Assembly: GCF_003568865.1 (NCBI RefSeq)
Contig: NZ_CP031115.1
Coordinates: 1,984,001 to 2,048,000, forward strand
From: Rubrobacter indicoceani
GTDB taxonomy: Bacteria > Actinomycetota > Rubrobacteria > Rubrobacterales > Rubrobacteraceae
Length of the DNA: 64,000 nt
Reading direction: 5' to 3'
Part shown: positions 1 to 64,000 of the stretch, one piece after another
Layout of the letters: each line of letters opens with the position of its first letter
Numbering within the stretch: position 1 is the stretch's first letter
Notes under the pieces: generated by a model
What the model was told of the DNA's origin: nothing
The model's database searches: none
Seen by the model: only the letters and a program-made list of their open reading frames with translations
Made by a program: the position numbers and the translations under genes

Positions 1-809
1 AGGTAGAGCGGAGCGATAAGGATCAAGAGCGGCAGCCCGATAACCGAAACAGCGAGGAGCAGCGACGCAACCACCCCCCCGACAACCGAACCGAGGCCCA
101 CGAGCATGGACCAGCCCGGATGGCTCTCGACCATTCGCGAGGAGGCCGCAAGTTGAGCCGGCGCGACAACCGAGATCAGGATCGAAGCCCCGCAAAGAAG
201 CCCGGCCCCGAGCAACCAGCCGCTCATCCCCCCGAATACCGAGGGGGCGGTCGCCTCACCGAGCGTCGCACCGGAGACGTTCCCGGCCATCATCCGACCC
301 CCGACAAGCGCGCCCTCCTCGTACTGACAGAGTCCGGTGCCGCAGTGGACATCCCCCTTTATAACCGCCCCCGGCCCGAGGACCACATCGCCCCGCTCGA
401 CCTCGATGTTCCCCTCGACGAAATCGTTTACGTACACGTCCCCGAAACCGGCCTCCACGTCGCCGCCGACCGGAGCTTCGACCCGGATGCTCCCTAGGCC
501 GGACTCGACGTCGCCGCCGACCGGCCCGCGCACGGTGATGTTGCCGACGGTCGAGCTGACATCGCCCTTCACGACCCCGTACACCTCGACCCGACCCATC
601 GCAGAGGAAACCTCCGGGGCCACCTGGCCCCGCTCGACCACGATCGGACGGTTCGGGTCGACGCCCGACATGTCCGGGACGCCGGGCGTCGCGGCAGAGA
701 CCGGGCGCGTCGGTATGAGTAGAAACCCCATTAAACCCGTGAGGGTGGCGAGCAGGATCAGGAGGCCGGGCGAACGCCCGACGGCACGACGGGGGACCGC
801 AGGGGTCAT
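1..809 (-). CDS. Bactofilin-like (polymer-forming) membrane protein, partial
   Basis: This is the 5' part of a minus-strand gene that runs off the left edge of the window, read by translating from the ATG at 809. The first 40 residues form a signal peptide or membrane anchor (LLILLATLTGLMGFLLIP). About 110 residues of short beta repeats follow, rich in GGDVE, GDV and GNI steps. This pattern is typical of bactofilin or polymer-forming cytoskeletal folds. At least two membrane segments come next (WLLGAGLLCGASILISVVAPA; VVGGVVASLLLAVSVIGLPLLILI). The ATG overlaps the stop of the anti-sigma gene in an ATGA, so the two are translationally coupled. By context it is the third gene of an ECF sigma operon and may be an envelope-stress output or part of the sensing complex. 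The C-terminus is not visible. Confidence 0.7.
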   Translation of the reverse strand, partial: MTPAVPRRAVGRSPGLLILLATLTGLMGFLLIPTRPVSAATPGVPDMSGVDPNRPIVVERGQVAPEVSSAMGRVEVYGVVKGDVSSTVGNITVRGPVGGDVESGLGSIRVEAPVGGDVEAGFGDVYVNDFVEGNIEVERGDVVLGPGAVIKGDVHCGTGLCQYEEGALVGGRMMAGNVSGATLGEATAPSVFGGMSGWLLGAGLLCGASILISVVAPAQLAASSRMVESHPGWSMLVGLGSVVGGVVASLLLAVSVIGLPLLILIAPLY

Positions 810-1369
810 GCCTCTCTCGTATGCTCCGTGGAGCGAGTTCCCCGAACAAGGGAGTAGACCGCCCCCGCTATCAGGAGATCCACGAAGAACCCGACCCCGA
901 GCGCAACGAGCACAAAGGGTGCGACAAGCGCCAAAAAGAGCGTCGAGACGTTGGAGGCCGCGGAGATGTAGCCGAAAAGAGACTCGACGCCGCTGGCGAG
1001 TATAAAGATCGGGTTCTCGCCCCCGAAGCTGAGGGCGAGCGTCGTGACGATCAGGATGCCGACCGCCAGAGCGCCCCACATCAACCTCGCGACTAGCGAA
1101 CGGGTCGGCAGGCACATCGCTACCTCACGCCCGACCGAGGACGCACCCTTCAAAGCAGGCCCGGAAGGTGCAGCGACTCCGGCGGCGATGCCGGAGGAAA
1201 ACCCCTCGCTCAGAGCAACCTCGCGCCTGTAGCGGGCGGCGCATTCGGAGCAGGAATCAAGGTGACCGCGCACAAAGTGGCGGCGTTCGGGTGAGAGCGT
1301 TCCCTCCGCGAGGTCGAAGATCTCCTCCGGATCGCAGCATCCGTGCGGTATGCGCTCTTCACGCATCAT
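806..1369 (-). CDS. Zinc-finger anti-sigma factor (membrane-bound)
   Basis: This 187-residue protein has an N-terminal anti-sigma zinc finger. It carries an early His/Cys pair (HGCC) and a clear H-x3-C-x2-C (HLDSCSEC) at about residues 36-43. At least two hydrophobic segments follow, near 90-115 (LMWGALAVGILIVTTLALSF) and 135-175. It would hold the co-transcribed ECF sigma factor inactive at the membrane until a signal releases it. It starts 2 bp after the sigma gene stop and shares an ATGA with the next gene. The sensing part is short, so the signal may be perceived through the neighbouring bactofilin-like membrane protein. That last point is inference. Confidence 0.85.
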   Translation of the reverse strand: MMREERIPHGCCDPEEIFDLAEGTLSPERRHFVRGHLDSCSECAARYRREVALSEGFSSGIAAGVAAPSGPALKGASSVGREVAMCLPTRSLVARLMWGALAVGILIVTTLALSFGGENPIFILASGVESLFGYISAASNVSTLFLALVAPFVLVALGVGFFVDLLIAGAVYSLVRGTRSTEHTREA

Positions 1370-1371
1370 GG

Positions 1372-2016
1372 CTACCCGGCGACCCCGGCCGCGTCCTTCT
1401 CGGATTCGGTGAGGATCTCACCGACCATGTTCCGGGCGCGAAACAGCCTGCTCTTGACCGCCGAAACGGTGAGCCCGAGGACTTCCGCTATCTCGGCGTA
1501 GCTCATCTCTTCGTCGTAACGCAGCATGAGCGGCACCTGATAGGTCTCCGGCAGGGCTTCCATGGCTACCCGAACCCCGGCCCGACGCTCGGCGTCTATG
1601 GCGTCGGTCTCCGGGCCGCCGGATGAGGCACCGTGGACTTCCTGGTTAAACTCCACTATCTCCTTGCGCCGCCGCAGCGTGTCTATTCCGAGGTTGTTGG
1701 CGATGGCGAGCAGCCAGGTTTTAAACCGGTAATCGGGGTTAAAGGTCTCAAGCTTGTCGTAGGCCTTGAGAAAGGTCTCCTGAACGAGATCCTCGGCGGA
1801 GATCTCCCGCTTTGCGTACGGGTACAGCACCTTTGCAACCAGGCGCTCGTAGCGACGTACCAGCTCTTCGTAGGAACGGGTGTCCCCGGCCAGGGTGCGA
1901 ACGACAAGATCGTTGTCCTCCAAAGCCTCGCGCTTCACGGCCAGACCGCGCAGCCGCGCCCGCCAGCCGCCTAGTGCCTGTCCCGTCTGAGCCTGTGCGT
2001 ATCCCATACCTGCCAT
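1372..2016 (-). CDS. ECF RNA polymerase sigma factor (sigma-70 family)
   Basis: This protein has a sigma region 2 (YEELVRRYERLVAKVLYPYA, then AEDLVQETFLKAY and FKTWLLAIANN) and a region 4 helix-turn-helix (YAEIAEVLGLTVSAVKSRLFRAR). This two-domain layout is typical of group IV ECF factors. The open frame extends to an ATG at 2091. However, a TATAAT box at 2054-2059 lies inside that extension, so I place the start at the ATG at 2016, giving 214 residues. That start is preceded by GAGGGAG. The gene is followed after 2 bp by its likely zinc anti-sigma factor. The ECF-like promoter upstream suggests autoregulation. Confidence 0.85.
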   Translation of the reverse strand: MAGMGYAQAQTGQALGGWRARLRGLAVKREALEDNDLVVRTLAGDTRSYEELVRRYERLVAKVLYPYAKREISAEDLVQETFLKAYDKLETFNPDYRFKTWLLAIANNLGIDTLRRRKEIVEFNQEVHGASSGGPETDAIDAERRAGVRVAMEALPETYQVPLMLRYDEEMSYAEIAEVLGLTVSAVKSRLFRARNMVGEILTESEKDAAGVAG

Positions 2017-2053
2017 CTCGTGTGGTTCTCCCTCGAAAACGTGTGCTTGCCCT

Positions 2054-2084
2054 ATTATACGACCGCTCGGGTATAAGGTTTCCC
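2054..2084 (-). promoter_or_regulatory. Candidate ECF-type promoter of the sigma operon
   Basis: Reading the minus strand, GGGAAACC (2077-2084) is followed after a short spacer by CGTATAAT, whose TATAAT is at 2054-2059. The pair resembles ECF promoters (GGAAC-type -35 and CGT-type -10). It would start transcription about 35 nt before the ATG at 2016, consistent with autoregulation by the sigma factor. Confidence 0.5.
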
Positions 2085-2130
2085 GGTTCACCGGGAAGGA
2101 TGCCTACTTTCCGGTTAAGGTTTTAGAAGA

Positions 2131-3345
2131 ATGGGTCGCGTGATGAAAAAGAGCGTCAACAATCCGGCCTCGTCGTTTCGGGCGTTCTGCGTCATGGCCG
2201 CCCTGCATACGGTGGTCTGCGCCGTCGTGGTGCTGCTCGCGTACGCCAACGGACCGGCGTTTCAGGTCGAGATCTTCCGCGACTACGCCGACAAACTCGC
2301 CGCCGGCCTCGTCCCTTACGCGGACTTCCCCCACGAATACCCGCCGACGAGCCTTGCGATCCTTCTTCTTCCCAGACTCCTAACCGACGATCCGACGCTC
2401 TATGCCGGTCTGTTCTCGTTGCAGATCCTTGTCTGCGACCTCGTGATCCTCTACCTGCTGAGCCGTCTCGGCCCGAAACCCGTCCTGCTCTACGGGGTCG
2501 GGATGCTTCTTTTCTGGCGCGTTCCTTTTATTCGCCACGATCTCGTCCCGGTGATGGTCGCGACCCTCGGGGCGTTCGCGGTTCTGCGCGGGCGTTTCGT
2601 TCTCGCCGCCGTTCTCTGGGGCTTCGGCGGCGCGTTGAAGCTCTACCCCATCGTCGCCGCTCCGGTCCTCGCCTTCGGCGCGACCCTCGGGCAGACGTTT
2701 GCCCGGTGGTCTGTGGCGTGGGCCGTTTTTCTGGTCGGGCTTTTATGGGGTCTGGTCGCCTTCGGCCCCGATTCCCTGATGTTCCTGACCTACCACGCCG
2801 ACCGACCGGCGCAGGTCGAGAGCATCCCCGGCAACATTCAGTTTTTTCTCCCGAACCCGGAGGTCGTCAACACCTACGGCAGCTTCAACGTCGTCGGCCC
2901 GGGCGGCGGGGCTCTTGTCTCGGCGTTTACCTTCGTGCAGTTCGGGCTGGTGCTTCTCGGGCTGGCGGTGGCGTATCTGCAGTGGCGGGGCGCGTCAGAC
3001 CACGAACTGCGGGTTGCGATGCTGCGCGGGGCGATGCTTGCGACGTTCGCGTTCTCGGTCTTCGGGAAGGTGCTTGCGTGGCACTATTTCTTCTGGCCGC
3101 TACCGCTTATGGCGATGGTCTACGGGCTGTACGGGTTCAGGCATCCGCGCCTCGTCTGGGGGCTGTACTTCGCCGCCATCGCCCTGACGACCGTTATAAA
3201 CGAGGCTTACCGGACCCTGGAGGACGCCCTTCCGGCTTTCGTCGCGATGCTGACGGTCCGGGATCTACTCGTGCTTCCGGTCTTTTTCCTGATGCTGCTC
3301 CGTCCGGGTGCTCCGGTGGAAGACCCAGGCGACAAGCCCGACTAG
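2131..3345 (+). CDS. GT87/DUF2029-type integral membrane glycosyltransferase
   Basis: This 404-residue protein is almost entirely membrane helices. After the first helix comes a loop with FRDYADKLAAGLVPYADF and EYPPTSLAILLLP, the signature seen in GT87 (DUF2029) polyprenyl-phosphate-sugar-dependent transferases. The Asp in FRDYA would be the catalytic acidic residue by analogy with other GT-C enzymes. It probably adds a sugar to an extracytoplasmic acceptor using a lipid-linked donor. Its 3' end overlaps the 3' end of the convergent GT39-like gene by 81 bp. An in-frame alternative start is the ATG at codon 5. The substrate cannot be inferred. Confidence 0.75.
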   Translation: MGRVMKKSVNNPASSFRAFCVMAALHTVVCAVVVLLAYANGPAFQVEIFRDYADKLAAGLVPYADFPHEYPPTSLAILLLPRLLTDDPTLYAGLFSLQILVCDLVILYLLSRLGPKPVLLYGVGMLLFWRVPFIRHDLVPVMVATLGAFAVLRGRFVLAAVLWGFGGALKLYPIVAAPVLAFGATLGQTFARWSVAWAVFLVGLLWGLVAFGPDSLMFLTYHADRPAQVESIPGNIQFFLPNPEVVNTYGSFNVVGPGGGALVSAFTFVQFGLVLLGLAVAYLQWRGASDHELRVAMLRGAMLATFAFSVFGKVLAWHYFFWPLPLMAMVYGLYGFRHPRLVWGLYFAAIALTTVINEAYRTLEDALPAFVAMLTVRDLLVLPVFFLMLLRPGAPVEDPGDKPD

Positions 3346-5031
3346 CCCGATCCCGACGATAAGGGCGTTGAAGACCCCGACCTGCCGAGCCGGTGGCCGG
3401 CCCTCGACCCCGAGCGTGCCTCCGACCTGCTCCCCGCTGTATATCGCGACGAACCGCACGCCACCCTTTGCGTACTCGTAGAGCGGCTCCTGCCTTTCGA
3501 GGGCGAGCATCTGGTCCGTGTAGATCGACTGCCTCGGCAGGAAAAGGAAGTACGACCCTTCGCGGGGCGTCTCGTCGGTGGTAAACCGGCCGGAGGCTAT
3601 CGGGGCGAGGTAGGCCGGGCGCAGGTCCTCGCGAAGCTGTCCGGAGCGGCGGTAGCTCTCCGCGACCGGGTAGGTTCCGGCCTGAACGTAGACCGTCGCC
3701 CCCTCGGGCGCGTTCCGGTTCACCCACCTGACGGCGGGCCCATACGTGTCGGCCAGGTAAGTTGTCTCAAAGCCGAGGGCGTTCGCCCCCGGTACCAGCC
3801 CGACCGCCTCACCGTAGTATTCCAGCGAGTTGGAGAGACCCGTCCAGAGGATGCCCGGCAACGCGAGCGAGGCGTACGTGACGAGCACGATGGGCAGGAC
3901 CCGCCTCCCCGCGAAACGCCTCCGCAGCTTCATCACCACCCATCCGACCCCGACCCCGGCGCACATCGCCCAGAGCGGGAACGCGGCGAGAAACTGCCTC
4001 GGGCCGCCGTAGACCGGGGTAAGGCCAGAGGCCGCGACCGCAAGAACAGCGGCGAGGTTCAGGAGAAGCCACGCCGGGGCCGGGGCTCCGGCGCTCTTCA
4101 GGAGCCGGACGGAGCCGGTTGTTCCGGCGACCGCTACGACAAGCGGCACGAAGACGATCAGCGAGACAAGCGGGTAGTGAAACGGCGCGCCCGCCCAGAG
4201 TTGTCCGAGATAGAAAGTAAAGCGTTCGTCCTGAAGGCCGCCGGCCCAGGTCAGAAACTCCAGGGTGCGAGGTATCGGCTCCGGCCAGATCCAGGGCCAG
4301 ACGGCGAAGAACGCCATCGCTCCGACGGCAAAGCCTGCAAAGAGCCGGACAAAGACGACCACCCGCCGGTGGAAAAGCGCCGCGAAGACAAGGGAGCAAA
4401 CAACGAGCGGAAAGACCGTTATCTTTGTCGCAAATGCCATCCCGACCAGCAGCCCGGTCAAAACAACCCTCCGGTGCGAAACCTCACCCCGCGCAACAAG
4501 CGAGAACAGCGCGACCATCGAAACAACGTACATCGAGGCCACCGCTCCGTCCAGCTGCCCGAGCCTTGCGAACCCGAAGAGAACCGGGATCAAAGGCATC
4601 GTAACGACCGTCCCCCACGCCGCCTCCACCCCGAACTCCCGCCGCAAGAACCGGAACGCCACGCAGGTCGAGATCAGGAACAGAACATAAGACCCCATCC
4701 GGTAGAAATTTCCAAGAGCAACAAGGTCGTCCGTCCCGACAAACGCAACACCGAGGATCGCAAACACCCCGCCCCAGAGCTTGAAGAATGGCGGAGCCTC
4801 GTGGCTCTGCTCCCAGAACCGGTCGATCGAGGAAAACCACCCGGAAGGGTTCGCGAAAACCTCCCCGACCCACGAGAGGTAGAGGTACGAAGACCCGAAA
4901 TAGTTCGGCTCGTCCCAGGTAATGCCGATGCTCCCGACGGTCAGAACCCCCGCCACGAACAACCCCGCAAGAAACACGAACAGCCCGATTCTCCCGGCGG
5001 TGAATATCTTCTCGCGCTTCACGAAAACCAT
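3265..5031 (-). CDS. GT39/ArnT-like membrane glycosyltransferase
   Basis: This 588-residue polytopic protein has a first membrane helix at about residues 15-36, directly followed by TWDEPNY (Asp40-Glu41). That is the acidic pair at the start of the first extracytoplasmic loop in PMT/ArnT-family GT-C enzymes. About ten further hydrophobic segments follow, then a soluble periplasmic-type domain from about residue 420 (YVQAGTYPVAESYRR) and a last C-terminal helix. It likely transfers a sugar from a polyprenyl phosphate donor, which the GT2 enzyme at 6.9 kb could make. The final 27 codons overlap the convergent GT87 gene. The acceptor is unknown. Confidence 0.75.
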   Translation of the reverse strand: MVFVKREKIFTAGRIGLFVFLAGLFVAGVLTVGSIGITWDEPNYFGSSYLYLSWVGEVFANPSGWFSSIDRFWEQSHEAPPFFKLWGGVFAILGVAFVGTDDLVALGNFYRMGSYVLFLISTCVAFRFLRREFGVEAAWGTVVTMPLIPVLFGFARLGQLDGAVASMYVVSMVALFSLVARGEVSHRRVVLTGLLVGMAFATKITVFPLVVCSLVFAALFHRRVVVFVRLFAGFAVGAMAFFAVWPWIWPEPIPRTLEFLTWAGGLQDERFTFYLGQLWAGAPFHYPLVSLIVFVPLVVAVAGTTGSVRLLKSAGAPAPAWLLLNLAAVLAVAASGLTPVYGGPRQFLAAFPLWAMCAGVGVGWVVMKLRRRFAGRRVLPIVLVTYASLALPGILWTGLSNSLEYYGEAVGLVPGANALGFETTYLADTYGPAVRWVNRNAPEGATVYVQAGTYPVAESYRRSGQLREDLRPAYLAPIASGRFTTDETPREGSYFLFLPRQSIYTDQMLALERQEPLYEYAKGGVRFVAIYSGEQVGGTLGVEGRPPARQVGVFNALIVGIGLVGLVAWVFHRSTRTEQHQEKDRKHE

Positions 5032-5062
5032 TCTAGCCCGCCGGAGACAGAGACAAATCTCT

Positions 5063-5092
5063 CTGACAACCTCAAATTACTCCAGAGATACT
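5063..5092 (+). promoter_or_regulatory. Possible sigma-A-type promoter ahead of the mini-ORF cluster
   Basis: CTGACA (5063-5068) and GATACT (5087-5092) are separated by 18 bp on the plus strand. They match the vegetative -35/-10 consensus at 5 of 6 and 4 of 6 positions. A transcript from here would carry all three MSEGKARFW mini-ORFs and could continue into the gene at 5471. Confidence 0.3.
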
Positions 5093-5171
5093 TCCAAAGC
5101 CCCGGCCCCGGATACTAAGATGAGTACAGACGTGTCAAAAGAAACACCCGACAAAGGGGAGGTGAGACCGA

Positions 5172-5201
5172 ATGTCCGAAGGCAAGGCCCGCTTCTGGTA
5201 G
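5172..5201 (+). CDS. Nine-codon mini-ORF, copy 1 (MSEGKARFW)
   Basis: ATG to TAG encodes the peptide MSEGKARFW. A nearly ideal Shine-Dalgarno sequence, GGGGAGGTGA (5156-5165), lies 6 nt upstream of the ATG. Two more copies follow within 225 bp. Codons here use AAG for Lys and CGC for Arg. The differences between the three copies change no residue of the peptide. I do not recognise the peptide. It could be a tiny precursor or signal peptide, or a ribosome-stalling leader. No modification enzyme such as a radical SAM protein or P450 is present nearby. Confidence 0.6.
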   Translation: MSEGKARFW

Positions 5202-5275
5202 GAAGCTCGAAAGCAGCCGAGACCCCGGCAGGAAAACTCCGCTGCAAGGTCAGGAGATCAGGGAGGTGAAGTTAA

Positions 5276-5305
5276 GTGTCCGAAGGCAAAGCCCGCTTCT
5301 GGTAG
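5276..5305 (+). CDS. Nine-codon mini-ORF, copy 2 (MSEGKARFW)
   Basis: This is a second copy of the same nine-residue peptide, starting at GTG instead of ATG and using AAA for Lys. GGGAGGTGA (5261-5269) lies 6 nt upstream. The flanks outside the ribosome binding site and coding triplets are unlike copies 1 and 3. The conserved part is therefore essentially the translation signal plus the peptide. Confidence 0.6.
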   Translation: MSEGKARFW

Positions 5306-5366
5306 GGACAAGAGACAGCTTTCAGATCCGTACTCAACAAACCAGACAAAGGGGAGGTGAGATCGA

Positions 5367-5396
5367 ATGTCCGAAGGCAAAGCCCGTTTCTGGTAG
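5367..5396 (+). CDS. Nine-codon mini-ORF, copy 3 (MSEGKARFW)
   Basis: This third copy uses ATG, AAA for Lys and CGT for Arg. GGGGAGGTGA (5351-5360) lies 6 nt upstream. Its 5' flank (gacaaaggggaggtgaga) matches copy 1 closely, indicating segmental duplication. The stop is 74 nt before the ATG of the HD-GYP-like gene at 5471. The cluster may therefore be its leader region or an independent small gene set. Confidence 0.6.
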   Translation: MSEGKARFW

Positions 5397-5411
5397 AGAG
5401 TAAAAAAGAGA

Positions 5412-5469
5412 GAGGATTCTTTATCGCCGGCCTGTACGGAAAGTTTGCCGTGCTCTAAGATAAATCCTC
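5412..5469 (+). repeat. Imperfect inverted repeat abutting the start codon at 5471
   Basis: GAGGATTCTTTATC (5412-5425) is complementary, apart from a 3-nt insertion, to GATAAATCCTC (5459-5469), with 33 nt between the arms. The right arm ends one base before the ATG of the next gene and occupies the place where a ribosome binding site should be. The stem could restrict initiation. No U-run follows, so it is not a terminator. Confidence 0.4.
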
Positions 5470-5470
5470 G

Positions 5471-6859
5471 ATGGTGGAAACAGGGGGCAACAGAGATCAG
5501 ATAAAAGTCGTCGAGGCTTTTATATACTGCCTTGCGGTGGTTTCGCTTGCCTTTCTTTGCTGGTCCCTTCTGCACTTTCCGATGCCGGTCGGCCGGACGG
5601 AGATCCTTGTCGCCTCTGTTCTGGCTCTGAGCAGCGGCCTGTCGCGCGTTTTTCCGGTCGATTTCGGTCGGGGCAGAGGAGTAGAGGTCTCCGATGTGGC
5701 CGTACTCTCTGCGCTTGTGGTGCTGGGGCCCTTGTGGGCCGTGGTCGTTGCGCTCCCGCTGATGGTGTACAGGAGTCCGCTCAGGAGCACCTTCTCGGCA
5801 GCGGGCGACACCGTAGCCATCCTGAGTTCCGGGTACGTATTCTCTCTGTTTGCGGAGCCGGTCCTGCTGTCGGGCTCACTCGGGGCATCCTCCGTATACG
5901 CGGTCGTGGCGGCGGGGGCGACGTTCTATGTGACGGATGCGATCGTCAACTCGGTTTTTGCCCGGCTGAAGTACGGTGTTCCGGTGCTCACGACGGTATC
6001 CGAGTTTTTCGTGCCTATAATTCCCTCGGACATACTCGCCATACTCGCCGCGCTTGGAACGTCTTACGTGCTCGTAGTGTTCGGGCCGGCGGCGGCTCTG
6101 GTGCTGTTCCTCGGTGCGGCTGGGGCTCTGATCTCCCTGAACCTCATCTACACCCGCCAGCGGGAGAACGAGGCTCTAAAGCAGGAGAACGCCGACCTTC
6201 TCTCGGCGAACGTCCGGTTTGCGGCGGCGCTGGTCGGGGCGGTCGGAGCAAAGAGTCCGGATCTGGTGCGGCGGACAAATGCTTCGGCGGTTTATGCGGG
6301 GGACATCGGGGCGGAGTTTGGGTTCGGGCGGGAGCATCTGGACCAGCTGAGGATGGCGGCTCTGCTTCAGGATGTAGGCTTCGCGGGCGTGCCGGACGCG
6401 GTCGTGAGGGCCGAGCCGGAGCGACTGAACCGGGAGGGTCGCTCGGAGCTTGCACGTCATCCGGTCGTCGGAGAGGAGATCCTTGCAAGCGTTCCGGGCC
6501 TGGAGGAGGCCGCGAAGTGGGTCAGGTGGCACCACGAACGGCAGGACGGCTCAGGTTTCCCGGACGGTTTGAAGGCGCGGTGGATACCGCTCGAGGCCCG
6601 CATCCTGGCCGTTGCCTCGACGTACGCCTCGCTGGTGCCGAAGCTATCGCCCCGCGAAGCCCGTTTCGTCCTTGCTTCCGGGGTGAACGGCGAGGTGGCG
6701 GTGTTCGACGCCGAAGTCGTCAAAGCCCTGCTGCGGGTGCTGGACCGTGAAGACAGAGACTACTCGCAGGCCGCCGGGGAGCGGTTCTCCGAAGCCGCAG
6801 GGTCCGGGTCGGAGAACAGAGTCCCTAACCTTCGGGTCGTGGGCGGACGCGAGGGGTGA
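5471..6859 (+). CDS. Membrane protein with degenerate HD-GYP domain
   Basis: This 462-residue protein has about six N-terminal membrane helices (to roughly residue 225), a short coiled linker (RQRENEALKQENADLL), then an HD-GYP-like domain. The HHERQDGSGFP motif is intact (His354-His355). The hallmark HD pair is Gln300-Asp301 (LLQDVG instead of LLHDIG), the first-helix His is absent, and VADxY has become VASTY. Most metal ligands are therefore lost, and cyclic-di-GMP hydrolysis is unlikely. It may bind a nucleotide or act as a scaffold or sensor. The start has no clear ribosome binding site and is preceded by an inverted repeat and the three mini-ORFs. Confidence 0.75.
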   Translation: MVETGGNRDQIKVVEAFIYCLAVVSLAFLCWSLLHFPMPVGRTEILVASVLALSSGLSRVFPVDFGRGRGVEVSDVAVLSALVVLGPLWAVVVALPLMVYRSPLRSTFSAAGDTVAILSSGYVFSLFAEPVLLSGSLGASSVYAVVAAGATFYVTDAIVNSVFARLKYGVPVLTTVSEFFVPIIPSDILAILAALGTSYVLVVFGPAAALVLFLGAAGALISLNLIYTRQRENEALKQENADLLSANVRFAAALVGAVGAKSPDLVRRTNASAVYAGDIGAEFGFGREHLDQLRMAALLQDVGFAGVPDAVVRAEPERLNREGRSELARHPVVGEEILASVPGLEEAAKWVRWHHERQDGSGFPDGLKARWIPLEARILAVASTYASLVPKLSPREARFVLASGVNGEVAVFDAEVVKALLRVLDREDRDYSQAAGERFSEAAGSGSENRVPNLRVVGGREG

Positions 6860-6916
6860 TCCCGTGCGCCCGTCCGTGTTTCAGGCGGGTTTCGGCACCA
6901 GTTCCGGAGCGTGGAG

Positions 6917-6922
6917 TATACT
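6917..6922 (+). promoter_or_regulatory. -10 box implying a leaderless GT2 transcript
   Basis: TATACT lies 9 nt before the ATG at 6932. No Shine-Dalgarno sequence is present between them. Transcription should therefore begin at or near the start codon. Confidence 0.4.
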
Positions 6923-6931
6923 CGCGGGGTC

Positions 6932-8005
6932 ATGCAGCAACAGAGATCCGAAATAGAACCATCACACCCGGACGAACGCGCCGCCCTTGACCGGGCCTCG
7001 GCCTTCGACGGCGTCTCCGTCGTTGTACCGGTCTTCAACGAGGTCGAGTGCATCGAACGGACCCAGGCGGAGATAGCCGCGGCCCTTTCCGGTGTTCCGC
7101 ACGAGATCATCTACATAGACGACGGCTCGACCGACGGCACGGCAAAGGTTCTGGAGGGCATCGTCGCTGCGAACGTGAACGTCCGGCTCGTGCGTTTCAG
7201 GCGCAACTTCGGCAAGAGTGCGGCTCTGGCCGCAGGCTTCGGGCGGGTCGGCTACTCGACCGTCGCCACGATGGACGCCGACCTGCAGGACGACCCGCAG
7301 GAGATACCGAAGCTCCTCAACAAGATGTTCGACGAAGACCTCGACCTTGTCTCCGGCTGGAAGCGCGACCGGAAAGACCCGCTGGAGAAGCGCATCCCGT
7401 CCAGGCTTTTCAACCGGACAACGCAGGTTCTCACGGGCGTGAAGCTCAACGACTTCAACTGCGGCCTGAAGGTCTACCGGACGGAGGTCGTTCGCGAGGT
7501 CACGCTCTACGGCGAGCTTCACCGCTACATCCCGGCCCTCGCTCACTACCGGGGTTTCCGGGTCGGTGAGGAGGCGGTTCACCACCGGCCGCGCGGCGGC
7601 GGCTCCTCGAAGTTCGGTCTGGAGCGGTACGTGCGGGGCATGTTCGACCTTATGAGCATCGTGTTTCTCGGGCTGTACCAGCGCCGTCCGCTGCATCTGT
7701 TCGGTGGGATCGGGATGGGCATCTCGTTTGTCGGGCTCCTTATCTGCACGTACCTGACGGTTCTGAAGTTCGCCGGGTACGGTATCGGAGACCGTCCGCT
7801 CCTTATCCTCGGGGTGCTGCTCATCATCGTCGGCATCCAGAGCATCTCGTTCGGCCTTATAGCGGAGCTTATCGCCCGCACGAGCTATGCCTCCTCCGAC
7901 CCGCCGTACAGCATCGCAAGCGAACACCGCCGCTACGCGGACGATACCGCAGACGCCGCCGGAATAGACCAGCCCCGCGCCTCGCACCGCCAGAACGGCG
8001 GCTGA
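6932..8005 (+). CDS. GT2 glycosyltransferase (polyprenyl-phosphate sugar synthase type)
   Basis: This 357-residue protein has a GT-A domain near residues 15-240: VVVPVFNEVE at the start, IYIDDGSTDGT, and the DxD-type MDADLQDDP. QxxRW-type motifs are replaced by the DPM1/GtrB-type HHRPRGGGSSKF. Two C-terminal membrane helices follow (IGMGISFVGLLICTYL; LLILGVLLIIVGIQSISFGLIAELI). This is the layout of undecaprenyl/dolichyl-phosphate glucose or mannose synthases. It would load a sugar onto a lipid carrier for the GT-C enzymes encoded nearby. A GTG at 6911 is in frame but lies upstream of the -10 box, so I prefer ATG 6932. Confidence 0.85.
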   Translation: MQQQRSEIEPSHPDERAALDRASAFDGVSVVVPVFNEVECIERTQAEIAAALSGVPHEIIYIDDGSTDGTAKVLEGIVAANVNVRLVRFRRNFGKSAALAAGFGRVGYSTVATMDADLQDDPQEIPKLLNKMFDEDLDLVSGWKRDRKDPLEKRIPSRLFNRTTQVLTGVKLNDFNCGLKVYRTEVVREVTLYGELHRYIPALAHYRGFRVGEEAVHHRPRGGGSSKFGLERYVRGMFDLMSIVFLGLYQRRPLHLFGGIGMGISFVGLLICTYLTVLKFAGYGIGDRPLLILGVLLIIVGIQSISFGLIAELIARTSYASSDPPYSIASEHRRYADDTADAAGIDQPRASHRQNGG

Positions 8006-8015
8006 GGCATCCGGC

Positions 8016-9215
8016 TTGAGAGTTCTTTTTGTAACCTCGACTTTTCCGCGCTCGGAGGCGGATGACCAGGTCCCCTGGCTTCTCGAGCTCGCCCTTGTCC
8101 TGAAGAGCAGGGGTGTGGACATAGAAGTTCTCGCCCCGACTTACGCCGGTCTTTCCAGTCACGAGGTCTTCGGCATTCCCGTTCACCGCTACCGCTACTG
8201 GAAGAAGACCGGCGAGGTGGTAACCCACGAAGCCGGGGCGATGAACAAGATGGGAAGCGGCTCGGGGATGTTTCTCCCGGCGCTCTCGCTTGTCGGGGCG
8301 GGGATGCTCGCGGCGGCGCGGCTGGCGCGAGGGCGGCGCTACGACGCCATCCACTCGCACTGGCCGCTCCCGATGGGCCTCCCGGCTCAGGCCGGGGCCT
8401 GGGCCTCTAAAGGCAACCCCCGCCTCGTCGCGACTTTTCACGGGGCCGAAGTCGCCCTTGCAAAGCGAAAGTCCCACTACCGCCCCGTTCTGAAGAAACT
8501 GACCGAAAACCTCGACGCGGCCATCGCCAACTCCCGCAGCACCGCAGAGACCGTAAGGGAGCTGACGGGTGTCTCACCCGAGGTGATCCCCTTCGGACCG
8601 CCGCGCGGCGCGGTGGACTTCTCCCGGGAACCCGACGGCTCGAGGAGCGAGGGGCTCCCAATCGTGCTGGCGGTCGGGCGCATGATTGAACGCAAGGGCT
8701 TCCCCGTTCTTGTGCGCGCCGCCGGGAAGCTGCGCGGCAGGGCGCGGGTCGTTATCGTCGGGGGCGGCGAGTACGAAGGCGTGGTGAAGCGGGAGATAGA
8801 GCTGCGCGGCCTCGGGGAGGACGTGGTCACGCTCGCCGGTCGTCTGACAAACAGGGAACTGGCCGCCGCCTACGCGGGATGCGCGGTTTTCTGTCTGCCC
8901 GCCATCTACGATTCGCGCGGCGAGACGGAGGGGCTGGGGGTCGTGTTGATCGAAGCCATGTCCCACGGTAAGCCGGTTGTCGCGAGCGGCATCGGCGGCA
9001 TCCCGGATGCGGTGGAGGACGGCGTCACGGGCCTCCTTGTAGAGCCGGACGACCCCGACCTGCTCGCAAAGACCCTTCTCCGCGTCATCGAGGACAAAGC
9101 TTTTGCAAAACAGCTCGGTGAGGCGGGTCTGAAGCGGGCAAGGAGCCTTTTCTCCTGGGAGAGCGTTGCCGCAAGGCACCTCGCTCTGTACAAGCCTTCG
9201 GAGACGCTGCGGTGA
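8016..9215 (+). CDS. GT4-family glycosyltransferase (GT-B fold)
   Basis: This 399-residue protein starts at TTG. The N-terminal Rossmann half begins MRVLFVTSTFPRSEADDQVP, with IHSHWPLPMGLPA and ATFHGAEV. The C-terminal nucleotide-sugar binding half has VGRMIERKGFPVLVRA and the E-x7-E region (GLGVVLIEAMSHGKPVVAS). These are hallmarks of retaining GT4 enzymes such as WcaL/PimB-like transferases. It is cytosolic or membrane-associated and acts on a lipid-linked or lipid acceptor. It follows the GT2 gene by 10 bp and overlaps the next gene by 4 bp, so the three form an operon. Confidence 0.85.
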   Translation: MRVLFVTSTFPRSEADDQVPWLLELALVLKSRGVDIEVLAPTYAGLSSHEVFGIPVHRYRYWKKTGEVVTHEAGAMNKMGSGSGMFLPALSLVGAGMLAAARLARGRRYDAIHSHWPLPMGLPAQAGAWASKGNPRLVATFHGAEVALAKRKSHYRPVLKKLTENLDAAIANSRSTAETVRELTGVSPEVIPFGPPRGAVDFSREPDGSRSEGLPIVLAVGRMIERKGFPVLVRAAGKLRGRARVVIVGGGEYEGVVKREIELRGLGEDVVTLAGRLTNRELAAAYAGCAVFCLPAIYDSRGETEGLGVVLIEAMSHGKPVVASGIGGIPDAVEDGVTGLLVEPDDPDLLAKTLLRVIEDKAFAKQLGEAGLKRARSLFSWESVAARHLALYKPSETLR

Positions 9216-10168
9216 AGCCTGCCGGTCGGGACGGGTCGGGGGTTCTGAGGCGGGCGAGAAAGCTGGTCGGCCCCGTACTCGTCTTGCTGGTCGCGGTTTT
9301 TCTGGTCCGTGCGCTTGTCTCAAGCTGGGATGAGGTACGAGATTACAGGTGGAGCTTCGACTTCTCGTTTCTCACGCTCTCCGTCGGGCTGATGTTTCTG
9401 TACTACGCTCAGCAGTGGGGCGGCTGGCGGCTCGTGATGCGCTCTTTCGGCGACCCGCTCTCGAGGTCGGAGTCGGTTGCGATCTGGTTTGCGACGATCC
9501 TTGGGCGGTACGTCCCCGGCAGCGTGGCGATGGTCGCCGGGCGGGTCGTGATGTGCCAGCGAAGGGGTATTCCGGCCCGGGATACGCTCGCGAGCATCGT
9601 CTACGAGAACGCCCTCATCCTTATAAGCGCGCTTGTCGTAACGGCGGCCTCCGTCCCGTTCTGGCCGGACTTCGAGTACCGCCCGTACGCGCTTCTGCTG
9701 GTTGTTCTCGCCCCGGTCGGGCTGGCCATGATCCACCCGAAGGTCTTCAGGCGGGCCGCGAACTTCGCCTTGAAGAAAACAAACCGCGAGCCGCTCGAAA
9801 AGACCCTGAGCTTCGGTCGAGTTCTGGCCCTGCTCGCGTACTACGTCGGTGGCTGGGTGCTGCTCGGGCTGGCGTTTGCCTGCCTTACGGCTTCGGTGGC
9901 CCCGGTCGAGTTTTCGCTTCCGGAGGTAGCGCTGCTCATCGGCGGTTACGCCTTTGCGTGGGAGGTAGGGTTTCTCTCGCTTGTAACGCCGAGCGGCCTC
10001 GGGGTAAAAGAAGCGGTCCTGGCCCTTGTCCTCTCCCTTGTCCTGCCCGTCCCCGCCGTCGTAGCGGTCGTCGTGCTCTCGAGGCTCTGGCAGACGCTTG
10101 TAGAGCTGGCCTGCGCCGGGGCGGTGTGGGCGTTCTTCAAGGGGACGCAGGCTCTACGGAACCGCTAG
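9212..10168 (+). CDS. Flippase-like/lysylphosphatidylglycerol synthase TM-region family protein
   Basis: This 318-residue integral membrane protein belongs to the UPF0104 (LPG synthase TM, flippase-like) type. Supporting motifs are YYAQQWGGWRLVMRSFG after the second helix, WFATILGRYVPGSVAMVAGR, and the glycine-rich FLSLVTPSGLGVKEAVLALVL near residues 255-278. Members transport or flip lipids next to glycosyltransferases. GTG overlaps the stop of the GT4 gene as GTGA. It ends 12 bp from the convergent Crp-type regulator gene. Confidence 0.75.
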   Translation: MKPAGRDGSGVLRRARKLVGPVLVLLVAVFLVRALVSSWDEVRDYRWSFDFSFLTLSVGLMFLYYAQQWGGWRLVMRSFGDPLSRSESVAIWFATILGRYVPGSVAMVAGRVVMCQRRGIPARDTLASIVYENALILISALVVTAASVPFWPDFEYRPYALLLVVLAPVGLAMIHPKVFRRAANFALKKTNREPLEKTLSFGRVLALLAYYVGGWVLLGLAFACLTASVAPVEFSLPEVALLIGGYAFAWEVGFLSLVTPSGLGVKEAVLALVLSLVLPVPAVVAVVVLSRLWQTLVELACAGAVWAFFKGTQALRNR

Positions 10169-10180
10169 GCGGCAGGACCG

Positions 10181-10888
10181 CTAGGTGCGAAAGTAGCTCG
10201 GGCCCGAGGCGTACTCGGTCAGAGCGGCCTGATCTATAAGGGTGATCTTCCGGCTCTTGGTCTCGATGTAGCCGTCGCGCTGGAACTCGCTCATGACCTT
10301 CGAGACGGCTTCGCGCGTCGAGGCGATCATGTTCGCCAGGTCCTGATGCGTGAGCCGCACGTCTACCACAACCCCGCGTCCGTTTCTGATCCCGAACCTG
10401 TCTGCAAGGTTGAGGAGAAGCGTCGCAAGCCGCGCCGAGACCTCTCGGTGGAGCAAGCTCTCTATAACCTCGTCGGACTGCCGGAGCCTCTCCGAGAGCG
10501 AGGAGAAAAGCTTGAGCGCGAAGTCCGGACGGGACTTCATGACCTGCTCGATGGAGGCCTTCTGCACGGAAGCCACCGTTGCATCGCTTACGGACTCCGC
10601 AAAGACATCCTGCCAGCGACCCTCAACGAGCGAGAGCTTGCCGAAGATGCCGCCGTCCTGAATCATCGCGATGGTGGCTTCCTTGTAGTCGCCGTAGATC
10701 TTGTAGATCCTGATAACCCCCGAGAGCAGGAAGTAGAGCTGATCGTCCGGGTCCCCGGGCGCGAAGATAGTGTCCTTCGGCCTGAATTTCCGCTCTATCA
10801 CCCGCAACCCGGCCCGCTCAAAGTCCTCCAGGCTGAAGCCGTCAGGCGGACTCGTCGCCGCGAAGCCTCCTGTATCGTGCTTGAGCAT
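10181..10888 (-). CDS. Crp/Fnr-family transcriptional regulator
   Basis: This 235-residue protein has an N-terminal cyclic-nucleotide-binding-type beta barrel (residues about 25-135; DTIFAPGDPDDQLYFLLSGVIRIYK, then GGIFGKLSLVEGRWQ). A dimer helix follows (FSSLSERLRQSDEVIESLLHREV). The C-terminal winged helix-turn-helix has LTHQDLANMIASTREAVSKVMSEFQRDGYIE, close to the Crp/NtcA recognition helix (TRE-VSKVM). No Cys cluster for an Fe-S centre is seen. The ATG is preceded by GAGAGGGG at 8 nt. The effector and targets are unknown. A perfect palindrome lies about 50 bp upstream. Confidence 0.9.
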   Translation of the reverse strand: MLKHDTGGFAATSPPDGFSLEDFERAGLRVIERKFRPKDTIFAPGDPDDQLYFLLSGVIRIYKIYGDYKEATIAMIQDGGIFGKLSLVEGRWQDVFAESVSDATVASVQKASIEQVMKSRPDFALKLFSSLSERLRQSDEVIESLLHREVSARLATLLLNLADRFGIRNGRGVVVDVRLTHQDLANMIASTREAVSKVMSEFQRDGYIETKSRKITLIDQAALTEYASGPSYFRT

Positions 10889-10939
10889 GTGGTTTGCCCC
10901 TCTCGTACTAGCGTTGCGGGTGGTTATGCTCTCTCTGAT

Positions 10940-10954
10940 TTTCGATCATCGAAA
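10940..10954. promoter_or_regulatory. Perfect 7-bp-arm palindrome, possible operator
   Basis: TTTCGAT-C-ATCGAAA lies 51 bp upstream of the Crp/Fnr-type gene, in the 161-bp gap before that gene. Its symmetry suits a dimeric regulator. It does not match the classical TGTGA-N6-TCACA Crp site, so the binder is unknown. Confidence 0.35.
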
Positions 10955-11049
10955 GATCCATTACGTGAAATTTACCCTACAAGGGGTGTTCCAAACTAGA
11001 AAACTCTCACACTTGCCCTTACCGTGAAGCCGCCCGTAGACCCGGCTTC

Positions 11050-11673
11050 TCAGGCGACCTTCCTGCGCCAGTCGAGCGCAACACCGTCCCGCTTGGCGAT
11101 AAAGAGCAGATCATCCCTGACGGCCTCTATATCCTTGTCGTATAGCGTTATGATGCTGAAGCCGCAGTTCTTGAACGCCCAGACAAACGGCGCGATATCT
11201 CCGGCGAGGTCGCTCTCGGTCGAGAGCCCCCAGGGGTCGGATATCTCTATCTTGCGCTCTACGAGGTCTATCGAGAACCGCCAGCCCTCGTCCGTCGGTA
11301 CCTCGAAGTAACCGCGCAGGCTGCCGGACGGGATCATAGCCTCCATCAGGTCTTCGGCGAAAAGCTTTTTGTGCGCCTCTATTCCGGCAAGGTACTCCGT
11401 ATCGTCCACCTGCCGGGGCGGGGCCGGGGTATACGCCCGCTTTCCCGTGAGCTTTACGCCCTCCGGGGCGTAGAACCCGACAAACGGAACCGGCGAGCGC
11501 CAGAGGTGCTGTATCACCCCGAGCGTGAGGTTGCGCCTCCCGGCCGGGTCTCCCCCGAGCGTCTCGGCGTAGCGCGTCGCCTTGAGCTTCATGTGACGCG
11601 GCTCCCAGGGGTGCGGCTCGTCTTTCTTGCGAAGCCTCCGCTTTCGCTTGGTTATCTTCGGGACTTCCTCCAT
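11050..11673 (-). CDS. Conserved-looking hypothetical protein
   Basis: This 207-residue soluble protein has a basic N-terminus (KITKRKRRLRKKDE). The body is rich in aromatic residues and short motifs (LWRSPVPFVGFYAPEGVKL, GYFEVPTDEGWRFSIDLVERKIEISDPWG, WAFKNCGFSIITLYDKD). No membrane segments, signal peptide or catalytic motif are recognisable, and I cannot assign a family. TAGAAT (11680-11685 on the minus strand) lies 6 nt before the ATG with no ribosome binding site, suggesting a leaderless mRNA. Codon use and frame quality look like a real gene. Confidence 0.65.
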   Translation of the reverse strand: MEEVPKITKRKRRLRKKDEPHPWEPRHMKLKATRYAETLGGDPAGRRNLTLGVIQHLWRSPVPFVGFYAPEGVKLTGKRAYTPAPPRQVDDTEYLAGIEAHKKLFAEDLMEAMIPSGSLRGYFEVPTDEGWRFSIDLVERKIEISDPWGLSTESDLAGDIAPFVWAFKNCGFSIITLYDKDIEAVRDDLLFIAKRDGVALDWRRKVA

Positions 11674-11679
11674 GCCCGT

Positions 11680-11685
11680 ATTCTA
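11680..11685 (-). promoter_or_regulatory. -10 box implying a leaderless transcript
   Basis: TAGAAT on the minus strand lies 6 nt before the ATG at 11673. The -35 region is weak. Confidence 0.4.
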
Positions 11686-11731
11686 CAACCCGCACCGCCC
11701 CCTCGCCTCACCGATACGCCCTGCAGAATAG

Positions 11732-11759
11732 AAAAAAGACGGGGCCCGAAGGCCCCGTC
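11732..11759 (-). terminator. Rho-independent terminator after the metallopeptidase gene
   Basis: GACGGGGCC (11738-11746) and GGCCCCGTC (11751-11759) form a 9-bp GC-rich stem with loop CGAA. On the minus strand the stem is followed directly by six T (11732-11737). It ends transcription of the gene at 11796-12476. Confidence 0.9.
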
Positions 11760-11795
11760 CCGAAAAATACTCCTGCCTTTTGCAGAGCCGCTTCC

Positions 11796-12476
11796 CTACT
11801 GACGGCTCGCGAGAAGCAGCCACACGAGGGTGATGACGCTCGTGAGCGCGGCGGCGATGTAGGTGAAGGCCGCGGCGGTCAGGACGCGCTTGGTGCCGCC
11901 CGCCTCGCCGTGCGAAAGGACACCGTAGTTTGTCAGCATCGAGTACGCGCGGGTCGAAGCGTTCACCTCGACCGGAAGCGTAACCAGCTGAAACGCCAGC
12001 ACCCCGAGGAACATCACGATAGCCACCGTAACGAGCAACTGTCCCGTCGAGGAGCCGATGCCGACCATAATCGCGGCGAAGAACGCCATAAACCAGAGCT
12101 GGCTGCTTATGTTGACTATCGGGAACAGCCCGGCCCGGAGCTTCATCGGCATGTAGCCGATCGCGTCCTGCACGGCGTGTCCGGCCTCGTGGGCCGCGAC
12201 GCTCACCCCGGCGATGGAGTTGCCGCTGTAGTTCTCCTGCGACAGACGGATAACCTTTGCACCCGGGTCGTAGTGATCCGTCAGCGTCCCGGCGACCGGC
12301 TCCACGCGCACGCTGCCGAGGTTGTTTCTGTCGAGGATCATCCGCGCCGTCTGCGCCCCCGTCAGGCCGCTGCGGCTCATCTGCTTTGACCACTTGGAAT
12401 ACGAACGCTTGATCCAGGCCTGAGCCAGAAGCCCCAGCGCAAGACCTATGACCATTACTATTAAGTAACCGAACAT
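11796..12476 (-). CDS. YugP-type membrane zinc metallopeptidase
   Basis: This 226-residue protein has an N-terminal helix (LIVMVIGLALGLLAQAWI). A conserved stretch ahead of the active site (VAGTLTDHYDPGAKVIRLS) is followed by the zinc motif HEAGH at residues 96-100. Two long membrane segments and a C-terminal helix come next. The TLTDHYDP and HEAGHAVQD motifs match the neutral zinc metallopeptidase family (YugP, PF04298). It is a membrane-bound protease of unknown substrate. It is monocistronic and has its own strong terminator. Confidence 0.88.
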   Translation of the reverse strand: MFGYLIVMVIGLALGLLAQAWIKRSYSKWSKQMSRSGLTGAQTARMILDRNNLGSVRVEPVAGTLTDHYDPGAKVIRLSQENYSGNSIAGVSVAAHEAGHAVQDAIGYMPMKLRAGLFPIVNISSQLWFMAFFAAIMVGIGSSTGQLLVTVAIVMFLGVLAFQLVTLPVEVNASTRAYSMLTNYGVLSHGEAGGTKRVLTAAAFTYIAAALTSVITLVWLLLASRQ

Positions 12477-12711
12477 CTCCCGAAAATCCCTCCTCGTGAA
12501 TTATATGGCCGTCGAAAAATATAGTGTCCCACAGGCGACTTTACCGCACACGGAACTGTACTACACGTAGATACGCCCCAACCCCCCCGAGGTTTCCGTT
12601 TCGGAGCCCGCAGGGAGGTTTTTAATCTCCCTTTAATGTTGGCTTCATCGGATTCGGTGAAAAGCCGAGATAACCGTTGGGAGCGGCCCTTTGCGGGCGT
12701 ATCTTTCCGGT

Positions 12712-13026
12712 ATGGACAACATACGAAATATCGGTGTGAAACGCAGGCCGAGAAGGCTCGAAGCCGGACGGTACCGGAGGCGGCGGCTGGTAGCGGCGGC
12801 GCTCGTGGCTGCGGGGATATTCTCTACTTATCAGGTGGCCGGGGCGGGGGCCGAACCGGAGCCGGTTCTGTACACCGTGCAGCCGGGGGACACGCTCTGG
12901 AGTCTCGCTTCGGAGGGGGCTTCCATAACGGAAGACCCCCGCCTCGAGGTGGAGCGCATCCGCTCCGACAACGGGCTTTCGGGGTATGAGATCCGCTCGG
13001 GCCAGGTTCTCAGGCTCTCTGACTAG
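12712..13026 (+). CDS. LysM-domain exported or membrane-anchored small protein
   Basis: This protein of about 104 residues has a basic N-terminus (VKRRPRRLEAGRYRRRR), a single hydrophobic helix (LVAAALVAAGIFSTYQVAGA), and then one LysM domain (YTVQPGDTLWSLASE to GYEIRSGQVLRLSD). LysM binds peptidoglycan. The small anchor-plus-LysM layout resembles the YneA/DUF3152-adjacent cell-division suppressors encoded next to lexA in other Gram-positives. No lexA or LexA box is seen here, so that role is not supported. A TATCTT hexamer lies 6 nt before the ATG. An in-frame TTG at 12691 is the alternative start. Confidence 0.8.
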   Translation: MDNIRNIGVKRRPRRLEAGRYRRRRLVAAALVAAGIFSTYQVAGAGAEPEPVLYTVQPGDTLWSLASEGASITEDPRLEVERIRSDNGLSGYEIRSGQVLRLSD

Positions 13027-13095
13027 CCCTTGCTGACGGGGTGTCGCTCCGAATGAGGCCGGGTATCTTTCGCCGGGACGTCTTCCGGCCCGCCG

Positions 13096-13575
13096 CTACC
13101 TTTTTCTGAAAAGCTTGAAGATGCCGGTGCAGAACGCTCCGACAGAGCCGTCCTCGCTTAAGATGCGTCCCTCAACAAAGACCGTCGAACCGCCACGCCG
13201 GGTTACGTTCGCCTCACCACGAAGCTCGTTCGCTGCCGTGATCTGACCCGTGAACTGCGTCGTGAGCGTTATCGTAACCTGACCGACCGTCTCATCGTCC
13301 CAGGTGGAGGCCACCGCCGCCCCGAGCAGGGCGTCGAACATGTAGCTTACGATGCCACCGTTGATGGAGAGCGGATGCCCCCCGCCGCCCCGGTGGTGCT
13401 CCTCGACGTGCAGCACCATCTCCGAACAGCCCCCCCGGGCCCCCAGAAGCTCAAGACCCGGCCACTTCAGGAAGTCGAGTTCGTTCCAGTCTATCCGGCT
13501 CCAGTTCCTCTCCCCCGTCGGCGGCCCGTCCGGCCTTAGCTCCGTGCGATCCTCGTTCAAAATAAAAATCTCCAT
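13096..13575 (-). CDS. PaaI/4HBT hotdog-fold thioesterase
   Basis: This 159-residue protein carries the hotdog-fold region HHRGGGGHPLSINGGIVSYMFDALLGAAVAST, where the N-G-G-I-V-S-Y-M-F-D segment is the active-site helix of PaaI-type acyl-CoA thioesterases. A beta-sheet half follows (VGQVTITLTTQFTGQITAANELRGEANVTRRGG). It probably hydrolyses aromatic or medium-chain acyl-CoA in the cytosol. TTG at codon 6 with GGAG 9 nt upstream is a plausible alternative start, because TATATT lies almost on top of the ATG. Confidence 0.8.
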   Translation of the reverse strand: MEIFILNEDRTELRPDGPPTGERNWSRIDWNELDFLKWPGLELLGARGGCSEMVLHVEEHHRGGGGHPLSINGGIVSYMFDALLGAAVASTWDDETVGQVTITLTTQFTGQITAANELRGEANVTRRGGSTVFVEGRILSEDGSVGAFCTGIFKLFRKR

Positions 13576-13633
13576 GAATATATGAGCGTCAAATCTAAGC
13601 GCATGCTAGCAAACAAGGCCGGACGGGACCCGA

Positions 13634-13667
13634 AAAGGGACCGGAGAGCGACACCTCCGGTCCCTTT
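13634..13667 (-). terminator. Hairpin terminator after acs
   Basis: AAAGGGACCGGAG (13634-13646) pairs with CTCCGGTCCCTTT (13655-13667) over 13 bp with an 8-nt loop, 38 bp beyond the acs stop. The downstream T-run on the minus strand is short (TTTT within the stem flank). This may also serve as a two-way barrier to the thioesterase promoter region. Confidence 0.7.
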
Positions 13668-13704
13668 GACGGGTCTCTGTTTTGCGAGCTTCTGTTCCGT
13701 CGGG

Positions 13705-15639
13705 CTAGCTGCCGTTCGTGCGGCTGGCCTGGAGCGAGTCAACGACGGACGGGTCAGCGAGGGTCGAGGTATCCCCGAGGTCCTGCTGGCCCTCTGCGAC
13801 ACCGCGCAGGATGCGGCGCATGATCTTCCCGCTCCGCGTCTTCGGCAGGTCGGGGGCGAAGATGATCTCCTCGGGCCTTGCGTGGGCCCCGATAACCTTT
13901 CTGACCTGCTGGTTGAGTTCCTGGATGAGATCGTCCGAACCCTCACGGTCGCCTTCCAGGATAACGTAAGCGACGATGGCCTGTCCCTTGTCCTCGTCGT
14001 TGCGCCCGATGACCGCCGACTCGGCAACGGCCTCGTGTCCGACGAGCGCGGACTCGACTTCCGCCGTGGAGATCCGGTGGCCGGAGACGTTCATCACGTC
14101 GTCTATGCGGCCCGTGATCCAGTAGTAGCCGTCCTCGTCGCGCCTCGCGCCGTCCCCGACGAAGTAGACATCGCCGTACTTCTCCCAGTAGGTTTCGCGG
14201 TAGCGTTCCGGGTCTTTGTAGAGCGTGCGGAGCATCCCGGGCCAGGGCTTCTTGATGACGAGGTTGCCGGAGCCTTCGCCCTCTATCTCGTTGCCCTCCT
14301 CATCGAAGAGACCGGCATCGATGCCGGGGAACGGACGGGTCGCGCTGCCGGGCTTCGTGGAGGTGATGCCGGGGAGCGGTGTGATCATATGCCCCCCCGT
14401 CTCCGTCTGCCACCACGTATCCACTATCGGGCAGCGTCCCCCGCCGACGTTGTCGTGGTACCACTCCCACGCCCGGGGGTTTATCGGCTCCCCGACCGTC
14501 CCGAGCAGCCGCAGGCTCGTGAGGTCGTGCTTTTCGAGGTCTTCCTTGCCGCCTTTCATAAACGACCGGATGGCCGTCGGGGCGGTGTAGAGGATAGTTA
14601 CCTTGTTCCGCTCTATAACGTCCCACCAGCGGTCAGAGGCCGGGTAGGCCGGGGTCCCCTCGAACTGCACGGTCGTCGCGCCGACGCTCAAGGGACCGTA
14701 GACAAGGTATGAGTGACCCGTGATCCAGCCGATGTCCGCCGTGCACCAGTAGACATCGTCGTCCTTGATGTCGAAGGTCCATTTCATCGTCGCGTTGACG
14801 TGCGTCAGGTAGCCGCCCGTCGTATGCACGATGCCCTTCGGCTTGCCCGTCGAGCCGGAGGAGTAGAGGATAAAGAGCAGGTCCTCGGAGTCCATCTCCT
14901 CGGCGGGGCACTCTGCCTCGGCGTCTTTCATGAGTTCGTCGTAGTAGTGATCTCGGCCCTCGGTGAGCGGCGCGTCGTCCCCGGTGCGCCTTACGACCAC
15001 GACGTTCTCGATGGAGGGTGTGTCTTCCAGGGCTTCATCGGCGTTTGCCTTCAGTGGAGTGGCCTTGCCGCCGCGCGGGGCGGCGTCGGCGGTTACGAGG
15101 ATGGTCGCCTCGCAGTCGTTTATGCGGTCGCGCAGCGCGCTTGCCGAGAACGCCCCGAAAACGATCGAGTGCGGCGCACCGATGCGGGCGCAGGCAAGCA
15201 TCGCGACGGGGAGTTCCGGGATCATGGGCATGTAGATGGAGACGGGCTTGCCCCGCTCGGCCCCGAGGGACTTCAGGACGTTTGCGAACTTCTGCACTTC
15301 GGCGAGAAGCTCGGAGTAGGTGTAGGTCTTGCTGTCCGAAGGTTCGTCGCCTTCCCAGACAAGGGCGGTCTTGTCGCCCCGGCCCTGCTCCACCTGATGA
15401 TCGAGGCAGTTGTAGGCGACGTTCGTCCTGCCCCCTACAAACCACTCGGCCTCCGGCGGGCTCCAGTTAAGGGTCGTGTCCCACTCCTTGAACCAGTGGA
15501 GCTCGCGTGCCCGGTCGGCCCAGAAGCCTTCGTAGTCTTTATCAGCGGCCTCGTAGACGAAAGGGTCGCTTACGTTCGCATTAGAGGCGAACTTCTCAGG
15601 GGGGTCCACATTCCTCGGTCCGGCCTGTTCTTCAGTCAT
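13705..15639 (-). CDS. acs: Acetyl-CoA synthetase (AMP-forming)
   Basis: This 644-residue protein is full length for Acs. It converts acetate, ATP and CoA to acetyl-CoA through acetyl-AMP. Motifs seen are the A3 P-loop [20 protein letters not shown], the A5 region [18 protein letters not shown], the hinge [28 protein letters not shown] and the C-terminal [11 protein letters not shown] with the regulatory Lys. GGAGGAGAG precedes the ATG. A possible 16-codon leader ORF with its own strong ribosome binding site lies 30 nt upstream. A hairpin terminator follows. Confidence 0.97.
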
Positions 15640-15669
15640 ACACTCTCCTCCTTCGGTCCCTGCCCGAAA

Positions 15670-15720
15670 TCATCGGCGGCTTTGAAGACCACCAACGACC
15701 GAGGTGTCGTGCGCTCCCAC
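15670..15720 (-). CDS. Possible 16-codon leader ORF upstream of acs
   Basis: GTG to TGA encodes MGAHDTSVVGGLQSRR. AAGGAGGTG (15728-15736 on the minus strand) sits just upstream at a workable spacing. The ORF ends 30 nt before the acs start and would be on the same mRNA. It has no recognisable similarity. It could be a leader peptide controlling acs or a chance ORF. The strong ribosome binding site is the main support. Confidence 0.35.
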   Translation of the reverse strand: MGAHDTSVVGGLQSRR

Positions 15721-15793
15721 CGCGCCGCACCTCCTTCTGCTGTGCTGCATATTACGCTATTTCCCGCCTGCGTTCGGGCTTAACCGTCCGGGT

Positions 15794-16372
15794 TCAGCCG
15801 GATTTGTTTTTGCGGTTTCGGATGGCCTGCGCCTTCTTCCGGAAACGCTCCGCCGAACGCCCGTCACCCGAGGCCGAAAGCGCGGCGGCGGCCTTCTCGC
15901 AGACCTCTACCGCGCTCTCCGTCTCACCCCGATATTCGTAGAGAACAGCGAGCCGCTCGTAGCAGAACGTTCCGGCGTGCTCGAGGGCGATGGCTGCCTC
16001 GCAGTGCCGCTCGAAGGCGGCGAGGCTCTCCGGGTCTTTCCTGAACCTGAACGCGCTCTGGGCAAGACAGGCGTGTGCGAGCTGACGCTCCCCGACCGAC
16101 CCCGCGAGCTGCACCGCCACCTCCCCGAGCTTTGTCGCCAGCCCCCGGTCACCGCCTTCGAGGGCGAGCCTCACCCCGGCAAGGGCCGCGAAGTCCGAGG
16201 CCGCCCCATCCAGGAGATCCAGGGTGGCTGCGAGCATCCGCAAGGTCTCTTCGGGGTCTTCGGATAACCGCCAGCCCGTCTGGGCGGAGACCGACTCGCG
16301 CTCCCCGGCTGCAAGCGCGGACAGGTAGTGTGCGAGGTCTCGCCAGCCCTCGGAGATTTGTCCATCGATCAA
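15794..16372 (-). CDS. Hypothetical all-helical (TPR-like) protein
   Basis: This protein of about 192 residues is rich in Ala, Leu and Glu, with repeating helix pairs of tetratricopeptide style (LAHACLAQSAFRFRKDPESLAAFERHCEAAIALEHAG, then CYERLAVLYEYRGETESAVEVCEKAAAAL). The C-terminus is basic (RFRKKAQAIRNRKNKSG). The open frame continues to 16423. I prefer the TTG at 16372 because GGAAGGA lies 6 nt upstream. It is probably a cytosolic protein-interaction module; its partner is unknown. Confidence 0.65.
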   Translation of the reverse strand: MIDGQISEGWRDLAHYLSALAAGERESVSAQTGWRLSEDPEETLRMLAATLDLLDGAASDFAALAGVRLALEGGDRGLATKLGEVAVQLAGSVGERQLAHACLAQSAFRFRKDPESLAAFERHCEAAIALEHAGTFCYERLAVLYEYRGETESAVEVCEKAAAALSASGDGRSAERFRKKAQAIRNRKNKSG

Positions 16373-16441
16373 AGCGCATCCTTCCGGTTTACAACCTCCG
16401 TGCAACAAGACTTTACGCTGCAAGACTATGTTAAATCCCGG

Positions 16442-16468
16442 TTGAGAAATTAAAATCTCTGTTAAACT
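16442..16468 (+). promoter_or_regulatory. Candidate promoter for the LtaS-like gene
   Basis: TTGAGA (16442-16447) and TAAACT (16463-16468) are separated by 15 bp. The -10 box ends 8 nt before the ATG at 16477 and no ribosome binding site is present, so the mRNA is likely leaderless. Confidence 0.45.
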
Positions 16469-16476
16469 CGTTCGTT

Positions 16477-18474
16477 ATGGCATGGAATACAAGAGAAGCG
16501 CCTTCCGGGCGTTCGACCCGGTTCGGTGGTGTATTGTCACGAGGGGCCGGGGTGTATTTGCTCTCTCTGCTTGCGCCCGTGCTCTTTTATAACATCGCGC
16601 TCAAGGTTCTGCGGGTAACGGGGCAGAGCTACCCACCGGGGTTCTTCGGGTTTGTGGATCAGGTCCGCTCGGACGTGCTGTTCAACTTCGGGTTCGCGCT
16701 GCTCTGGGTCGGTCTCTTCGCCGTCTTTCGCTCTCGTTCTGCGCGGATACCGGTGCTCGTGGTCTTCCACCTCTCGTGTCTGCTGCTGCTGATCCTCAAC
16801 ACGGGTTCGCACTTCTACTACGCCACGACCGGCTCGACGCTCGACTACGCGCTTATAGTGCGCACCTTCCGGACCTTCGGGGAGGTCTCCGGGGTTATAG
16901 CCACCGAGGTGACCGTCGTGCGGATGCTGCTCATCTCGGCGGTTCTCCTCTACGCGGTCGCCGGCCCGGCCGTCGTCGTCCGGCTTGTTACCGGAGCCTG
17001 GCGGCTTCCGGTCTTCACAGAAGATGAAAGCCCCGCCGGGGAACGTTCCGGTGGCCACGGATACCGCAAGACCGCCGCGCTCGGCGGGGCGGCGGCAGCT
17101 CTTGTAACGCTCTCAGCTCTGCCGAGCATGACCGGAGCCTCCAACACCTTCACCCGCGACACCGTGATGAACCTCATCATGACCGAAGTGGCGAGCTCGC
17201 GTATAGATCAGGCCCAGATCAGCGCAAACACCCGCACGACCGACCTTCCGACCGACGCCCGGCTCGCCGAAACCCCGGAGACAAACAAAAAGAACGTGGT
17301 CATGGTCTTTCTTGAATCCGAGCGGGCAAGCGCGACGAGCCTCTACAACAAAGACCTCGACACGACCCCCGTTCTCGAAGAACTCGCGGAGAACAGCCTC
17401 GTGGCCGAGAACGCCTACGCCGTCGTGCCGCACACCTCGAAGTCCATGGTCTCGGCCCACTGCGGCATAGAACCGCCGCTCGACACAAGGATGACCGAGT
17501 CCGAGGCCAACGGCATCCCGGCCCGCTGCCTGCCGGAGCTTCTAGGGGATGAGGGCTACCGGAGCGTTTTCTTCCAGTCCGCCACGCAGAACTTCGAGCG
17601 TCGTCCGCAGCTTATAGAGAACTTCGGCTACGACGACTTCTATCCGCTCGAAGCCCTTCCAAAGGCCGGCTTCGACGTGGTCAACTACTTCGGCTACGAG
17701 GATGACATCATGCTCGGGCCGAGCGAGAGATGGCTCAGGGCCAACTCGGATCAGCCGTTCATGGCCTCCTACCTGACCATCACGACCCACCACGACTACA
17801 ACGTACCGCCGGACTTCCCGAAGAAGCGTTACGTCGAGAACGACCTCTACAACGACTACCTCAACACGGTCGCCTACCAGGATCAGTTTCTCGGGAACCT
17901 CATTCAGCAGTACAAGGACCTCGGCCTCTACAAGGACACCGTCTTTGTTGTCATGGCGGATCACGGTGAGGCGTTCGGCGAGCACAACGGCCTGATGCAG
18001 CATGACAACGTCCCCTACGATGAGAGCCTCAAGATCCCGCTCGTTATCCACGATGGCTCGCGCTTCTCCGGCGGCGAGACGGTCGAGAAGCCCGTGCAGA
18101 ACATCTCGGTTCTCAAGACGGTCTCGGATCTGCTCGGCTACCGCATCGAGAACAACACTTACCGGAGCTACTCACTGCTCGACGAGGCCCGAATCCCCGA
18201 CAGGCTGCGCATGAGCTGCTGGACCGAGAACCGCTGTCTCTCGCTTGTGGAGGGCGACCAGAAATACATCTACCACTTCGCCAACCGCGCCGAGGAGTTC
18301 TTTGATCTCTCCGAAGACCCGGGCGAGACGGAGAACCTCGCCGAGGAGAAGAGCGACCGCGAACTCCAGCGTGCCCGCTACGACCTGCTCGGCTGGCAGG
18401 CCCAGGTCCGCGCCGACTACGAACAGCACCTTGCAGAGAACCCGGACAGAGAAGAGACCACCGACACCGAATAG
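16477..18474 (+). CDS. LtaS-like membrane phosphoglycerol-transferase/sulfatase-fold protein
   Basis: This 665-residue protein has about five N-terminal membrane helices (to residue ~175), a further hydrophobic stretch near 195-215, and an extracytoplasmic alkaline-phosphatase-superfamily domain. Expected metal and catalytic residues are present: Glu280 in VVMVFLESE, a candidate nucleophile Thr320 in PHTSKS, and Asp495-His496 in MADHGEAFGEH. This matches the LtaS/OpgB-type layout, in which polyglycerol phosphate or another phospho-head group is transferred outside the membrane. A sulfatase-type tail (FFDLSEDPGETENLAEE) is also present. The true product is uncertain, since classical lipoteichoic acid is uncommon in actinobacteria. 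It converges on the DUF2723 gene. Confidence 0.8.
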   Translation: MAWNTREAPSGRSTRFGGVLSRGAGVYLLSLLAPVLFYNIALKVLRVTGQSYPPGFFGFVDQVRSDVLFNFGFALLWVGLFAVFRSRSARIPVLVVFHLSCLLLLILNTGSHFYYATTGSTLDYALIVRTFRTFGEVSGVIATEVTVVRMLLISAVLLYAVAGPAVVVRLVTGAWRLPVFTEDESPAGERSGGHGYRKTAALGGAAAALVTLSALPSMTGASNTFTRDTVMNLIMTEVASSRIDQAQISANTRTTDLPTDARLAETPETNKKNVVMVFLESERASATSLYNKDLDTTPVLEELAENSLVAENAYAVVPHTSKSMVSAHCGIEPPLDTRMTESEANGIPARCLPELLGDEGYRSVFFQSATQNFERRPQLIENFGYDDFYPLEALPKAGFDVVNYFGYEDDIMLGPSERWLRANSDQPFMASYLTITTHHDYNVPPDFPKKRYVENDLYNDYLNTVAYQDQFLGNLIQQYKDLGLYKDTVFVVMADHGEAFGEHNGLMQHDNVPYDESLKIPLVIHDGSRFSGGETVEKPVQNISVLKTVSDLLGYRIENNTYRSYSLLDEARIPDRLRMSCWTENRCLSLVEGDQKYIYHFANRAEEFFDLSEDPGETENLAEEKSDRELQRARYDLLGWQAQVRADYEQHLAENPDREETTDTE

Positions 18475-18499
18475 GAGCCGCTGACCCTCAGAGGCTCCT
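18473..18499. terminator. Inverted repeat between convergent genes, possible weak bidirectional terminator
   Basis: AGGAGCC (18473-18479) and GGCTCCT (18493-18499) flank a 13-nt loop spanning both stop codons. No T-run is present on either strand, so termination would be inefficient or need Rho. Confidence 0.3.
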
Positions 18500-20218
18500 G
18501 AGCTCCCTTGTGTTGCGTTCGCGGGGGACGACCTCGTAGAAGAAGCCGCTCTCGTCCTCGATGAGCTCGTAGCCCGAAGACCAGAAAAGGTACTCGTTGC
18601 TCTCGGCGGTCCGGCTCGGGAAGATCACGTACGCCCGGCGACCCTCTCCGAGCGCCTCGACGGCGCCCATCACCCAGAGCGGGCTGGTCGCCTGCCAGCC
18701 GCCCGCCGGAAAAGGGTCCGTGATCTGAAGGTCCGACCTTTCCTCTGCCACGTACTGCATGTAGTACATCACCCCGCCGTTCTGGACGACCGTTGCGTTC
18801 GGGGCGGTCCCCTCCATAACGGCGTTCATGATGTGCAGCCCGTGGAAGTCCTCGCTCATGTCCACGTCTTTGTAGACTTTCTCGAGGCCTGGGAGCGGCA
18901 GGTAGAGCATCCCGAGCGAGAGAACCGCCGCTACTGCAAGCCCCCCGGTCCGGGCCGGGCCGCCGGAGAGGACGCGGTGGAGCCCGGGCAACCGGGCGGA
19001 GGCTTCTTTTGCGCTTCGGGCGGAGGCGAAAACGATGTCGAGCGCCGCACCGAGCCCGCACGCGACGAAGATGCAGAGGATAAGGTAGGTCGGGATAAAA
19101 TAGATAAAGTAGTCGCGGATGTCGTAGTGCATGCCGTATACAAGCCACCCGAGGTACAGAAGGACGAGCATCGCGAGCGCGGCCGCGTCGCGCCGGTAGG
19201 AGAGCGCAAGCGCGCCGAAGGCCGCAACCACGATAAAGAGCGGGTTGAACTGCTCGGCGAGATGTCCGGCGTAGAGCGAGATCCTACCGGGCATCTGATC
19301 CCACTCAAAAGCGAACATCCGGCTCTGGAAGTTGCTCCCGGTCACGAGCGCGAGGAACCGCTCCGGTGTGGACGGGTCGGTCTCGTTCAGGGGCGGGTCC
19401 ATCATCGCCCGGACGGGGAGATACAGGTACGGCAGAAGCCCGGCGAAGAACAACCCTGTTCCCCTCAAGACAAGCCGTAGGTCAAGAAGCCTGCGCCAGT
19501 CTGTCAAGGCGACGAAAAGCGCGGCGGCGGGCAGCACGAGACCGCTCGTCATGTGGTTTGTCATCGTCAGGCCCATGAGCAGGGCGAACAGAAGAAGGTA
19601 CCGGTCCCGACCGGTCTTGCGCCACAGGAGCAGCGCGAGCAGGTCAAGGGCGATAAACAGCGCGTTGAGCGTGTAGACCTCGGCGATAACGGCCTGGGAC
19701 CAGAACACCCGGCTCACGCCGAAAAGAAAAGCCCCGACGAGCGCGGGCGCGAGCCGCCCCGTGAGCAGCCGACAGACAAGGAAAACCACCCCGACCGCCG
19801 CGGCCCCGAAGACCGCCGAGGCGAGGTTTACCCGGTAACCGACCCCGCCCTCGACCGGCAGGTACGTAAACAGGTGCGCGAGCATGATATACGTCGGATA
19901 TCCGGTCGGGTTCGGGATGCCGAGCACGGCGGCCTTCACCTGCAGCATCAGCGAGTCGTACATCCCCGCCGGGTCATAGTAGAGCATCGTCGGGGCGAGC
20001 GTCCTGTAGTACAGAAAGAACACGAGAACCCCGACCCCGAGCCCGGCCAGCAGGGTGAGGACCGCCCATCCGCCCCCCGACCGTTTTGGAGCCTCGTCGT
20101 CGGGACGGAGTGCGGCTACCCGCCCCGCCGGAGAGCGATTCGGAGGTCTTCTGTCGGTCAAAAGACCCAGAGAAGCCATAAAGGCGAGAACGCCCGCTCG
20201 GTTTAAAGCATTACGCAT
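18488..20218 (-). CDS. DUF2723-family polytopic membrane protein (GT-C-like)
   Basis: This 576-residue protein has a charged N-terminus of about 50 residues, then a first helix (VLTLLAGLGVGVLVFFLYY). The loop YYRTLAPTMLYYDPAGMYDSLML follows, then NPTGYPTYIMLAHLF. This arrangement is characteristic of DUF2723 proteins, which resemble protein O-mannosyltransferases with the acidic residues replaced or shifted. About ten further helices follow, with a C-terminal soluble part (VVQNGGVMYYMQYVAEE). Such proteins are thought to glycosylate surface molecules. It converges on the LtaS-like gene. Confidence 0.75.
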   Translation of the reverse strand: MRNALNRAGVLAFMASLGLLTDRRPPNRSPAGRVAALRPDDEAPKRSGGGWAVLTLLAGLGVGVLVFFLYYRTLAPTMLYYDPAGMYDSLMLQVKAAVLGIPNPTGYPTYIMLAHLFTYLPVEGGVGYRVNLASAVFGAAAVGVVFLVCRLLTGRLAPALVGAFLFGVSRVFWSQAVIAEVYTLNALFIALDLLALLLWRKTGRDRYLLLFALLMGLTMTNHMTSGLVLPAAALFVALTDWRRLLDLRLVLRGTGLFFAGLLPYLYLPVRAMMDPPLNETDPSTPERFLALVTGSNFQSRMFAFEWDQMPGRISLYAGHLAEQFNPLFIVVAAFGALALSYRRDAAALAMLVLLYLGWLVYGMHYDIRDYFIYFIPTYLILCIFVACGLGAALDIVFASARSAKEASARLPGLHRVLSGGPARTGGLAVAAVLSLGMLYLPLPGLEKVYKDVDMSEDFHGLHIMNAVMEGTAPNATVVQNGGVMYYMQYVAEERSDLQITDPFPAGGWQATSPLWVMGAVEALGEGRRAYVIFPSRTAESNEYLFWSSGYELIEDESGFFYEVVPRERNTRELRSL

Positions 20219-20288
20219 AAAGCAGGATTTTATACGAAACCCGATTACCCGTTAAAAGCGGACGGCCCCCGCTGCTCCGCTCTCTGTA

Positions 20289-20319
20289 GAAGGGTCCTCT
20301 ATAACGTAGACTACCCTTC
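20289..20319. repeat. Inverted repeat in the fabI/inhA-type promoter region
   Basis: GAAGGGT (20289-20295) and ACCCTTC (20313-20319) are perfect inverted arms separated by 17 bp. The spacer contains TATAAC and TAGACT hexamers that could serve as -10 boxes. An operator for a dimeric regulator of fatty-acid synthesis is plausible but unproven. Confidence 0.35.
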
Positions 20320-20357
20320 GCAAAGAGTACACGTTACATCAGATCGGGAGGCGCGAC

Positions 20358-21137
20358 ATGAGCGGTTTCATGGCAGGAAAGAAGATCCTCGTTACCGGGG
20401 TCCTCGACCGACGCTCCATCGCGTTTTCGGCGGCGCGGCTCGCCCAGGAACAGGGCGCTGAGGTTCTTCTCTCGGGCTTCGGTCGGGCCAGAAGCCTGAC
20501 GGACCGCACGGCCCGCAGGCTCGACCCGACCCCGGACGTTGTAGAACTCGACGTAAACAAACCCGAAGACATCGAAGCCGCAGCGAAGGATATCGAAGCC
20601 CGCTGGGGGAGCCTCGACGGTATCGTCCACGCCATCGCCTTCGCCCCCGAAGACGCTCTCGGCGGCAACTTCATGCAGACGGAGTGGCCTTCGGTCGCGA
20701 CCGCCGTCCAGACCTCGGCGTTCTCCCTGAAAGCTCTGACCGGCGGGCTCGCACACCTCATGCCGTCCGGCTCCTCCGTTGTGGGGCTCGACTTCGACGC
20801 GCAGGTTGCGTGGCCCGCCTACGACTGGATGGGCGTCGCCAAGGCCGCCTTTGAGTCAACCGCCCGCTACGTAGCCCGCGACCTCGGAGACAAAGGAATC
20901 CGGGTGAACCTCGTGAGCGCCGGGCCGGTGAAAACGCTGGCTGCGAAAGGTATCTCCGGCTTCGACGCCATCGAAGGCGAATGGGCGGATCAGGCACCGC
21001 TCGGCTGGAGCGCGACCGACCCGGAGCCCGTCGGACGCGCCATCGTCAGTTTGCTCTCGGACTGGTGGCCCGCCACGACCGGGGAGATAATCCACGTGGA
21101 CGGTGGCTTCCACGCTATGGGGACGAAGATCCGCTAG
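20358..21137 (+). CDS. Enoyl-[acyl-carrier-protein] reductase, InhA/FabI type
   Basis: This 259-residue short-chain-dehydrogenase-fold protein opens MAGKKILVTGVLDRRSIAFS, the InhA/FabI NAD-binding variant. It carries VGLDFDAQVAWPAYDWMGVAKAAFEST with the Tyr155-x6-Lys162 catalytic pair, and ends LLSDWWPATTGEIIHVDGGFH. It reduces trans-2-enoyl-ACP in the last step of type II fatty-acid elongation. The sequence around the catalytic pair and DWxPATTG is closer to mycobacterial InhA than to E. coli FabI. GGGAGG lies 8 nt before the ATG. Confidence 0.92.
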   Translation: MSGFMAGKKILVTGVLDRRSIAFSAARLAQEQGAEVLLSGFGRARSLTDRTARRLDPTPDVVELDVNKPEDIEAAAKDIEARWGSLDGIVHAIAFAPEDALGGNFMQTEWPSVATAVQTSAFSLKALTGGLAHLMPSGSSVVGLDFDAQVAWPAYDWMGVAKAAFESTARYVARDLGDKGIRVNLVSAGPVKTLAAKGISGFDAIEGEWADQAPLGWSATDPEPVGRAIVSLLSDWWPATTGEIIHVDGGFHAMGTKIR

Positions 21138-21239
21138 CGGTACACCGCTCGAAACTCCCGCGTTACAATTATGCCGCGCCTATCGGGATTCCGGTGGCGC
21201 GGGTTTTATGCTGGCGGCGTTTTACAAAGGAGTTTTCAT

Positions 21240-22271
21240 ATGACTTTCGATCTCTCGGTCCTTGACCTTTCGCCCGTGCCGGAAGGTTCGACGAGCTCCG
21301 ACGCTCTGAAGAACACGATAGACCTGGCGCAGCACGCCGATGATCTCGGCTACAAACGGTACTGGCTCGCCGAGCATCACAACCTCGTGTCGGTGGCGTC
21401 ATCGTCGCCGGAGGTGATGATCTCCTCGGTCGCCGCCGCAACGGAGAACATCCGGGTCGGCTCGGGCGGCATAATGCTCCCGAACCACGCGCCCCTGAAG
21501 GTCGCCGAAACCTTCCGCGTCCTTGAAGCCCTTCACCCCGACCGGATAGACCTCGGTCTCGGACGCGCCCCCGGTACGGACGGGCGCACGGCCTACGCCC
21601 TCAGGCGCACCCCCGGCGAGGATGACGCGCAGGCCGCGATGGCCGACCGCTTCCCGAAACAACTCGCAGAACTCTTCGCCTTCAGCGGCGGCGGCTTCCC
21701 GACCGGACACGTCTTCGATGGTATAGAGGCCGTCCCGACGGACGTTGACCTCCCCCCCGTCTGGCTTCTCGGCTCCAGCGACTACTCCGCGCAGGCTTCG
21801 GCGCAGATGGGCCTCGGCTTCGCCTTCGCCGCGCATTTCTCGACGATGGACCCGGTGGGCGTAATGAACTTCTACCGAGACAACTTCGAGCCTTCCGAAC
21901 ACCTCAAAGAGCCGCATGCCATACTCGCCGCGTCCGTTATCTGCGCAGAGACGGACGCCGAAGCGAGGCACCTTGCCCGCTCGATGGAGCTTTCCATGCT
22001 CAAGCTCAGGAGCGGAAGGCCGATAAAACTCCCGACCCCCGAAGAGGCCGAAGCCTACCCGTACAACGCGCTCGAAAAGGAGTTCGTCGCGCAGTACCGG
22101 CGGGGTCAGGTCGTCGGCTCCCCGGAGACAGTCCACCACAAGCTTGAAGTTCTTGCCCGCCGTACAAACGCAGACGAGGTCATGGTCGTCTCGGCCGTCC
22201 ACGACCACGAGAAGCGCCTCGCGTCCTACGGGCTGCTCGCTGAAGCTTTCAACCTCAGCGCGGCGGCGTAG
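21240..22271 (+). CDS. LLM-class flavin-dependent oxidoreductase (luciferase-like)
   Basis: This 343-residue TIM-barrel enzyme of the bacterial-luciferase-like monooxygenase family begins [19 protein letters not shown]. Family motifs are [38 protein letters not shown] and [17 protein letters not shown], close to the YhbW/LuxA-like single-component group. It uses FMN or F420; the sequence does not decide which. AAAGGAG 7 nt before ATG 21240 fixes the start, although the frame stays open further upstream. Confidence 0.9.
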
Positions 22272-22286
22272 AGAAGGCGGGGCGGC

Positions 22287-22766
22287 CTATTCCGGGTCGC
22301 CCTGCCCTTTTGACCACGCAACCCACGCCTTGCGCCGCTTCTTGTACTGCGGGTCTTCGCGGGCCTCGACGTACTTCTTGTAGAAAACGCGGGCGGCGCG
22401 GGCCTTCTCGTTCTCCATGGCCCCCTCGTCCTGCTCGCGCACCTTTCCCTTATCGTCGTACTTTTTCCCGCTTGCATGGTTGGCGTAGCGACGAGCTCTT
22501 GTATAGCCCATCTGAAGAAACTTCCGGGCCATATCCATCCCGACGAAGTCGTCGGCGTCGCGGTAGGCGATAAACTGATCGTAGATCTTCTCCGATGATT
22601 CCCGGGCTATCTCCTCCGTTTTGAACCGCCAGTTCGGGAGGATCTCGGACTTGTACGGCTCGACCATCAGGACGCCCTGCTCACCCCGCCCGACGCGGTA
22701 CAGCTCCGGGTTTTCGCGGAGGTCGAGGTTCTTGTAGTCGAGCGAGTAGTCGAAGTCGGCGGACAT
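22287..22766 (-). CDS. DUF4385 family protein
   Basis: This 159-residue protein has the distinctive N-terminal block FDYSLDYKNLDLRENPELYRVGRGEQGVL, VEPYKSEILPNWRFKT and the basic helical FVGMDMARKFLQMGYTRARRYANH, which I recognise as DUF4385. The function is unknown. The C-terminal half is rich in Lys, Arg and Glu and helical. It starts 8 bp after dnaB and is probably co-transcribed with it. Confidence 0.85.
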   Translation of the reverse strand: MSADFDYSLDYKNLDLRENPELYRVGRGEQGVLMVEPYKSEILPNWRFKTEEIARESSEKIYDQFIAYRDADDFVGMDMARKFLQMGYTRARRYANHASGKKYDDKGKVREQDEGAMENEKARAARVFYKKYVEAREDPQYKKRRKAWVAWSKGQGDPE

Positions 22767-22774
22767 GAGGCGTT

Positions 22775-24154
22775 TTATGTCCTGCGGGCAAGCGAGGCAA
22801 ACTTGGTGTACTGCTCAAGCCAGGCCAGCTGGATCTTCCCCGTGGGACCGTTGCGGTGCTTGCCGATGATGACTTCGGCGATACCTTTGTCGTCGGAGTC
22901 GGGGTTGTAGTACTCGTCTCGGTAAAGGAACATCACCATGTCGGCGTCCTGCTCTATCGCCCCTGAGTCGCGGAGGTCGGAGAGCATCGGACGCTTGTCG
23001 TGGCGGGATTCGACGGCTCGGGAGAGCTGTGCGATCGCGATTACCGGAACGTCGAGGTCGCGCGCAAGGACTTTCAGGCCACGCGATATCTCTGCGATGT
23101 CCTGCTGGCGGTTCTCCCGGTTCGAGCCGAGCATCAGTTGAAGGTAGTCCACCACGACCAGCGAGAGCGGCCTCTCGCCGCGAGCGTTGAGCTGGCTTGC
23201 AAGCCGCCGGACTTTGGCGCGCATCTCCATCAGGGAGACGCCGGCGGTGTCGTCTATCCAGATCGGGGCCTCCGCGACCTCCCCGACGCCGCGCAGAAGC
23301 TTCGGCCAGTCCTCGGCCTTTACGTTACCGCTTCTGAGGGCCTGGGTCGGGATGCGCGTCGTCTGGCTTATAAGCCTCTGGACGAGCTGCTCTTTGCTCA
23401 TCTCCAGGGAGAAAATAGCGACCGGGTTCTTGTTCAGCCCGGCGGCGTGCCAGATGGCGTTCAGGGCGAAGGCCGTCTTCCCCATCGCCGGACGCGCCGC
23501 AAGCACGACGAGGTCGGACTTGTGAAACCCCGTCGTCAGGTTGTCGAGGTCTTCGAAACCGGACTCGACGCCCGTTATGTCGCCCTCGTTCTCGTAGAGT
23601 TTCTGGATCATCTCCAGAGCGTTCGGCGCAAGCTCGGAGACCGGGGAGAGGTGATCCCCCATGGTCCGATTCGATATCCCGTAGATAAGCTGCTCCGCCG
23701 CGTCCAGCGCCTCGGTAACGTCCTCCGGCTCCCGGAAGGCGTCCTCCGCGATGCGGCTCCCGGCGTCTATAACGGCCCGGAGCAACGCCTTGCTGCGGAC
23801 TATCCCGGCGTACCTCGCGGCGTTCGAGGCGGTCGGGACGCTCTCGACGATGTTGAAGATGTAGGCCCGCCCACCGACCTTGTCGAACTCGTCAACCGAG
23901 CGAAGCTGGTTTGTAAGGGTTATCTGATCTATGCGCTCACCCTTCGCATAGATCTGCATCATCGCTCGGTAGATCACCCGGTTCGTCTCCGAGTAAAAGT
24001 CCTCCGCAGCAAGGTTCTCCGCCACGCTCGCAACGGCCTGCTCGCTGACGAGCATCGCCCCTACAACGGCCCGCTCGGCGTCAAGGTCGTGCGGCGGGAC
24101 CCGGACGGCCTCCGCCCCGGTCGGTACGCTCCTTATGTTCCCCCGTCGCTCCAT
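22775..24154 (-). CDS. dnaB: Replicative DNA helicase DnaB
   Basis: This 459-residue protein is full length with no intein. The N-terminal helical domain begins PPHDLDAERAVVGAMLVSEQAV. The RecA-like domain has Walker A in AARPAMGKTAFALN, Walker B in SLVVVDYLQLMLG, and the arginine-finger region QLSRAVESRHDKRPMLSDLRDSGAIEQDAD. It is the ring helicase that unwinds DNA at replication forks. It follows rplI, but a terminator lies between them. GGGAG precedes the ATG. Confidence 0.98.
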   Translation of the reverse strand: MERRGNIRSVPTGAEAVRVPPHDLDAERAVVGAMLVSEQAVASVAENLAAEDFYSETNRVIYRAMMQIYAKGERIDQITLTNQLRSVDEFDKVGGRAYIFNIVESVPTASNAARYAGIVRSKALLRAVIDAGSRIAEDAFREPEDVTEALDAAEQLIYGISNRTMGDHLSPVSELAPNALEMIQKLYENEGDITGVESGFEDLDNLTTGFHKSDLVVLAARPAMGKTAFALNAIWHAAGLNKNPVAIFSLEMSKEQLVQRLISQTTRIPTQALRSGNVKAEDWPKLLRGVGEVAEAPIWIDDTAGVSLMEMRAKVRRLASQLNARGERPLSLVVVDYLQLMLGSNRENRQQDIAEISRGLKVLARDLDVPVIAIAQLSRAVESRHDKRPMLSDLRDSGAIEQDADMVMFLYRDEYYNPDSDDKGIAEVIIGKHRNGPTGKIQLAWLEQYTKFASLARRT

Positions 24155-24174
24155 CGAACTCCCAAGAATGGACC

Positions 24175-24203
24175 AAAAAAGACCCCGTTACAAGACGGGG
24201 TCT
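24175..24203 (-). terminator. Rho-independent terminator between rplI and dnaB
   Basis: AGACCCCGT and ACGGGGTCT form a 9-bp stem (24180-24203) with a 6-nt loop. On the minus strand a run of six T (24175-24180) follows. It should separate the ribosomal-protein transcript from dnaB or act as an attenuator. Confidence 0.85.
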
Positions 24204-24277
24204 CTGACCTTCTGATTCAGGCTTGCCGTGAAGCTGTAGTTTAGCTTCAGGTTGTCACCCGTTTAAGCGTCCTTTAA

Positions 24278-24727
24278 CTAGAGCTTCGGGACGATGATGA
24301 CCTTTACGTTGGCCTCTACATCACCGTGGACCTGCACGGAGACGGTGTGGGTCCCGAGGGTCTTTATCGGTTCGGGGAGTTTGATGCGGCGGCGGTCGAG
24401 GTGGATTCCGCGGGCGCCCTTGATCGAGTTCGCGATGTTCGCGGCGGTTACGGAGCCGAAGATGCGGTCGTCCTCCCCGGTGCGGGCCTCGATGGTGATA
24501 ACGCTCTTGTTGAGCGTGGCCGCTATCTCGGTGGCGCGTTCTTCGAGGCGGCGGTCGCGTTCCTCGGCCTCCTCCATCTGGTGCTGCGCCTCGGCGAGTT
24601 TACCGGGCGTCGCGACCTCGGCCAGACCGCGCGGGGTGAGGTAGTTGCGGACGTAGCCCCGGCTCACATCAACGATATCGCCCCGGCGGCCGATCTTCTC
24701 TACGTCTTTGGTCAGGATCACCTGCAT
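24278..24727 (-). CDS. rplI: 50S ribosomal protein L9
   Basis: This 149-residue protein is full length. The N-terminal domain is MQVILTKDVEKIGRRGDIVDVSRGYVRNYLTPRGLA, followed by the long connecting helix (AQHQMEEAEERDRRLEERATEIAA) and the C-terminal RNA-binding domain (GRIFGSVT-like DRIFGSVTAANIANSI, then LPEPIKTLGTHTVSVQVHGDV). It binds 23S rRNA. It is third in the rpsF-rpsR-rplI operon and is followed by a terminator. Confidence 0.98.
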   Translation of the reverse strand: MQVILTKDVEKIGRRGDIVDVSRGYVRNYLTPRGLAEVATPGKLAEAQHQMEEAEERDRRLEERATEIAATLNKSVITIEARTGEDDRIFGSVTAANIANSIKGARGIHLDRRRIKLPEPIKTLGTHTVSVQVHGDVEANVKVIIVPKL

Positions 24728-24735
24728 GTCAGCAC

Positions 24736-24993
24736 CTACTTCCCGGAAACGTAAGGGAGAAGGGCCATCTCGCGAGCGCGCTTCACGGCGACGGCGACCT
24801 CGCGCTGCTGCTGCGGCGTCAGGCCGGTAACGCGCCGGGCGCGGATTTTACCCCGCTCGGAGATAAACCTTCTCAGGGTATTGTAGTCCTTGTAATCCAC
24901 GTAGCCGAGGTCTACCTTCGGCTTTTTCTTTATCGGGCGTTCACGGCGGTTCCCGCCGCCTCCTCCACCGCCGCCTTTTCTACCGCGTCCCAT
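24736..24993 (-). CDS. rpsR: 30S ribosomal protein S18
   Basis: This 85-residue protein has a Gly/Lys-rich N-terminus and the S18 core [51 protein letters not shown]. It binds S6 in the platform of the 30S subunit. It lies 6 bp after rpsF. No cysteine zinc-ribbon pair is present. Confidence 0.97.
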
Positions 24994-24999
24994 CGTGAA

Positions 25000-25419
25000 C
25001 TACCTGCTTTCTCTGTTGTCTGTGGGCTCGTCCGCATCGGCCTCCGAAGCCGCACCGACGGCAACGGTCTCCGGCTCGGAGGGCGTCTCGTCGGCGGCGG
25101 GAACCTCGGTGGTGTTCTCCTGGTTCAGAGCCTCCGGCGGGAGCTTGACTATCATGTTCCGCATCACGTCGTCGGAGACGCGCAGGATGCGCTTGAGTTC
25201 TACAAGGGTGCGCTCCCCGGCGGTGAACTCCATAACGACGTAGAAAGCGTCGTTGCGGTTGTCTATCTCGTAGGCGAGGCGACGCTTGCCCCAGAAACGC
25301 GGCTCGCTGGCCTCGCCTCCGGTACGGGTGATCACGGTCTGAAACCGCGCGACCGTGTTTCGGACTTGCTCCTCGTCCAACTCCGGTATCACTATGAGCA
25401 TGACTTCGTAGACGTCTAT
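25000..25419 (-). CDS. rpsF: 30S ribosomal protein S6, probable AUA start
   Basis: The S6 fold is clear: MLIVIPELDEEQVRNTVARFQTVI, WGKRRLAYEIDNRNDAFYVVMEF and LKRILRVSDDVMRNMIVKL, with an acidic C-terminal tail. The first ATG is at 25401, but it removes the conserved start of S6 (M-x-x-Y-E) and lies 23 nt from the ribosome binding site AGGAGG (25425-25430). In frame, ATA at 25417-25419 is 5 nt from that site and would give M-D-V-Y-E-V-M-L-I, matching the family at Tyr4-Glu5. I therefore place the start at ATA. The conventional alternative is 25401. ssb, often next in this operon, is absent. Confidence 0.9.
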   Translation of the reverse strand: MDVYEVMLIVIPELDEEQVRNTVARFQTVITRTGGEASEPRFWGKRRLAYEIDNRNDAFYVVMEFTAGERTLVELKRILRVSDDVMRNMIVKLPPEALNQENTTEVPAADETPSEPETVAVGAASEADADEPTDNRESR

Positions 25420-25492
25420 GATTGCCTCCTCTGGTCTGGATTCGGCTCCCTCATGGTGAAGGAGCAGGGGCCAAATATTGATTTGCCGCAGA

Positions 25493-25521
25493 AGTCTACC
25501 AGCGTAAAGCGTATGTTACAA
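25493..25521 (-). promoter_or_regulatory. Candidate promoter of the rpsF-rpsR-rplI operon
   Basis: On the minus strand TTGTAA (25516-25521) and TAGACT (25493-25498) are separated by 17 bp. They lie about 75 bp upstream of the ribosome binding site of rpsF. Confidence 0.5.
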
Positions 25522-25523
25522 AC

Positions 25524-26699
25524 TCAAGCTTTCTGCAGGATCGCGCACTTGAGATAACCCGTCTCCGGCACGGTCAGGAGCCTCGGGTGGTCGGCCGCCT
25601 GCGACCGCCACTCCACCACCCGCATCGTCGATCCGGCGTCAGCGGCGGCTTCGCCAAGCGCGGCCTCGAACATCTCGCGCGACAGGTGAAACGAACACGA
25701 GCACGTTGCAAGATAGCCGCCCGGCCGGAGCATCTTCATAGCCCGCAGGTTTATCTCCCTGTACGCCCGGCCCGCTTTCTTCACCTCCCTGCGGGACTTC
25801 GCGAAGGCCGGGGGATCTAGGATTATCGTTTCGTACCGGTCTCCGGCATCCGAGCGCTCCCGCAGCAGGTCGAACGCGCTCGCCCGCGTGAAGGTGACGT
25901 TCCGGAGGCCGTTCAGCCCGGCGTTCCGTTTCGCCGTTTCGAGGGCGGCGCCGCTTGAATCCACGAACTCCACCGACTCGACGCTCGGGTTCCTTGCGGC
26001 GTGCAGCCCGAACCCCCCGGCGTAGGAGAACACGTCGAGCGTCCTGCCGTGTGCCAGCCCCCCGACGAGCAGATGGTTCTCGCGCTGATCCAGAAACGAA
26101 CCGGTCTTCTGACCGCCCCACAGGTCTACCCGGAGCTTTACCCCACCCTCCCGCACAACGGCCTCCTGCGGGACTTCCCCGCTTACAACCCTGTTTTCCC
26201 GGGAAAGCCCCTCCCGGCCCCGCGCCGCCGTATCGCCCCGGAGCAGAACCCCCGCCGGAGCGACCTCTTCATCCAGGGCCTCGACTATCGCCTCGAGATA
26301 ACCGTCCGCCGCCGCCGTCCCGATCTGCAAGACCACGTAGCGGTCGTATTTGTCCGCGATCAGACCCGGCAGACCGTCTCCCTCGGCGTGGACCAGCCTG
26401 TAAGCATCCCCGTCTATGCTGAGCGTCCGGCGATGAGCGACCGCCCCGGCGACCTTCCGGCGGAACCACTCGGCATCTATCCATCCGCTATCTCGACTTA
26501 CCAGCCGGAGCCGGATCTCGCTCTTCGGGTTGTAGAACGCCGTGCCGAGCGTCGCCCCGCGAACGTCGCGCACCACAACCGAATCCCCCGCCTCGCCGGA
26601 CTCCTCCACGACGTCTGAGCGGTACACCCAGGGGTGCCCGCCCCGGACGCGCTTCGCGCCCTTCGCGCTTATGACGGCGTACCTCTTGTCCTGAGCCAA
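25524..26699 (-). CDS. RlmI-like 23S rRNA (cytosine-C5) methyltransferase
   Basis: This class I SAM methyltransferase has an N-terminal PUA domain (AKGAKRVRGGHPWVYRSDV). Motifs are the EEVFR-like central beta domain, GQKTGSFLDQRENHLLVGGL, LDVFSYAGGFGLHAA (SAM motif I), VEFVDSSGAALETAKRNAGLNG, and the catalytic region IILDPPAFAKS with the Cys motif LATCSCSFHLS. This matches RlmI, which modifies cytosine 1962 of 23S rRNA. I chose the TTG at 26699 (391 residues). It has AAGGAGGG upstream and puts the HPWVY motif where RlmI proteins have it. An ATG at 26747 is also in frame but sits at the predicted transcription start. Confidence 0.88.
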   Translation of the reverse strand: MAQDKRYAVISAKGAKRVRGGHPWVYRSDVVEESGEAGDSVVVRDVRGATLGTAFYNPKSEIRLRLVSRDSGWIDAEWFRRKVAGAVAHRRTLSIDGDAYRLVHAEGDGLPGLIADKYDRYVVLQIGTAAADGYLEAIVEALDEEVAPAGVLLRGDTAARGREGLSRENRVVSGEVPQEAVVREGGVKLRVDLWGGQKTGSFLDQRENHLLVGGLAHGRTLDVFSYAGGFGLHAARNPSVESVEFVDSSGAALETAKRNAGLNGLRNVTFTRASAFDLLRERSDAGDRYETIILDPPAFAKSRREVKKAGRAYREINLRAMKMLRPGGYLATCSCSFHLSREMFEAALGEAAADAGSTMRVVEWRSQAADHPRLLTVPETGYLKCAILQKA

Positions 26700-26801
26700 G
26701 CTCGTGTAACCCTCCTTACCCGACCTGCGGGTGAACTCTGTTAGCATCCCCGACGTATACTCACCAGACACTTTACACCCCGGAAGGAGCCGCACGAGAA
26801 C

Positions 26802-28310
26802 GTGGCGAAGAGCAAGAGAATAGCGGTCGTCGGGGCGGGTATCGGCGGTCTGTCGGCAGCTATCCGCCTTCAAAGGGTGGGTTTCCGGGTCGAGGTCTTC
26901 GAGAAGGGCGCGACGCCAGGCGGACGGATGAACCGGCTGGTCACGGACACGGGCTACACCTTTGACACGGGCCCCTCCCTCCTTCTCATGACCGACACCT
27001 ACCGCGAGCTCTTCTCCTTTGCCGGGCGGGACCTTGACGACTACGTAAACCTTATCCCCCTTACATCGAGCTACCGCGTAACCTTCGGCGACGGCGAAGC
27101 TCTGAACACGCACCGCTCCCTGCCGGAGTTGATCCAGGAACTCGAACGCATCGAACCCGGCGTTACACCGAACTTCTACCGTTTCCTTGCCGACGCCTGC
27201 CTTAAGTACCGCCTCGGGCGCAGCGAGTTCGTCGAGCGCGACTTCGACACCGCCGGGAGCTTCTTCGGCCTGCGCAATCTCGACCTTCTGCGTAGAACGT
27301 CCGCGCTCGGCAACTACTACAGGTCCGTTTCAAAGTATTTCAGGACGGACAAGCTGCGCCAGGCGTTCAGCCTCCAGACGATGTACCTCGGCCTCTCGCC
27401 GTTTGACGCCCCGGCGGTCTACAGCCTTCTGCCGTACACCGAGCTCGCCGAGGACGGCCTCTGGTTCCCCGAAGGCGGCATGTACGAGTACGTCCTTGCG
27501 ATGGAGCGGCTGGCGCGGGAGCTCGGCGTCGAGTTCAGCTACGGCTCCGGGGTGCAGAAGGTCGTTCGTTCCGATGGTCGGGCGACCGGCGTCGTTGTCG
27601 GCGGTGAGGAGCGGGACTTCGACGCGGTGCTGGTCAACGCGGACCTGCCGTACGCATACCGGGAACTTCTCGGTGGCGAACACGACTCGGACCTCACGGG
27701 CGGCCTCAGGCAGCGCAGGCGCGGGGACTTCCGGTACACGGCCTCGGCGTTCATGCTCTACCTCGGGCTGGACGTGAAGCTCGACCGGATGGTCCACCAC
27801 AACTTCTACCTCTCACCCGAATACCGGGAGAACTTCGAGCAGATTTTCCACGAAGGCACGCTCCCGGATGATCCTTCGTTCTACGCGGTCGTGTCGTCGA
27901 AGACGGCCCCGGAGGCCGCGCCGCCCGGTGGTGAATGCCTGTTCGTGCTGGTTCCGGTTCCGCACCTCGGGCCGAACGTGGACTGGGCGCGCGACGGGGC
28001 GGCGTTCAAGGAGAAGGTCTACGGGATGCTGGAGGAACGCTGCGGCATCCGGGATATCCGGAGCCACATCGTCCACGAGACCGTTAAAACACCGGAGGAC
28101 TGGCGCGATGATTACAACCTTGAAGAGGGCGCGGCGTTCGGGCTCGGACACGGAATATTTCAGGTCGGGTATTTCAGGCCGGAGATAAAGTCCCGCAGCA
28201 TAGAAGGGCTGTACTTTGTCGGGGCGAGCACGAGGCCGGGGACCGGGGTTCCGCTCGTCACCATCGGGGCGCGGACGGTGGCGAACCGGATGCTCAGGGA
28301 ACTGGGCTGA
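26802..28310 (+). CDS. crtI: Phytoene desaturase (CrtI type)
   Basis: This 502-residue FAD-dependent enzyme has the N-terminal dinucleotide-binding motif VVGAGIGGLSAAIRLQRVG with EVFEKGATPGGRMNRL. Also present are GYTFDTGPSLLLM and the C-terminal CrtI signature GLYFVGASTRPGTGVPLVTIGARTVANRML. It introduces double bonds into phytoene to give lycopene-type carotenoids. The GTG start has GGAAGGAG upstream. It is immediately followed by crtB. The promoter is divergent from the RlmI-like gene; TATACT at 26756-26761 is a possible -10. Confidence 0.95.
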   Translation: MAKSKRIAVVGAGIGGLSAAIRLQRVGFRVEVFEKGATPGGRMNRLVTDTGYTFDTGPSLLLMTDTYRELFSFAGRDLDDYVNLIPLTSSYRVTFGDGEALNTHRSLPELIQELERIEPGVTPNFYRFLADACLKYRLGRSEFVERDFDTAGSFFGLRNLDLLRRTSALGNYYRSVSKYFRTDKLRQAFSLQTMYLGLSPFDAPAVYSLLPYTELAEDGLWFPEGGMYEYVLAMERLARELGVEFSYGSGVQKVVRSDGRATGVVVGGEERDFDAVLVNADLPYAYRELLGGEHDSDLTGGLRQRRRGDFRYTASAFMLYLGLDVKLDRMVHHNFYLSPEYRENFEQIFHEGTLPDDPSFYAVVSSKTAPEAAPPGGECLFVLVPVPHLGPNVDWARDGAAFKEKVYGMLEERCGIRDIRSHIVHETVKTPEDWRDDYNLEEGAAFGLGHGIFQVGYFRPEIKSRSIEGLYFVGASTRPGTGVPLVTIGARTVANRMLRELG

Positions 28311-28313
28311 GCC

Positions 28314-29258
28314 GTGCGCCTCGACCCGGCGAGCAAGCCCCTCGCAGCATCCGACCTGTCGCTTTCCGAGTGCTACAGCCTCTGCGGCGGCGTGCAGAGA
28401 GAGCACAGCAAGACCTACCATTTCGCGACCCGGCTTTTCCCGAAGGCCGTCCGGCGTCACGTCTACGCGCTCTACGCCTTTATGCGCTACGCGGATGAGC
28501 TGGTGGACAACCCCGGCCCCCTCACGCTCGACGAGCAGCACCGCGCCCTGGACGAGTTCGAGGCCGAGACCTACCGGGCGGTCGAGGGCGAAGCGGTCCT
28601 GAACCCGGTGCTTCGGGCGTACGCCGAGACCGTGCGCGAGTGCGGCATCGAGAACAGGGACATCCGGGCTTTTCTGGCGAGCATGAAGATGGACACGCAC
28701 GTTTTCCGGTACCGGACGTTCCGTGACCTTGAAGGGTACACGTACGGAAGCGCGGCGGTCGTGGGGCTTATGATGTGCCGGGTCGTGGGGGCGCGCGACG
28801 AGCGGGCGCGTCCTCACGCCGAGGCGCTCGGTACGGCGATGCAGCTCACGAACTTTCTCCGGGATATCGGGGAGGACTGGAAGCGGGGGAGGATCTACAT
28901 CCCCCAGCAGGATATGAAGCGTTTCGGATACGCCGAGACGGACCTGAAGGCCGGGACCGTAGACGACCGGTTTCGCGAGCTTATCCGCTTCGAGAGCGAG
29001 CGGGCTCGGAGCCTCTACGCCGTGGCAGACGCGGGAATGAAGTACATCCCGGAGGGCCGGCGGTACCCGGTAGCGGTTTCGCGGGCGCTGTATTCAAGGA
29101 TCCTCGCCCTTATAGAAGAGCGCGACTTCGATGTCTTCTCGGGGCGGGCGCGGACTTCCGTAGCGCAGAAGTTCGCCATCGCGGGGGCCTGCGCGACGCG
29201 GGAGCCGCAGACCATCCTGGCGCGCGTGAGGGAGACAAAGCCGGGCCGCTCCGGCTAG
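28314..29258 (+). CDS. crtB: Phytoene synthase (CrtB type)
   Basis: This 314-residue trans-isoprenyl diphosphate synthase, head-to-head type, has aspartate-rich motifs YADELVD and LRDIGEDWKRGRIYIP. The helix FATRLFPKAVRRHVYALYAFMRYADE is typical of phytoene/squalene synthases. It condenses two geranylgeranyl diphosphates to phytoene. The GTG start lies 3 bp after the crtI stop, so the two are coupled. Together they commit carbon to carotenoids, consistent with a pigmented, radiation- or light-tolerant bacterium. Confidence 0.95.
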   Translation: MRLDPASKPLAASDLSLSECYSLCGGVQREHSKTYHFATRLFPKAVRRHVYALYAFMRYADELVDNPGPLTLDEQHRALDEFEAETYRAVEGEAVLNPVLRAYAETVRECGIENRDIRAFLASMKMDTHVFRYRTFRDLEGYTYGSAAVVGLMMCRVVGARDERARPHAEALGTAMQLTNFLRDIGEDWKRGRIYIPQQDMKRFGYAETDLKAGTVDDRFRELIRFESERARSLYAVADAGMKYIPEGRRYPVAVSRALYSRILALIEERDFDVFSGRARTSVAQKFAIAGACATREPQTILARVRETKPGRSG

Positions 29259-29436
29259 AACGCCCCTCCAAGCATGTCGGAGGGCGGAGCACCCGAAGGT
29301 TTGCATGGGGTTATTTACGGGTTCGGCAGATGGGTACGTCAAGGTGAGCTGCTCGACGAATCACCTGCAAATCAACGTGAGCGGGTGAAACGCGAAGCAT
29401 GTCCAAGGGATATCATGAGAGGAGAGGAGAACTTCT

Positions 29437-30279
29437 GTGACCGCCGGAGAGCGGGGTCCCGCGCCGGGCCGACAGGCTTTTGGAGAAGACCCGGTTCGGG
29501 TCAGGGAGTCGGAACACTACGAGGTAGAGTACGTTCAAAGTTTTGTCGAGAAACGGGACGAGCTCATCGACTGGAGATCCCGGGCGGAAAGCGAAGGGGA
29601 CTTCTTTATAGACCAGCTCAGAAGCCGGGAGGCGACCAGAGTCCTTGACATTGCAACGGGAACGGGTTTCCACTCCGTGGGGCTGCTGGACGCGGGCTTT
29701 GAGGTCGTGAGCGCGGACGGCTCGGCCGAGATGCTCACGAAGGCCTTTGAGAACGGGCGGGTGTTCGGAGATTACATCCTGCGCACCGTACACGCCGACT
29801 GGCGGTGGTCCTCGCGGGACGTGAACGGCCGGTACGACGCCGTTATCTGCCTCGGCAACTCCTTTACGCACCTTTTCGAGGAGCAGGACCGCAGAAAGGT
29901 ACTGACCGAGTTCTACTCCTTGCTCAAGCACGACAGGGTTCTTATACTGGACCAGCGCAACTACGATGCCATCCTCGACGATGGCTTTTCGTCCAAGCAC
30001 ACCTAATACTGTGGCGACAGCGTAACCGCCGAGCCGGAGCACATAGACGAGGGGCTTGCAAGGTTCCGCTACGACTTCGCCGACGGCGCCGAATACCACC
30101 TGAACATGTTCCCCCTGAGAAAAGACTACACGCGAAGGCTGATGCTCGGGGCCGGTTTCCAGCGCGTGGACACCTACGGTGACTTCCAGGAGACCTGCGC
30201 CGACGAAAAGCCGGACTTCTTTATCCACGTAGCCGAGAAACTCTACGTCGAGGACACCAAAGACGGCGGTGCGAAATGA
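29437..30279 (+). pseudogene. Glycine/sarcosine N-methyltransferase interrupted by an in-frame TAA
   Basis: The frame starting at GTG 29437 (AGAGGAG upstream) encodes 189 residues with the glycine-sarcosine methyltransferase N-terminus (HYEVEYVQSFVEKRDELIDW) and SAM motif VLDIATGTGFHSVGLLDAGF. It then meets TAA at 30004-30006. Translation in the same frame after the stop gives 90 more residues of good family sequence (YCGDSVTAEPEHIDEGLARF, HLNMFPLRKDYTRRLM, VDTYGDFQET, PDFFIHVAEKLY). These reach a TGA that overlaps the next ATG. A Tyr codon (TAC/TAT) to TAA change is the simplest explanation, since homologues have consecutive Tyr residues here. The product would make sarcosine and dimethylglycine from glycine. 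It is either a real nonsense mutation, a base-call error or readthrough. Confidence 0.8.
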
Positions 30280-31148
30280 GCGGTTCGAAACGGTACTCGA
30301 AAGCTCAGGCAACGGCCCGGGATTACTACGACTCCCCCGACGCCGACGGCTTCTATGCGACCATCCGGGGCGGCGAGGATATCCACGTCGGGCTCTACAG
30401 GACGCCGGACGAGAGCATCGCCCGCGCCAGCCGCCGCACCGTCGAGCGGATGGCCGGGCGGCTTGCAGAACCGGGCGTCGGCGAAAGGATTCGCAAAGGG
30501 GTTCGGGTGCTGGACATCGGCTCCGGTTACGGTGGCGCGGCGCGGTACCTCGCCGGAGAACACGGCTGCGAAGTCGTCTGCCTCGACCTCAGCGCGGTCG
30601 AGAACGATCGGAACCGGCGCCTGACCGAGAAGGTCGGTCTCTCGGAGAAGATAGAGGTTCTGGAAGGAAACTTCGAGGAGGTTCCGGCTGAGGACGAGGC
30701 GTTCGACGTCGTGTGGTCGCAGGACGCCATACTGCACAGCGGGGACCGGGGGCGGGTCTTCGGGGAGGTCGCGCGGGTGCTGAGGCCGGGCGGTCAGTTT
30801 GTCTTCACCGACCCGATGAAGGCCGACGGCTGCCCCGATGAGGTGCTGCAGCCCATTCTGGACCGTATCCACCTCGACTCGCTCGGCTCGCCGGGGTTTT
30901 ACCGGCAGACGGCGCGGGAGGTCGGGCTGGAGGAAGTAGCTTTCGAGGATCACACCGCGCAGCTGACCCGCCACTACGCCCGGGTTCTCCAGGAGAGCGA
31001 AAGCCGGGAAGAGGAGCTTGCGGGCGTCTGCGGCGAGGAGTATGTATCGCGGATGAAGGCCGGTCTGCAGCACTGGGTGGACGGCGGCGAGCGGGGTCGG
31101 CTCGCATGGGGGATATTCCATTTCCGGCGGGGTGCGGGGGCATTGTAA
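30276..31148 (+). CDS. Sarcosine/dimethylglycine N-methyltransferase
   Basis: This 290-residue SAM-dependent methyltransferase has the N-terminal substrate signature RDYYDSPDADGFYATIRGGEDIHVGLY, SAM motif I VLDIGSGYGGAARYLA, and VVWSQDAILHSGDRGRVFGEVARVLRPGGQFVFTDPM. It matches the enzymes that convert sarcosine or dimethylglycine to betaine. ATG overlaps the TGA of the preceding interrupted methyltransferase. The pair is the glycine-to-betaine route for osmoprotection, costing three SAM per betaine. The methionine-recycling genes just downstream fit this demand. Confidence 0.88.
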   Translation: MSGSKRYSKAQATARDYYDSPDADGFYATIRGGEDIHVGLYRTPDESIARASRRTVERMAGRLAEPGVGERIRKGVRVLDIGSGYGGAARYLAGEHGCEVVCLDLSAVENDRNRRLTEKVGLSEKIEVLEGNFEEVPAEDEAFDVVWSQDAILHSGDRGRVFGEVARVLRPGGQFVFTDPMKADGCPDEVLQPILDRIHLDSLGSPGFYRQTAREVGLEEVAFEDHTAQLTRHYARVLQESESREEELAGVCGEEYVSRMKAGLQHWVDGGERGRLAWGIFHFRRGAGAL

Positions 31149-31157
31149 ATAGGGGGT

Positions 31158-31186
31158 TTGCGTGTTGTAATCGTCGGGCTTACGTT
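31158..31186 (+). promoter_or_regulatory. Candidate promoter ahead of the SAM riboswitch
   Basis: TTGCGT (31158-31163) and TACGTT (31181-31186) are separated by 17 bp. A transcript would begin near 31193, a few bases before the riboswitch P1 stem. Confidence 0.4.
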
Positions 31187-31198
31187 TGAAAAAGCGAA

Positions 31199-31320
31199 GC
31201 TCATCGAGAGCGACGGAGGGACTGGCCCTGTGAAGTCGCGGCGACCGACGAGGTGATTCACGGCTCGGGCTGGTGCCAAATCCTGCGGAGGACCCCGTAG
31301 CGGGGCTTCGAGAGATGAGC
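31199..31320 (+). promoter_or_regulatory. SAM-I (S-box) riboswitch
   Basis: The P1 arms GCTCATC (31199-31205) and GATGAGC (31314-31320) are perfectly complementary. Between them are the conserved core elements GAGAGCGACGGAGGGACTGG, then TGAAGTCGCGGCGACC, then GGTGCCAAATCCTGCGG, and a P4 hairpin CCCCG-TAG-CGGGG, followed by GAGAGATGAG. This matches the S-box consensus in order and spacing. No T-rich terminator follows. Instead CCTCACCTCC (31355-31364) can pair with the ribosome binding region GAGGCGAG (31391-31398). This suggests translational control of the downstream methionine genes by SAM. Confidence 0.93.
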
Positions 31321-31397
31321 CGGACCGAGAGCTGCAGACTCTCCTTCGACTCCCCCTCACCTCCGGTAGACAACTAGAGCGACTTCAAGAGAGGCGA

Positions 31398-33311
31398 GTG
31401 AGTTTGAGTTCCAGAGGTTTGAACTTCGATTTCAGGGAGCGGTTGTCGGCGGGCGTGCTGGTCTCCGACGGCGCGATGGGGACGCTTATAGGCGAGAACG
31501 GCGTCAGCTTCAAGCATCCGTACGACCGGGCGAACCTGACGCACGCGGACCTCGTGAGCCGGCTGCACGGCGAGTACATCCGGGCCGGGGCCCGGATGAT
31601 CGAGACAAACACCTTCTCCGCCAACCGCATCAAGCTGAGCGAGTACAAGCTGGGCGACAGGGTAGCGGAGATCAACCGCGAAGGTGCCCGCCTGGCCCGC
31701 AGGGCCGCCGAGGAGAACGCGGTGGACGAACGCGTCCCGGTGCTGGGGGCGGTCGGTCCGATGGGCAAGCCGCTCTCCCCCATCGGCTCCATCTCCGACG
31801 ATGACGCGACGGAGATCTTCCGTGAACAGGTCGAGGCTCTTCTGGAGGGCGGGGTTGATGCGATCCTGCTGGAGACCTTCACGGACCTGAGAGAGCTCCG
31901 CCTGGCCTTTGACGTTGTGAAGGCTTTCGGGGTACCGATGCTTGCGTACAAGACCTTTGTGGAGGACGGGGAGACGCTCGCGGCGGGCCTCCCGGTGCGC
32001 GTGGCGAAGGAGATCTCCTCCTGGGGCGTGGACGTCGTGGGGTCGAACTGCACCGTCGGGCCGCAGAGGATGGTCGGGATAATCGAGCAGATGTCCGACG
32101 AGATAGGCCCGGTCGCCGCGCTTCCGAACCCCGGTCTGCCGCAGCTTATAAACGGGACGATCCACTACCGCCGCGACGTGGGGCACTTCACCGAGTACGG
32201 CGTGAGGCTCGCCGAGGCCGGAGCGCGGCTTATCGGCGGCTGCTGCGGCACGACGCCGGACCACATAAAGGCGCTCTCGGATGCGCTCCGGGATTTCGAC
32301 GCGGGTGGCGCGAGCGCGAGGCAGGCCGTCAGAAACGTCTCGGTAAAAGAGCGAGCCTCCGGCGAAGGCGGCGCGTCGGACATCTTCACGGAGAAAGAGG
32401 CGCGCCCGGTCAGCGAGTTTGCGCAGAGAATTCTGGACGGCGAGTTCGCGACCACCGTCGAGGTAGACCTGCCGCGGGGCAACGACATCACCGAGGTCAT
32501 CGAGGCTTCGCGGCGGTTGAAGGAGCGCGGCGTCCACGCCATAGACATCTCGGACGGGGCGCGGGCTCGCCTGCGGATGGGGCCGATTGCGGTCGGGAAG
32601 ATCGTTCAGGAAGAGGTCGGGATCGAGATCGTGGCGCACCTGTGCTGCCGGGACCGGAACACCATCGGCCTGCAGTCGGAGTTGCTCTCGGCGAGCGCGC
32701 TCGGCGTTATGAACATACTCGCCATCACGGGCGACCCGCCGCTTATCGGGGACTATCCGGAGGCGACGGGCGTCTTTGACACCGACGCCATCGGGCTGGT
32801 GCATATCCTCTCGGAGATGAACCGGGGCCGGGACCTCGCGGGCAACTCCATCGGACGAGCGCCGGGCTTCCTTATCGGGGCGGCGATCAACCCGACCGCC
32901 GAGAATCTCTCCGATGAGGTGGAGAAAATAAGACGCAAACACGAGGCCGGGGCTCACGCTTACTGGAGCCAGCCGGTTTTTGAGATAGACGACCTGAACC
33001 GCGCTCTGGACGCTCTGGCCGACGCCGATCTGGCCGACATAAAGATACTTCTCGGCCTGATGCCCTTGAGGAGCGCGCGTCAGGCGGAGTTTCTGCACCA
33101 CGAGGTTCCGGGGATAAACATCCCCGATCGGGTAAGGAGAGGTCTTGCGGAACTCTCACCCGAAGACGCGCCAAAGTTCGGGGTGGAGGTTGCACAGGAG
33201 CTTCTGGTGGCGGCGAAGGATTCGGTGGCGGGGGCGTACATCATGCCACCGGCGAGCGCGCCGGACCTGGCGGGCGACGTCGTGGAGGCGCTGGGAGCGC
33301 CGGCCAAATAG
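31398..33311 (+). CDS. Bifunctional homocysteine S-methyltransferase/methylenetetrahydrofolate reductase
   Basis: This 637-residue fusion of the YitJ type has two parts. Residues about 15-300 are a homocysteine S-methyltransferase with the zinc-binding Cys in VGSNCTVGPQ and the pair GGCCGTTPDH. Residues about 330-637 are a flavin-dependent methylenetetrahydrofolate reductase (TTVEVDLPRGNDITEVIEA, AHLCCRDRNTIGLQSEL, NILAITGDPP). It can produce 5-methyl-THF and methylate homocysteine. It begins at GTG, or possibly TTG 31404, which sits better with AGAGAGG. It is controlled by the SAM riboswitch and followed after 40 bp by metH. Confidence 0.93.
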   Translation: MSLSSRGLNFDFRERLSAGVLVSDGAMGTLIGENGVSFKHPYDRANLTHADLVSRLHGEYIRAGARMIETNTFSANRIKLSEYKLGDRVAEINREGARLARRAAEENAVDERVPVLGAVGPMGKPLSPIGSISDDDATEIFREQVEALLEGGVDAILLETFTDLRELRLAFDVVKAFGVPMLAYKTFVEDGETLAAGLPVRVAKEISSWGVDVVGSNCTVGPQRMVGIIEQMSDEIGPVAALPNPGLPQLINGTIHYRRDVGHFTEYGVRLAEAGARLIGGCCGTTPDHIKALSDALRDFDAGGASARQAVRNVSVKERASGEGGASDIFTEKEARPVSEFAQRILDGEFATTVEVDLPRGNDITEVIEASRRLKERGVHAIDISDGARARLRMGPIAVGKIVQEEVGIEIVAHLCCRDRNTIGLQSELLSASALGVMNILAITGDPPLIGDYPEATGVFDTDAIGLVHILSEMNRGRDLAGNSIGRAPGFLIGAAINPTAENLSDEVEKIRRKHEAGAHAYWSQPVFEIDDLNRALDALADADLADIKILLGLMPLRSARQAEFLHHEVPGINIPDRVRRGLAELSPEDAPKFGVEVAQELLVAAKDSVAGAYIMPPASAPDLAGDVVEALGAPAK

Positions 33312-33351
33312 CGAAGCTCGAAAAGAAAATTCTCAGAGAGAATAGAGGGAT

Positions 33352-36300
33352 ATGATCCAGTCCGGGAAAACCTCAGCCGAAGAACGGAGCCGTCGCATAG
33401 GCGGGCTCCGGGAGCAACTCAAGCAGCGCATCCTCATGCTCGACGGGGCGATGGGGACCATGATCCAGGACTACGAACTCTCCGAGGCGGACTTTCGGGG
33501 CGAGGAGTTTGCGGATCACCCGAAAGACCTCAAGGGCAACAACGACCTGCTCTCGATAACGCGCCCGGACATCATAAAGGAGATACACGCCGCCAACTTC
33601 GACGTCGGCGCGGACATAATCGAGACGAACACGTTCTCCTCGACCGCGATAGCGCAGGCCGACTACGGCCTTGAAGGCTCGGCCTACGATATAAACCTCG
33701 CGGCGGCCCGGGTCGCGCGCGAGGTCGCCGACCGCTACACCGAGCGCGACCCCGACCGACCGCGTTTCGTCGCCGGGGCGATGGGGCCGACAAACCGCAC
33801 CGCCTCCCTCTCTCCCGACGTCAACCGCCCCGGCTTCAGGAACACGAGCTTCGACGAGTTGAAGGAAGCGTACAAAGAGCAGGCTCGCGGTCTGGTCGAG
33901 GGCGGCGTTGACCTTCTTCTCGTGGAGACCATCTTCGACACGCTCAACGCAAAGGCCGCCATCTTCGCGGTGACGGAGTACCTGGAGGAAGCCGGCCTCG
34001 AAGTTCCGATGATGATCTCCGGCACGATAACCGACGCCTCGGGGCGGACCCTCTCCGGCCAGACGACCGAGGCGTTCTGGAACTCCGTGCGGCACGCGAA
34101 CCCCATAAGCGTCGGCCTGAACTGCGCGCTCGGGGCAAAGGAACTGCGACAGTACATGGAGGAGCTCTCTGGCCTTGCGGAGACGCACGTCTCGGCGTAC
34201 CCGAACGCCGGGCTTCCAAACGAGTTCGGCGAGTACGACGAGTCGCCCGAGGCGATGGCCGAGGAAATAGGGGAGTGGGCCGCTTCGGGCTTTCTGAACA
34301 TCGTCGGGGGCTGCTGCGGGACCATGCCGGACCACATCGAGGCCATCGCCGAGGCCGTCGGCAAGCACCCGCCGCGTGAGGTTCCGGAACTCGACAAGAA
34401 GATGCGCCTCTCGGGCCTCGAGGCGTTCAACGTAGACGCGGACACGCTCTTCGTGAACGTCGGGGAGCGGACAAACGTTACGGGGTCGGCCCGGTTCAAG
34501 GAGCTTATCCTGAACGGCGACCTTGAAACCGCGCTCGACGTCGCCCGGCAGCAGGTCGAGAACGGGGCCCAGATCATAGACGTGAACATGGACGAGGGGA
34601 TGCTCGACGGTGAGGAGGCCATGGTCGAGTTCCTTAACCTTGTCGCGTCGGAGCCGGACATCTCGCGAGTGCCGGTGATGCTGGACTCCTCCAAGTGGCC
34701 GATTATCGAAGCCGGTCTGAAGCGCGTTCAGGGCAAGGCGGTCGTCAACTCCATCAGCATGAAGGAGGGCGAGGAGGCGTTCCTGACGCAGGCCCGGCTC
34801 CTGAAGAAGTACGGCGCGGCGGTTATCGTGATGGCCTTTGACGAGCGGGGGCAGGCCGATACAAAGGAGCGCAAGGTCGCCATCTGCACCCGCGCCTACA
34901 GGCTCCTCACCGAAGAGGTCGGCTTTCCGCCCGAGGACATAATCTTCGACGCCAACGTCTTCGCCATCGCGACCGGCATCGAGGAGCACAACAACTACGG
35001 CGTGGACTTTATCGAGGCGGTCAGGGAGATAAGCGAGACGCTTCCGCACGCAAAGACAAGCGGCGGGATCTCGAACGTCTCGTTCTCCTTCCGGGGCAAC
35101 AACGCTGTGCGCGAGGCGATACACGCGGTCTTTCTCTACCACGCCGTAAACGCCGGGCTTACGATGGGCATCGTGAACGCCGGGCAGCTCGCCGTCTATT
35201 CGGACATAGACGAAGAGCTGCGCGAAGCGGTGGAAGACGTAGTGCTCAACCGCCGGGACGACTCGACCGAGCGGCTCCTCGAGCTTGCGGAGCGCTACCG
35301 GGATCAGGCCGGCGGCGGTACGGGCGAAAAGAACCTTGAGTGGCGCGAACTCCCGGTTGAGAAGCGGCTCGAACACGCTCTGGTCAAGGGCATCACCGAG
35401 TACGTTATAGACGACACGGAGGAGGCCCGGCAGAACGCCGAGAAGCCGCTGCACGTTATAGAAGGTCCGCTGATGGACGGCATGAACGTTGTCGGGGACC
35501 TGTTCGGCGCGGGGAAGATGTTCCTGCCGCAGGTCGTAAAGTCGGCGCGGGTCATGAAGAAGGCGGTGGCGCACCTCATCCCGTACATCGAGGACGAAAA
35601 AGACGAGAAGTCCCGCCCGAACGGAACCATCGTCATGGCGACCGTCAAGGGCGACGTACACGATATTGGTAAGAACATCGTCGGCGTCGTGCTGCAGTGC
35701 AACAACTTCGAGGTAATAGACCTCGGGGTGATGGTCCCGGCGCAGAAGATCCTCGAGACGGCGAAGGAGCATAACGCCGACATCATCGGGCTTTCGGGGC
35801 TTATAACGCCGAGCCTGGACGAGATGGTTCACGTCGCCAAGGAGATGGAGCGCGAGGGCTTTGAGATCCCGCTGCTTATCGGCGGGGCCACGACGAGCAA
35901 GACCCACACCGCCGTAAAGGTCGAGCCGGGCTACCACGAGCCGGTGATCCACGTAAAAGACGCAAGCCGGGCGGTCGGGGTCGCGCAGAACCTTGTGAGC
36001 GACGAGGAGCGGAAAGCCGCCTACGCAAAGACCGTCTCCGAGGAGTACGAGAAGCTGCGTACCCGACACGCCGGGAAGAAGTCCCGCACAAAGCTCACGA
36101 CGGTCGAGAAAGCGCGGCGGAACCGGGCAAGGATAAGCTGGGACGGATACGAGCCGCCCGTACCGACCTTCACCGGGACAAAGACGTTCATGGACTACCC
36201 GGTAGCGGAGCTTCGAGAGTACATAGACTGGACGCCGTTCTTTAACGCGTGGGAGCTGGGTGGGGCGTACCCCAAGATCTTCTCCCACCCCGAGAAAGGC

Positions 36301-37140
36301 GAGGAGGCCCGAAAGCTTTTCGACGACGCGCAGGAGATGCTGGACAGGATGGTCTCCGGGGACTGGCTCCGGACGCGGGCGGTTATCGGTTTCTATCCGG
36401 CAAACGCCCTCCCGAACGACGACGTGGAACTCTACACCGACGATTCGCGCAAAGAAGTCCTTGAAACCCTGCACTTCCTCAGACAGCAGAAGCAGCGCAA
36501 CCCGGGTACGGCGAACCGGTCGCTCGCGGACTACGTCGCACCGAAGGAGACGGGCCTTGCAGACCACATAGGCTTCTTTGCGGTAACGGCGGGCATCGGG
36601 GCCGACGAAAAGGCAAAGGAGTTCGAGCGTGACAACGACGACTACTCGGCGATCATGGTCAAGGCTCTGGCCGACCGTCTGGCCGAGGCCTTCGCGGAGC
36701 GGATGCACCAGCTGGTGCGCAGGGATTACTGGGCCTACGCCCCGGACGAAGCGCTGTCCCCGGACGACCTTATCCGTGAGGCTTACCGGGGTATCCGGCC
36801 CGCGCCGGGGTATCCGGCCTGCCCGGATCACACCGAAAAGCCCATCCTCTGGGACCTGCTCGACGTGGAGGAAAACGCCGGGATAACCCTCACCGAGAGC
36901 AACGCCATGCTGCCGGGCGCGGCCGTGAGCGGCTACTACTTCAGCCACCCGGAGAGTCGGTACTTCGGAGTGGCGGAGATCGGTCGGGATCAGGTCGTGG
37001 AGTACGCAGGTCGCAAGAGCCTGACGCTCGCAGAGGTCGAGAAGTGGCTCTCCCCGAACCTCGGCTACGACCCCGACGACTACGAAGGGCAGGGCGACGC
37101 GGTCTCCGTCCCGCAGGCGGAGGCAAAAACGGCGGGTTAG
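33352..37140 (+). CDS. metH: Cobalamin-dependent methionine synthase
   Basis: This 1262-residue protein is full length with all four modules. The homocysteine-binding barrel is at ~15-340, with zinc Cys321-Cys322 in [10 protein letters not shown]. The pterin-binding barrel is at ~370-630 ([28 protein letters not shown]). The cobalamin domain has [21 protein letters not shown], where His770 of D-x-H-x-x-G is the cobalt ligand. The activation domain at ~930-1240 binds SAM ([12 protein letters not shown]). It transfers methyl from methyl-THF to homocysteine. It overlaps the convergent hydrolase gene by 4 bp. Confidence 0.98.
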
Positions 37141-37991
37141 CGCATCGTCCTATAACCGCCGGAAATAACCATCCCTCCGAACATCTCCCTGACCGCGGCG
37201 GGCATCATCTGACGGTCGAGATGCGTAGCTCCCGGCACGGTAACGAGCCTCCAGGCGAGGTCCGTCCTGAGTTCCGCCGCTTTTTCCCGGGCGGCCCTGT
37301 GGAAGGCGTGGCCGCGCTCGTAGCGGGTCGCGCCCTGCTTTACAGCTTCTTCGGTGATGCGAAGAAACGGGTCGTTCGGGTCGGTGTCTTTTTCGCCGAG
37401 CAGAACGACGAGCCGCCGCGAGAGAGCGGCTTCCAGCCTGTTTTCAACGTCCGTGCCGCGCAGACCGTAGGGGAAATCCGTCTCGTAGTCGGGCATCGTG
37501 TACCAGCCGGTGTTCGCGGCGACGGCGGTGTGGAAGCGAGACCCGGGGGCGAGCATCACCATCCGGTGTACAAACTGCCCGCCCGCCGAGTGGCCGTGGA
37601 TCGCATACCGCTCGCTTGTGTTTCCGAGCCTCCGGCGAACGTGGTCGAAGATCTCCTCTATAACGCTGAAGGTCCAGTCGGATTCCGGGTTCCGCCGACC
37701 GTTGTCGTCCACTACGTTGCCCCGGTGGTAGGTTCCGCGCGGGTAGTCGCGTTTCCTGAACCTCGGGCAGATCAGGGCAAAGCAGTAGAGTTCTGCTGCG
37801 GCGGCCCAGACATCCCGGTAGAGGTCGGAGTCGCGCCGGGTTCCGTGCATTACAAAGACCACGGGGGCGTCTTCAGGGAGGTTTGCGGGCAGGTAGTAGT
37901 GGACGTTCATCCGGGGGTGAGATCCATCCGGAGCGAAGCGGAACTTCCCCGCCCCGGGGGCGAGGCCGGGTGTTTCCGGGAGCCGGTTCAC
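37137..37991 (-). CDS. Alpha/beta hydrolase, poly-hydroxyalkanoate-depolymerase/esterase-like
   Basis: This 284-residue protein has an oxyanion stretch [24 protein letters not shown], a nucleophile elbow [14 protein letters not shown], a likely Asp in [13 protein letters not shown] and a His in [13 protein letters not shown]. No signal peptide is visible. It resembles the PHB-depolymerase-like LpqC/esterase group. It is the last gene of the five-gene minus-strand operon, with its ATG overlapping the HTTM stop. Its function there may be processing a lipid or ester product. That is inference. Confidence 0.75.
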
Positions 37992-38884
37992 TTTGTCTGT
38001 TTCCAGAGTCGGTCGAGGTCGAGAAAAGAAGCGAAGATCAACCCGGACATCTGGTAGCGGAACTTTATCTTCATCATAGCGAAGATACCCCAGTGCATGG
38101 CGAACGCTCCGGCGGCCCAGAGCCTCGCGAGGCGTTTGTCGAGCAGGAAAAGCGGGGCGCAGACTTCAAGGACAAGCGAACCGAACCCGGCCGCCCGGAA
38201 GATGCTCTTGTTGCGGTAGAGCTTCGCGACAAGCGGGGAAGCCTTTCCGGCCTCACCGCCGAGCAGGTCTTTTCTGAGGGCGTCGACGCCTATCTGGGCG
38301 CGCATCTCCTCCCCATCCGTCCAGGATCTTCCCAGCGGTCCGGCGAATTTGGCAACCCCGGCGACAAAGTACGTCAGAACCGTTAGGGCGCTCACAAGCC
38401 TCGCGGGCCAGCCGTAACGCCAATGAGGTTCGGGGGCAGCCTCGTCTCTCAGAAGCGCGTCTACGGAGAGCGCGTCAGCTGAGCGGGAGAAGCCGAGGAC
38501 GATGGCATGGAGCACGAGGCCGTTGTCGGTGTGGAAGATCATGGACCAGGAGTTGCGGTACGAGAGCAGCCACAGGAGCAGCGAGGCGAACGCCGGGCCG
38601 CTTGTCCGGTGCCGAAAGCCGAGCGCGAACGCGGCCGCCGATATCATGGTGGCAAAGTACAGCGCCCGCACCGTCCCGACCTTCGCGGGCTTTTTCATCC
38701 GCGAGACAACCCCGACAGGCCTGAAGAGCCGCCCGTCGGAGGCGGCGATCTCCACAAGCATCCGGTAGCGTTTCCCGAGGTAGTACAGCACCCACACCCC
38801 GACAAGAACTCGCAGGATGGCGGGCCGCTCCGGTGGAGCTTCCTCGAAGTAGAAGCGGTTCAGGTACTTCTCGAGGCAGATCAT
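37988..38884 (-). CDS. HTTM (VKGC-like) integral membrane protein
   Basis: This protein of about 298 residues has several membrane helices with family features of the HTTM domain shared with vitamin K-dependent carboxylase-like proteins: LRVLVGVWVLYYLGKRYRML, SYRNSWSMIFHTDNGLVLHAIVLG, FVAGVAKFAGPLGRSWTDGEEM and MHWGIFAMMKIKFRYQMSGLIFASF. ATG 38884 overlaps the stop of the preceding gene (ATGA). An in-frame start at 38908 is less likely. The biochemical role of bacterial HTTM proteins is mostly unknown. It is translationally coupled to its small partner. Confidence 0.78.
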   Translation of the reverse strand: MICLEKYLNRFYFEEAPPERPAILRVLVGVWVLYYLGKRYRMLVEIAASDGRLFRPVGVVSRMKKPAKVGTVRALYFATMISAAAFALGFRHRTSGPAFASLLLWLLSYRNSWSMIFHTDNGLVLHAIVLGFSRSADALSVDALLRDEAAPEPHWRYGWPARLVSALTVLTYFVAGVAKFAGPLGRSWTDGEEMRAQIGVDALRKDLLGGEAGKASPLVAKLYRNKSIFRAAGFGSLVLEVCAPLFLLDKRLARLWAAGAFAMHWGIFAMMKIKFRYQMSGLIFASFLDLDRLWKQTK

Positions 38885-39372
38885 CCCGCGCTCCGTTCCA
38901 CGTTGCACAGAGCCACGACGCGCTCTCTGTGCGGCTTCGTCTCCCCGGCGAAGTACCTTTCCAGGCGGTACGCGCCCCTTACCACCGAGACGGTCCGGAT
39001 GCCGGAGAGCTCCGGGGCTCGGCTCTCCGCGACGGCGCGGGCAACGGAGGCGCAGAGTTCGTCGGCGCGGCCTTCACGGATGGAGTGGTTGATCTGCCGC
39101 CGCACCTGGTTCAGACCTCCTGTTCCGGCGAGCGTTGCGGGCAGGGTTTTTCTTTTCCCGGCGGCGTCAGCCCCGACAAGGTAGTTGACCGTCGTGTGTC
39201 TGCCGCGGTTCGCGGTGAACATCGGGTAGTAGGAGAGCGGGAAGTTGTCCTCCGGCGCCTCGCGGCGGTTCTCCCGAAGCGGCAGCAGAACCGCCCCGAT
39301 GAGCGCCAGCCCGAAGGCGGCGGGCGGAGCCTTGCCCCGGGCGAGTTCCCTGAAAAAGCCGCTAGTCCTCAT
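38881..39372 (-). CDS. Small membrane-anchored partner of the HTTM protein
   Basis: This 163-residue protein has one N-terminal hydrophobic helix (AAFGLALIGAVLLPL), then a soluble part with DNFPLSYYPMFTANRGRHTTVNYLVG. A PLS-x-YPMF motif occurs in proteins encoded beside HTTM genes. The soluble remainder is probably extracytoplasmic, with two Cys. It overlaps the ABC gene by 11 bp and the HTTM gene by 4 bp. The function is unknown. Confidence 0.7.
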   Translation of the reverse strand: MRTSGFFRELARGKAPPAAFGLALIGAVLLPLRENRREAPEDNFPLSYYPMFTANRGRHTTVNYLVGADAAGKRKTLPATLAGTGGLNQVRRQINHSIREGRADELCASVARAVAESRAPELSGIRTVSVVRGAYRLERYFAGETKPHRERVVALCNVERSAG

Positions 39373-41227
39373 CGTCCTCGTCCTCGTCTTCGTAGAGGCG
39401 GGTGCCTGTTCGGGCGACGCCGGACCGGACGGGCGGACGGCGGATTCCGGCGGCCTTGCGTAGCTTGTTCGTTACGCCGAAGACCCCTTCTGCATCGTAG
39501 AGTCGGCGCAGCTCGTTCGCGTCTATCTCGACGGCGGTTCCGTTCATGGCGTAGATGCTATCGGCGGCAAGGATGGCCGGAAGTCGCAGGGTTGCGACTA
39601 TTACCGTGACCTCCCTTGAAAGCTCGCGGAGCTTTTCGGAGATCTCCTGCAGGCTCGTCTCATCCATCGCGCTTGCGGCCTGGTCGAGCAGAATCACCGC
39701 CGGCCCGGCGGCCAGAGCGCGCGCCAGGGCGACCTTCTGGCGCTCGCCCTCCGAGAGATCCCGCCTGCCGGCCCGGACCCTTGTCTCCCAGCCGTCGTGC
39801 AGCGAGGCGACGACCTCGCCCAGACCGGAGAGTTCGGCGGCCCGTTCAAAGGTCTCTTCGACGATTTCTCCGCCGCTGCCGTAGGCGACGTTCTCCCGAA
39901 CCGTCCCGTCGAAGAGCGGCGCGTCGCACGGAACAAGGTAGACGGCCCGGCGCAGCGCGTTCACCGAGACCTCGGCCATATCCCGACCGTCTATCGTGAC
40001 CCGCCCGGCGGTCGGCTCCCTGAACCGGGCGAGGATCTCCATGAGCGTGCTCTTCCCAGCCCCGTTCGGCCCGGTGATTACGGTCAGCCCCCCGCGACGA
40101 GCCACGAAGTTCACATCCTCCAGCGCGGGCGTGCCGTCCGGGTACCTGAAAAAGAGGTCCTCGACGCAGACGGTCCCCTCCGTGACCTCAAGCTTCGGTA
40201 GGTGGGTTCCGGTAGGCTCGGTCGGCTGGTCAAGGGTCTCGGTGAACCGCTGGACGGAGATCTGCGCCTCCTGTAGGGTCCGGTCTACGACCGTGATCCT
40301 CTGAAACACCGGGGCAAGCATCCCGAGCAGGGCGTAGAAGACAAGCAGCTCCCCCGCCGTCAGCCTGCCGCCGAGTATCTCCACCGAGGCAAACGCGATG
40401 ACCGCGACGGTTACAAGCGCGACGGCTCCGGCGGAGACCCCGAGCAGCATCCCCCCGGCCATCTCACGCTTGACCCCGTACTTGACCACGTTGCGGTTCA
40501 TCCGGCGCACCTCCTTCGCCTCGCTCCGGGCCTGACCGAAGGACTTGATGACCTCGAGACCGCCGACGCGGTCGTTCAGGTGCTTGGAGAGCCGGCTCCG
40601 GCGGCGGCGCATATCCTTGCTGGTGCTCTGGATCTTCGGGTTGATAAGCCAGAACACGAGCCCGATCACCGGGATCAGCGACAGGGCGATAAGGCCCATC
40701 AGCGCGTCCAGGTAGATAAGGACCGCCATCACCCCGGCCAGCACCAGCACGTCCTGGGCAAGCTGCACGACACCCCGCGAGACAAGCCGCTGCACCGCCC
40801 GCGCGTCGCTTATAAAGCGTACGAGGAGCTTCCCCGGCCCCCGCCTTCGAGCGTACTCCACCGGCAGCTTCTGGAGGTGGATCCAGAGCGCGTCGCGCAT
40901 CCTCGCTGAGACCTTCTGCCCGACCCGTCCGGCTATCGCCCGCTGCACAAAGATAAAGATACCGCGCAAAACGGCGGCCCCGGCGAGCAGCCAGAGGATC
41001 GTGCCGCCGTCAAGGCCGTTTGTCGGCATCGGCTCGCCGCGAGCCTGCACGAGCAGCATATCTATGTACTTTCCGATAAGGATCGGGAAAAGGATCTCGA
41101 CCGCCGTAAGTCCTAGGGTCGCCGCTACGACGAGCAGCATCCACCGACCCTCCGGCTTCAGGTACGGCCAGAGGTTGACGAAGGTGGCGACGCTCGAGTT
41201 GTCTTTTATCTTTGTCGCTACGCTCAT
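39362..41227 (-). CDS. ABC half-exporter with substituted catalytic residues
   Basis: This 621-residue protein has six transmembrane helices (ABC exporter type I, residues ~25-320) fused to an ATP-binding domain (~345-590). Walker A is intact (GPNGAGKS, 386-393). The Q-loop Gln is Cys434 (LVPCD), the signature is LSEGE (491-495), the catalytic Glu after Walker B is Gln516 (VILLDQ), and the switch His is Leu547 (IVATLRL). ATP may bind, but hydrolysis should be severely impaired in a homodimer. The C-terminus ends in an acidic run (YEDEDEDDED). It is second in the five-gene operon after the P-loop protein. Confidence 0.88.
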   Translation of the reverse strand: MSVATKIKDNSSVATFVNLWPYLKPEGRWMLLVVAATLGLTAVEILFPILIGKYIDMLLVQARGEPMPTNGLDGGTILWLLAGAAVLRGIFIFVQRAIAGRVGQKVSARMRDALWIHLQKLPVEYARRRGPGKLLVRFISDARAVQRLVSRGVVQLAQDVLVLAGVMAVLIYLDALMGLIALSLIPVIGLVFWLINPKIQSTSKDMRRRRSRLSKHLNDRVGGLEVIKSFGQARSEAKEVRRMNRNVVKYGVKREMAGGMLLGVSAGAVALVTVAVIAFASVEILGGRLTAGELLVFYALLGMLAPVFQRITVVDRTLQEAQISVQRFTETLDQPTEPTGTHLPKLEVTEGTVCVEDLFFRYPDGTPALEDVNFVARRGGLTVITGPNGAGKSTLMEILARFREPTAGRVTIDGRDMAEVSVNALRRAVYLVPCDAPLFDGTVRENVAYGSGGEIVEETFERAAELSGLGEVVASLHDGWETRVRAGRRDLSEGERQKVALARALAAGPAVILLDQAASAMDETSLQEISEKLRELSREVTVIVATLRLPAILAADSIYAMNGTAVEIDANELRRLYDAEGVFGVTNKLRKAAGIRRPPVRSGVARTGTRLYEDEDEDDED

Positions 41228-41241
41228 GGGTCGAGATAGGA

Positions 41242-42414
41242 TCAGGCGATCCTGAGCGAACCGCCGGAGGCGCTCAGCACGGCCTCCTTGCCCTGATCCG
41301 GCAGGCTGCAGCGATCAGCGTCCCGCAGGCCCAGCAGTTCTTCCAGTTCTCCGGAGAGGATGCGGTCGAGGCTCAGGCACGGAAGCCCGGAGAGCTCCTC
41401 CGACTCTCGGACGCCGAGGTCGCTCGCCGCGACGGCCCCGCTTGTCGCCCGCAGGGGAAGCCCCATCTCCGCGACGGCCCGCGCCCCGAACCCGACCGCC
41501 AGAGCGTCCCCGGCGGCAAAAAAGACGTGGTCCACACTCCCCTGCACCTCTTCAGACTCAAGGAGCATCTTTGTCTCGCGCTGGTAGATGCCGTCCGCTA
41601 TTTCGAGCACGATGTAGTCCGCTCCGGAGGCTGCCAGCTCTTCAACGAGCGAGGCGTAGATGCCGATGACTTCGCTCCGCGGGATCATGTACGTAGACGG
41701 ATACCCGGCCCCCACGAAATCCAGCGCGGGATGCGCCCCGCTGGCCGCAAAGAACCGAGCGTCCTTCCCCGCCGCCGTCCCCGTTACTTTCGCCGCCGCC
41801 ACCCGGTACCCGGCCCGGCTGAGAGACCGGGCGACCGTCCCGGCGGTCGTGGTCTTACCGGAGTCCATTGCGCTCCCGACGACGAGTAAGACCTCCGCAT
41901 CCCCCGTCGCGACCGGACGACTGACCTCGCTGTAACCCTTCGCAACGCCGTAGGTGCGGGTGTTGATCTTCTTCCCGCGACCATCCACCACGACCCCGAC
42001 GACCTCGACCCGGGTCGGCGTCGGCGTCCCGGAGTGCCGACTCGTCACCTCACCGAGCACCCCGCCCATCGAGAGCATATCGCACTCAACGACCGCCCCT
42101 TTCGGCACATACCCCTCGAACTGACCGGTGGCGTACCGGTTGCCGAACGCCCCGAGAAAACAATCCCCCTCAAAGAGATCCAGCGTAAACCCCTCCCGCG
42201 CCTCTATCCGCCGGTTTTTCCCGACCTTCACGACCCGCACGAGGGCCACGTCTCCGACTTCGAGCTCCTCCGAAACGGAAGCGACCCCGACCATCTCCGA
42301 AGCCGGAACCTCCCGAACCACCAGCCCCGCCTTTGTTCTCGGGTCCGCCAGAAGCCGCCCGTACCCGCCAGCCCTGTACCCGATCAAACCCGCTGTCTCC
42401 ATCTTCCGCTTCAT
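41242..42414 (-). CDS. P-loop NTPase of unknown function (dethiobiotin synthetase/CobQ-like fold)
   Basis: This 390-residue protein starts at ATG 42414 with AAGGGGG 5 nt upstream; the frame is open to 42474. Residues ~10-160 form a beta-rich domain (EGFTLDLFEGDCFLGAFGNRY, VVECDMLSMGGVLGEV). Residues ~175-390 hold a Walker A GSAMDSGKTTTAGTVARSL, followed by YRVAAAKVTGTAAGKDARFF and DYIVLEIADGIYQRETKMLL. The GK-T loop and the following K-T-G-T segment resemble BioD/CobQ/MobB P-loop enzymes. No known member is recognised. It heads the operon with the degenerate ABC exporter and HTTM protein. Confidence 0.65.
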   Translation of the reverse strand: MKRKMETAGLIGYRAGGYGRLLADPRTKAGLVVREVPASEMVGVASVSEELEVGDVALVRVVKVGKNRRIEAREGFTLDLFEGDCFLGAFGNRYATGQFEGYVPKGAVVECDMLSMGGVLGEVTSRHSGTPTPTRVEVVGVVVDGRGKKINTRTYGVAKGYSEVSRPVATGDAEVLLVVGSAMDSGKTTTAGTVARSLSRAGYRVAAAKVTGTAAGKDARFFAASGAHPALDFVGAGYPSTYMIPRSEVIGIYASLVEELAASGADYIVLEIADGIYQRETKMLLESEEVQGSVDHVFFAAGDALAVGFGARAVAEMGLPLRATSGAVAASDLGVRESEELSGLPCLSLDRILSGELEELLGLRDADRCSLPDQGKEAVLSASGGSLRIA

Positions 42415-42596
42415 CGAAGCCCCCTTGGCCGGTATCTCTGATCGTTCGTTGCACCAGATGTATGTCCGGTACACCCCCCGAAAATACGCGCCAACGATTA
42501 GAAGACGATGAAAGTGATGTTAGATGACCGTTATTTTACAAACTGTTAACTATCGTTTAATCTGGCGGACGGTGAAGCAGGCGCAAGACCGGTTCG

Positions 42597-43241
42597 CTAC
42601 TCGAAGGTGACCCTCTTGTAGCCGAGGGCGAGAACGAACGTTCGCAGGGTCGTTTCGGCGTTCTCGTTTGCCTGTTCAAGGATGTCGCCTTCTTCGGCGG
42701 CGGCTTCGAGGCGTTGTATAGCTACGTCGCGAGCCTCTTCGGCGAGTTCATCGTCGGCGCGTCCGAAGTTCAGAGTGCCGAAGTCCCGATCGAAGACCTC
42801 GGTCTGTTCTTCGTCGAGGCTGACATCGAGGATTCTGGCTTCGGGGAGGTTTATCGTAACGGTACGAGTCGCTTCGTTGACCCGGATGTCGTTCTCACCG
42901 AGGTTTTCGAGGTCTATACCCGCCCGGACTTCCCCTACGGCAAGCAAACTGACGGCCTCCCCGGTGAAGATGCGCCCGAGGTCCGTTCCGCCGCTTTCGC
43001 GGGTGACGAACACGTAATCTTTCCGCTCTATCGTGGCAAGCTCGTCCAGGTCTCGGAGCGCGCCGACCGTAACGGGCCCGGTGGTCGTCTCTGGGGGGTC
43101 AACTCTGAACAGAGGTCCGATCAACGGCAGGTTCGCTACGATAGGCAGCCCGACCAAAGCAAGCCCCGCACCTATACCTACAACAACGAGTATCAATGCC
43201 GCCACGAAGGTCGTTACGAGCCTTCCTGCCTGCTTTCCCAC
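42597..43241 (-). CDS. DUF4230 family membrane-anchored protein
   Basis: This 214-residue protein has an N-terminal helix (LVTTFVAALILVVVGIGAGLALVGL). Its DUF4230 body has GPVTVGALRDLDELATIERKDYVFVTRE, GEVRAGIDLENLGENDIRVNEATRTVTINLPEARILDV and a C-terminal helical segment (DELAEEARDVAIQRLEAAAEEG). The extracytoplasmic role is unknown. GTG is preceded by GGAGGTAAG. It is transcribed divergently from the esterase gene. Confidence 0.85.
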   Translation of the reverse strand: MGKQAGRLVTTFVAALILVVVGIGAGLALVGLPIVANLPLIGPLFRVDPPETTTGPVTVGALRDLDELATIERKDYVFVTRESGGTDLGRIFTGEAVSLLAVGEVRAGIDLENLGENDIRVNEATRTVTINLPEARILDVSLDEEQTEVFDRDFGTLNFGRADDELAEEARDVAIQRLEAAAEEGDILEQANENAETTLRTFVLALGYKRVTFE

Positions 43242-43351
43242 ACCTTACCTCCATGCAAATAAAACCCCTTGAACCCGGAACCGGAACCGGAAGATTCCAG
43301 CAGCCCCGCGTCCGTATAATCCATCCCGACACTATACGGGAAAGGGGCATC

Positions 43352-44110
43352 ATGGAACAGGATGTACTCGCCGGGGCGGAGCCTTTCCGCTTTGAAGGCA
43401 ACGATGTAGGGGTTCTTGTTTCGCACGGTTTCACCGGAACGACGCAGAGCGTACGCCCGCTCGGGGAGGCTCTGGCGGCGGAGGGGTTCACCGTCGCCGG
43501 GCCGAGGCTCGCCGGGCACGGAACGAGCATCGAGGACCACGCCAAAAGCACCGCCGAGTCGTGGATTCGCTCGGTCGAGGAGGATCTGGCGTGGCTTGAA
43601 GGTCGCTGCAGGGCGGTTTTCTTTGCCGGGCTTTCGATGGGCGGGACGCTCTCGCTGTACTTCGGGGCGACTCGCCCGGACCTGATCAAGGGCATCGTCC
43701 CCATAAACGGTTGCGCCTACCTTGCAAACCCGGAGCTTGCCGCCGCGCTCTACAGCAGGGAAGCGCCGCCCGTTCTGCCCGGCGTCGGGTCGGACATAAA
43801 GATGGAAGGGGTCGAGGAGCTTGCGTATCCCGGCGTCCCCGTGCCCTCGACTCGGGAGTTCGCCGCGCTTTTGAACGTTACCCGCGACCTGCTGCCGACG
43901 GTGGGCTGTCCGACGCTCCTTATACAGTCCAGAGAGGATCACGTCGTACCGCCCGGAAACGGGCCGTTTATCCTTGATGCCATCGCGAGCGTGGATAAAG
44001 AACTCGTCTGGCTCGATGATTCGTATCACGTCGCAACCCTCGACAACGACGCCCCGCGCATCGCCGCCCTCACGATAGACTTTGTAAAGAGCCTTGTCTC
44101 GGAAGACTAG
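43352..44110 (+). CDS. Carboxylesterase/monoacylglycerol-lipase-type alpha/beta hydrolase
   Basis: This 252-residue protein has the oxyanion loop VLVSHGFTGTTQSVRPLGEALA, nucleophile elbow FAGLSMGGTLSLYFG, Asp in IQSREDHVVPP and catalytic His in LDDSYHVATLDND. These are typical of Est30/Est-like carboxylesterases. The frame is open further upstream, but ATG 43352 has AAAGGGG nearby and begins the family homology. TATAAT at 43316-43321 may be its -10. Confidence 0.9.
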   Translation: MEQDVLAGAEPFRFEGNDVGVLVSHGFTGTTQSVRPLGEALAAEGFTVAGPRLAGHGTSIEDHAKSTAESWIRSVEEDLAWLEGRCRAVFFAGLSMGGTLSLYFGATRPDLIKGIVPINGCAYLANPELAAALYSREAPPVLPGVGSDIKMEGVEELAYPGVPVPSTREFAALLNVTRDLLPTVGCPTLLIQSREDHVVPPGNGPFILDAIASVDKELVWLDDSYHVATLDNDAPRIAALTIDFVKSLVSED

Positions 44111-44112
44111 TT

Positions 44113-44142
44113 CAGCCGGGTGCGCCCTCAGCCGGGTGCGCC
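44113..44142. repeat. Tandem 16-bp duplication at the HD-GYP gene end
   Basis: CAGCCGGGTGCGCC occurs twice in tandem with a 16-bp period (44113-44126 and 44129-44142). It spans the stop of the minus-strand gene. Confidence 0.6.
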
Positions 44143-46164
44143 CCGCCGGGCGTCAAGGGTGGCGGTTCCGGGGAGGCCGGAAGCCGCGCGTTCTATAACC
44201 GCAACCCCGTCGTCGCCGGGCATCCACGTCGCGGCAGAGTAGGTGGCTTCGGGGTCGTTTGTCTCTTCGGAGAGGTCCTTCAGGAAAGCCGCCGCGTCCA
44301 GCCCGGCTGAGTCCGGCAGCACGACGGCCATACGGATGTCTCCGTAGCGGCACGCGACACCGGCCCTCCGCGCCGCCGCCCGCCGGACGACCTTCGCCGC
44401 CGACAGAAGCTCGCGGTCCCCGGCGGCGTAGCCCAGCCTGTCGTTGACTTTTGCCACCCCGTCGAGGCGCACGAAGGCCACCGAGAACGGTTTGCCGTGC
44501 ATCGCGGCCCGGCGGACCTGAGCGTCGGCGGTCTCGTAGAGGTGTCTGCGGGTGTAGAGCGTCGTCAGGTTGTCCGTAACGGAGAGCAGCGCGTGGCCGA
44601 ACACCGGCTCGCCACCGGCCAGCTGCTTTGAGAGTACCGGGTCCCCGGCGACCATGGAGTCTTCATCCCTGGTCGGCGGGTTCTGCCGGACGATCTCGAC
44701 AAACGCCGCCACGACCTCCGGGTCGAACTGTGTCCCGGCGCACCGCCGGAGTTCTTCGAGGGCCTCCTCGATGGAGCATCCGGTGCGGTAGGGCCTGTCG
44801 GTGATCATCGCGCTGAAAGAGTCCGCGACGCTTATGATCCTCGATTCCAGCGGTATCTCTTCGCCCCGAAGCCCCGAGGGGTAACCCTTCCCGTCGTAGC
44901 GTTCGTGGTGGTGCAGGATCGCCGGGGCCGTCGCCCGGAGGGCCGGGACCCGCCTGACGAGGTGGTACCCGATACGCGGATGAAGCTCGACTATCGTGCG
45001 CTCCTCCGCGCTGAGCGCGGCGGGTTTCAGGAGTATGGCCTCGCTTATGCCGATTTTCCCCACGTCGTGCAGAAGCGACCCGAAGATAAGCGTCTCCCGC
45101 CTCTGGGCCGAGAGCTCGAAGTGGTCGGCCATCGCAAGCACGTAGTCGGCAACGTCATCGGAGTGGCCGCGCAGGGACGGCTCCTTTACCGCCATCGCCT
45201 CCGCGAGCACCCCGACGGTCGTCAGGTAGCTGTTCTTCAGGTCGCTCTGCAGACGGCTGTTCTGGAGAACGGCTCCGGCATGATCCCCGACGGCCAGAAG
45301 CACCTCGTCGTCGTAATCGTCGAATCCGTCCGGGTTGTTCGCACAGACCACGACGCCGTCGAATCGCTCCCGGAGGTAGATCGGGATGGCGACCATGTTC
45401 TCTATCTCGGCCTCTACCGCGTCGCCACCGGAGCGGGGGTGGTTCTCCCGGAGCGCCCTGTCCCGCTCCAGGACCTCCCCGGCAAAGCCGCGCACTAGCT
45501 CGCTTTTCGTCGGGTCGTTCTCGAAACCCTCGTGGGCCAGAAGCCCGAGCCACTCCTCATCCGAGCCTCCCCGCGAAAGGATTATCCCCTTCCTCGCCCC
45601 CACCAGCTCCATCACGAGACGCAGGACCATAGTCGGGATGTCCTCCGCTCCCTCGTCGAGCAGGCCGCGCTCGCCGTAGAGCCGCATCATCTCGGAGTGG
45701 AGTTGCGACCGCCACCGCTCCACCGAGCGGTGCGCCTCTTCCGACCGGGACCTGAGGTACCGCTCGCGCCCGAGTTCCCGTTTCACGCTTTCCTGCTCGG
45801 AGCGGAGCGAATCCCGCTCCCGGACAGCCTTCTCGGCCCGCGCCCGCTCCTGCCTCTCCCGCTCCCGCACCTCGGAGAGCTCTTCCTCCCGGACCCCGGC
45901 CTCGTCGCGTCTCTCCTCTATCTCCTCCTCGGCCCGCTGCGCCGCCGCCTGTCGCTGCCAGAGCACCGCAAGACAGATACCCCCGGCCAGCACAAAGAGC
46001 CACAGCGCAAGGTCGTCGCGCGCGTCGGTCAGGTCGGAGCCGCCGAGCGCCAGGTAGACGAGAAACAAAAGCGCTGCAACAAAGAGCAGCGTCCCGAGCC
46101 ACGGCAGGAGCTGCCCGTACCGCTTTCCCCCGCCGTCTCTGGTCTCCTTACTCAAACTGCCCAC
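44128..46164 (-). CDS. Membrane HD-GYP phosphodiesterase with GAF and vestigial GGDEF domain
   Basis: This 678-residue protein has two N-terminal helices (to ~70), a long charged coiled coil (~70-165) and a GAF domain (~175-325). The HD-GYP domain is complete: HSDDVADYV, LLHDVGKIGIS, HHHERYDGKGYPSGL and VADSFSAMITDRPYR. It should hydrolyse cyclic-di-GMP. A C-terminal diguanylate-cyclase-like domain follows (DNLTTLYTRRHLYE, FVRLDGVAKVNDRLGYAAGD), but GGDEF is replaced by RYGDIRM, so it is not expected to be catalytic. The start is GTG, with the exact codon uncertain. Confidence 0.88.
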   Translation of the reverse strand: MGSLSKETRDGGGKRYGQLLPWLGTLLFVAALLFLVYLALGGSDLTDARDDLALWLFVLAGGICLAVLWQRQAAAQRAEEEIEERRDEAGVREEELSEVRERERQERARAEKAVRERDSLRSEQESVKRELGRERYLRSRSEEAHRSVERWRSQLHSEMMRLYGERGLLDEGAEDIPTMVLRLVMELVGARKGIILSRGGSDEEWLGLLAHEGFENDPTKSELVRGFAGEVLERDRALRENHPRSGGDAVEAEIENMVAIPIYLRERFDGVVVCANNPDGFDDYDDEVLLAVGDHAGAVLQNSRLQSDLKNSYLTTVGVLAEAMAVKEPSLRGHSDDVADYVLAMADHFELSAQRRETLIFGSLLHDVGKIGISEAILLKPAALSAEERTIVELHPRIGYHLVRRVPALRATAPAILHHHERYDGKGYPSGLRGEEIPLESRIISVADSFSAMITDRPYRTGCSIEEALEELRRCAGTQFDPEVVAAFVEIVRQNPPTRDEDSMVAGDPVLSKQLAGGEPVFGHALLSVTDNLTTLYTRRHLYETADAQVRRAAMHGKPFSVAFVRLDGVAKVNDRLGYAAGDRELLSAAKVVRRAAARRAGVACRYGDIRMAVVLPDSAGLDAAAFLKDLSEETNDPEATYSAATWMPGDDGVAVIERAASGLPGTATLDARRGAPG

Positions 46165-46254
46165 AGCTTAACCCTGATGCTCCGGCTAAAGCAAGAGACC
46201 CGACCGCTCTGCGGTCGAGCCCCCGTATCTCATCGCACCCGAGAACGCTGTGGT

Positions 46255-46473
46255 TCAGGACTGGATGTTCGTTCCCCGCCACAGGGTGTGCTCTCCGAGG
46301 CCCTCCGCCTCCGGCAGCGCCTCGCCCCGCGAGAGCTGCACCCGCACCGGAGTCAGCATCGTCCCCCGGTCGCAGATAAAGGTTCCGCTGAACGGAGCTT
46401 TCTCACCCGGACGATACGTCGCCCCGTAGGGTTTGTAGCGGGCGATGACTTTTTCAACGATCTCGGACGGCAT
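46255..46473 (-). CDS. Small hypothetical protein
   Basis: This 72-residue protein, MPSEIVEKVIARYKPYGATY onward, contains YRPGEKAPFSGTFICDRGTMLTPVRVQL and ends LGEHTLWRGTNIQS. The PGEKAPFSG stretch recalls small proteins of the YjzC type, but only one Cys remains and the match is weak. AAGGGGGA lies just before the ATG, supporting translation. It lies 23 bp after serA and is probably co-transcribed with it. Confidence 0.6.
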   Translation of the reverse strand: MPSEIVEKVIARYKPYGATYRPGEKAPFSGTFICDRGTMLTPVRVQLSRGEALPEAEGLGEHTLWRGTNIQS

Positions 46474-46496
46474 CGTTCCCCCTTCGGTCGTACTCT

Positions 46497-48080
46497 CTAG
46501 TACAGCGAGACCGCACGCGCGTCGGTGAAGCCTTCTATCGCGAGGAGCGCGTCAAGGACTTCTCCGGAGACCGCCTCGTCAACGGTGACGGCCATCGCGG
46601 CGCGGCTGCCCGGCTCTCCGCGACCAACGGCCATGTTGCCGATGTTTATTCCGTGCTCGCCGAGCGTGGCCCCGGCGCGGCCGATCATACCCGGAACGTC
46701 CCTGTTCCTTATAAAGAGCATGTACCGCTCCGGCGGGATGTCGAAGTCGAAGCCGACGGCGTGGATGAGGCGCGGCTGCATCTTCGGCCCGATGAGCGTC
46801 CCGCTCACGACCATCTCGCCCTCCGGGCTGTCGAGCCGCAGAACGACGAGGCTCGTGTAGTCGGAAGACCCGCTGGCCTTTGTCGTCTCGACCTTGAAGC
46901 CCCGCGACTTCGCAAGCGCGGGGGTGTTGACGAAGTTAAGCGGCTCGTTGACCATCGGGGCGAGCAGCCCCTTCTGCGCCGAGACGTCGAGCAGGCGCGT
47001 GTCAAAGCGGGCGACCTCGCCGGAGTATTCGATCCTGAGCGAACTCCCCGGTCGGTCCGTGAGCTGGTAGAGAAGCCTGCCGAGCGTCTCGCAAAGCTCC
47101 GAGAACTGAGCCACGAACTCCGCGCCCTCACCCGAGGGAACGGGGGCGTTTATGGCGTGCACCGGAACCCCGCCCCGAAGCGCGGTCGCGACCTGCTCGG
47201 CGGCGGTTACCCCGGCCCGGTCCTGAGCCTCGGCCGTCGAAGCGCCGAGGTGCGGCGTAACCACGACGTTCGGGAGCCTGAAGATCGGCGAATCCGTCTC
47301 GGGCTCTTTTACGAACACGTCGAGGGCCGCGCCCGCTATTTCCCCGGCCTTGAGCGCATCGTACAGATCGCCCTCGTCAACGATGCCGCCGCGCGCGACG
47401 TTTATAAGGTAGGCGGATTTCTTCATGCGCACCAGCGACGCGGCGTTGACGAGGCCGGTCGTCTGCGGGGTGCGCGGGACGTGCAGCGAGACGAAGTCCG
47501 CCACATCAAAGACATCGTCGGTCGTCTCGGCCCGATCTACGCCCATCTCCTTTATGCGGTCTTCGGAGACATACGGGTCGTAAGCAAGGACGCGCATCCC
47601 CATACCGAGCGCGCCCCGAGCGACTATGGCCCCGACGTGTCCGAGGCCGATCAGGCCAAGGGTCTTGCCCTGCACCTCGACGCCCTTGTACGCGCTCCGG
47701 TTCCACTCCCCGGCCTTGAGGGTCGCGTCCGCAACCGGGATAAACCGCGCCACCGCGAGCATCAGCCCGAGGGTGTGCTCGGCGGCGGCGACGGTGTTGG
47801 ACTCCGGGGCGTTTGCGACGAGGATGCCCCTTTTTGTGGCCGCCTCGATGTCTATGTTGTCAACGCCGATCCCGGCCCGTCCGATGGCACGAAGTTTCCC
47901 GGCGCGGGCTATAACGTCCGCCGTTACCTGCGTCGCGCTCCTGATGATGAGGCCATCGTAGTCGCCGATGACCTCAAGAAGCTTCTCGGGCGAGAGGCCG
48001 AGCCTGACGTCTACCTCGAAGTCCTTTTCAAGCAGCTCTATGCCGGATTCAGCGAGCTTTTCGGGGACAAGGACTTTCAA
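46497..48080 (-). CDS. serA: D-3-phosphoglycerate dehydrogenase
   Basis: This 527-residue protein is the long three-domain form. It has a D-2-hydroxyacid dehydrogenase core (RAIGRAGIGVDNIDIEAATKRGILVANAP; LGLIGLGHVGAIVARGALGMGM; FVSLHVPRTPQTTGLVN; TPHLGASTAEAQDRAG), an intervening domain, and a C-terminal ACT domain (YMLFIRNRDVPGMIGRAGATLGEHGINIGNM). It performs the first step of serine synthesis and serine may inhibit it through ACT. The TTG start overlaps the stop of the aminotransferase gene. Serine feeds one-carbon units to the folate and methionine genes in this window. Confidence 0.97.
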   Translation of the reverse strand: MKVLVPEKLAESGIELLEKDFEVDVRLGLSPEKLLEVIGDYDGLIIRSATQVTADVIARAGKLRAIGRAGIGVDNIDIEAATKRGILVANAPESNTVAAAEHTLGLMLAVARFIPVADATLKAGEWNRSAYKGVEVQGKTLGLIGLGHVGAIVARGALGMGMRVLAYDPYVSEDRIKEMGVDRAETTDDVFDVADFVSLHVPRTPQTTGLVNAASLVRMKKSAYLINVARGGIVDEGDLYDALKAGEIAGAALDVFVKEPETDSPIFRLPNVVVTPHLGASTAEAQDRAGVTAAEQVATALRGGVPVHAINAPVPSGEGAEFVAQFSELCETLGRLLYQLTDRPGSSLRIEYSGEVARFDTRLLDVSAQKGLLAPMVNEPLNFVNTPALAKSRGFKVETTKASGSSDYTSLVVLRLDSPEGEMVVSGTLIGPKMQPRLIHAVGFDFDIPPERYMLFIRNRDVPGMIGRAGATLGEHGINIGNMAVGRGEPGSRAAMAVTVDEAVSGEVLDALLAIEGFTDARAVSLY

Positions 48081-49234
48081 GCTACCGCACCGCTCTTGGA
48101 GAAGACCCTTTGCGCCGCCCCGACGCCCTTGCCGAGCTCGAGGTCGAAGCCCTGAGACTCAAGCGCAAGTTCGGCGGCGGCGATCGTGGCGATGATGTCG
48201 TAGGCGTCGAAGTAACCGCAGTGGCCGATGCGGAATATCTTCCCTTCCTGCGGCCCCTGTCCACCTGCGACCTGTATCCCGTGCTCCCGGAAAAGCCCGC
48301 CGACAAACGCCTTGCCGTCTATGCCCTCCGGCACGTACGCCGCCGTAACCGCCGTGTTCATGTCCTCGTCCGGCCCGAAAAGGGAGAGGCCCATCGCCTT
48401 TACGCCCTCACGAGCCGCCCGACCGAGCAGCACGTGCCGCTCGAAGACGTTCTCGAGGCCCTCCGAGAGGATCTGCTGCACGGCGATGTCCAGCTGGATG
48501 ATGACGCTGACCGCCGGGGTCCACGGGGTCTGCGGCGGGTTTTTGGCGTAGGCCTTCTTCGCCGCCGTGAAGTCAAAGTAGTAGCGCGGCATCGTCGACT
48601 CTTCGTGCGCGGCCATCGCCCGGTCGTTGACGCTCACGAACCCGAGCCCCGGCGGCGTCATGAGCGCCTTCTGCGAACCCGCGACCACGACGTCGACGCC
48701 CCACTCGTCGGTGCGAAGCTCGCAGGCTCCGAGCCCGGAGACCGCGTCTACGATGGTGATGATACTTTTCGTCGCTTCAGCAAAACCTTTTATATCGTTG
48801 ACGGTTCCGGTCGAGGTCTCGGAAAGAACGCAGCAGGCGGCTTTGAGGTCGGGATTATCCGCGACGGCCTGTGCGACCTCGTCGTTGTCGGCCTTCACGC
48901 CCCAGTCGTATTTCAGCTCGATGACCTCGAGGCCGAACGCCTGCCCCATCTTCACCCAGCGGTTCCCGAAGTTGCCGTTGTTGATGACGAGGATCTTGTC
49001 TCCGGGCGAGAAAAGGTTCTGAAGCGCCGCCTCGAAGGCCCCCGTCCCGCTCGCCGACATCGTAAAGATATCCGCCTCGGTCTGAAAGACCTGCTGGAGG
49101 TTCTCGTTTACGCGGGTAAAGACCTCACCGAACTCCGGCGTGCGGTGGTGGATTATGGGCAGCGCGCCCGCAGCCGAGACCTCCGGTGGTACGGGCGTAG
49201 GTCCGGGCGACATCAGACGATACTTGTTCATCAT
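48077..49234 (-). CDS. Class V aminotransferase (serine-glyoxylate/phosphoserine type)
   Basis: This 385-residue PLP enzyme begins MMNKYRLMSPGPTPVPPEV. It carries SASGTGAFEAALQNLFSPGDKILVINNGNFGNRW and the PLP lysine in VVVAGSQKALMTPPGLGFVS. It matches the alanine-glyoxylate/serine-pyruvate family, whose members also serve as phosphoserine aminotransferase beside serA. Direct overlap with serA supports a serine-pathway role. I chose ATG 49234, with GAGAGGAA upstream; the frame extends to 49273. Confidence 0.9.
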   Translation of the reverse strand: MMNKYRLMSPGPTPVPPEVSAAGALPIIHHRTPEFGEVFTRVNENLQQVFQTEADIFTMSASGTGAFEAALQNLFSPGDKILVINNGNFGNRWVKMGQAFGLEVIELKYDWGVKADNDEVAQAVADNPDLKAACCVLSETSTGTVNDIKGFAEATKSIITIVDAVSGLGACELRTDEWGVDVVVAGSQKALMTPPGLGFVSVNDRAMAAHEESTMPRYYFDFTAAKKAYAKNPPQTPWTPAVSVIIQLDIAVQQILSEGLENVFERHVLLGRAAREGVKAMGLSLFGPDEDMNTAVTAAYVPEGIDGKAFVGGLFREHGIQVAGGQGPQEGKIFRIGHCGYFDAYDIIATIAAAELALESQGFDLELGKGVGAAQRVFSKSGAVA

Positions 49235-49353
49235 GGAAAACAGGTTCCTCTCGTAGCTCTCGCATTCGGCCAAACAGACGCTATTTTAGCCACCTTGAGG
49301 TCCGATAACCACGCTTTGGAGCAAACGGATAGCGATGTGTTGCATACCCGCGC

Positions 49354-50181
49354 TCAAGAAAACTCCACCCTGTCCCCCACGCTGATCCTCCCCGGTGCGT
49401 CGTGGATGAGGTTCTGGCCGAAAAGAACGCCGCGCGGCGTTCTGCGGTAGGTTGCAAGCGTGGTGAGCGGCTCCTTGCCTTTCTTCCCGGTCGCCTGATC
49501 TACGGTGGTTATGACGCAGCGGCTGCACGGCTTGACGACCCGGAACTCCATCTCCCCGATACGGAGGTGCGTCCAGCCGTCTTCTTCGTACGGCTCCGTG
49601 CCGGAGACGACTATGTTCGGGCGGAAACGGTTCATGGGGACCGGGTCTTCGAGACGGGAGTTGAGGTCTTCCAAAGACGACTCGCTTATCAGGAGAAACG
49701 GGAAGCCGTCGGCGAGGGTGGTGAGATCCCCGGCTCTTCCGTAGTCCGGGTCTACGGGGCGCGTGGAGGTTTCGGGGAGATGTACAAGCCTGCATCGCGC
49801 CCCGAGGTACTGACTGAACCACTCGTCGGCCCCGGGGGTGGTCGCCGAGACTTCGACCGTGTCGCGCCAGATGCGGGCGCGGGATCTTTTTCCGGTTTCT
49901 CCGTCAGGCCCGAGCGGAACGGTTAGCTTCTCCATACCGGGAGCGTCTACAAGGAGTTCCGGGTGATCGCCCTCGCTTATCCCGGGTTTCACGCGGGCCA
50001 GTTCCGGGGCTCTGCGCTGGGAGAGAAAGGTGGAATCTCCGTCTACAAGCATGAAGCGACGGTCGTGGACGGGTCCGGGTGCGTCGGCGGTGAGGTGGTC
50101 CACCCCGGTTCCGGCGCACGATTTCACGGGATAATGGTGGAGGGCGGTCACGGAGGCGGGGTTCTGGTTCATGACGGCCAT
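49354..50181 (-). CDS. MOSC-domain protein (YcbX/mARC-like)
   Basis: This 275-residue protein has an N-terminal beta-barrel MOSC_N domain (LHHYPVKSCAGTGVDHL, DRRFMLVDGDSTFLSQR). The C-terminal MOSC domain has NRFRPNIVVSGTEPYEEDGW and the molybdenum-coordinating Cys in VKPCSRCVITTVDQATGKKG. Such proteins reduce N-hydroxylated compounds with molybdenum cofactor. No ferredoxin domain is fused, so an external redox partner is needed. Confidence 0.92.
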   Translation of the reverse strand: MAVMNQNPASVTALHHYPVKSCAGTGVDHLTADAPGPVHDRRFMLVDGDSTFLSQRRAPELARVKPGISEGDHPELLVDAPGMEKLTVPLGPDGETGKRSRARIWRDTVEVSATTPGADEWFSQYLGARCRLVHLPETSTRPVDPDYGRAGDLTTLADGFPFLLISESSLEDLNSRLEDPVPMNRFRPNIVVSGTEPYEEDGWTHLRIGEMEFRVVKPCSRCVITTVDQATGKKGKEPLTTLATYRRTPRGVLFGQNLIHDAPGRISVGDRVEFS

Positions 50182-50218
50182 TAAACGTTATGGTCGCTGC
50201 GGGTGCAAAGGTCCCCGG

Positions 50219-52690
50219 CTAGCCCGGGCGGGGATGCCGTCCCTCGCGTTTGGTCCAGCCTTTGAGAAGGGTGAAGGTCTCATCAGCGGGGATAGGGCGG
50301 GAGAAAAGGTAGCCCTGACCGATATCGCAGTTGAGCAGGTCAAGAGCTTCGAGTTGTTCGGTGGTTTCGATGCCCTCTCCGACAACGCACAGTTTAAGAG
50401 CGTGGGCGATGTTGACGATGGATGATACGACTTGCGCCGTAGAGCGGTCGGTCGACACCTCAAAGATAAACGAGCGGTCGAGCTTCAGCGCGTCAAGTGA
50501 GAAACGTCTGAGGTAGGAGAGCGAGGAGTAACCCGTCCCGAAGTCGTCGAGGGCGATGCGTACGCCGAGTTCGCGAAGTTCGTTAAAGACCCGTACGGAG
50601 GCTTCGAAGTCGGCGACGGCGGCGCTCTCGGTTATCTCAAGCTGGAGTCGCTCCGGGCTCAGCCCGTTTTTCCGGAGCGTCCGGGCGACCTTCTCTACAA
50701 AACCGGTCTGACACAGCTGCAGGGTCGAGACGTTCACGCTGACGGTGCAGGGTGAGAGGTGCGGGAGCCTCCTGCACCACTCGCTCATCCGTCGGCAGGC
50801 CTCCGAGAGAACGTGGTCCCCGAGGGCGAGGATCAGGCCTGTCTCCTCTGCGAGCGGTATAAACTCCGCCGGGCTTATCTGACCGTATTGCGGATGCTTC
50901 CAGCGGGCGAGGGCTTCGAGGCTGTAGATCTGCCCGTCCTGAAGAAAGACCTCCGGCTGATAGTAGACCCCGATCTCGCCGTCTTCGATGGCCTGTCTGA
51001 GATCTCTTTCGAGCTTCAGCCCGTAGACCGAACGCTCACCCATCTCCCGGCTGTAGACCTTGTAGAGGGAGTCGGCGTCGCGCTGGGCCTCGCGCAGAGC
51101 AACCGAGACGCGGCGCATGATCTCCTTCGGGTCGTCCCCGGAACTGATAGCCACCATCCCGACGTTCGGCTTGAGAAAGACCTCCGTCGTGTCCAGCCTG
51201 AACGGTCTGTCAAGGTACTCCTCGAGGCCGACTTCGATCAGGCTCCTGCTCTGCGCAAGGTCCGTGTTCTCAAGAAGCACCGCGAACTCGTTGCCCCAGA
51301 GACGGGCAAAGAAGGACCGGGGAGCACAACCCTTCAGGTACCTCTGGCCCCGCTCCGCGAAGATCCTGATAAGCCGGTCCCCGGCCTCCCGGCCAAGGGA
51401 GCCGTTGACCCTTGCAAAGTCCCTGAGGTTCAGCAGGATAACGGCCGAGGGTCGCCTGTCCGGATCGGATAGCGCGGCTTCGAGTTCTTCCACAAACGCC
51501 GTCCGGTTCGGGAGCCCGGTGAGGTCGTCTAGGTAGGCGAGGCGGTGTATACGGGACTCGAATTCCCTGCGCTCGTCTATGTTTCGGACAAAGCAGATGG
51601 CCTCCCCGCTCGGACGGCTCGCAACCACGCGTACCTCGCGGTGGCGAAAAACCTTTTTCCTGGGCACTTCGTACTCGAAGACCTGCGTTTCTCCGGTGAG
51701 AATCGCCTCCCCGTACGCCTGCTCGTACAGCTTGAGTGCGACCGCGGGCAGCACCTCGCGGATGTTGTGGCCGATCAACTGCTCCCTCGGCCTCAAAAGG
51801 AATTTCTCGTCGTCGGCGTGCAGTTCAAGACATTTCCCGTCCCGGTCAAATCGGAAGATAAGGTCCGGCACGGCCTCGACGATGGCGCGGCTGCGGGCTT
51901 CGCTCTCCTCTATCCGCCGCTGCATCTCGTGCCGCCCGGTTATGTCGCGGGCGAAGTACACGGCTTCGTCCCGCCCGCTTTTCGCGATCCTGGCCTCTAT
52001 CTGTTTCTGCTCGCCCTTGTAGGAGACGAGCGGGTACTCGATGGTCTGCAGCTCTCCGGTCTCCAGGGCCCGGCTCAGCTTCCGCATGAAGCGCTCACCC
52101 ACCTCTTCTCCGAGGACTTCGGGGATGGTGCTTCCGATCACGGTCTCCTTGAGCCTGAACAGGCTGCGAGGTTCTCCGGCGGCAACGTCGAGGTAGCGAC
52201 CGTTTCGGTCCACCCGGCACACCGCGTCCGGCACGGCCCGGAGCATGGCCTCCGTGCGTTCCCGCCCGATGCGCACCTCCTGCAGAGCTTTCTCACGCTC
52301 CGATACGTCTCGCACGACGGAGAGCACAACCGGTTTGCCGTCCAGCTCGTAGAGCGTGATAGTAGCCTCCGTCGGGAATGTTCTGCCGCTCTTGCAACGG
52401 TAAACTCCCTGCACGAGAACCTGTCCGCCCGAGACCAGCCGGTTCCAGGACCGCGATCTCTTCTGCGGCACGAACCCCACTTCAAAGTCGCAGAGCGAAC
52501 CCCCGATCATCTCCGCCCGGGTGTAGCCCAGAGACAACTCGGCCTGCCGGTTGACATCCAGCACACGACCCTCGGGGGTACTCACGATAAGGGCGTCGGC
52601 CATCCCGTCAACAAGCTTTTTCAGCCGACCTTCGCTCTCGCTCAGCCGCTTCTTGAAACTCCTCTCGCGGCGGCGATGCAGAAGCATCAA
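50219..52690 (-). CDS. PAS-PAS-PAS-GGDEF-EAL protein, main reading frame
   Basis: These 823 residues contain three PAS domains (~20-125, ~145-255, ~265-385), a GGDEF domain (~390-555) and an EAL domain (~570-815). The GGDEF motif is WGNEF, probably inactive. The EAL domain keeps LEALARW, LQLEITESA, ALDDFGTGYSSLSYL, LKLDRSFI and VVGEGIETTEQ, consistent with cyclic-di-GMP phosphodiesterase activity. The frame starts right at a run of eight G. The true N-terminus, with two membrane helices, lies in another frame upstream (52692-52904). Removing one G would fuse both into 894 residues. Confidence 0.88.
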   Translation of the reverse strand: MMLLHRRRERSFKKRLSESEGRLKKLVDGMADALIVSTPEGRVLDVNRQAELSLGYTRAEMIGGSLCDFEVGFVPQKRSRSWNRLVSGGQVLVQGVYRCKSGRTFPTEATITLYELDGKPVVLSVVRDVSEREKALQEVRIGRERTEAMLRAVPDAVCRVDRNGRYLDVAAGEPRSLFRLKETVIGSTIPEVLGEEVGERFMRKLSRALETGELQTIEYPLVSYKGEQKQIEARIAKSGRDEAVYFARDITGRHEMQRRIEESEARSRAIVEAVPDLIFRFDRDGKCLELHADDEKFLLRPREQLIGHNIREVLPAVALKLYEQAYGEAILTGETQVFEYEVPRKKVFRHREVRVVASRPSGEAICFVRNIDERREFESRIHRLAYLDDLTGLPNRTAFVEELEAALSDPDRRPSAVILLNLRDFARVNGSLGREAGDRLIRIFAERGQRYLKGCAPRSFFARLWGNEFAVLLENTDLAQSRSLIEVGLEEYLDRPFRLDTTEVFLKPNVGMVAISSGDDPKEIMRRVSVALREAQRDADSLYKVYSREMGERSVYGLKLERDLRQAIEDGEIGVYYQPEVFLQDGQIYSLEALARWKHPQYGQISPAEFIPLAEETGLILALGDHVLSEACRRMSEWCRRLPHLSPCTVSVNVSTLQLCQTGFVEKVARTLRKNGLSPERLQLEITESAAVADFEASVRVFNELRELGVRIALDDFGTGYSSLSYLRRFSLDALKLDRSFIFEVSTDRSTAQVVSSIVNIAHALKLCVVGEGIETTEQLEALDLLNCDIGQGYLFSRPIPADETFTLLKGWTKREGRHPRPG

Positions 52691-52698
52691 CCCCCCCC
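52691..52698. repeat. Homopolymer G8/C8 tract at a frame junction
   Basis: Eight consecutive C on the plus strand (G on the minus strand) lie where the membrane N-terminus and the PAS-GGDEF-EAL body change frame. Seven G would restore a continuous frame through VAVGGLMLLHRRRE. Confidence 0.85.
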
Positions 52699-52904
52699 AC
52701 CGCCACCAAACCGAAGAGAAGAAAGCCGCTTATCTCGTCTATCTGCCAGGACTCGTAGGGTTCAGAGAAGCTTACGAACCGCTCGGTTACATCCCAGAAA
52801 GAGAAGACCGCAAACCCCGCCAACCCGCACAGCACCACCAGCGATACCTCACCGAGGGCGATCAGCAGAAAACCCCGGGCGAACCCGGCCTCTCTACCCT
52901 CCAT
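52692..52904 (-). pseudogene. Frameshifted N-terminal membrane segment of the PAS-GGDEF-EAL protein
   Basis: From ATG 52904 this frame reads MEGREAGFARGFLLIALGEV, with one membrane helix (LLIALGEVSLVVLCGLAGFAVFSF), a 25-residue loop (VTERFVSFSEPYESWQIDE) and a second helix (ISGFLLFGLVAVGG) that ends at the G8 run. Beyond it the frame gives nonsense (VDASASPPREEF) until a stop at 52608. This two-helix sensor anchor fits the front of the adjacent PAS protein. It may be a phase-variable or slippage-dependent fusion, a real frameshift or a base-count error. Confidence 0.75.
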
Positions 52905-53141
52905 AGCGCTCGTTCACCGTTGTATCACCGAGAGCACACACAAAAACATCGGCCACAGCCAGGTTCGGCATCCCCGAAGATCCTCCGCAAATCTTTCCAG
53001 AGCCACATTTTAAAACGACCCTACAGCATCAAAGTAGTACGTAGACGGTGCAGAAATACATTATCGTCCGGCAGAAGTGTAACCTTTAACACAACTTGTA
53101 CGCGTATCTGAGTGTATTTACGGTCACGTTTTGCTTGTGGA

Positions 53142-54440
53142 TCAGCTGAAGGAGCCACCTTCAGCGGGCGGAAGGTTGTATTTGGCGTATCTTCGGGCGT
53201 AGGCCGGGAGCTTTTTGTGGGATGGTTTTCTGAAGGTTCGGCGGCGGGAAAGGTCTTCCGTGTTCACCGAGGTAAGAATGCGTCCCTCTTCCAGGTCTAT
53301 TTTAAGGAGATCGTCGTTGGTGAGGCGGCCTATAACGCCGCCTGCAGCCGCTTCCGGCGTGAACATGGTCGCCCAGGACCCGGGTGCGCCGTCCGGTGCG
53401 AGGCCGTCGGTCAGCACGGAGACCTGCTCCATCAGGCCGAGCGCGGCGATGGAGCCCGCCAGCTTGTCCAGCACCGTCAGGCCGGGGACACCGCTCGTGC
53501 CGCAGCCCCGCACGACAAAGATTATCTTTCCGGCGTCTTCCTCGCCGACACTATTATCTGCGGCGGCATTTTCGGCTTCGGCGGCGGGCCGGCCCGACAG
53601 CTTCGAGAGGCCCTCGACGGCGGCCTCCTCCGAGTCGAAGATGCGGCAGCGGCCCGAGATCTCCTCCGTCCCCACGGGGACGCGGCACATCACCTCCGCC
53701 CCCGAGGTGCGGGCCCGCACGAAGTCGCAGTAGAACTCCCGGGCCGGGATCTCTTCCGGCTCGGCGGCAAAGGACTTGAGCGTACCGGAGACCGTCCGCG
53801 TATCGCGCAGGGTGTCCCCGAGGTGAGCGAGAACACCGGGCAGGCCGTGCCTTTCGTACCAGCCCGAGCCGGGTGAGGAGACCGAGGGCGTCTCAGGGGT
53901 CAGGACGCGGGCCATGCGGGGAAAGCCCACGACCTCCGCCTCCCGACCTACGGCGGCGAGGTGTACGAGCGCCTCCGAACCGCCCCCGAGAACGAGCGCG
54001 ACCCGCAGCGCGTTCGCCAGGGAGAAGCTGTCCACCATCCGTCGGGCGCGGAGTCCGCGCTCGCCCTCCGCCTCGCGCAGTATCTCCGCGACGTTCCCTT
54101 TCTCTCCGAGCGGCGTGAAACCCAGCGTGGCGACGGCGGCGGTGAAAACGCCCGTCGGCGGCGCGACGCAGACCGTCAGCAGGTTCAGCCGGACGGCGGC
54201 GGTGATGATCCCGGCAAGCTCCGCCGGGGTGTCCGCCTCAAAGACGAGCGTGTCCACCGATTCGGAGAGCAGGCTCATCTCCAGGCTGTCGGCGACCCAC
54301 TCCCGGATCAGGGCGACGCCCCAGCCCTCGGGGTAGAACGGCACGCCGAACCCGACCGTCTCGATGTTTTCCCCGGCGACCGACTTCGCAAGCCCCGAAG
54401 CGTCCGGCGAGACCACCGCTACCCTCAAAGTGTCAGCCAA
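53142..54440 (-). CDS. Degenerate IlvD/Edd-family (dihydroxy-acid dehydratase-like) protein
   Basis: This 432-residue protein is shorter than IlvD (about 560). Recognisable IlvD/Edd segments are REWVADSLEMSLLSESVDTLVF, ITAAVRLNLLTVCV, LGGGSEALVHLAAVGREAEV, and the C-terminal GTSGVPGLTVLDKLAGSIAALGL, VLTDG and FTPEAAAGGVIGRLTNDDLLKIDLEEG. At the place of the metal-ligand GGCDKTxPGM motif it reads ADTPAELAGI. The Cys, Asp and catalytic-site Lys are therefore missing and dehydratase activity is not expected. It starts 1 bp after gatB and is the last gene of the gat operon. Its role is unknown. Confidence 0.72.
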   Translation of the reverse strand: MADTLRVAVVSPDASGLAKSVAGENIETVGFGVPFYPEGWGVALIREWVADSLEMSLLSESVDTLVFEADTPAELAGIITAAVRLNLLTVCVAPPTGVFTAAVATLGFTPLGEKGNVAEILREAEGERGLRARRMVDSFSLANALRVALVLGGGSEALVHLAAVGREAEVVGFPRMARVLTPETPSVSSPGSGWYERHGLPGVLAHLGDTLRDTRTVSGTLKSFAAEPEEIPAREFYCDFVRARTSGAEVMCRVPVGTEEISGRCRIFDSEEAAVEGLSKLSGRPAAEAENAAADNSVGEEDAGKIIFVVRGCGTSGVPGLTVLDKLAGSIAALGLMEQVSVLTDGLAPDGAPGSWATMFTPEAAAGGVIGRLTNDDLLKIDLEEGRILTSVNTEDLSRRRTFRKPSHKKLPAYARRYAKYNLPPAEGGSFS

Positions 54441-54441
54441 C

Positions 54442-55914
<1,473 letters not shown>

Positions 55915-55963
55915 ACCCCGAACACCTCGCTTGCATCTTTATCCGTCGCGTGGATTATACCGG

Positions 55964-57442
55964 TCACGACACCGACTCCGGACCTGTCTCCGGCTTTACA
56001 GTGAAGCGGAACCCCGATGCCTGCTCCGCCGCGTATGCAGCCCGCAGCAGCTTCGGTTCCTCGAAGTGATCCGCCATAAGCTGCACCCCGACGGGCATCC
56101 CGTCCGAAAGCCCCGCCGGGATGGAGATGGCCGGGACCCCGGCGAGCGACGCCGGGACGGCGCAGATGTCGTTTGCGTACATGGCGAGCGGGTCGTCTAC
56201 CTTGTCCCCTATTTCAAACGCCGGGGTCGGGCAGGTCGGGGTCACGAGAACATCGTACTCTGAGAAAGCCTCTCGGAAGTCTTCGATGATGCGCGTCCGG
56301 ACCTTCTGGGCCTGCGCGTAGTAGGCATCGTAGTAGCCGCTCGAAAGCGCGTACGTACCGAGCATGATGCGCCGCTTCGCCTCGTCCCCGAACCCGGCCT
56401 CGCGGGTCGCCCGGTACATCTCATGCACGCCCGAAGCTTCGGCGCGCAGCCCGTAGCGAACCCCGTCGAAGCGGGCGAGGTTGGACGAAAGCTCCGCCGG
56501 GGCGATGATGTAGTAGGCGGGAAGCCCGTACGTTGCGTGCGGCAGGCTGACCTCCCCGACCGAAGCTCCGGCGGCTTCGAGGTCACGAACCGTTTTCTCC
56601 GTTATCTCTCGGACCTCCGGCTCGACGCCCTGGGCGCCCATAAGCTCCGTTACCACGCCGACCCTCAGGCCGGAGACGCCGCCTTCGAGGTCGCTCAGGT
56701 AGTCCGGGACGGCGGCCTTCGCGCTGGTTGAATCCAGCGGGTCGTGTCCGGCGATGGCCTGCAGAAGAAGCGCGGCGTCGCGCACGTCGCGGGTCATCGG
56801 GCCGATCTGATCCAGGGACGAGGCGAAGGCTATAAGCCCGTACCGCGAGACGCGCCCGTAGGTCGGCTTCAACCCGACCATCCCGCAGAACGACGCGGGC
56901 TGCCTGACAGAACCGCCCGTGTCCGTCCCCAGGGCCCACCAGCCCTCTCCGGCGGCGACGGCGGCGGCGGAACCCCCGGAGGAGCCGCCCGGAACCCGGC
57001 TCAGGTCCCAGGGGTTCTTTGTCGAGAAGTAGGCGGAGTTCTCGGTTGAGGAACCCATCGCGAACTCGTCCATGTTGGCCTTGCCGACCATAACGAGGTC
57101 CCCGGAGAAGTTCGTCAGGGCGGTCGCGTCGTAGACGGGAGTGAAGCCTTCGAGCATCTTCGACCCGCAGGTGGTCTGCGTGCCTTTCGTCGAGAGAACG
57201 TCCTTGACGACAAGCGGGACGCCCTCCCAGAGTTCAAGGTCATCGCCGTTTGCAAGGCGCCCGTCTATCCGGGCGGCGCGCTCCGAGGCAATCTCCGGTG
57301 TCCGGGTGATAAAGGACTTCACATCATCGTCAACGGCCTCGATGCGCTCGTTGGCGACGGCTGCTGCGTCTCCGGCCGAGATCTCCTTCGACATTATCTT
57401 CCGCGCCAGCTCGTAGGCGGTGAGGCTCAGGAGCTCCGTCAT
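55964..57442 (-). CDS. gatA: Asp-tRNA(Asn)/Glu-tRNA(Gln) amidotransferase subunit A
   Basis: This 492-residue amidase-signature enzyme has the triad Lys in PLVVKDVLSTKG and the cis-Ser/Ser in PGGSSGGSAAAVAAGEGWWALGTDTGGSVRQPAS. The C-terminal tRNA-amidotransferase features are also present (TPTCPTPAFEIGDKVDDPL). It releases ammonia from glutamine to convert Glu-tRNA(Gln) and Asp-tRNA(Asn). It abuts gatC by one base. Its presence suggests that Gln-tRNA, Asn-tRNA or both are made indirectly. Confidence 0.98.
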   Translation of the reverse strand: MTELLSLTAYELARKIMSKEISAGDAAAVANERIEAVDDDVKSFITRTPEIASERAARIDGRLANGDDLELWEGVPLVVKDVLSTKGTQTTCGSKMLEGFTPVYDATALTNFSGDLVMVGKANMDEFAMGSSTENSAYFSTKNPWDLSRVPGGSSGGSAAAVAAGEGWWALGTDTGGSVRQPASFCGMVGLKPTYGRVSRYGLIAFASSLDQIGPMTRDVRDAALLLQAIAGHDPLDSTSAKAAVPDYLSDLEGGVSGLRVGVVTELMGAQGVEPEVREITEKTVRDLEAAGASVGEVSLPHATYGLPAYYIIAPAELSSNLARFDGVRYGLRAEASGVHEMYRATREAGFGDEAKRRIMLGTYALSSGYYDAYYAQAQKVRTRIIEDFREAFSEYDVLVTPTCPTPAFEIGDKVDDPLAMYANDICAVPASLAGVPAISIPAGLSDGMPVGVQLMADHFEEPKLLRAAYAAEQASGFRFTVKPETGPESVS

Positions 57443-57723
57443 CAGTCGATCCTCGGGACAACGAAGAGTTCATCGTCCGGCTCGGGGGCGTTTTTCAGGG
57501 CGGCTTCGCGCGGGAGTTCTTCCCGCGGTTCGTCGTCGCGCAGGACGTTCGTCAGCTCCAGGGGATTCGCGGTTGGCTTTACGCCGTCGAGATCCAGTTT
57601 CTGGATCTCCTCGATGCTGTCGAGTATGGCGTCCAGCTGACCTCCCATCCTCTTTATTTCACTGTCCGTGAGGCCGAGCCTCGCAAGGTTTGCGATGTGC
57701 CGCACCTGTTCTTCGGAGATCAT
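57442..57723 (-). CDS. gatC: Asp-tRNA(Asn)/Glu-tRNA(Gln) amidotransferase subunit C
   Basis: This 93-residue protein is typical for GatC. ISEEQVRHIANLARLGLTDSEIKRMGGQLDAILDSIEEIQKLD is followed by the extended belt with GVKPTANPLELTNVLRDDEP. It stabilises GatA and anchors it to GatB. It is first in the gat operon; GGGAGGCGGA precedes the ATG. Confidence 0.97.
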   Translation of the reverse strand: MISEEQVRHIANLARLGLTDSEIKRMGGQLDAILDSIEEIQKLDLDGVKPTANPLELTNVLRDDEPREELPREAALKNAPEPDDELFVVPRID

Positions 57724-57847
57724 GTCCGCCTCCCGCCTGTGTCAAATGGTTGCAAGCTACGGGTCTATCTTAGCGCAAGCCATGCCGGGCGTTGACAGAC
57801 ATATGACCGTCTCTACTGCCAAGGAAGGCTCTGAGTTCGGGAGACGA

Positions 57848-58372
57848 CTAATACCCGATGATGATCAGCCCGTACGGCAACTTTACCCGTGAATGCCCGT
57901 ATAAAGCATCTCCTAGATTCCGGGCCCTATCGAAGTCTCTTGTTGGGCTACCCGCAAACTTGTAGATATTGGGAACTGCCAGGATCAAGTATTCCACTTG
58001 AACCATGATCAAAGCTTGTACCAAGTCCCTATAAACAGCGTTACCACCAAAGGCACGTCCAGCTTCTATTCCTAGACCACACTTCCAGCTCGGATGGTAT
58101 GCATCAACCTCGAAGCGGACTGTTGGAATTCCATTCTCACCGTAAAATACCGGACGTTTTATTTTCTGATCTTGCTTTTTGCCACTTTCGACCATAAACC
58201 CTATACTCGACAAGTCATCACGGACAATGGATAGCACATCGTCGCTGATAAGACCTTTAGAGCGTCTCTCCGTGGCTATTTCATCTTCATATTTATGGAA
58301 TATGGAAATTACCTCTCTCATGAATCCGGGGGGTGGTTCTGTCAACGGATAGCTCACGAATCGAGCTTTCAT
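57848..58372 (-). CDS. Low-GC accessory protein, possibly PD-(D/E)XK nuclease-like
   Basis: This 174-residue soluble protein lies in a stretch of much lower GC than its neighbours (24 of 60 bases G or C in 57961-58020). Its C-terminal half has VRFEVDAYHPSWKCGLGIEAGRAFGGNAVYRDLVQALIM, in which a spaced Asp and Glu followed by AGR resemble restriction-endonuclease-like folds. A Lys of the usual E-x-K is not clear. It lies 21 bp upstream of the folD stop on the same strand. It is probably an acquired defence or stand-alone nuclease gene. The function is not certain. Confidence 0.6.
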   Translation of the reverse strand: MKARFVSYPLTEPPPGFMREVISIFHKYEDEIATERRSKGLISDDVLSIVRDDLSSIGFMVESGKKQDQKIKRPVFYGENGIPTVRFEVDAYHPSWKCGLGIEAGRAFGGNAVYRDLVQALIMVQVEYLILAVPNIYKFAGSPTRDFDRARNLGDALYGHSRVKLPYGLIIIGY

Positions 58373-58393
58373 CCATATCTCTTTGCCCCTTCT

Positions 58394-59233
58394 CTAGTTC
58401 TCCGCCGCCGAGACGGTGTTGTACAGGAGCATCGCCCGCGTCATCGGGCCGACACCGCCCGGAACCGGGGTGATATACGAGGCTTTCGGGGCGACCTCAT
58501 CGTAGAGTACGTCCCCCGTGAGCGAACCCTTCTCCGTGCGGTGGATGCCTACGTCCACCACCACCGCGCCTTCTTTTACAAACTCCGCCCCGACCATGCC
58601 CGGCCTCCCGGCTGCGACGCAGAGGATGTCGGCCTGAGAAGTTATCCCCGGCAGGTCTTTCGTTCGCGAATGGCAGACGGTTACGGTGGCGTTCAGGCGC
58701 AAGAGCAGTTGCGAAAGCGGTTTTCCGACGAGGTTCGAGCGTCCGACCACGACGGCGTGCCTGCCCTCTATTTCGATGTTCGCTCGCTTCAGCATCTGTA
58801 TGACGCCGTGCGGGGTGCAGGGCAGAAGGGCCGGAAGCCCCACCGCCAGGTTCCCTGCGCTTATCGGAGAAAGACCGTCCACGTCCTTTTCGGGGCGGAT
58901 CTTGCTGATGAGCGGGACGTGATCGAGATGCGAGTAGAGCGGAAGCTGGATAAAGAAGCCGGAGACCGCATCGTTGGCGTTCAGTTCGTCTACGAGTTTC
59001 GAAAGTTCTCCCTGCGTCACGGACTCGTCGAAGCGGTGGATGCGGGATTCTATTCCGACTTCGGCGCAGTCGCGTTCTTTCATGGCGACGTAGGTCGCAG
59101 AGGCGGGGTCGTAGCTGGCGAGGATCACGTCGAGGCGCACGCGGACGCCGCGCTCACGGAGCTCCGAAACCTTCTCCTTTATCTCTTCCCTGAGCTTCCT
59201 TGCGGTCTCTTTTCCGTCGAGAATCTCTGTCAT
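58394..59233 (-). CDS. folD: Bifunctional methylenetetrahydrofolate dehydrogenase/cyclohydrolase
   Basis: This 279-residue protein has the catalytic Lys in SYDPASATYVAMKERDCAEVGIE, GFFIQLPLYSHLD, the Rossmann motif VVGRSNLVGKPLSQLLLRLNATVTVCHSRT, and VDVGIHR with TPVPGGVGPMTRAMLL. It interconverts 5,10-methylene-THF and 10-formyl-THF, supplying one-carbon units to the methionine pathway. TAGAAT lies 7 nt before the ATG with no ribosome binding site, so the mRNA may be leaderless even though the pyrophosphatase gene ends just upstream. Confidence 0.97.
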   Translation of the reverse strand: MTEILDGKETARKLREEIKEKVSELRERGVRVRLDVILASYDPASATYVAMKERDCAEVGIESRIHRFDESVTQGELSKLVDELNANDAVSGFFIQLPLYSHLDHVPLISKIRPEKDVDGLSPISAGNLAVGLPALLPCTPHGVIQMLKRANIEIEGRHAVVVGRSNLVGKPLSQLLLRLNATVTVCHSRTKDLPGITSQADILCVAAGRPGMVGAEFVKEGAVVVDVGIHRTEKGSLTGDVLYDEVAPKASYITPVPGGVGPMTRAMLLYNTVSAAEN

Positions 59234-59240
59234 GCGGCGT

Positions 59241-59246
59241 ATTCTA
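59241..59246 (-). promoter_or_regulatory. -10 box implying a leaderless folD transcript
   Basis: TAGAAT on the minus strand lies 7 nt before the folD ATG, inside the 18-bp gap to the pyrophosphatase gene. Confidence 0.4.
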
Positions 59247-59251
59247 CGCGC

Positions 59252-60889
59252 CTAGAAAGCCGCGAGGAGCTTCGGAGCGACCTGCTTTTTGCGGCTCATC
59301 ACCCCGGGAAGGTCTATAGCACCGTTCTCGGCCTTCGCGTCGAAGGCGTACTCTGCGATGGAACATTCCCCGACGCACAGAAGCTCCGTGCCCTGCTCGA
59401 TGATGTCCGTGACCATCAGCGCAAAGAGCAGATATCCCTCCTTCTCGCGGGTGCTTTCGAGCGTTTTGAGGAGTTCGTCTCTGCGCTCCAGAATAACCTT
59501 CCCGACCGTCTCGACCTGCGCGATGCAGATGGTCTCGCCCGCCCCGACCTTGTACTCCTTTGCGTCGCGGGCCGTGATCTCCTGAGCCGTCAGATCCGTC
59601 ACGTCCGACGACGCTTCAAACATCTCCATCCCGAACTGCTGTGCGTCGAGGTCCAGGTACTCCTCCAGATACTTCACGACCTCCCGGTCCCGCCCGGTCG
59701 TTGTCGGGGAGTTGAGGATAACGGTATCCGAGAGGACGGCGGCCAGAAGCATCGTCGCGGTCGTCTTCTCCGGATCGAGGCCGATGCCCCGGAAGCGCTC
59801 GATGATAAGCGTCGCGGTCGAGCCGACAGGATCAAAGGTAGCAAGCATCGGGGTCTTTGTCTCGAGGTCGCCGAGGTGGTGGTGGTCCAGAATCTCTACG
59901 ACGTTCGCCCGCTCGACCCCGGCGATGGACTGTCCTATCTCGGCGTGGTCGACGAGCGCGACCCGCCTCGGGTCCGGGTTTATGAGGTCGGTGCGGGAGA
60001 CGACCCCGACGGGGATTTTGTCCTGATCTATTGCAATGGCCGCCCGGTAATGCACCTCCATAACGGGCTGCGTTATGTCCGAGATAAGCGTGTCCGGCTC
60101 GACGGTCAGAGGGTTTTCGCTCATCACCTCCCAGCACGGTACGGAGAGCTGTATGAGGCGGCTCGTTACGTACGAGTCCAGCGGCGACAGCACGACCGCA
60201 ACGCCCCTCTCCCTTGCAAGGTCGAGCACCTCTTTCTCAGGACGAATGTTGTTCGAGACGACCAGCACGCTGACGCCGAGTTCTATCGCCCGTTTCTGCG
60301 GCCCGGTTCTGTCCCCGACGACCACCACGTCCCCGGCATCCATCTGGCCGCCCATCGAGTCCTCGCTCATCGAGACAACCCAGAGCTTGCCGTTTGCGCT
60401 CTTCGCCGCTCCTTCTACAAGGAGCTCCCCCTCAAGAACCTCGACGATAAGGTGAACCCAGACCGGCGAGTTCTCGAAGCTCGACGCCTCGCGGGACTCC
60501 CGGACATACATCCGGGCAAGGTCCCGCTCGGTGATTATCCCGGCGAGCCTCCCCTTCTCGTCCACGATCGGAACCTGCCCGATGTTCCGCTGGCTCATCA
60601 CCACCCCGACGTTCCGCAACGGATCATCGCGCCGGGCCACCACGAGCTCCTTCTTCATCACGTCCTTGACCCGGAGCATGATGTGGGAGATCCTCTTCGG
60701 GCTCTTCGCCCCGCTTTTCTTTAAAGCCCAGTCCGTCTGCGCGTTGACCTCCCCGAGCCGAGCCGGATGGTAGTCGTTCTCCGGGTCCGTGAGGTTTCTG
60801 AGCTCCGCAAGCCCGATGGCCGACGCCACCGTATCCGTGTCCGGGTTCTTGTGGCCTGTTACATACACAAACGCCAAACCGCGCTCCAT
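59252..60889 (-). CDS. Manganese-dependent family II inorganic pyrophosphatase with CBS-DRTGG insert
   Basis: This 545-residue protein has a DHH-type N-terminal half split by a regulatory insert. It opens VYVTGHKNPDTDTVASAIG (metal site). CBS domain 1 follows (VMKKELVVARRDDPLRNVGVVMSQRNIGQVPIVDEKGRLAGIITERDL), then a DRTGG-type domain (GDVVVVGDRTGPQKRAIELGVSVLVV), CBS domain 2 (VEPDTLISDITQPVMEV), and then VEILDHHHLGDLETKTP and the C-terminal DHHA2 half. It hydrolyses pyrophosphate and is regulated by adenine nucleotides, possibly diadenosine polyphosphates, through the CBS/DRTGG module. AAAGGGA precedes the ATG. Confidence 0.93.
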   Translation of the reverse strand: MERGLAFVYVTGHKNPDTDTVASAIGLAELRNLTDPENDYHPARLGEVNAQTDWALKKSGAKSPKRISHIMLRVKDVMKKELVVARRDDPLRNVGVVMSQRNIGQVPIVDEKGRLAGIITERDLARMYVRESREASSFENSPVWVHLIVEVLEGELLVEGAAKSANGKLWVVSMSEDSMGGQMDAGDVVVVGDRTGPQKRAIELGVSVLVVSNNIRPEKEVLDLARERGVAVVLSPLDSYVTSRLIQLSVPCWEVMSENPLTVEPDTLISDITQPVMEVHYRAAIAIDQDKIPVGVVSRTDLINPDPRRVALVDHAEIGQSIAGVERANVVEILDHHHLGDLETKTPMLATFDPVGSTATLIIERFRGIGLDPEKTTATMLLAAVLSDTVILNSPTTTGRDREVVKYLEEYLDLDAQQFGMEMFEASSDVTDLTAQEITARDAKEYKVGAGETICIAQVETVGKVILERRDELLKTLESTREKEGYLLFALMVTDIIEQGTELLCVGECSIAEYAFDAKAENGAIDLPGVMSRKKQVAPKLLAAF

Positions 60890-61222
60890 TCCCTTTATGT
60901 AAGCCTCTCACCCGGCAGAACGTCCACCGGCCGACCTCCAACGGGCTCCCCGTCGCCGCTTCATGCAGCGGATTGTAGCCGATACCGAAGCCGGGATTTT
61001 TCGCTTTTATGCTACTTGAGTTTCTTTGATCCTAAAGCTTGCGGAGGCCCGTCCGATAACCGTAGACGAGAGGGCGTTTAAAGGGCTGAACCACGATAAG
61101 CCGTCCGGGTTCCTTTGCGGCCCGACGACGAAGGGGTACTCACAGAGTCCTTGCTTACCCTCTCGGCCGGCGGCTCTTCGGGGCCGCCGGTATATAAGGG
61201 AATGATAAAGGAATGCCCGGGC
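60890..61222. other. Intergenic region, 333 bp, no gene seen
   Basis: No ORF with a convincing ribosome binding site is visible. The region contains an AT-rich patch near 61000-61040 that may hold the pyrophosphatase promoter (TAGCAT on the minus strand) and a strong GC hairpin at 61167-61190 downstream of the helicase gene. Confidence 0.5.
61167..61190 (-). terminator. Strong hairpin downstream of the helicase gene, no T-run
   Basis: CCGGCGGC (61167-61174) pairs with GCCGCCGG (61183-61190) over 8 bp. It lies about 33 bp after the stop on the minus strand. The lack of a T-run makes intrinsic termination uncertain. Confidence 0.4.
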
Positions 61223-63424
61223 TTATATCTTTGTGAGCGGGGCCATGTCGGGGATAAAGATCCTCTCCTCGGCCCCGAAGCTGACGACGACCTTGCCCGG
61301 CTGCGCGTCAACGACCCTGCCGTCCCCGAACTTCTTGTGGCGCACCCTGTCGCCCACGCCAAACGGGTTGCCGGCGACCGAATCCGTAGACGACATAGTC
61401 GAGGAAGCCGCAGCGGAGGTGCCCCTCGTCCGGCTCGAGAAGCGACCGCCTCCGGCGCCGCCGCGCCAGGGACCGGACTTCCCGGATCCGACCTGCATCG
61501 TGCCGGACTTGAACTCGTCCGGTATCTCGGAGAGGAATCGGCTCGGCATCTGATACTCCCGGTCCCCACCCCAGTTCGACCTCAGCTTCGCATAGGTCAT
61601 CGTGAGCGTCTCCATCGCCCGTGTTATCCCGACGTAACACAATCTGCGCTCCTCCTCGAGGTTCTGCTCGTCGAGCGACCGCGAGTGCGGGAACGTCCCC
61701 TCTTCCATCCCGACGATAAAGACGTGCGGGTACTCAAGCCCCTTTGCGTTGTGGAGCGTCATAAGGGTAACGCTGCCCCCGCCGAGGTCGTCCTGCTGCG
61801 AATACAGCGCCTGCTCCTGCAGAAACCCTTCGAGCGTAGGCTCCTCCCCGGACTCCCGCGCACCGCGCTCGTACTCGGCGGCGGCGTTCACCAGCTCCAC
61901 AAGGTTCTCTACCCTCGCCTCCGACTCGACCGTGTTCTCGGCCTCCAGCTCCTTCCGGTAACCGGACTCATCCAGAACGGCCCCGATCATCTCCGCCGGT
62001 GTTGCTTCCTTCGCCACGACCCGCCACCCCTCGAAGAGCCGCTTGAGATCCCCGCAGGCCTTCTGGGCCTTGCCCGAGACCCCGGCCTCCTTCGCCTCGT
62101 CCAGAATCTCGTACATCGAGGTCCCTTTTGTCCGCGCGTGCTGCTGCAGCTTCCCGACCGACGTCGCACCCACCCCGCGTTTTGGCGTGTTGATGATTCG
62201 CTCCAAGGACACATCATCCGTCGGGTTGACCACAACGGCGAGGTAGGACATTGCGTCTTTGATCTCGGCCCGCTCGTAGAATTTCACGCCGCCGACTATC
62301 TGGTACGCGACGCCTTCCCGGACCAGCACGTCTTCTAGGGCGCGGCTCTGGGCGTTTGTCCGGTAGAAGACGGCGATGTCCGTCGGTTTCGCCGGGCCGT
62401 CCGTCAGGCGTTCTATCTCCGAGACGACGTAGCGGGCTTCGGCGTACTCGTCCGATGCGGTGAAGACCTTGATGCGCTCGCCGGAATTTCCCTCCGTCCA
62501 GAGGGCTTTCGCCTTGCGCGAGGCGTTGTTGGAGACGACCGCGTTTGCGGCGGAGAGAATCGTCTGCGTCGAGCGGTAGTTCTGCTCCAGGCGCACGACC
62601 TTCGCCTGCGGGTAGTCCCGCTCGAAGTCAAGGATGTTGCGGATATCCGCCCCTCGCCAGCTATAGACGGATTGATCGTCGTCTCCAACCACGCAGAGGT
62701 TTCCGTGATCCGCCGCCAGCGCGTTGACCAGCTTGTACTGGGCATGGTTTGTGTCCTGATACTCGTCCACCAGAATATACTTGAACCGCTTCTGGTAGCG
62801 TTCGCGCACTTCGGGGAAAAGCTCCACAAGGGCAACGGTCTGCATTATAAGGTCGTCGAAATCCATCGCGTTGTTCTCGTAGAGGCGCGTCTGGTAGAGG
62901 TCGTAGACCTCCGCGACGTTCTCGGCCACGTAACCCTCGGTCGCCTTGAGGTAGGCCCCGGCATCCTGCAGACGGTTCTTTGCGTCCGAGATCTGAGCCT
63001 GAAACGAGCGCGGGTTGAAGCGTTTCGGGTCCTTGCCAAGCTCGACAATGCATCGCTTGACGAGGCGGACCTGATCCCCCGAGTCGTAGATCGTGAACTC
63101 CCGCTTGTAGCCGAGCTTCTCGGCGTGAACGCGCAGCAGCCTCGCACAGAAGGCGTGGAAGGTCGAGACCCACATCTTCTTCGAGTCCGGCCCGACGAGC
63201 AGCGCAACCCGATCCTTCATCTCGGCCGCGGCCTTGTTGGTGAAGGTGATAGCAAGCACCTCGTCCGGCCCCGCAAGCCCCTCCTCGATAATGTGCGCGA
63301 TGCGGTGCGTCAGCACCCGCGTCTTGCCGCTGCCCGCTCCGGCCAGGACGAGCAACGGCCCCTCCGTCTGGAGAACGGCTTCGCTCTGGCTGTGGTTCAT
63401 GGCTTCTGTAAGATTAGTAGACAC
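61223..63424 (-). CDS. UvrD/PcrA-family ATP-dependent DNA helicase
   Basis: This 733-residue superfamily 1A helicase has the Q-motif (AMNHSQSEAVLQTEGPLLVLAGAGSGKTRVLTHRIAHI), Ia (ITFTNKAAAEMKDRV), Walker B (ILVDEYQDTNHAQY), III (VVGDDDQSVYSWRGAD), IV (LEQNYRST), V (VTLMTLHNAKGLEYPHVFIVG) and VI (EEERRLCYVGITRAMETL). A C-terminal tudor-like domain follows (DRVRHKKFGDGRVVDAQPGKVVVSF), typical of PcrA. It acts in repair and removal of recombination or replication intermediates. TATACT lies 6 nt before the GTG at 63424, suggesting a leaderless mRNA. Confidence 0.95.
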   Translation of the reverse strand: MSTNLTEAMNHSQSEAVLQTEGPLLVLAGAGSGKTRVLTHRIAHIIEEGLAGPDEVLAITFTNKAAAEMKDRVALLVGPDSKKMWVSTFHAFCARLLRVHAEKLGYKREFTIYDSGDQVRLVKRCIVELGKDPKRFNPRSFQAQISDAKNRLQDAGAYLKATEGYVAENVAEVYDLYQTRLYENNAMDFDDLIMQTVALVELFPEVRERYQKRFKYILVDEYQDTNHAQYKLVNALAADHGNLCVVGDDDQSVYSWRGADIRNILDFERDYPQAKVVRLEQNYRSTQTILSAANAVVSNNASRKAKALWTEGNSGERIKVFTASDEYAEARYVVSEIERLTDGPAKPTDIAVFYRTNAQSRALEDVLVREGVAYQIVGGVKFYERAEIKDAMSYLAVVVNPTDDVSLERIINTPKRGVGATSVGKLQQHARTKGTSMYEILDEAKEAGVSGKAQKACGDLKRLFEGWRVVAKEATPAEMIGAVLDESGYRKELEAENTVESEARVENLVELVNAAAEYERGARESGEEPTLEGFLQEQALYSQQDDLGGGSVTLMTLHNAKGLEYPHVFIVGMEEGTFPHSRSLDEQNLEEERRLCYVGITRAMETLTMTYAKLRSNWGGDREYQMPSRFLSEIPDEFKSGTMQVGSGKSGPWRGGAGGGRFSSRTRGTSAAASSTMSSTDSVAGNPFGVGDRVRHKKFGDGRVVDAQPGKVVVSFGAEERIFIPDMAPLTKI

Positions 63425-63430
63425 TAGTTG

Positions 63431-63436
63431 AGTATA
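63431..63436 (-). promoter_or_regulatory. -10 box implying a leaderless helicase transcript
   Basis: TATACT on the minus strand lies 6 nt before the GTG at 63424. No ribosome binding site is present. Confidence 0.45.
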
Positions 63437-63689
63437 ACGTCTCACAGAAGCTCCACCATTTTCTCTTCATCATAGCTACAAGTGGTGCGAGGCTTTCAAC
63501 TGCTGTAAGGTGGGATTTATTCCCGGTAACGGACGTGGGGTCAGGAGTTCGGGGAACGGCGGGTTTCGGGGAAAGGAGACATCTAAAAACGAAACTTTAC
63601 CCGGAAGTGGTTCCCGGACAGAGCCTTGCATGTCGCGGGCCTTGCGGGAAGCACCTGGAAAGGGAAAACCTGAAAGGAGGACGTTCTCT

Positions 63690-64000
63690 ATGACGGATGG
63701 AAAAGACGTACAGCATGAGCCTCACCTGAAGGGGCAGGTATCCGGTGAGGGCGGCATTCGGGCAGCGGATGCCGCTATCTCCGCCGATCCCGCGGCCCTT
63801 GAATCTTCGGGTGGGCTGGAGAACCTCAAGGCCCTGGACCGGGAGACGGCGCAGGTGCTCGTGGGCGTAACGCGGGCGATGTATCCGCACGACCGCGTCC
63901 CCGACAAGCACTACGCCCGCGTCGTTGTCCTGCTCGACGAGAAGGCCGCCGAAGACGCCGGTATAAAAGAGATGCTCGAGTTCGGGGTGCGGTCGCTCGC
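63690..64000 (+). CDS. Unrecognised soluble protein, 3' end outside the window
   Basis: This partial gene begins at ATG 63690 with AAAGGAGG 9 nt upstream. The 103 visible residues begin MTDGKDVQHEPHLKGQVSGE. A low-complexity Ala/Gly stretch follows, then ETAQVLVGVTRAMYPHDRVPDKHYARVVVLLDEKAAEDAG. The MYPHDR-x-PD-x-x-Y segment is reminiscent of small accessory subunits of membrane GMC or gluconate dehydrogenases (subunit 3), but the match is weak and there is no Tat signal in the visible part. I do not assign a function. Confidence 0.6.
   Translation, partial: MTDGKDVQHEPHLKGQVSGEGGIRAADAAISADPAALESSGGLENLKALDRETAQVLVGVTRAMYPHDRVPDKHYARVVVLLDEKAAEDAGIKEMLEFGVRSL

Follow-up and report, generated by a model that had tools for sequence, protein, structure and literature searches.

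Tandem nine-codon genes upstream of a MASE9-like membrane sensor in Rubrobacter indicoceani: candidate genes for a leaderless peptide ligand

Introduction

Leaderless communication peptides, known from SIP of Streptococcus pyogenes and its relatives, are secreted without a signal sequence, and their receptors are cytosolic regulators (PMC10518010). Few-codon genes are also found among the biarylitides, whose minimal precursors are five residues long (PMC13417212). What MASE domains sense is largely unexplained, and a 2022 review listed MASE1 among the domains without a discernible physiological purpose (PMC8846402).

Here we describe an array of nine-codon genes in Rubrobacter indicoceani (Actinomycetota), located in a 64 kb stretch of the chromosome (contig NZ_CP031115.1, positions 1,984,001 to 2,048,000; hereafter the window, in whose numbering coordinates are given). 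The array stands immediately before a gene for a MASE9-like sensor and offers MASE9 a concrete ligand candidate encoded at the same place.

Results

Three nine-codon ORFs encode one peptide

A preliminary description of the window reported three nine-codon ORFs encoding one and the same peptide, and this was confirmed. The ORFs, which encode (M/V)SEGKARFW, lie on the forward strand at 5172..5201, 5276..5305 and 5367..5396, each with GGGAGGTGA ending 6 nt before its start, and the whole spans 225 bp. The Shine-Dalgarno (SD) sequence GGAGGTGA is located at 5158-5165, 5262-5269 and 5353-5360, respectively. Read from the sequence, the codons of the first copy are ATG TCC GAA GGC AAG GCC CGC TTC TGG TAG; the second copy has GTG at the start and AAA for lysine, while the third has ATG, AAA and CGT for arginine. 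The differences between copies are therefore limited to ATG/GTG, AAG/AAA and CGC/CGT, as the preliminary description had stated, and its observation that the flanks of the second copy have diverged also held (75% versus 93% over 56 nt). A scan of both strands of the 64 kb window, set to ORFs of 5-14 codons that follow an SD and close with Trp-stop, returned none besides these three.

A candidate promoter region for the array is located at 5063..5121 on the forward strand. It contains CTGACA-N18-GATACT at 5063-5092, one promoter-like match against 0.1 expected, and a -10-like TACTAAGAT at 5113-5121 that was read from the sequence as a second candidate site. The downstream gene has a separate promoter-like element, CTGTAC-N18-TAAGAT, found by pattern match in the interval between array and gene (5432..5461, forward strand). 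The pattern CT[AG]TAC-N18-TANNAT occurs in the same interval at five further loci (L005, L006, L008, L010 and L013), with no match in the remaining array loci. No terminator-like site was found in 5030-5520 of the window.

Domain searches identified the divergent neighbour of the array (3265..5031, reverse strand) as a PMT_2-type (GT-C) glycosyltransferase, and a related gene stands divergently upstream in L005 and L010. Beyond the sensor gene, three forward-strand genes are possible output genes: a GT2 glycosyltransferase (6911-8005), a GT4 glycosyltransferase (8016-9215) and an LPG_synthase_TM-domain protein (9212-10168). No tailoring gene, whether for a P450, a radical SAM enzyme or another type, lies beside the window array.

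The adjacent gene encodes a MASE9-like sensor

The next gene after the array (5471-6859), whose pairing with the array had escaped the preliminary description, encodes a protein that combines a membrane domain at its N-terminus with an HD domain. Alone, the window sensor protein gave no Pfam match to MASE9 (PF20972) above the cut-off, and 2 of 33 sensor relatives matched MASE9 at E < 0.01. A Rubrobacter profile aligned with the MASE9 profile over 202 columns (hhalign 97.3%, E 2.5e-11), and a weak homolog from outside Rubrobacteraceae bears a recognised MASE9 domain. Profile comparison thus establishes that the sensor domain of the window protein (5471..6175, forward strand) is homologous to MASE9. 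To our knowledge, MASE9 has no known ligand.

An AlphaFold2 model of the window sensor protein (mean pLDDT 86) matched ECF S-components with its N-terminus (Z 11-13) and HD-GYP domains with its C-terminus (Z about 20). A second model, of a domain whose assignment to MASE9 is undisputed (mean pLDDT 90), had ECF-type transporter components in its top 21 rows (Z 9.7-13.6), and the next unrelated structural match had a Z of 7.5. On the basis of these models, the MASE9-type sensor domain is predicted to have an ECF S-component fold, with the invariant Arg105 a candidate residue of its pocket. After the S-components, the undisputed MASE9 model also matched the membrane part of the apolipoprotein N-acyltransferase Lnt (Z about 7).

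The output domain, placed by domain search and model at 6188..6790 (forward strand), is HD-GYP-like and matches HD_5 with an E of 9e-28; in it HD is changed to QD and GYP to GFP. Among array-bearing Rubrobacter proteins the dyad reads QD, MD, RD, QN or HN (Q/M/R-D/N in group 1, mostly HN in group 2) and is intact as HD once (L020). The altered dyad indicates that many array-bearing proteins are probably inactive as phosphodiesterases, and the HD-GYP-like domain of the window is probably not an active one. A low-GC relative (L083) has an intact HDIGK.

Each locus of the family has its own peptide

Array loci were found by fetching orthologs and paralogs of gene 5471-6859 from the 39 family genomes, and the criteria of the short-ORF search were refined during the analysis; many genomes are metagenome-assembled (MAGs) and possibly incomplete. 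The layout proved common to the relatives, with mini-ORFs at the same place before most of the fetched genes: 79 mini-ORFs at 34 loci in 23 Rubrobacteraceae genomes, 1-5 per locus, directly upstream of the sensor orthologs and paralogs. An exact-pattern search of the 39 genomes found SEGKARFW itself in the source genome only. The search for the same peptide across Rubrobacteria that the preliminary description proposed could not have succeeded, since the peptide is distinct at each locus and nearly identical among the copies of its array.

The constant part of the peptides is their end. Every one of the 79 mini-ORFs at the 34 loci ends in Trp-stop, K, R or H stands two residues before the Trp in 64, and the Rubrobacter array peptides are 5-11 residues long. 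Four copies encode VSEGKIHAW, one of them as VAEGKIHAW; three-copy arrays encode MREGKSHIW (one copy MTEGKSHIW), MTEGTARAW (one copy MTEANARAW) and MTFGQRHGW (one copy MNFAQRHGW). Shorter peptides are MGRKAW (three copies), MARKSW (two), MARRSW (four) and, in the same genus as the source, MPRIASW, with five copies of which one has a longer start. The MPRIASW array (L016/L051, G010) precedes a sensor gene that is split over two frames, by either a frameshift or an assembly error. The first copy of L007, which has TGGCAA instead of TGGTAA and so has lost its stop, is apparently decaying.

The source genome contains a second array, MTDRSKAW/MNDRSKAW, before a second MASE9-like paralog outside the window (L042, G000, about 1,827,400). 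This array stands behind an MFS transporter gene. Judged from translations, an MFS-type transporter gene precedes the group 2 arrays, and its role as a peptide exporter is a lead rather than evidence. Some Rubrobacter paralogs have no array before them (L047-L050, L052 and L053); these too stand behind an MFS gene, and their HD dyad is intact in L047-L049 and HN in L050.

In the sequence scanned, mini-ORFs were confined to the upstream side of sensor genes. Around 19 loci for which long flanks were available, 39 were found within 700 nt upstream on the sensor strand and none in the other roughly 151,000 strand-nt. With the strict pattern SD-ATG-TGGTAR, true arrays were found in five complete genomes solely at sensor-type loci.

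Selection acts on the peptide

The preliminary description had argued that the conservation reflects selection for translation, and comparison of the copies bears this out. Pooled within-array dN/dS was 0.137, with 109.7 synonymous versus 75.3 nonsynonymous differences (66 copy pairs, 29 arrays). There were 46 amino-acid-changing codon differences, whereas 1000 random placements gave a mean of 124.6 and a minimum of 110. Copy pairs within one array are non-independent, and so these figures should be taken as a strong trend and not as an exact test.

Identity between copies was 0.84 in the coding part; in the 30-nt flanks it was 0.52 ahead of the SD and 0.51 behind the stop, the level of random 30-mers (0.52). 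It follows that the copies are old, with the SD and the peptide alone being kept. The low dN/dS ratio combined with flanks at random identity argues that selection acts on the peptide. Taken together, selection at the level of translation on the peptide and the pairing of the array with a sensor gene are established by comparative sequence analysis.

Peptide and sensor also change in step, as judged from a tree and from Mantel correlations between their distances in group 1 (r 0.38, p 0.0005) and group 2 (r 0.29, p 0.04); simple co-inheritance would produce such correlated divergence as well.

Small ORFs accompany MASE9 genes beyond Rubrobacteraceae

In low-GC MAGs of another actinobacterial class, 1-3 copies of genes for 20-23 residue peptides ending in VRW stand upstream of homologous sensors (e.g. 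MKKLMRVLIVLGSLVGICSTVRW and MARFFKLIFSFVGLGSTVRW). A hydrophobic ORF of 18-45 codons that follows an SD and has a basic/aromatic tail occurred in 23 of 76 further MASE9 upstream windows, where control DNA would yield 0.3, under criteria that were partly set after examples had been seen. The majority of MASE9 windows from outside Rubrobacter have no recognisable peptide. The long forms, found in many actinobacterial families, are usually 20-30 residues long; they begin with basic residues, continue with a hydrophobic stretch and end in a short tail (for example GAGWRW, GAHWRW, GARFRF, GATWRY, GAPRKW or STVRW); close tail variants (GAGGRLG, GAGSRMG, GAKWN and GAGWKAN) occur in several more MASE9 windows. 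In their arrangement the long forms resemble single-span peptides whose tail lies outside, and Rubrobacter seems to keep just this tail. A leaderless peptide, MKRGKQAW, is encoded outside Rubrobacteraceae at L150. In L150, L174 and L195, visual inspection showed terminator-like hairpins in the interval from the peptide ORF to the MASE9 gene, suggesting a separate short transcript.

Peptides also occur beside genes with other outputs, namely GGDEF-EAL (L086, L138) and a histidine kinase (L124), indicating that the peptide goes with the sensor domain and not with the output. A similar small ORF is present in Bacillota (MNKVVLILVTLLGVVLAGGASFTWGGGG in Natranaerobius thermophilus and MKKILFALASLCSLVLASGAFFCVR in Subdoligranulum variabile; two plasmid records). 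When contigs were searched with a profile from a narrow MASE9 alignment, the matches were actinobacterial MAGs only. An HD-GYP match on a Thermus thermophilus plasmid (L211) had no recognisable peptide and aligned outside the sensor domain, and was discarded. Ten long-form peptides examined for a relation to AgrD gave no NCBIfam or Pfam model above the cut-off, in a search where very short queries score poorly.

Discussion

Conservation within arrays, change in step with the sensor, a constant end and an adjacent sensor with the fold of a ligand pocket are together best read as the marks of a ligand, and we consider it probable that the array peptide is the leaderless ligand of the adjacent MASE9-type receptor. 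Among the roles offered in the preliminary description, a signalling peptide is the one that fits best. On this reading the array would produce fMSEGKARFW, a tiny leaderless peptide, from several gene copies with strong ribosome-binding sites of their own, and this peptide would serve as cognate ligand for the membrane sensor of the next gene. Once exported from the cell, it would bind the MASE9-type N-terminal domain on its outer face through the basic-x-Trp C-terminus. Binding may then bring the cytosolic HD-GYP-like domain into another state, and the output would probably be control of the neighbouring surface-polysaccharide genes.

The Rubrobacter peptides have no export signal, which is a point against their reaching an outward-facing pocket and in favour of a regulatory microprotein, held within the cell or its membrane and never secreted, that acts as subunit or inhibitor of the sensor in the cell that makes it. 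The long forms, being basic and hydrophobic with a short tail, could then be single-span membrane partners. We nevertheless consider such a microprotein unlikely: the 5-11 residue peptides of Rubrobacter are too short to span a membrane, yet have the same type of C-terminal tail, and multi-copy arrays with species-specific change fit a signal better than a structural subunit. Less likely still is a cis-acting leader, in which translation of the mini-ORF, with its Trp before the stop, would control transcription or translation of the sensor gene by attenuation or ribosome stalling. The array is always upstream on the sensor strand, some non-Rubrobacter loci have terminator-like hairpins (seen by eye) before the sensor gene, and UGA stops are avoided (TAG 41, TAA 37 and TGA 1 in the 79 mini-ORFs versus TAG 18, TGA 15 and TAA 4 in 37 window genes). 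However, arrays hold up to five copies, each ORF has a single Trp codon, and the remaining residues are kept within arrays while shifting as a unit between species. A simple leader is also disfavoured by the promoter-like element that separates array and sensor gene in the window and at five further loci. With this element and no terminator in the window, the ribosome-stalling role raised in the preliminary description was not borne out.

That description had also suggested a precursor of a modified peptide. Very short leaderless precursors do exist (PMC13417212), and the terminal aromatic residue could be modified, with the sensor serving as regulator of a modified or antimicrobial product. 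A minimal precursor of this kind is very improbable here, as the array has no tailoring gene beside it, its neighbours being glycosyltransferases and an LPG_synthase_TM gene, and its constant partner is the sensor. The least credible reading is a structured RNA repeat or an array of binding sites in which the reading frame is incidental. The preliminary description had raised it as a caveat after noticing a small hairpin, and the strong conservation of the SD sequence is consistent with it. Folding z-scores are nevertheless near zero (-0.8 to +0.4), the third copy folds unlike the first two, an Rfam search of the array gave matches at chance level alone and no family, and the differences between copies are synonymous far beyond chance.

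A broader form of the ligand reading is that MASE9 domains are generally receptors, with an S-component-like fold, for tiny peptides from adjacent genes, feeding c-di-GMP enzymes and histidine kinases in Actinomycetota and Bacillota; Rubrobacteraceae would be the extreme form, with tandem leaderless mini-genes of 5-11 codons and a locus-specific peptide. We regard this generalization as evenly balanced. If true, peptide signalling between cells would act on c-di-GMP proteins without an intermediate, a route distinct from the known transcription-factor receptors. Genes of 5-11 codons, which annotation pipelines miss, are reliably findable through their repetition and the receptor beside them. 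Within the sources searched (open-licence PMC, Pfam and NCBIfam), no earlier description of this putative class of peptide ligand was found; one may exist elsewhere. The open-licence PMC literature contained no relevant paper on a ligand or peptide partner of MASE9/PF20972, and gave no link to MASE9 for the Thermotoga maritima peptide TM0504.

Comparison with known systems

Biarylitide-type RiPP precursors are likewise encoded by few-codon genes, whereas the genes described here are tandem, paired with a sensor and without a cross-linking P450. An amino-acid leader or attenuator has repeated regulatory codons and a terminator; here there is one Trp codon per ORF, and nothing terminator-like in 5030-5520. 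The output domain shares the HD fold of HD-GYP c-di-GMP phosphodiesterases, but neither its metal-binding HD dyad nor its GYP motif is intact (QD and GFP). The sensor domain of the window protein is a homolog of MASE9 (PF20972) that Pfam alone does not recognise. The predicted fold is shared with ECF S-components (RibU, ThiT, BioY and NikM), from which the window domain differs in being fused to a signalling domain rather than coupled to a transporter, and structural-alignment identity is about 8-16%.

The SHP and other RRNPPA propeptides resemble the 20-30 residue relatives found here in their basic start, hydrophobic stretch, short C-terminal tail and adjacent receptor, but the partner here is MASE9 and not an RRNPPA receptor, and the Rubrobacter forms are without the hydrophobic part. 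The closest worked example is that of the leaderless communication peptides and RopB, which share with this locus a very short peptide, the absence of a secretion signal, a strong ribosome-binding site, a gene beside the receptor and a sequence that varies with the receptor clan (PMC10518010). Those receptors are cytosolic Rgg-type (TPR) proteins of Firmicutes, while the window receptor is a membrane sensor of Actinomycetota with MASE9-like and HD-GYP-like domains, and its peptide is encoded in tandem copies with a basic-x-Trp end.
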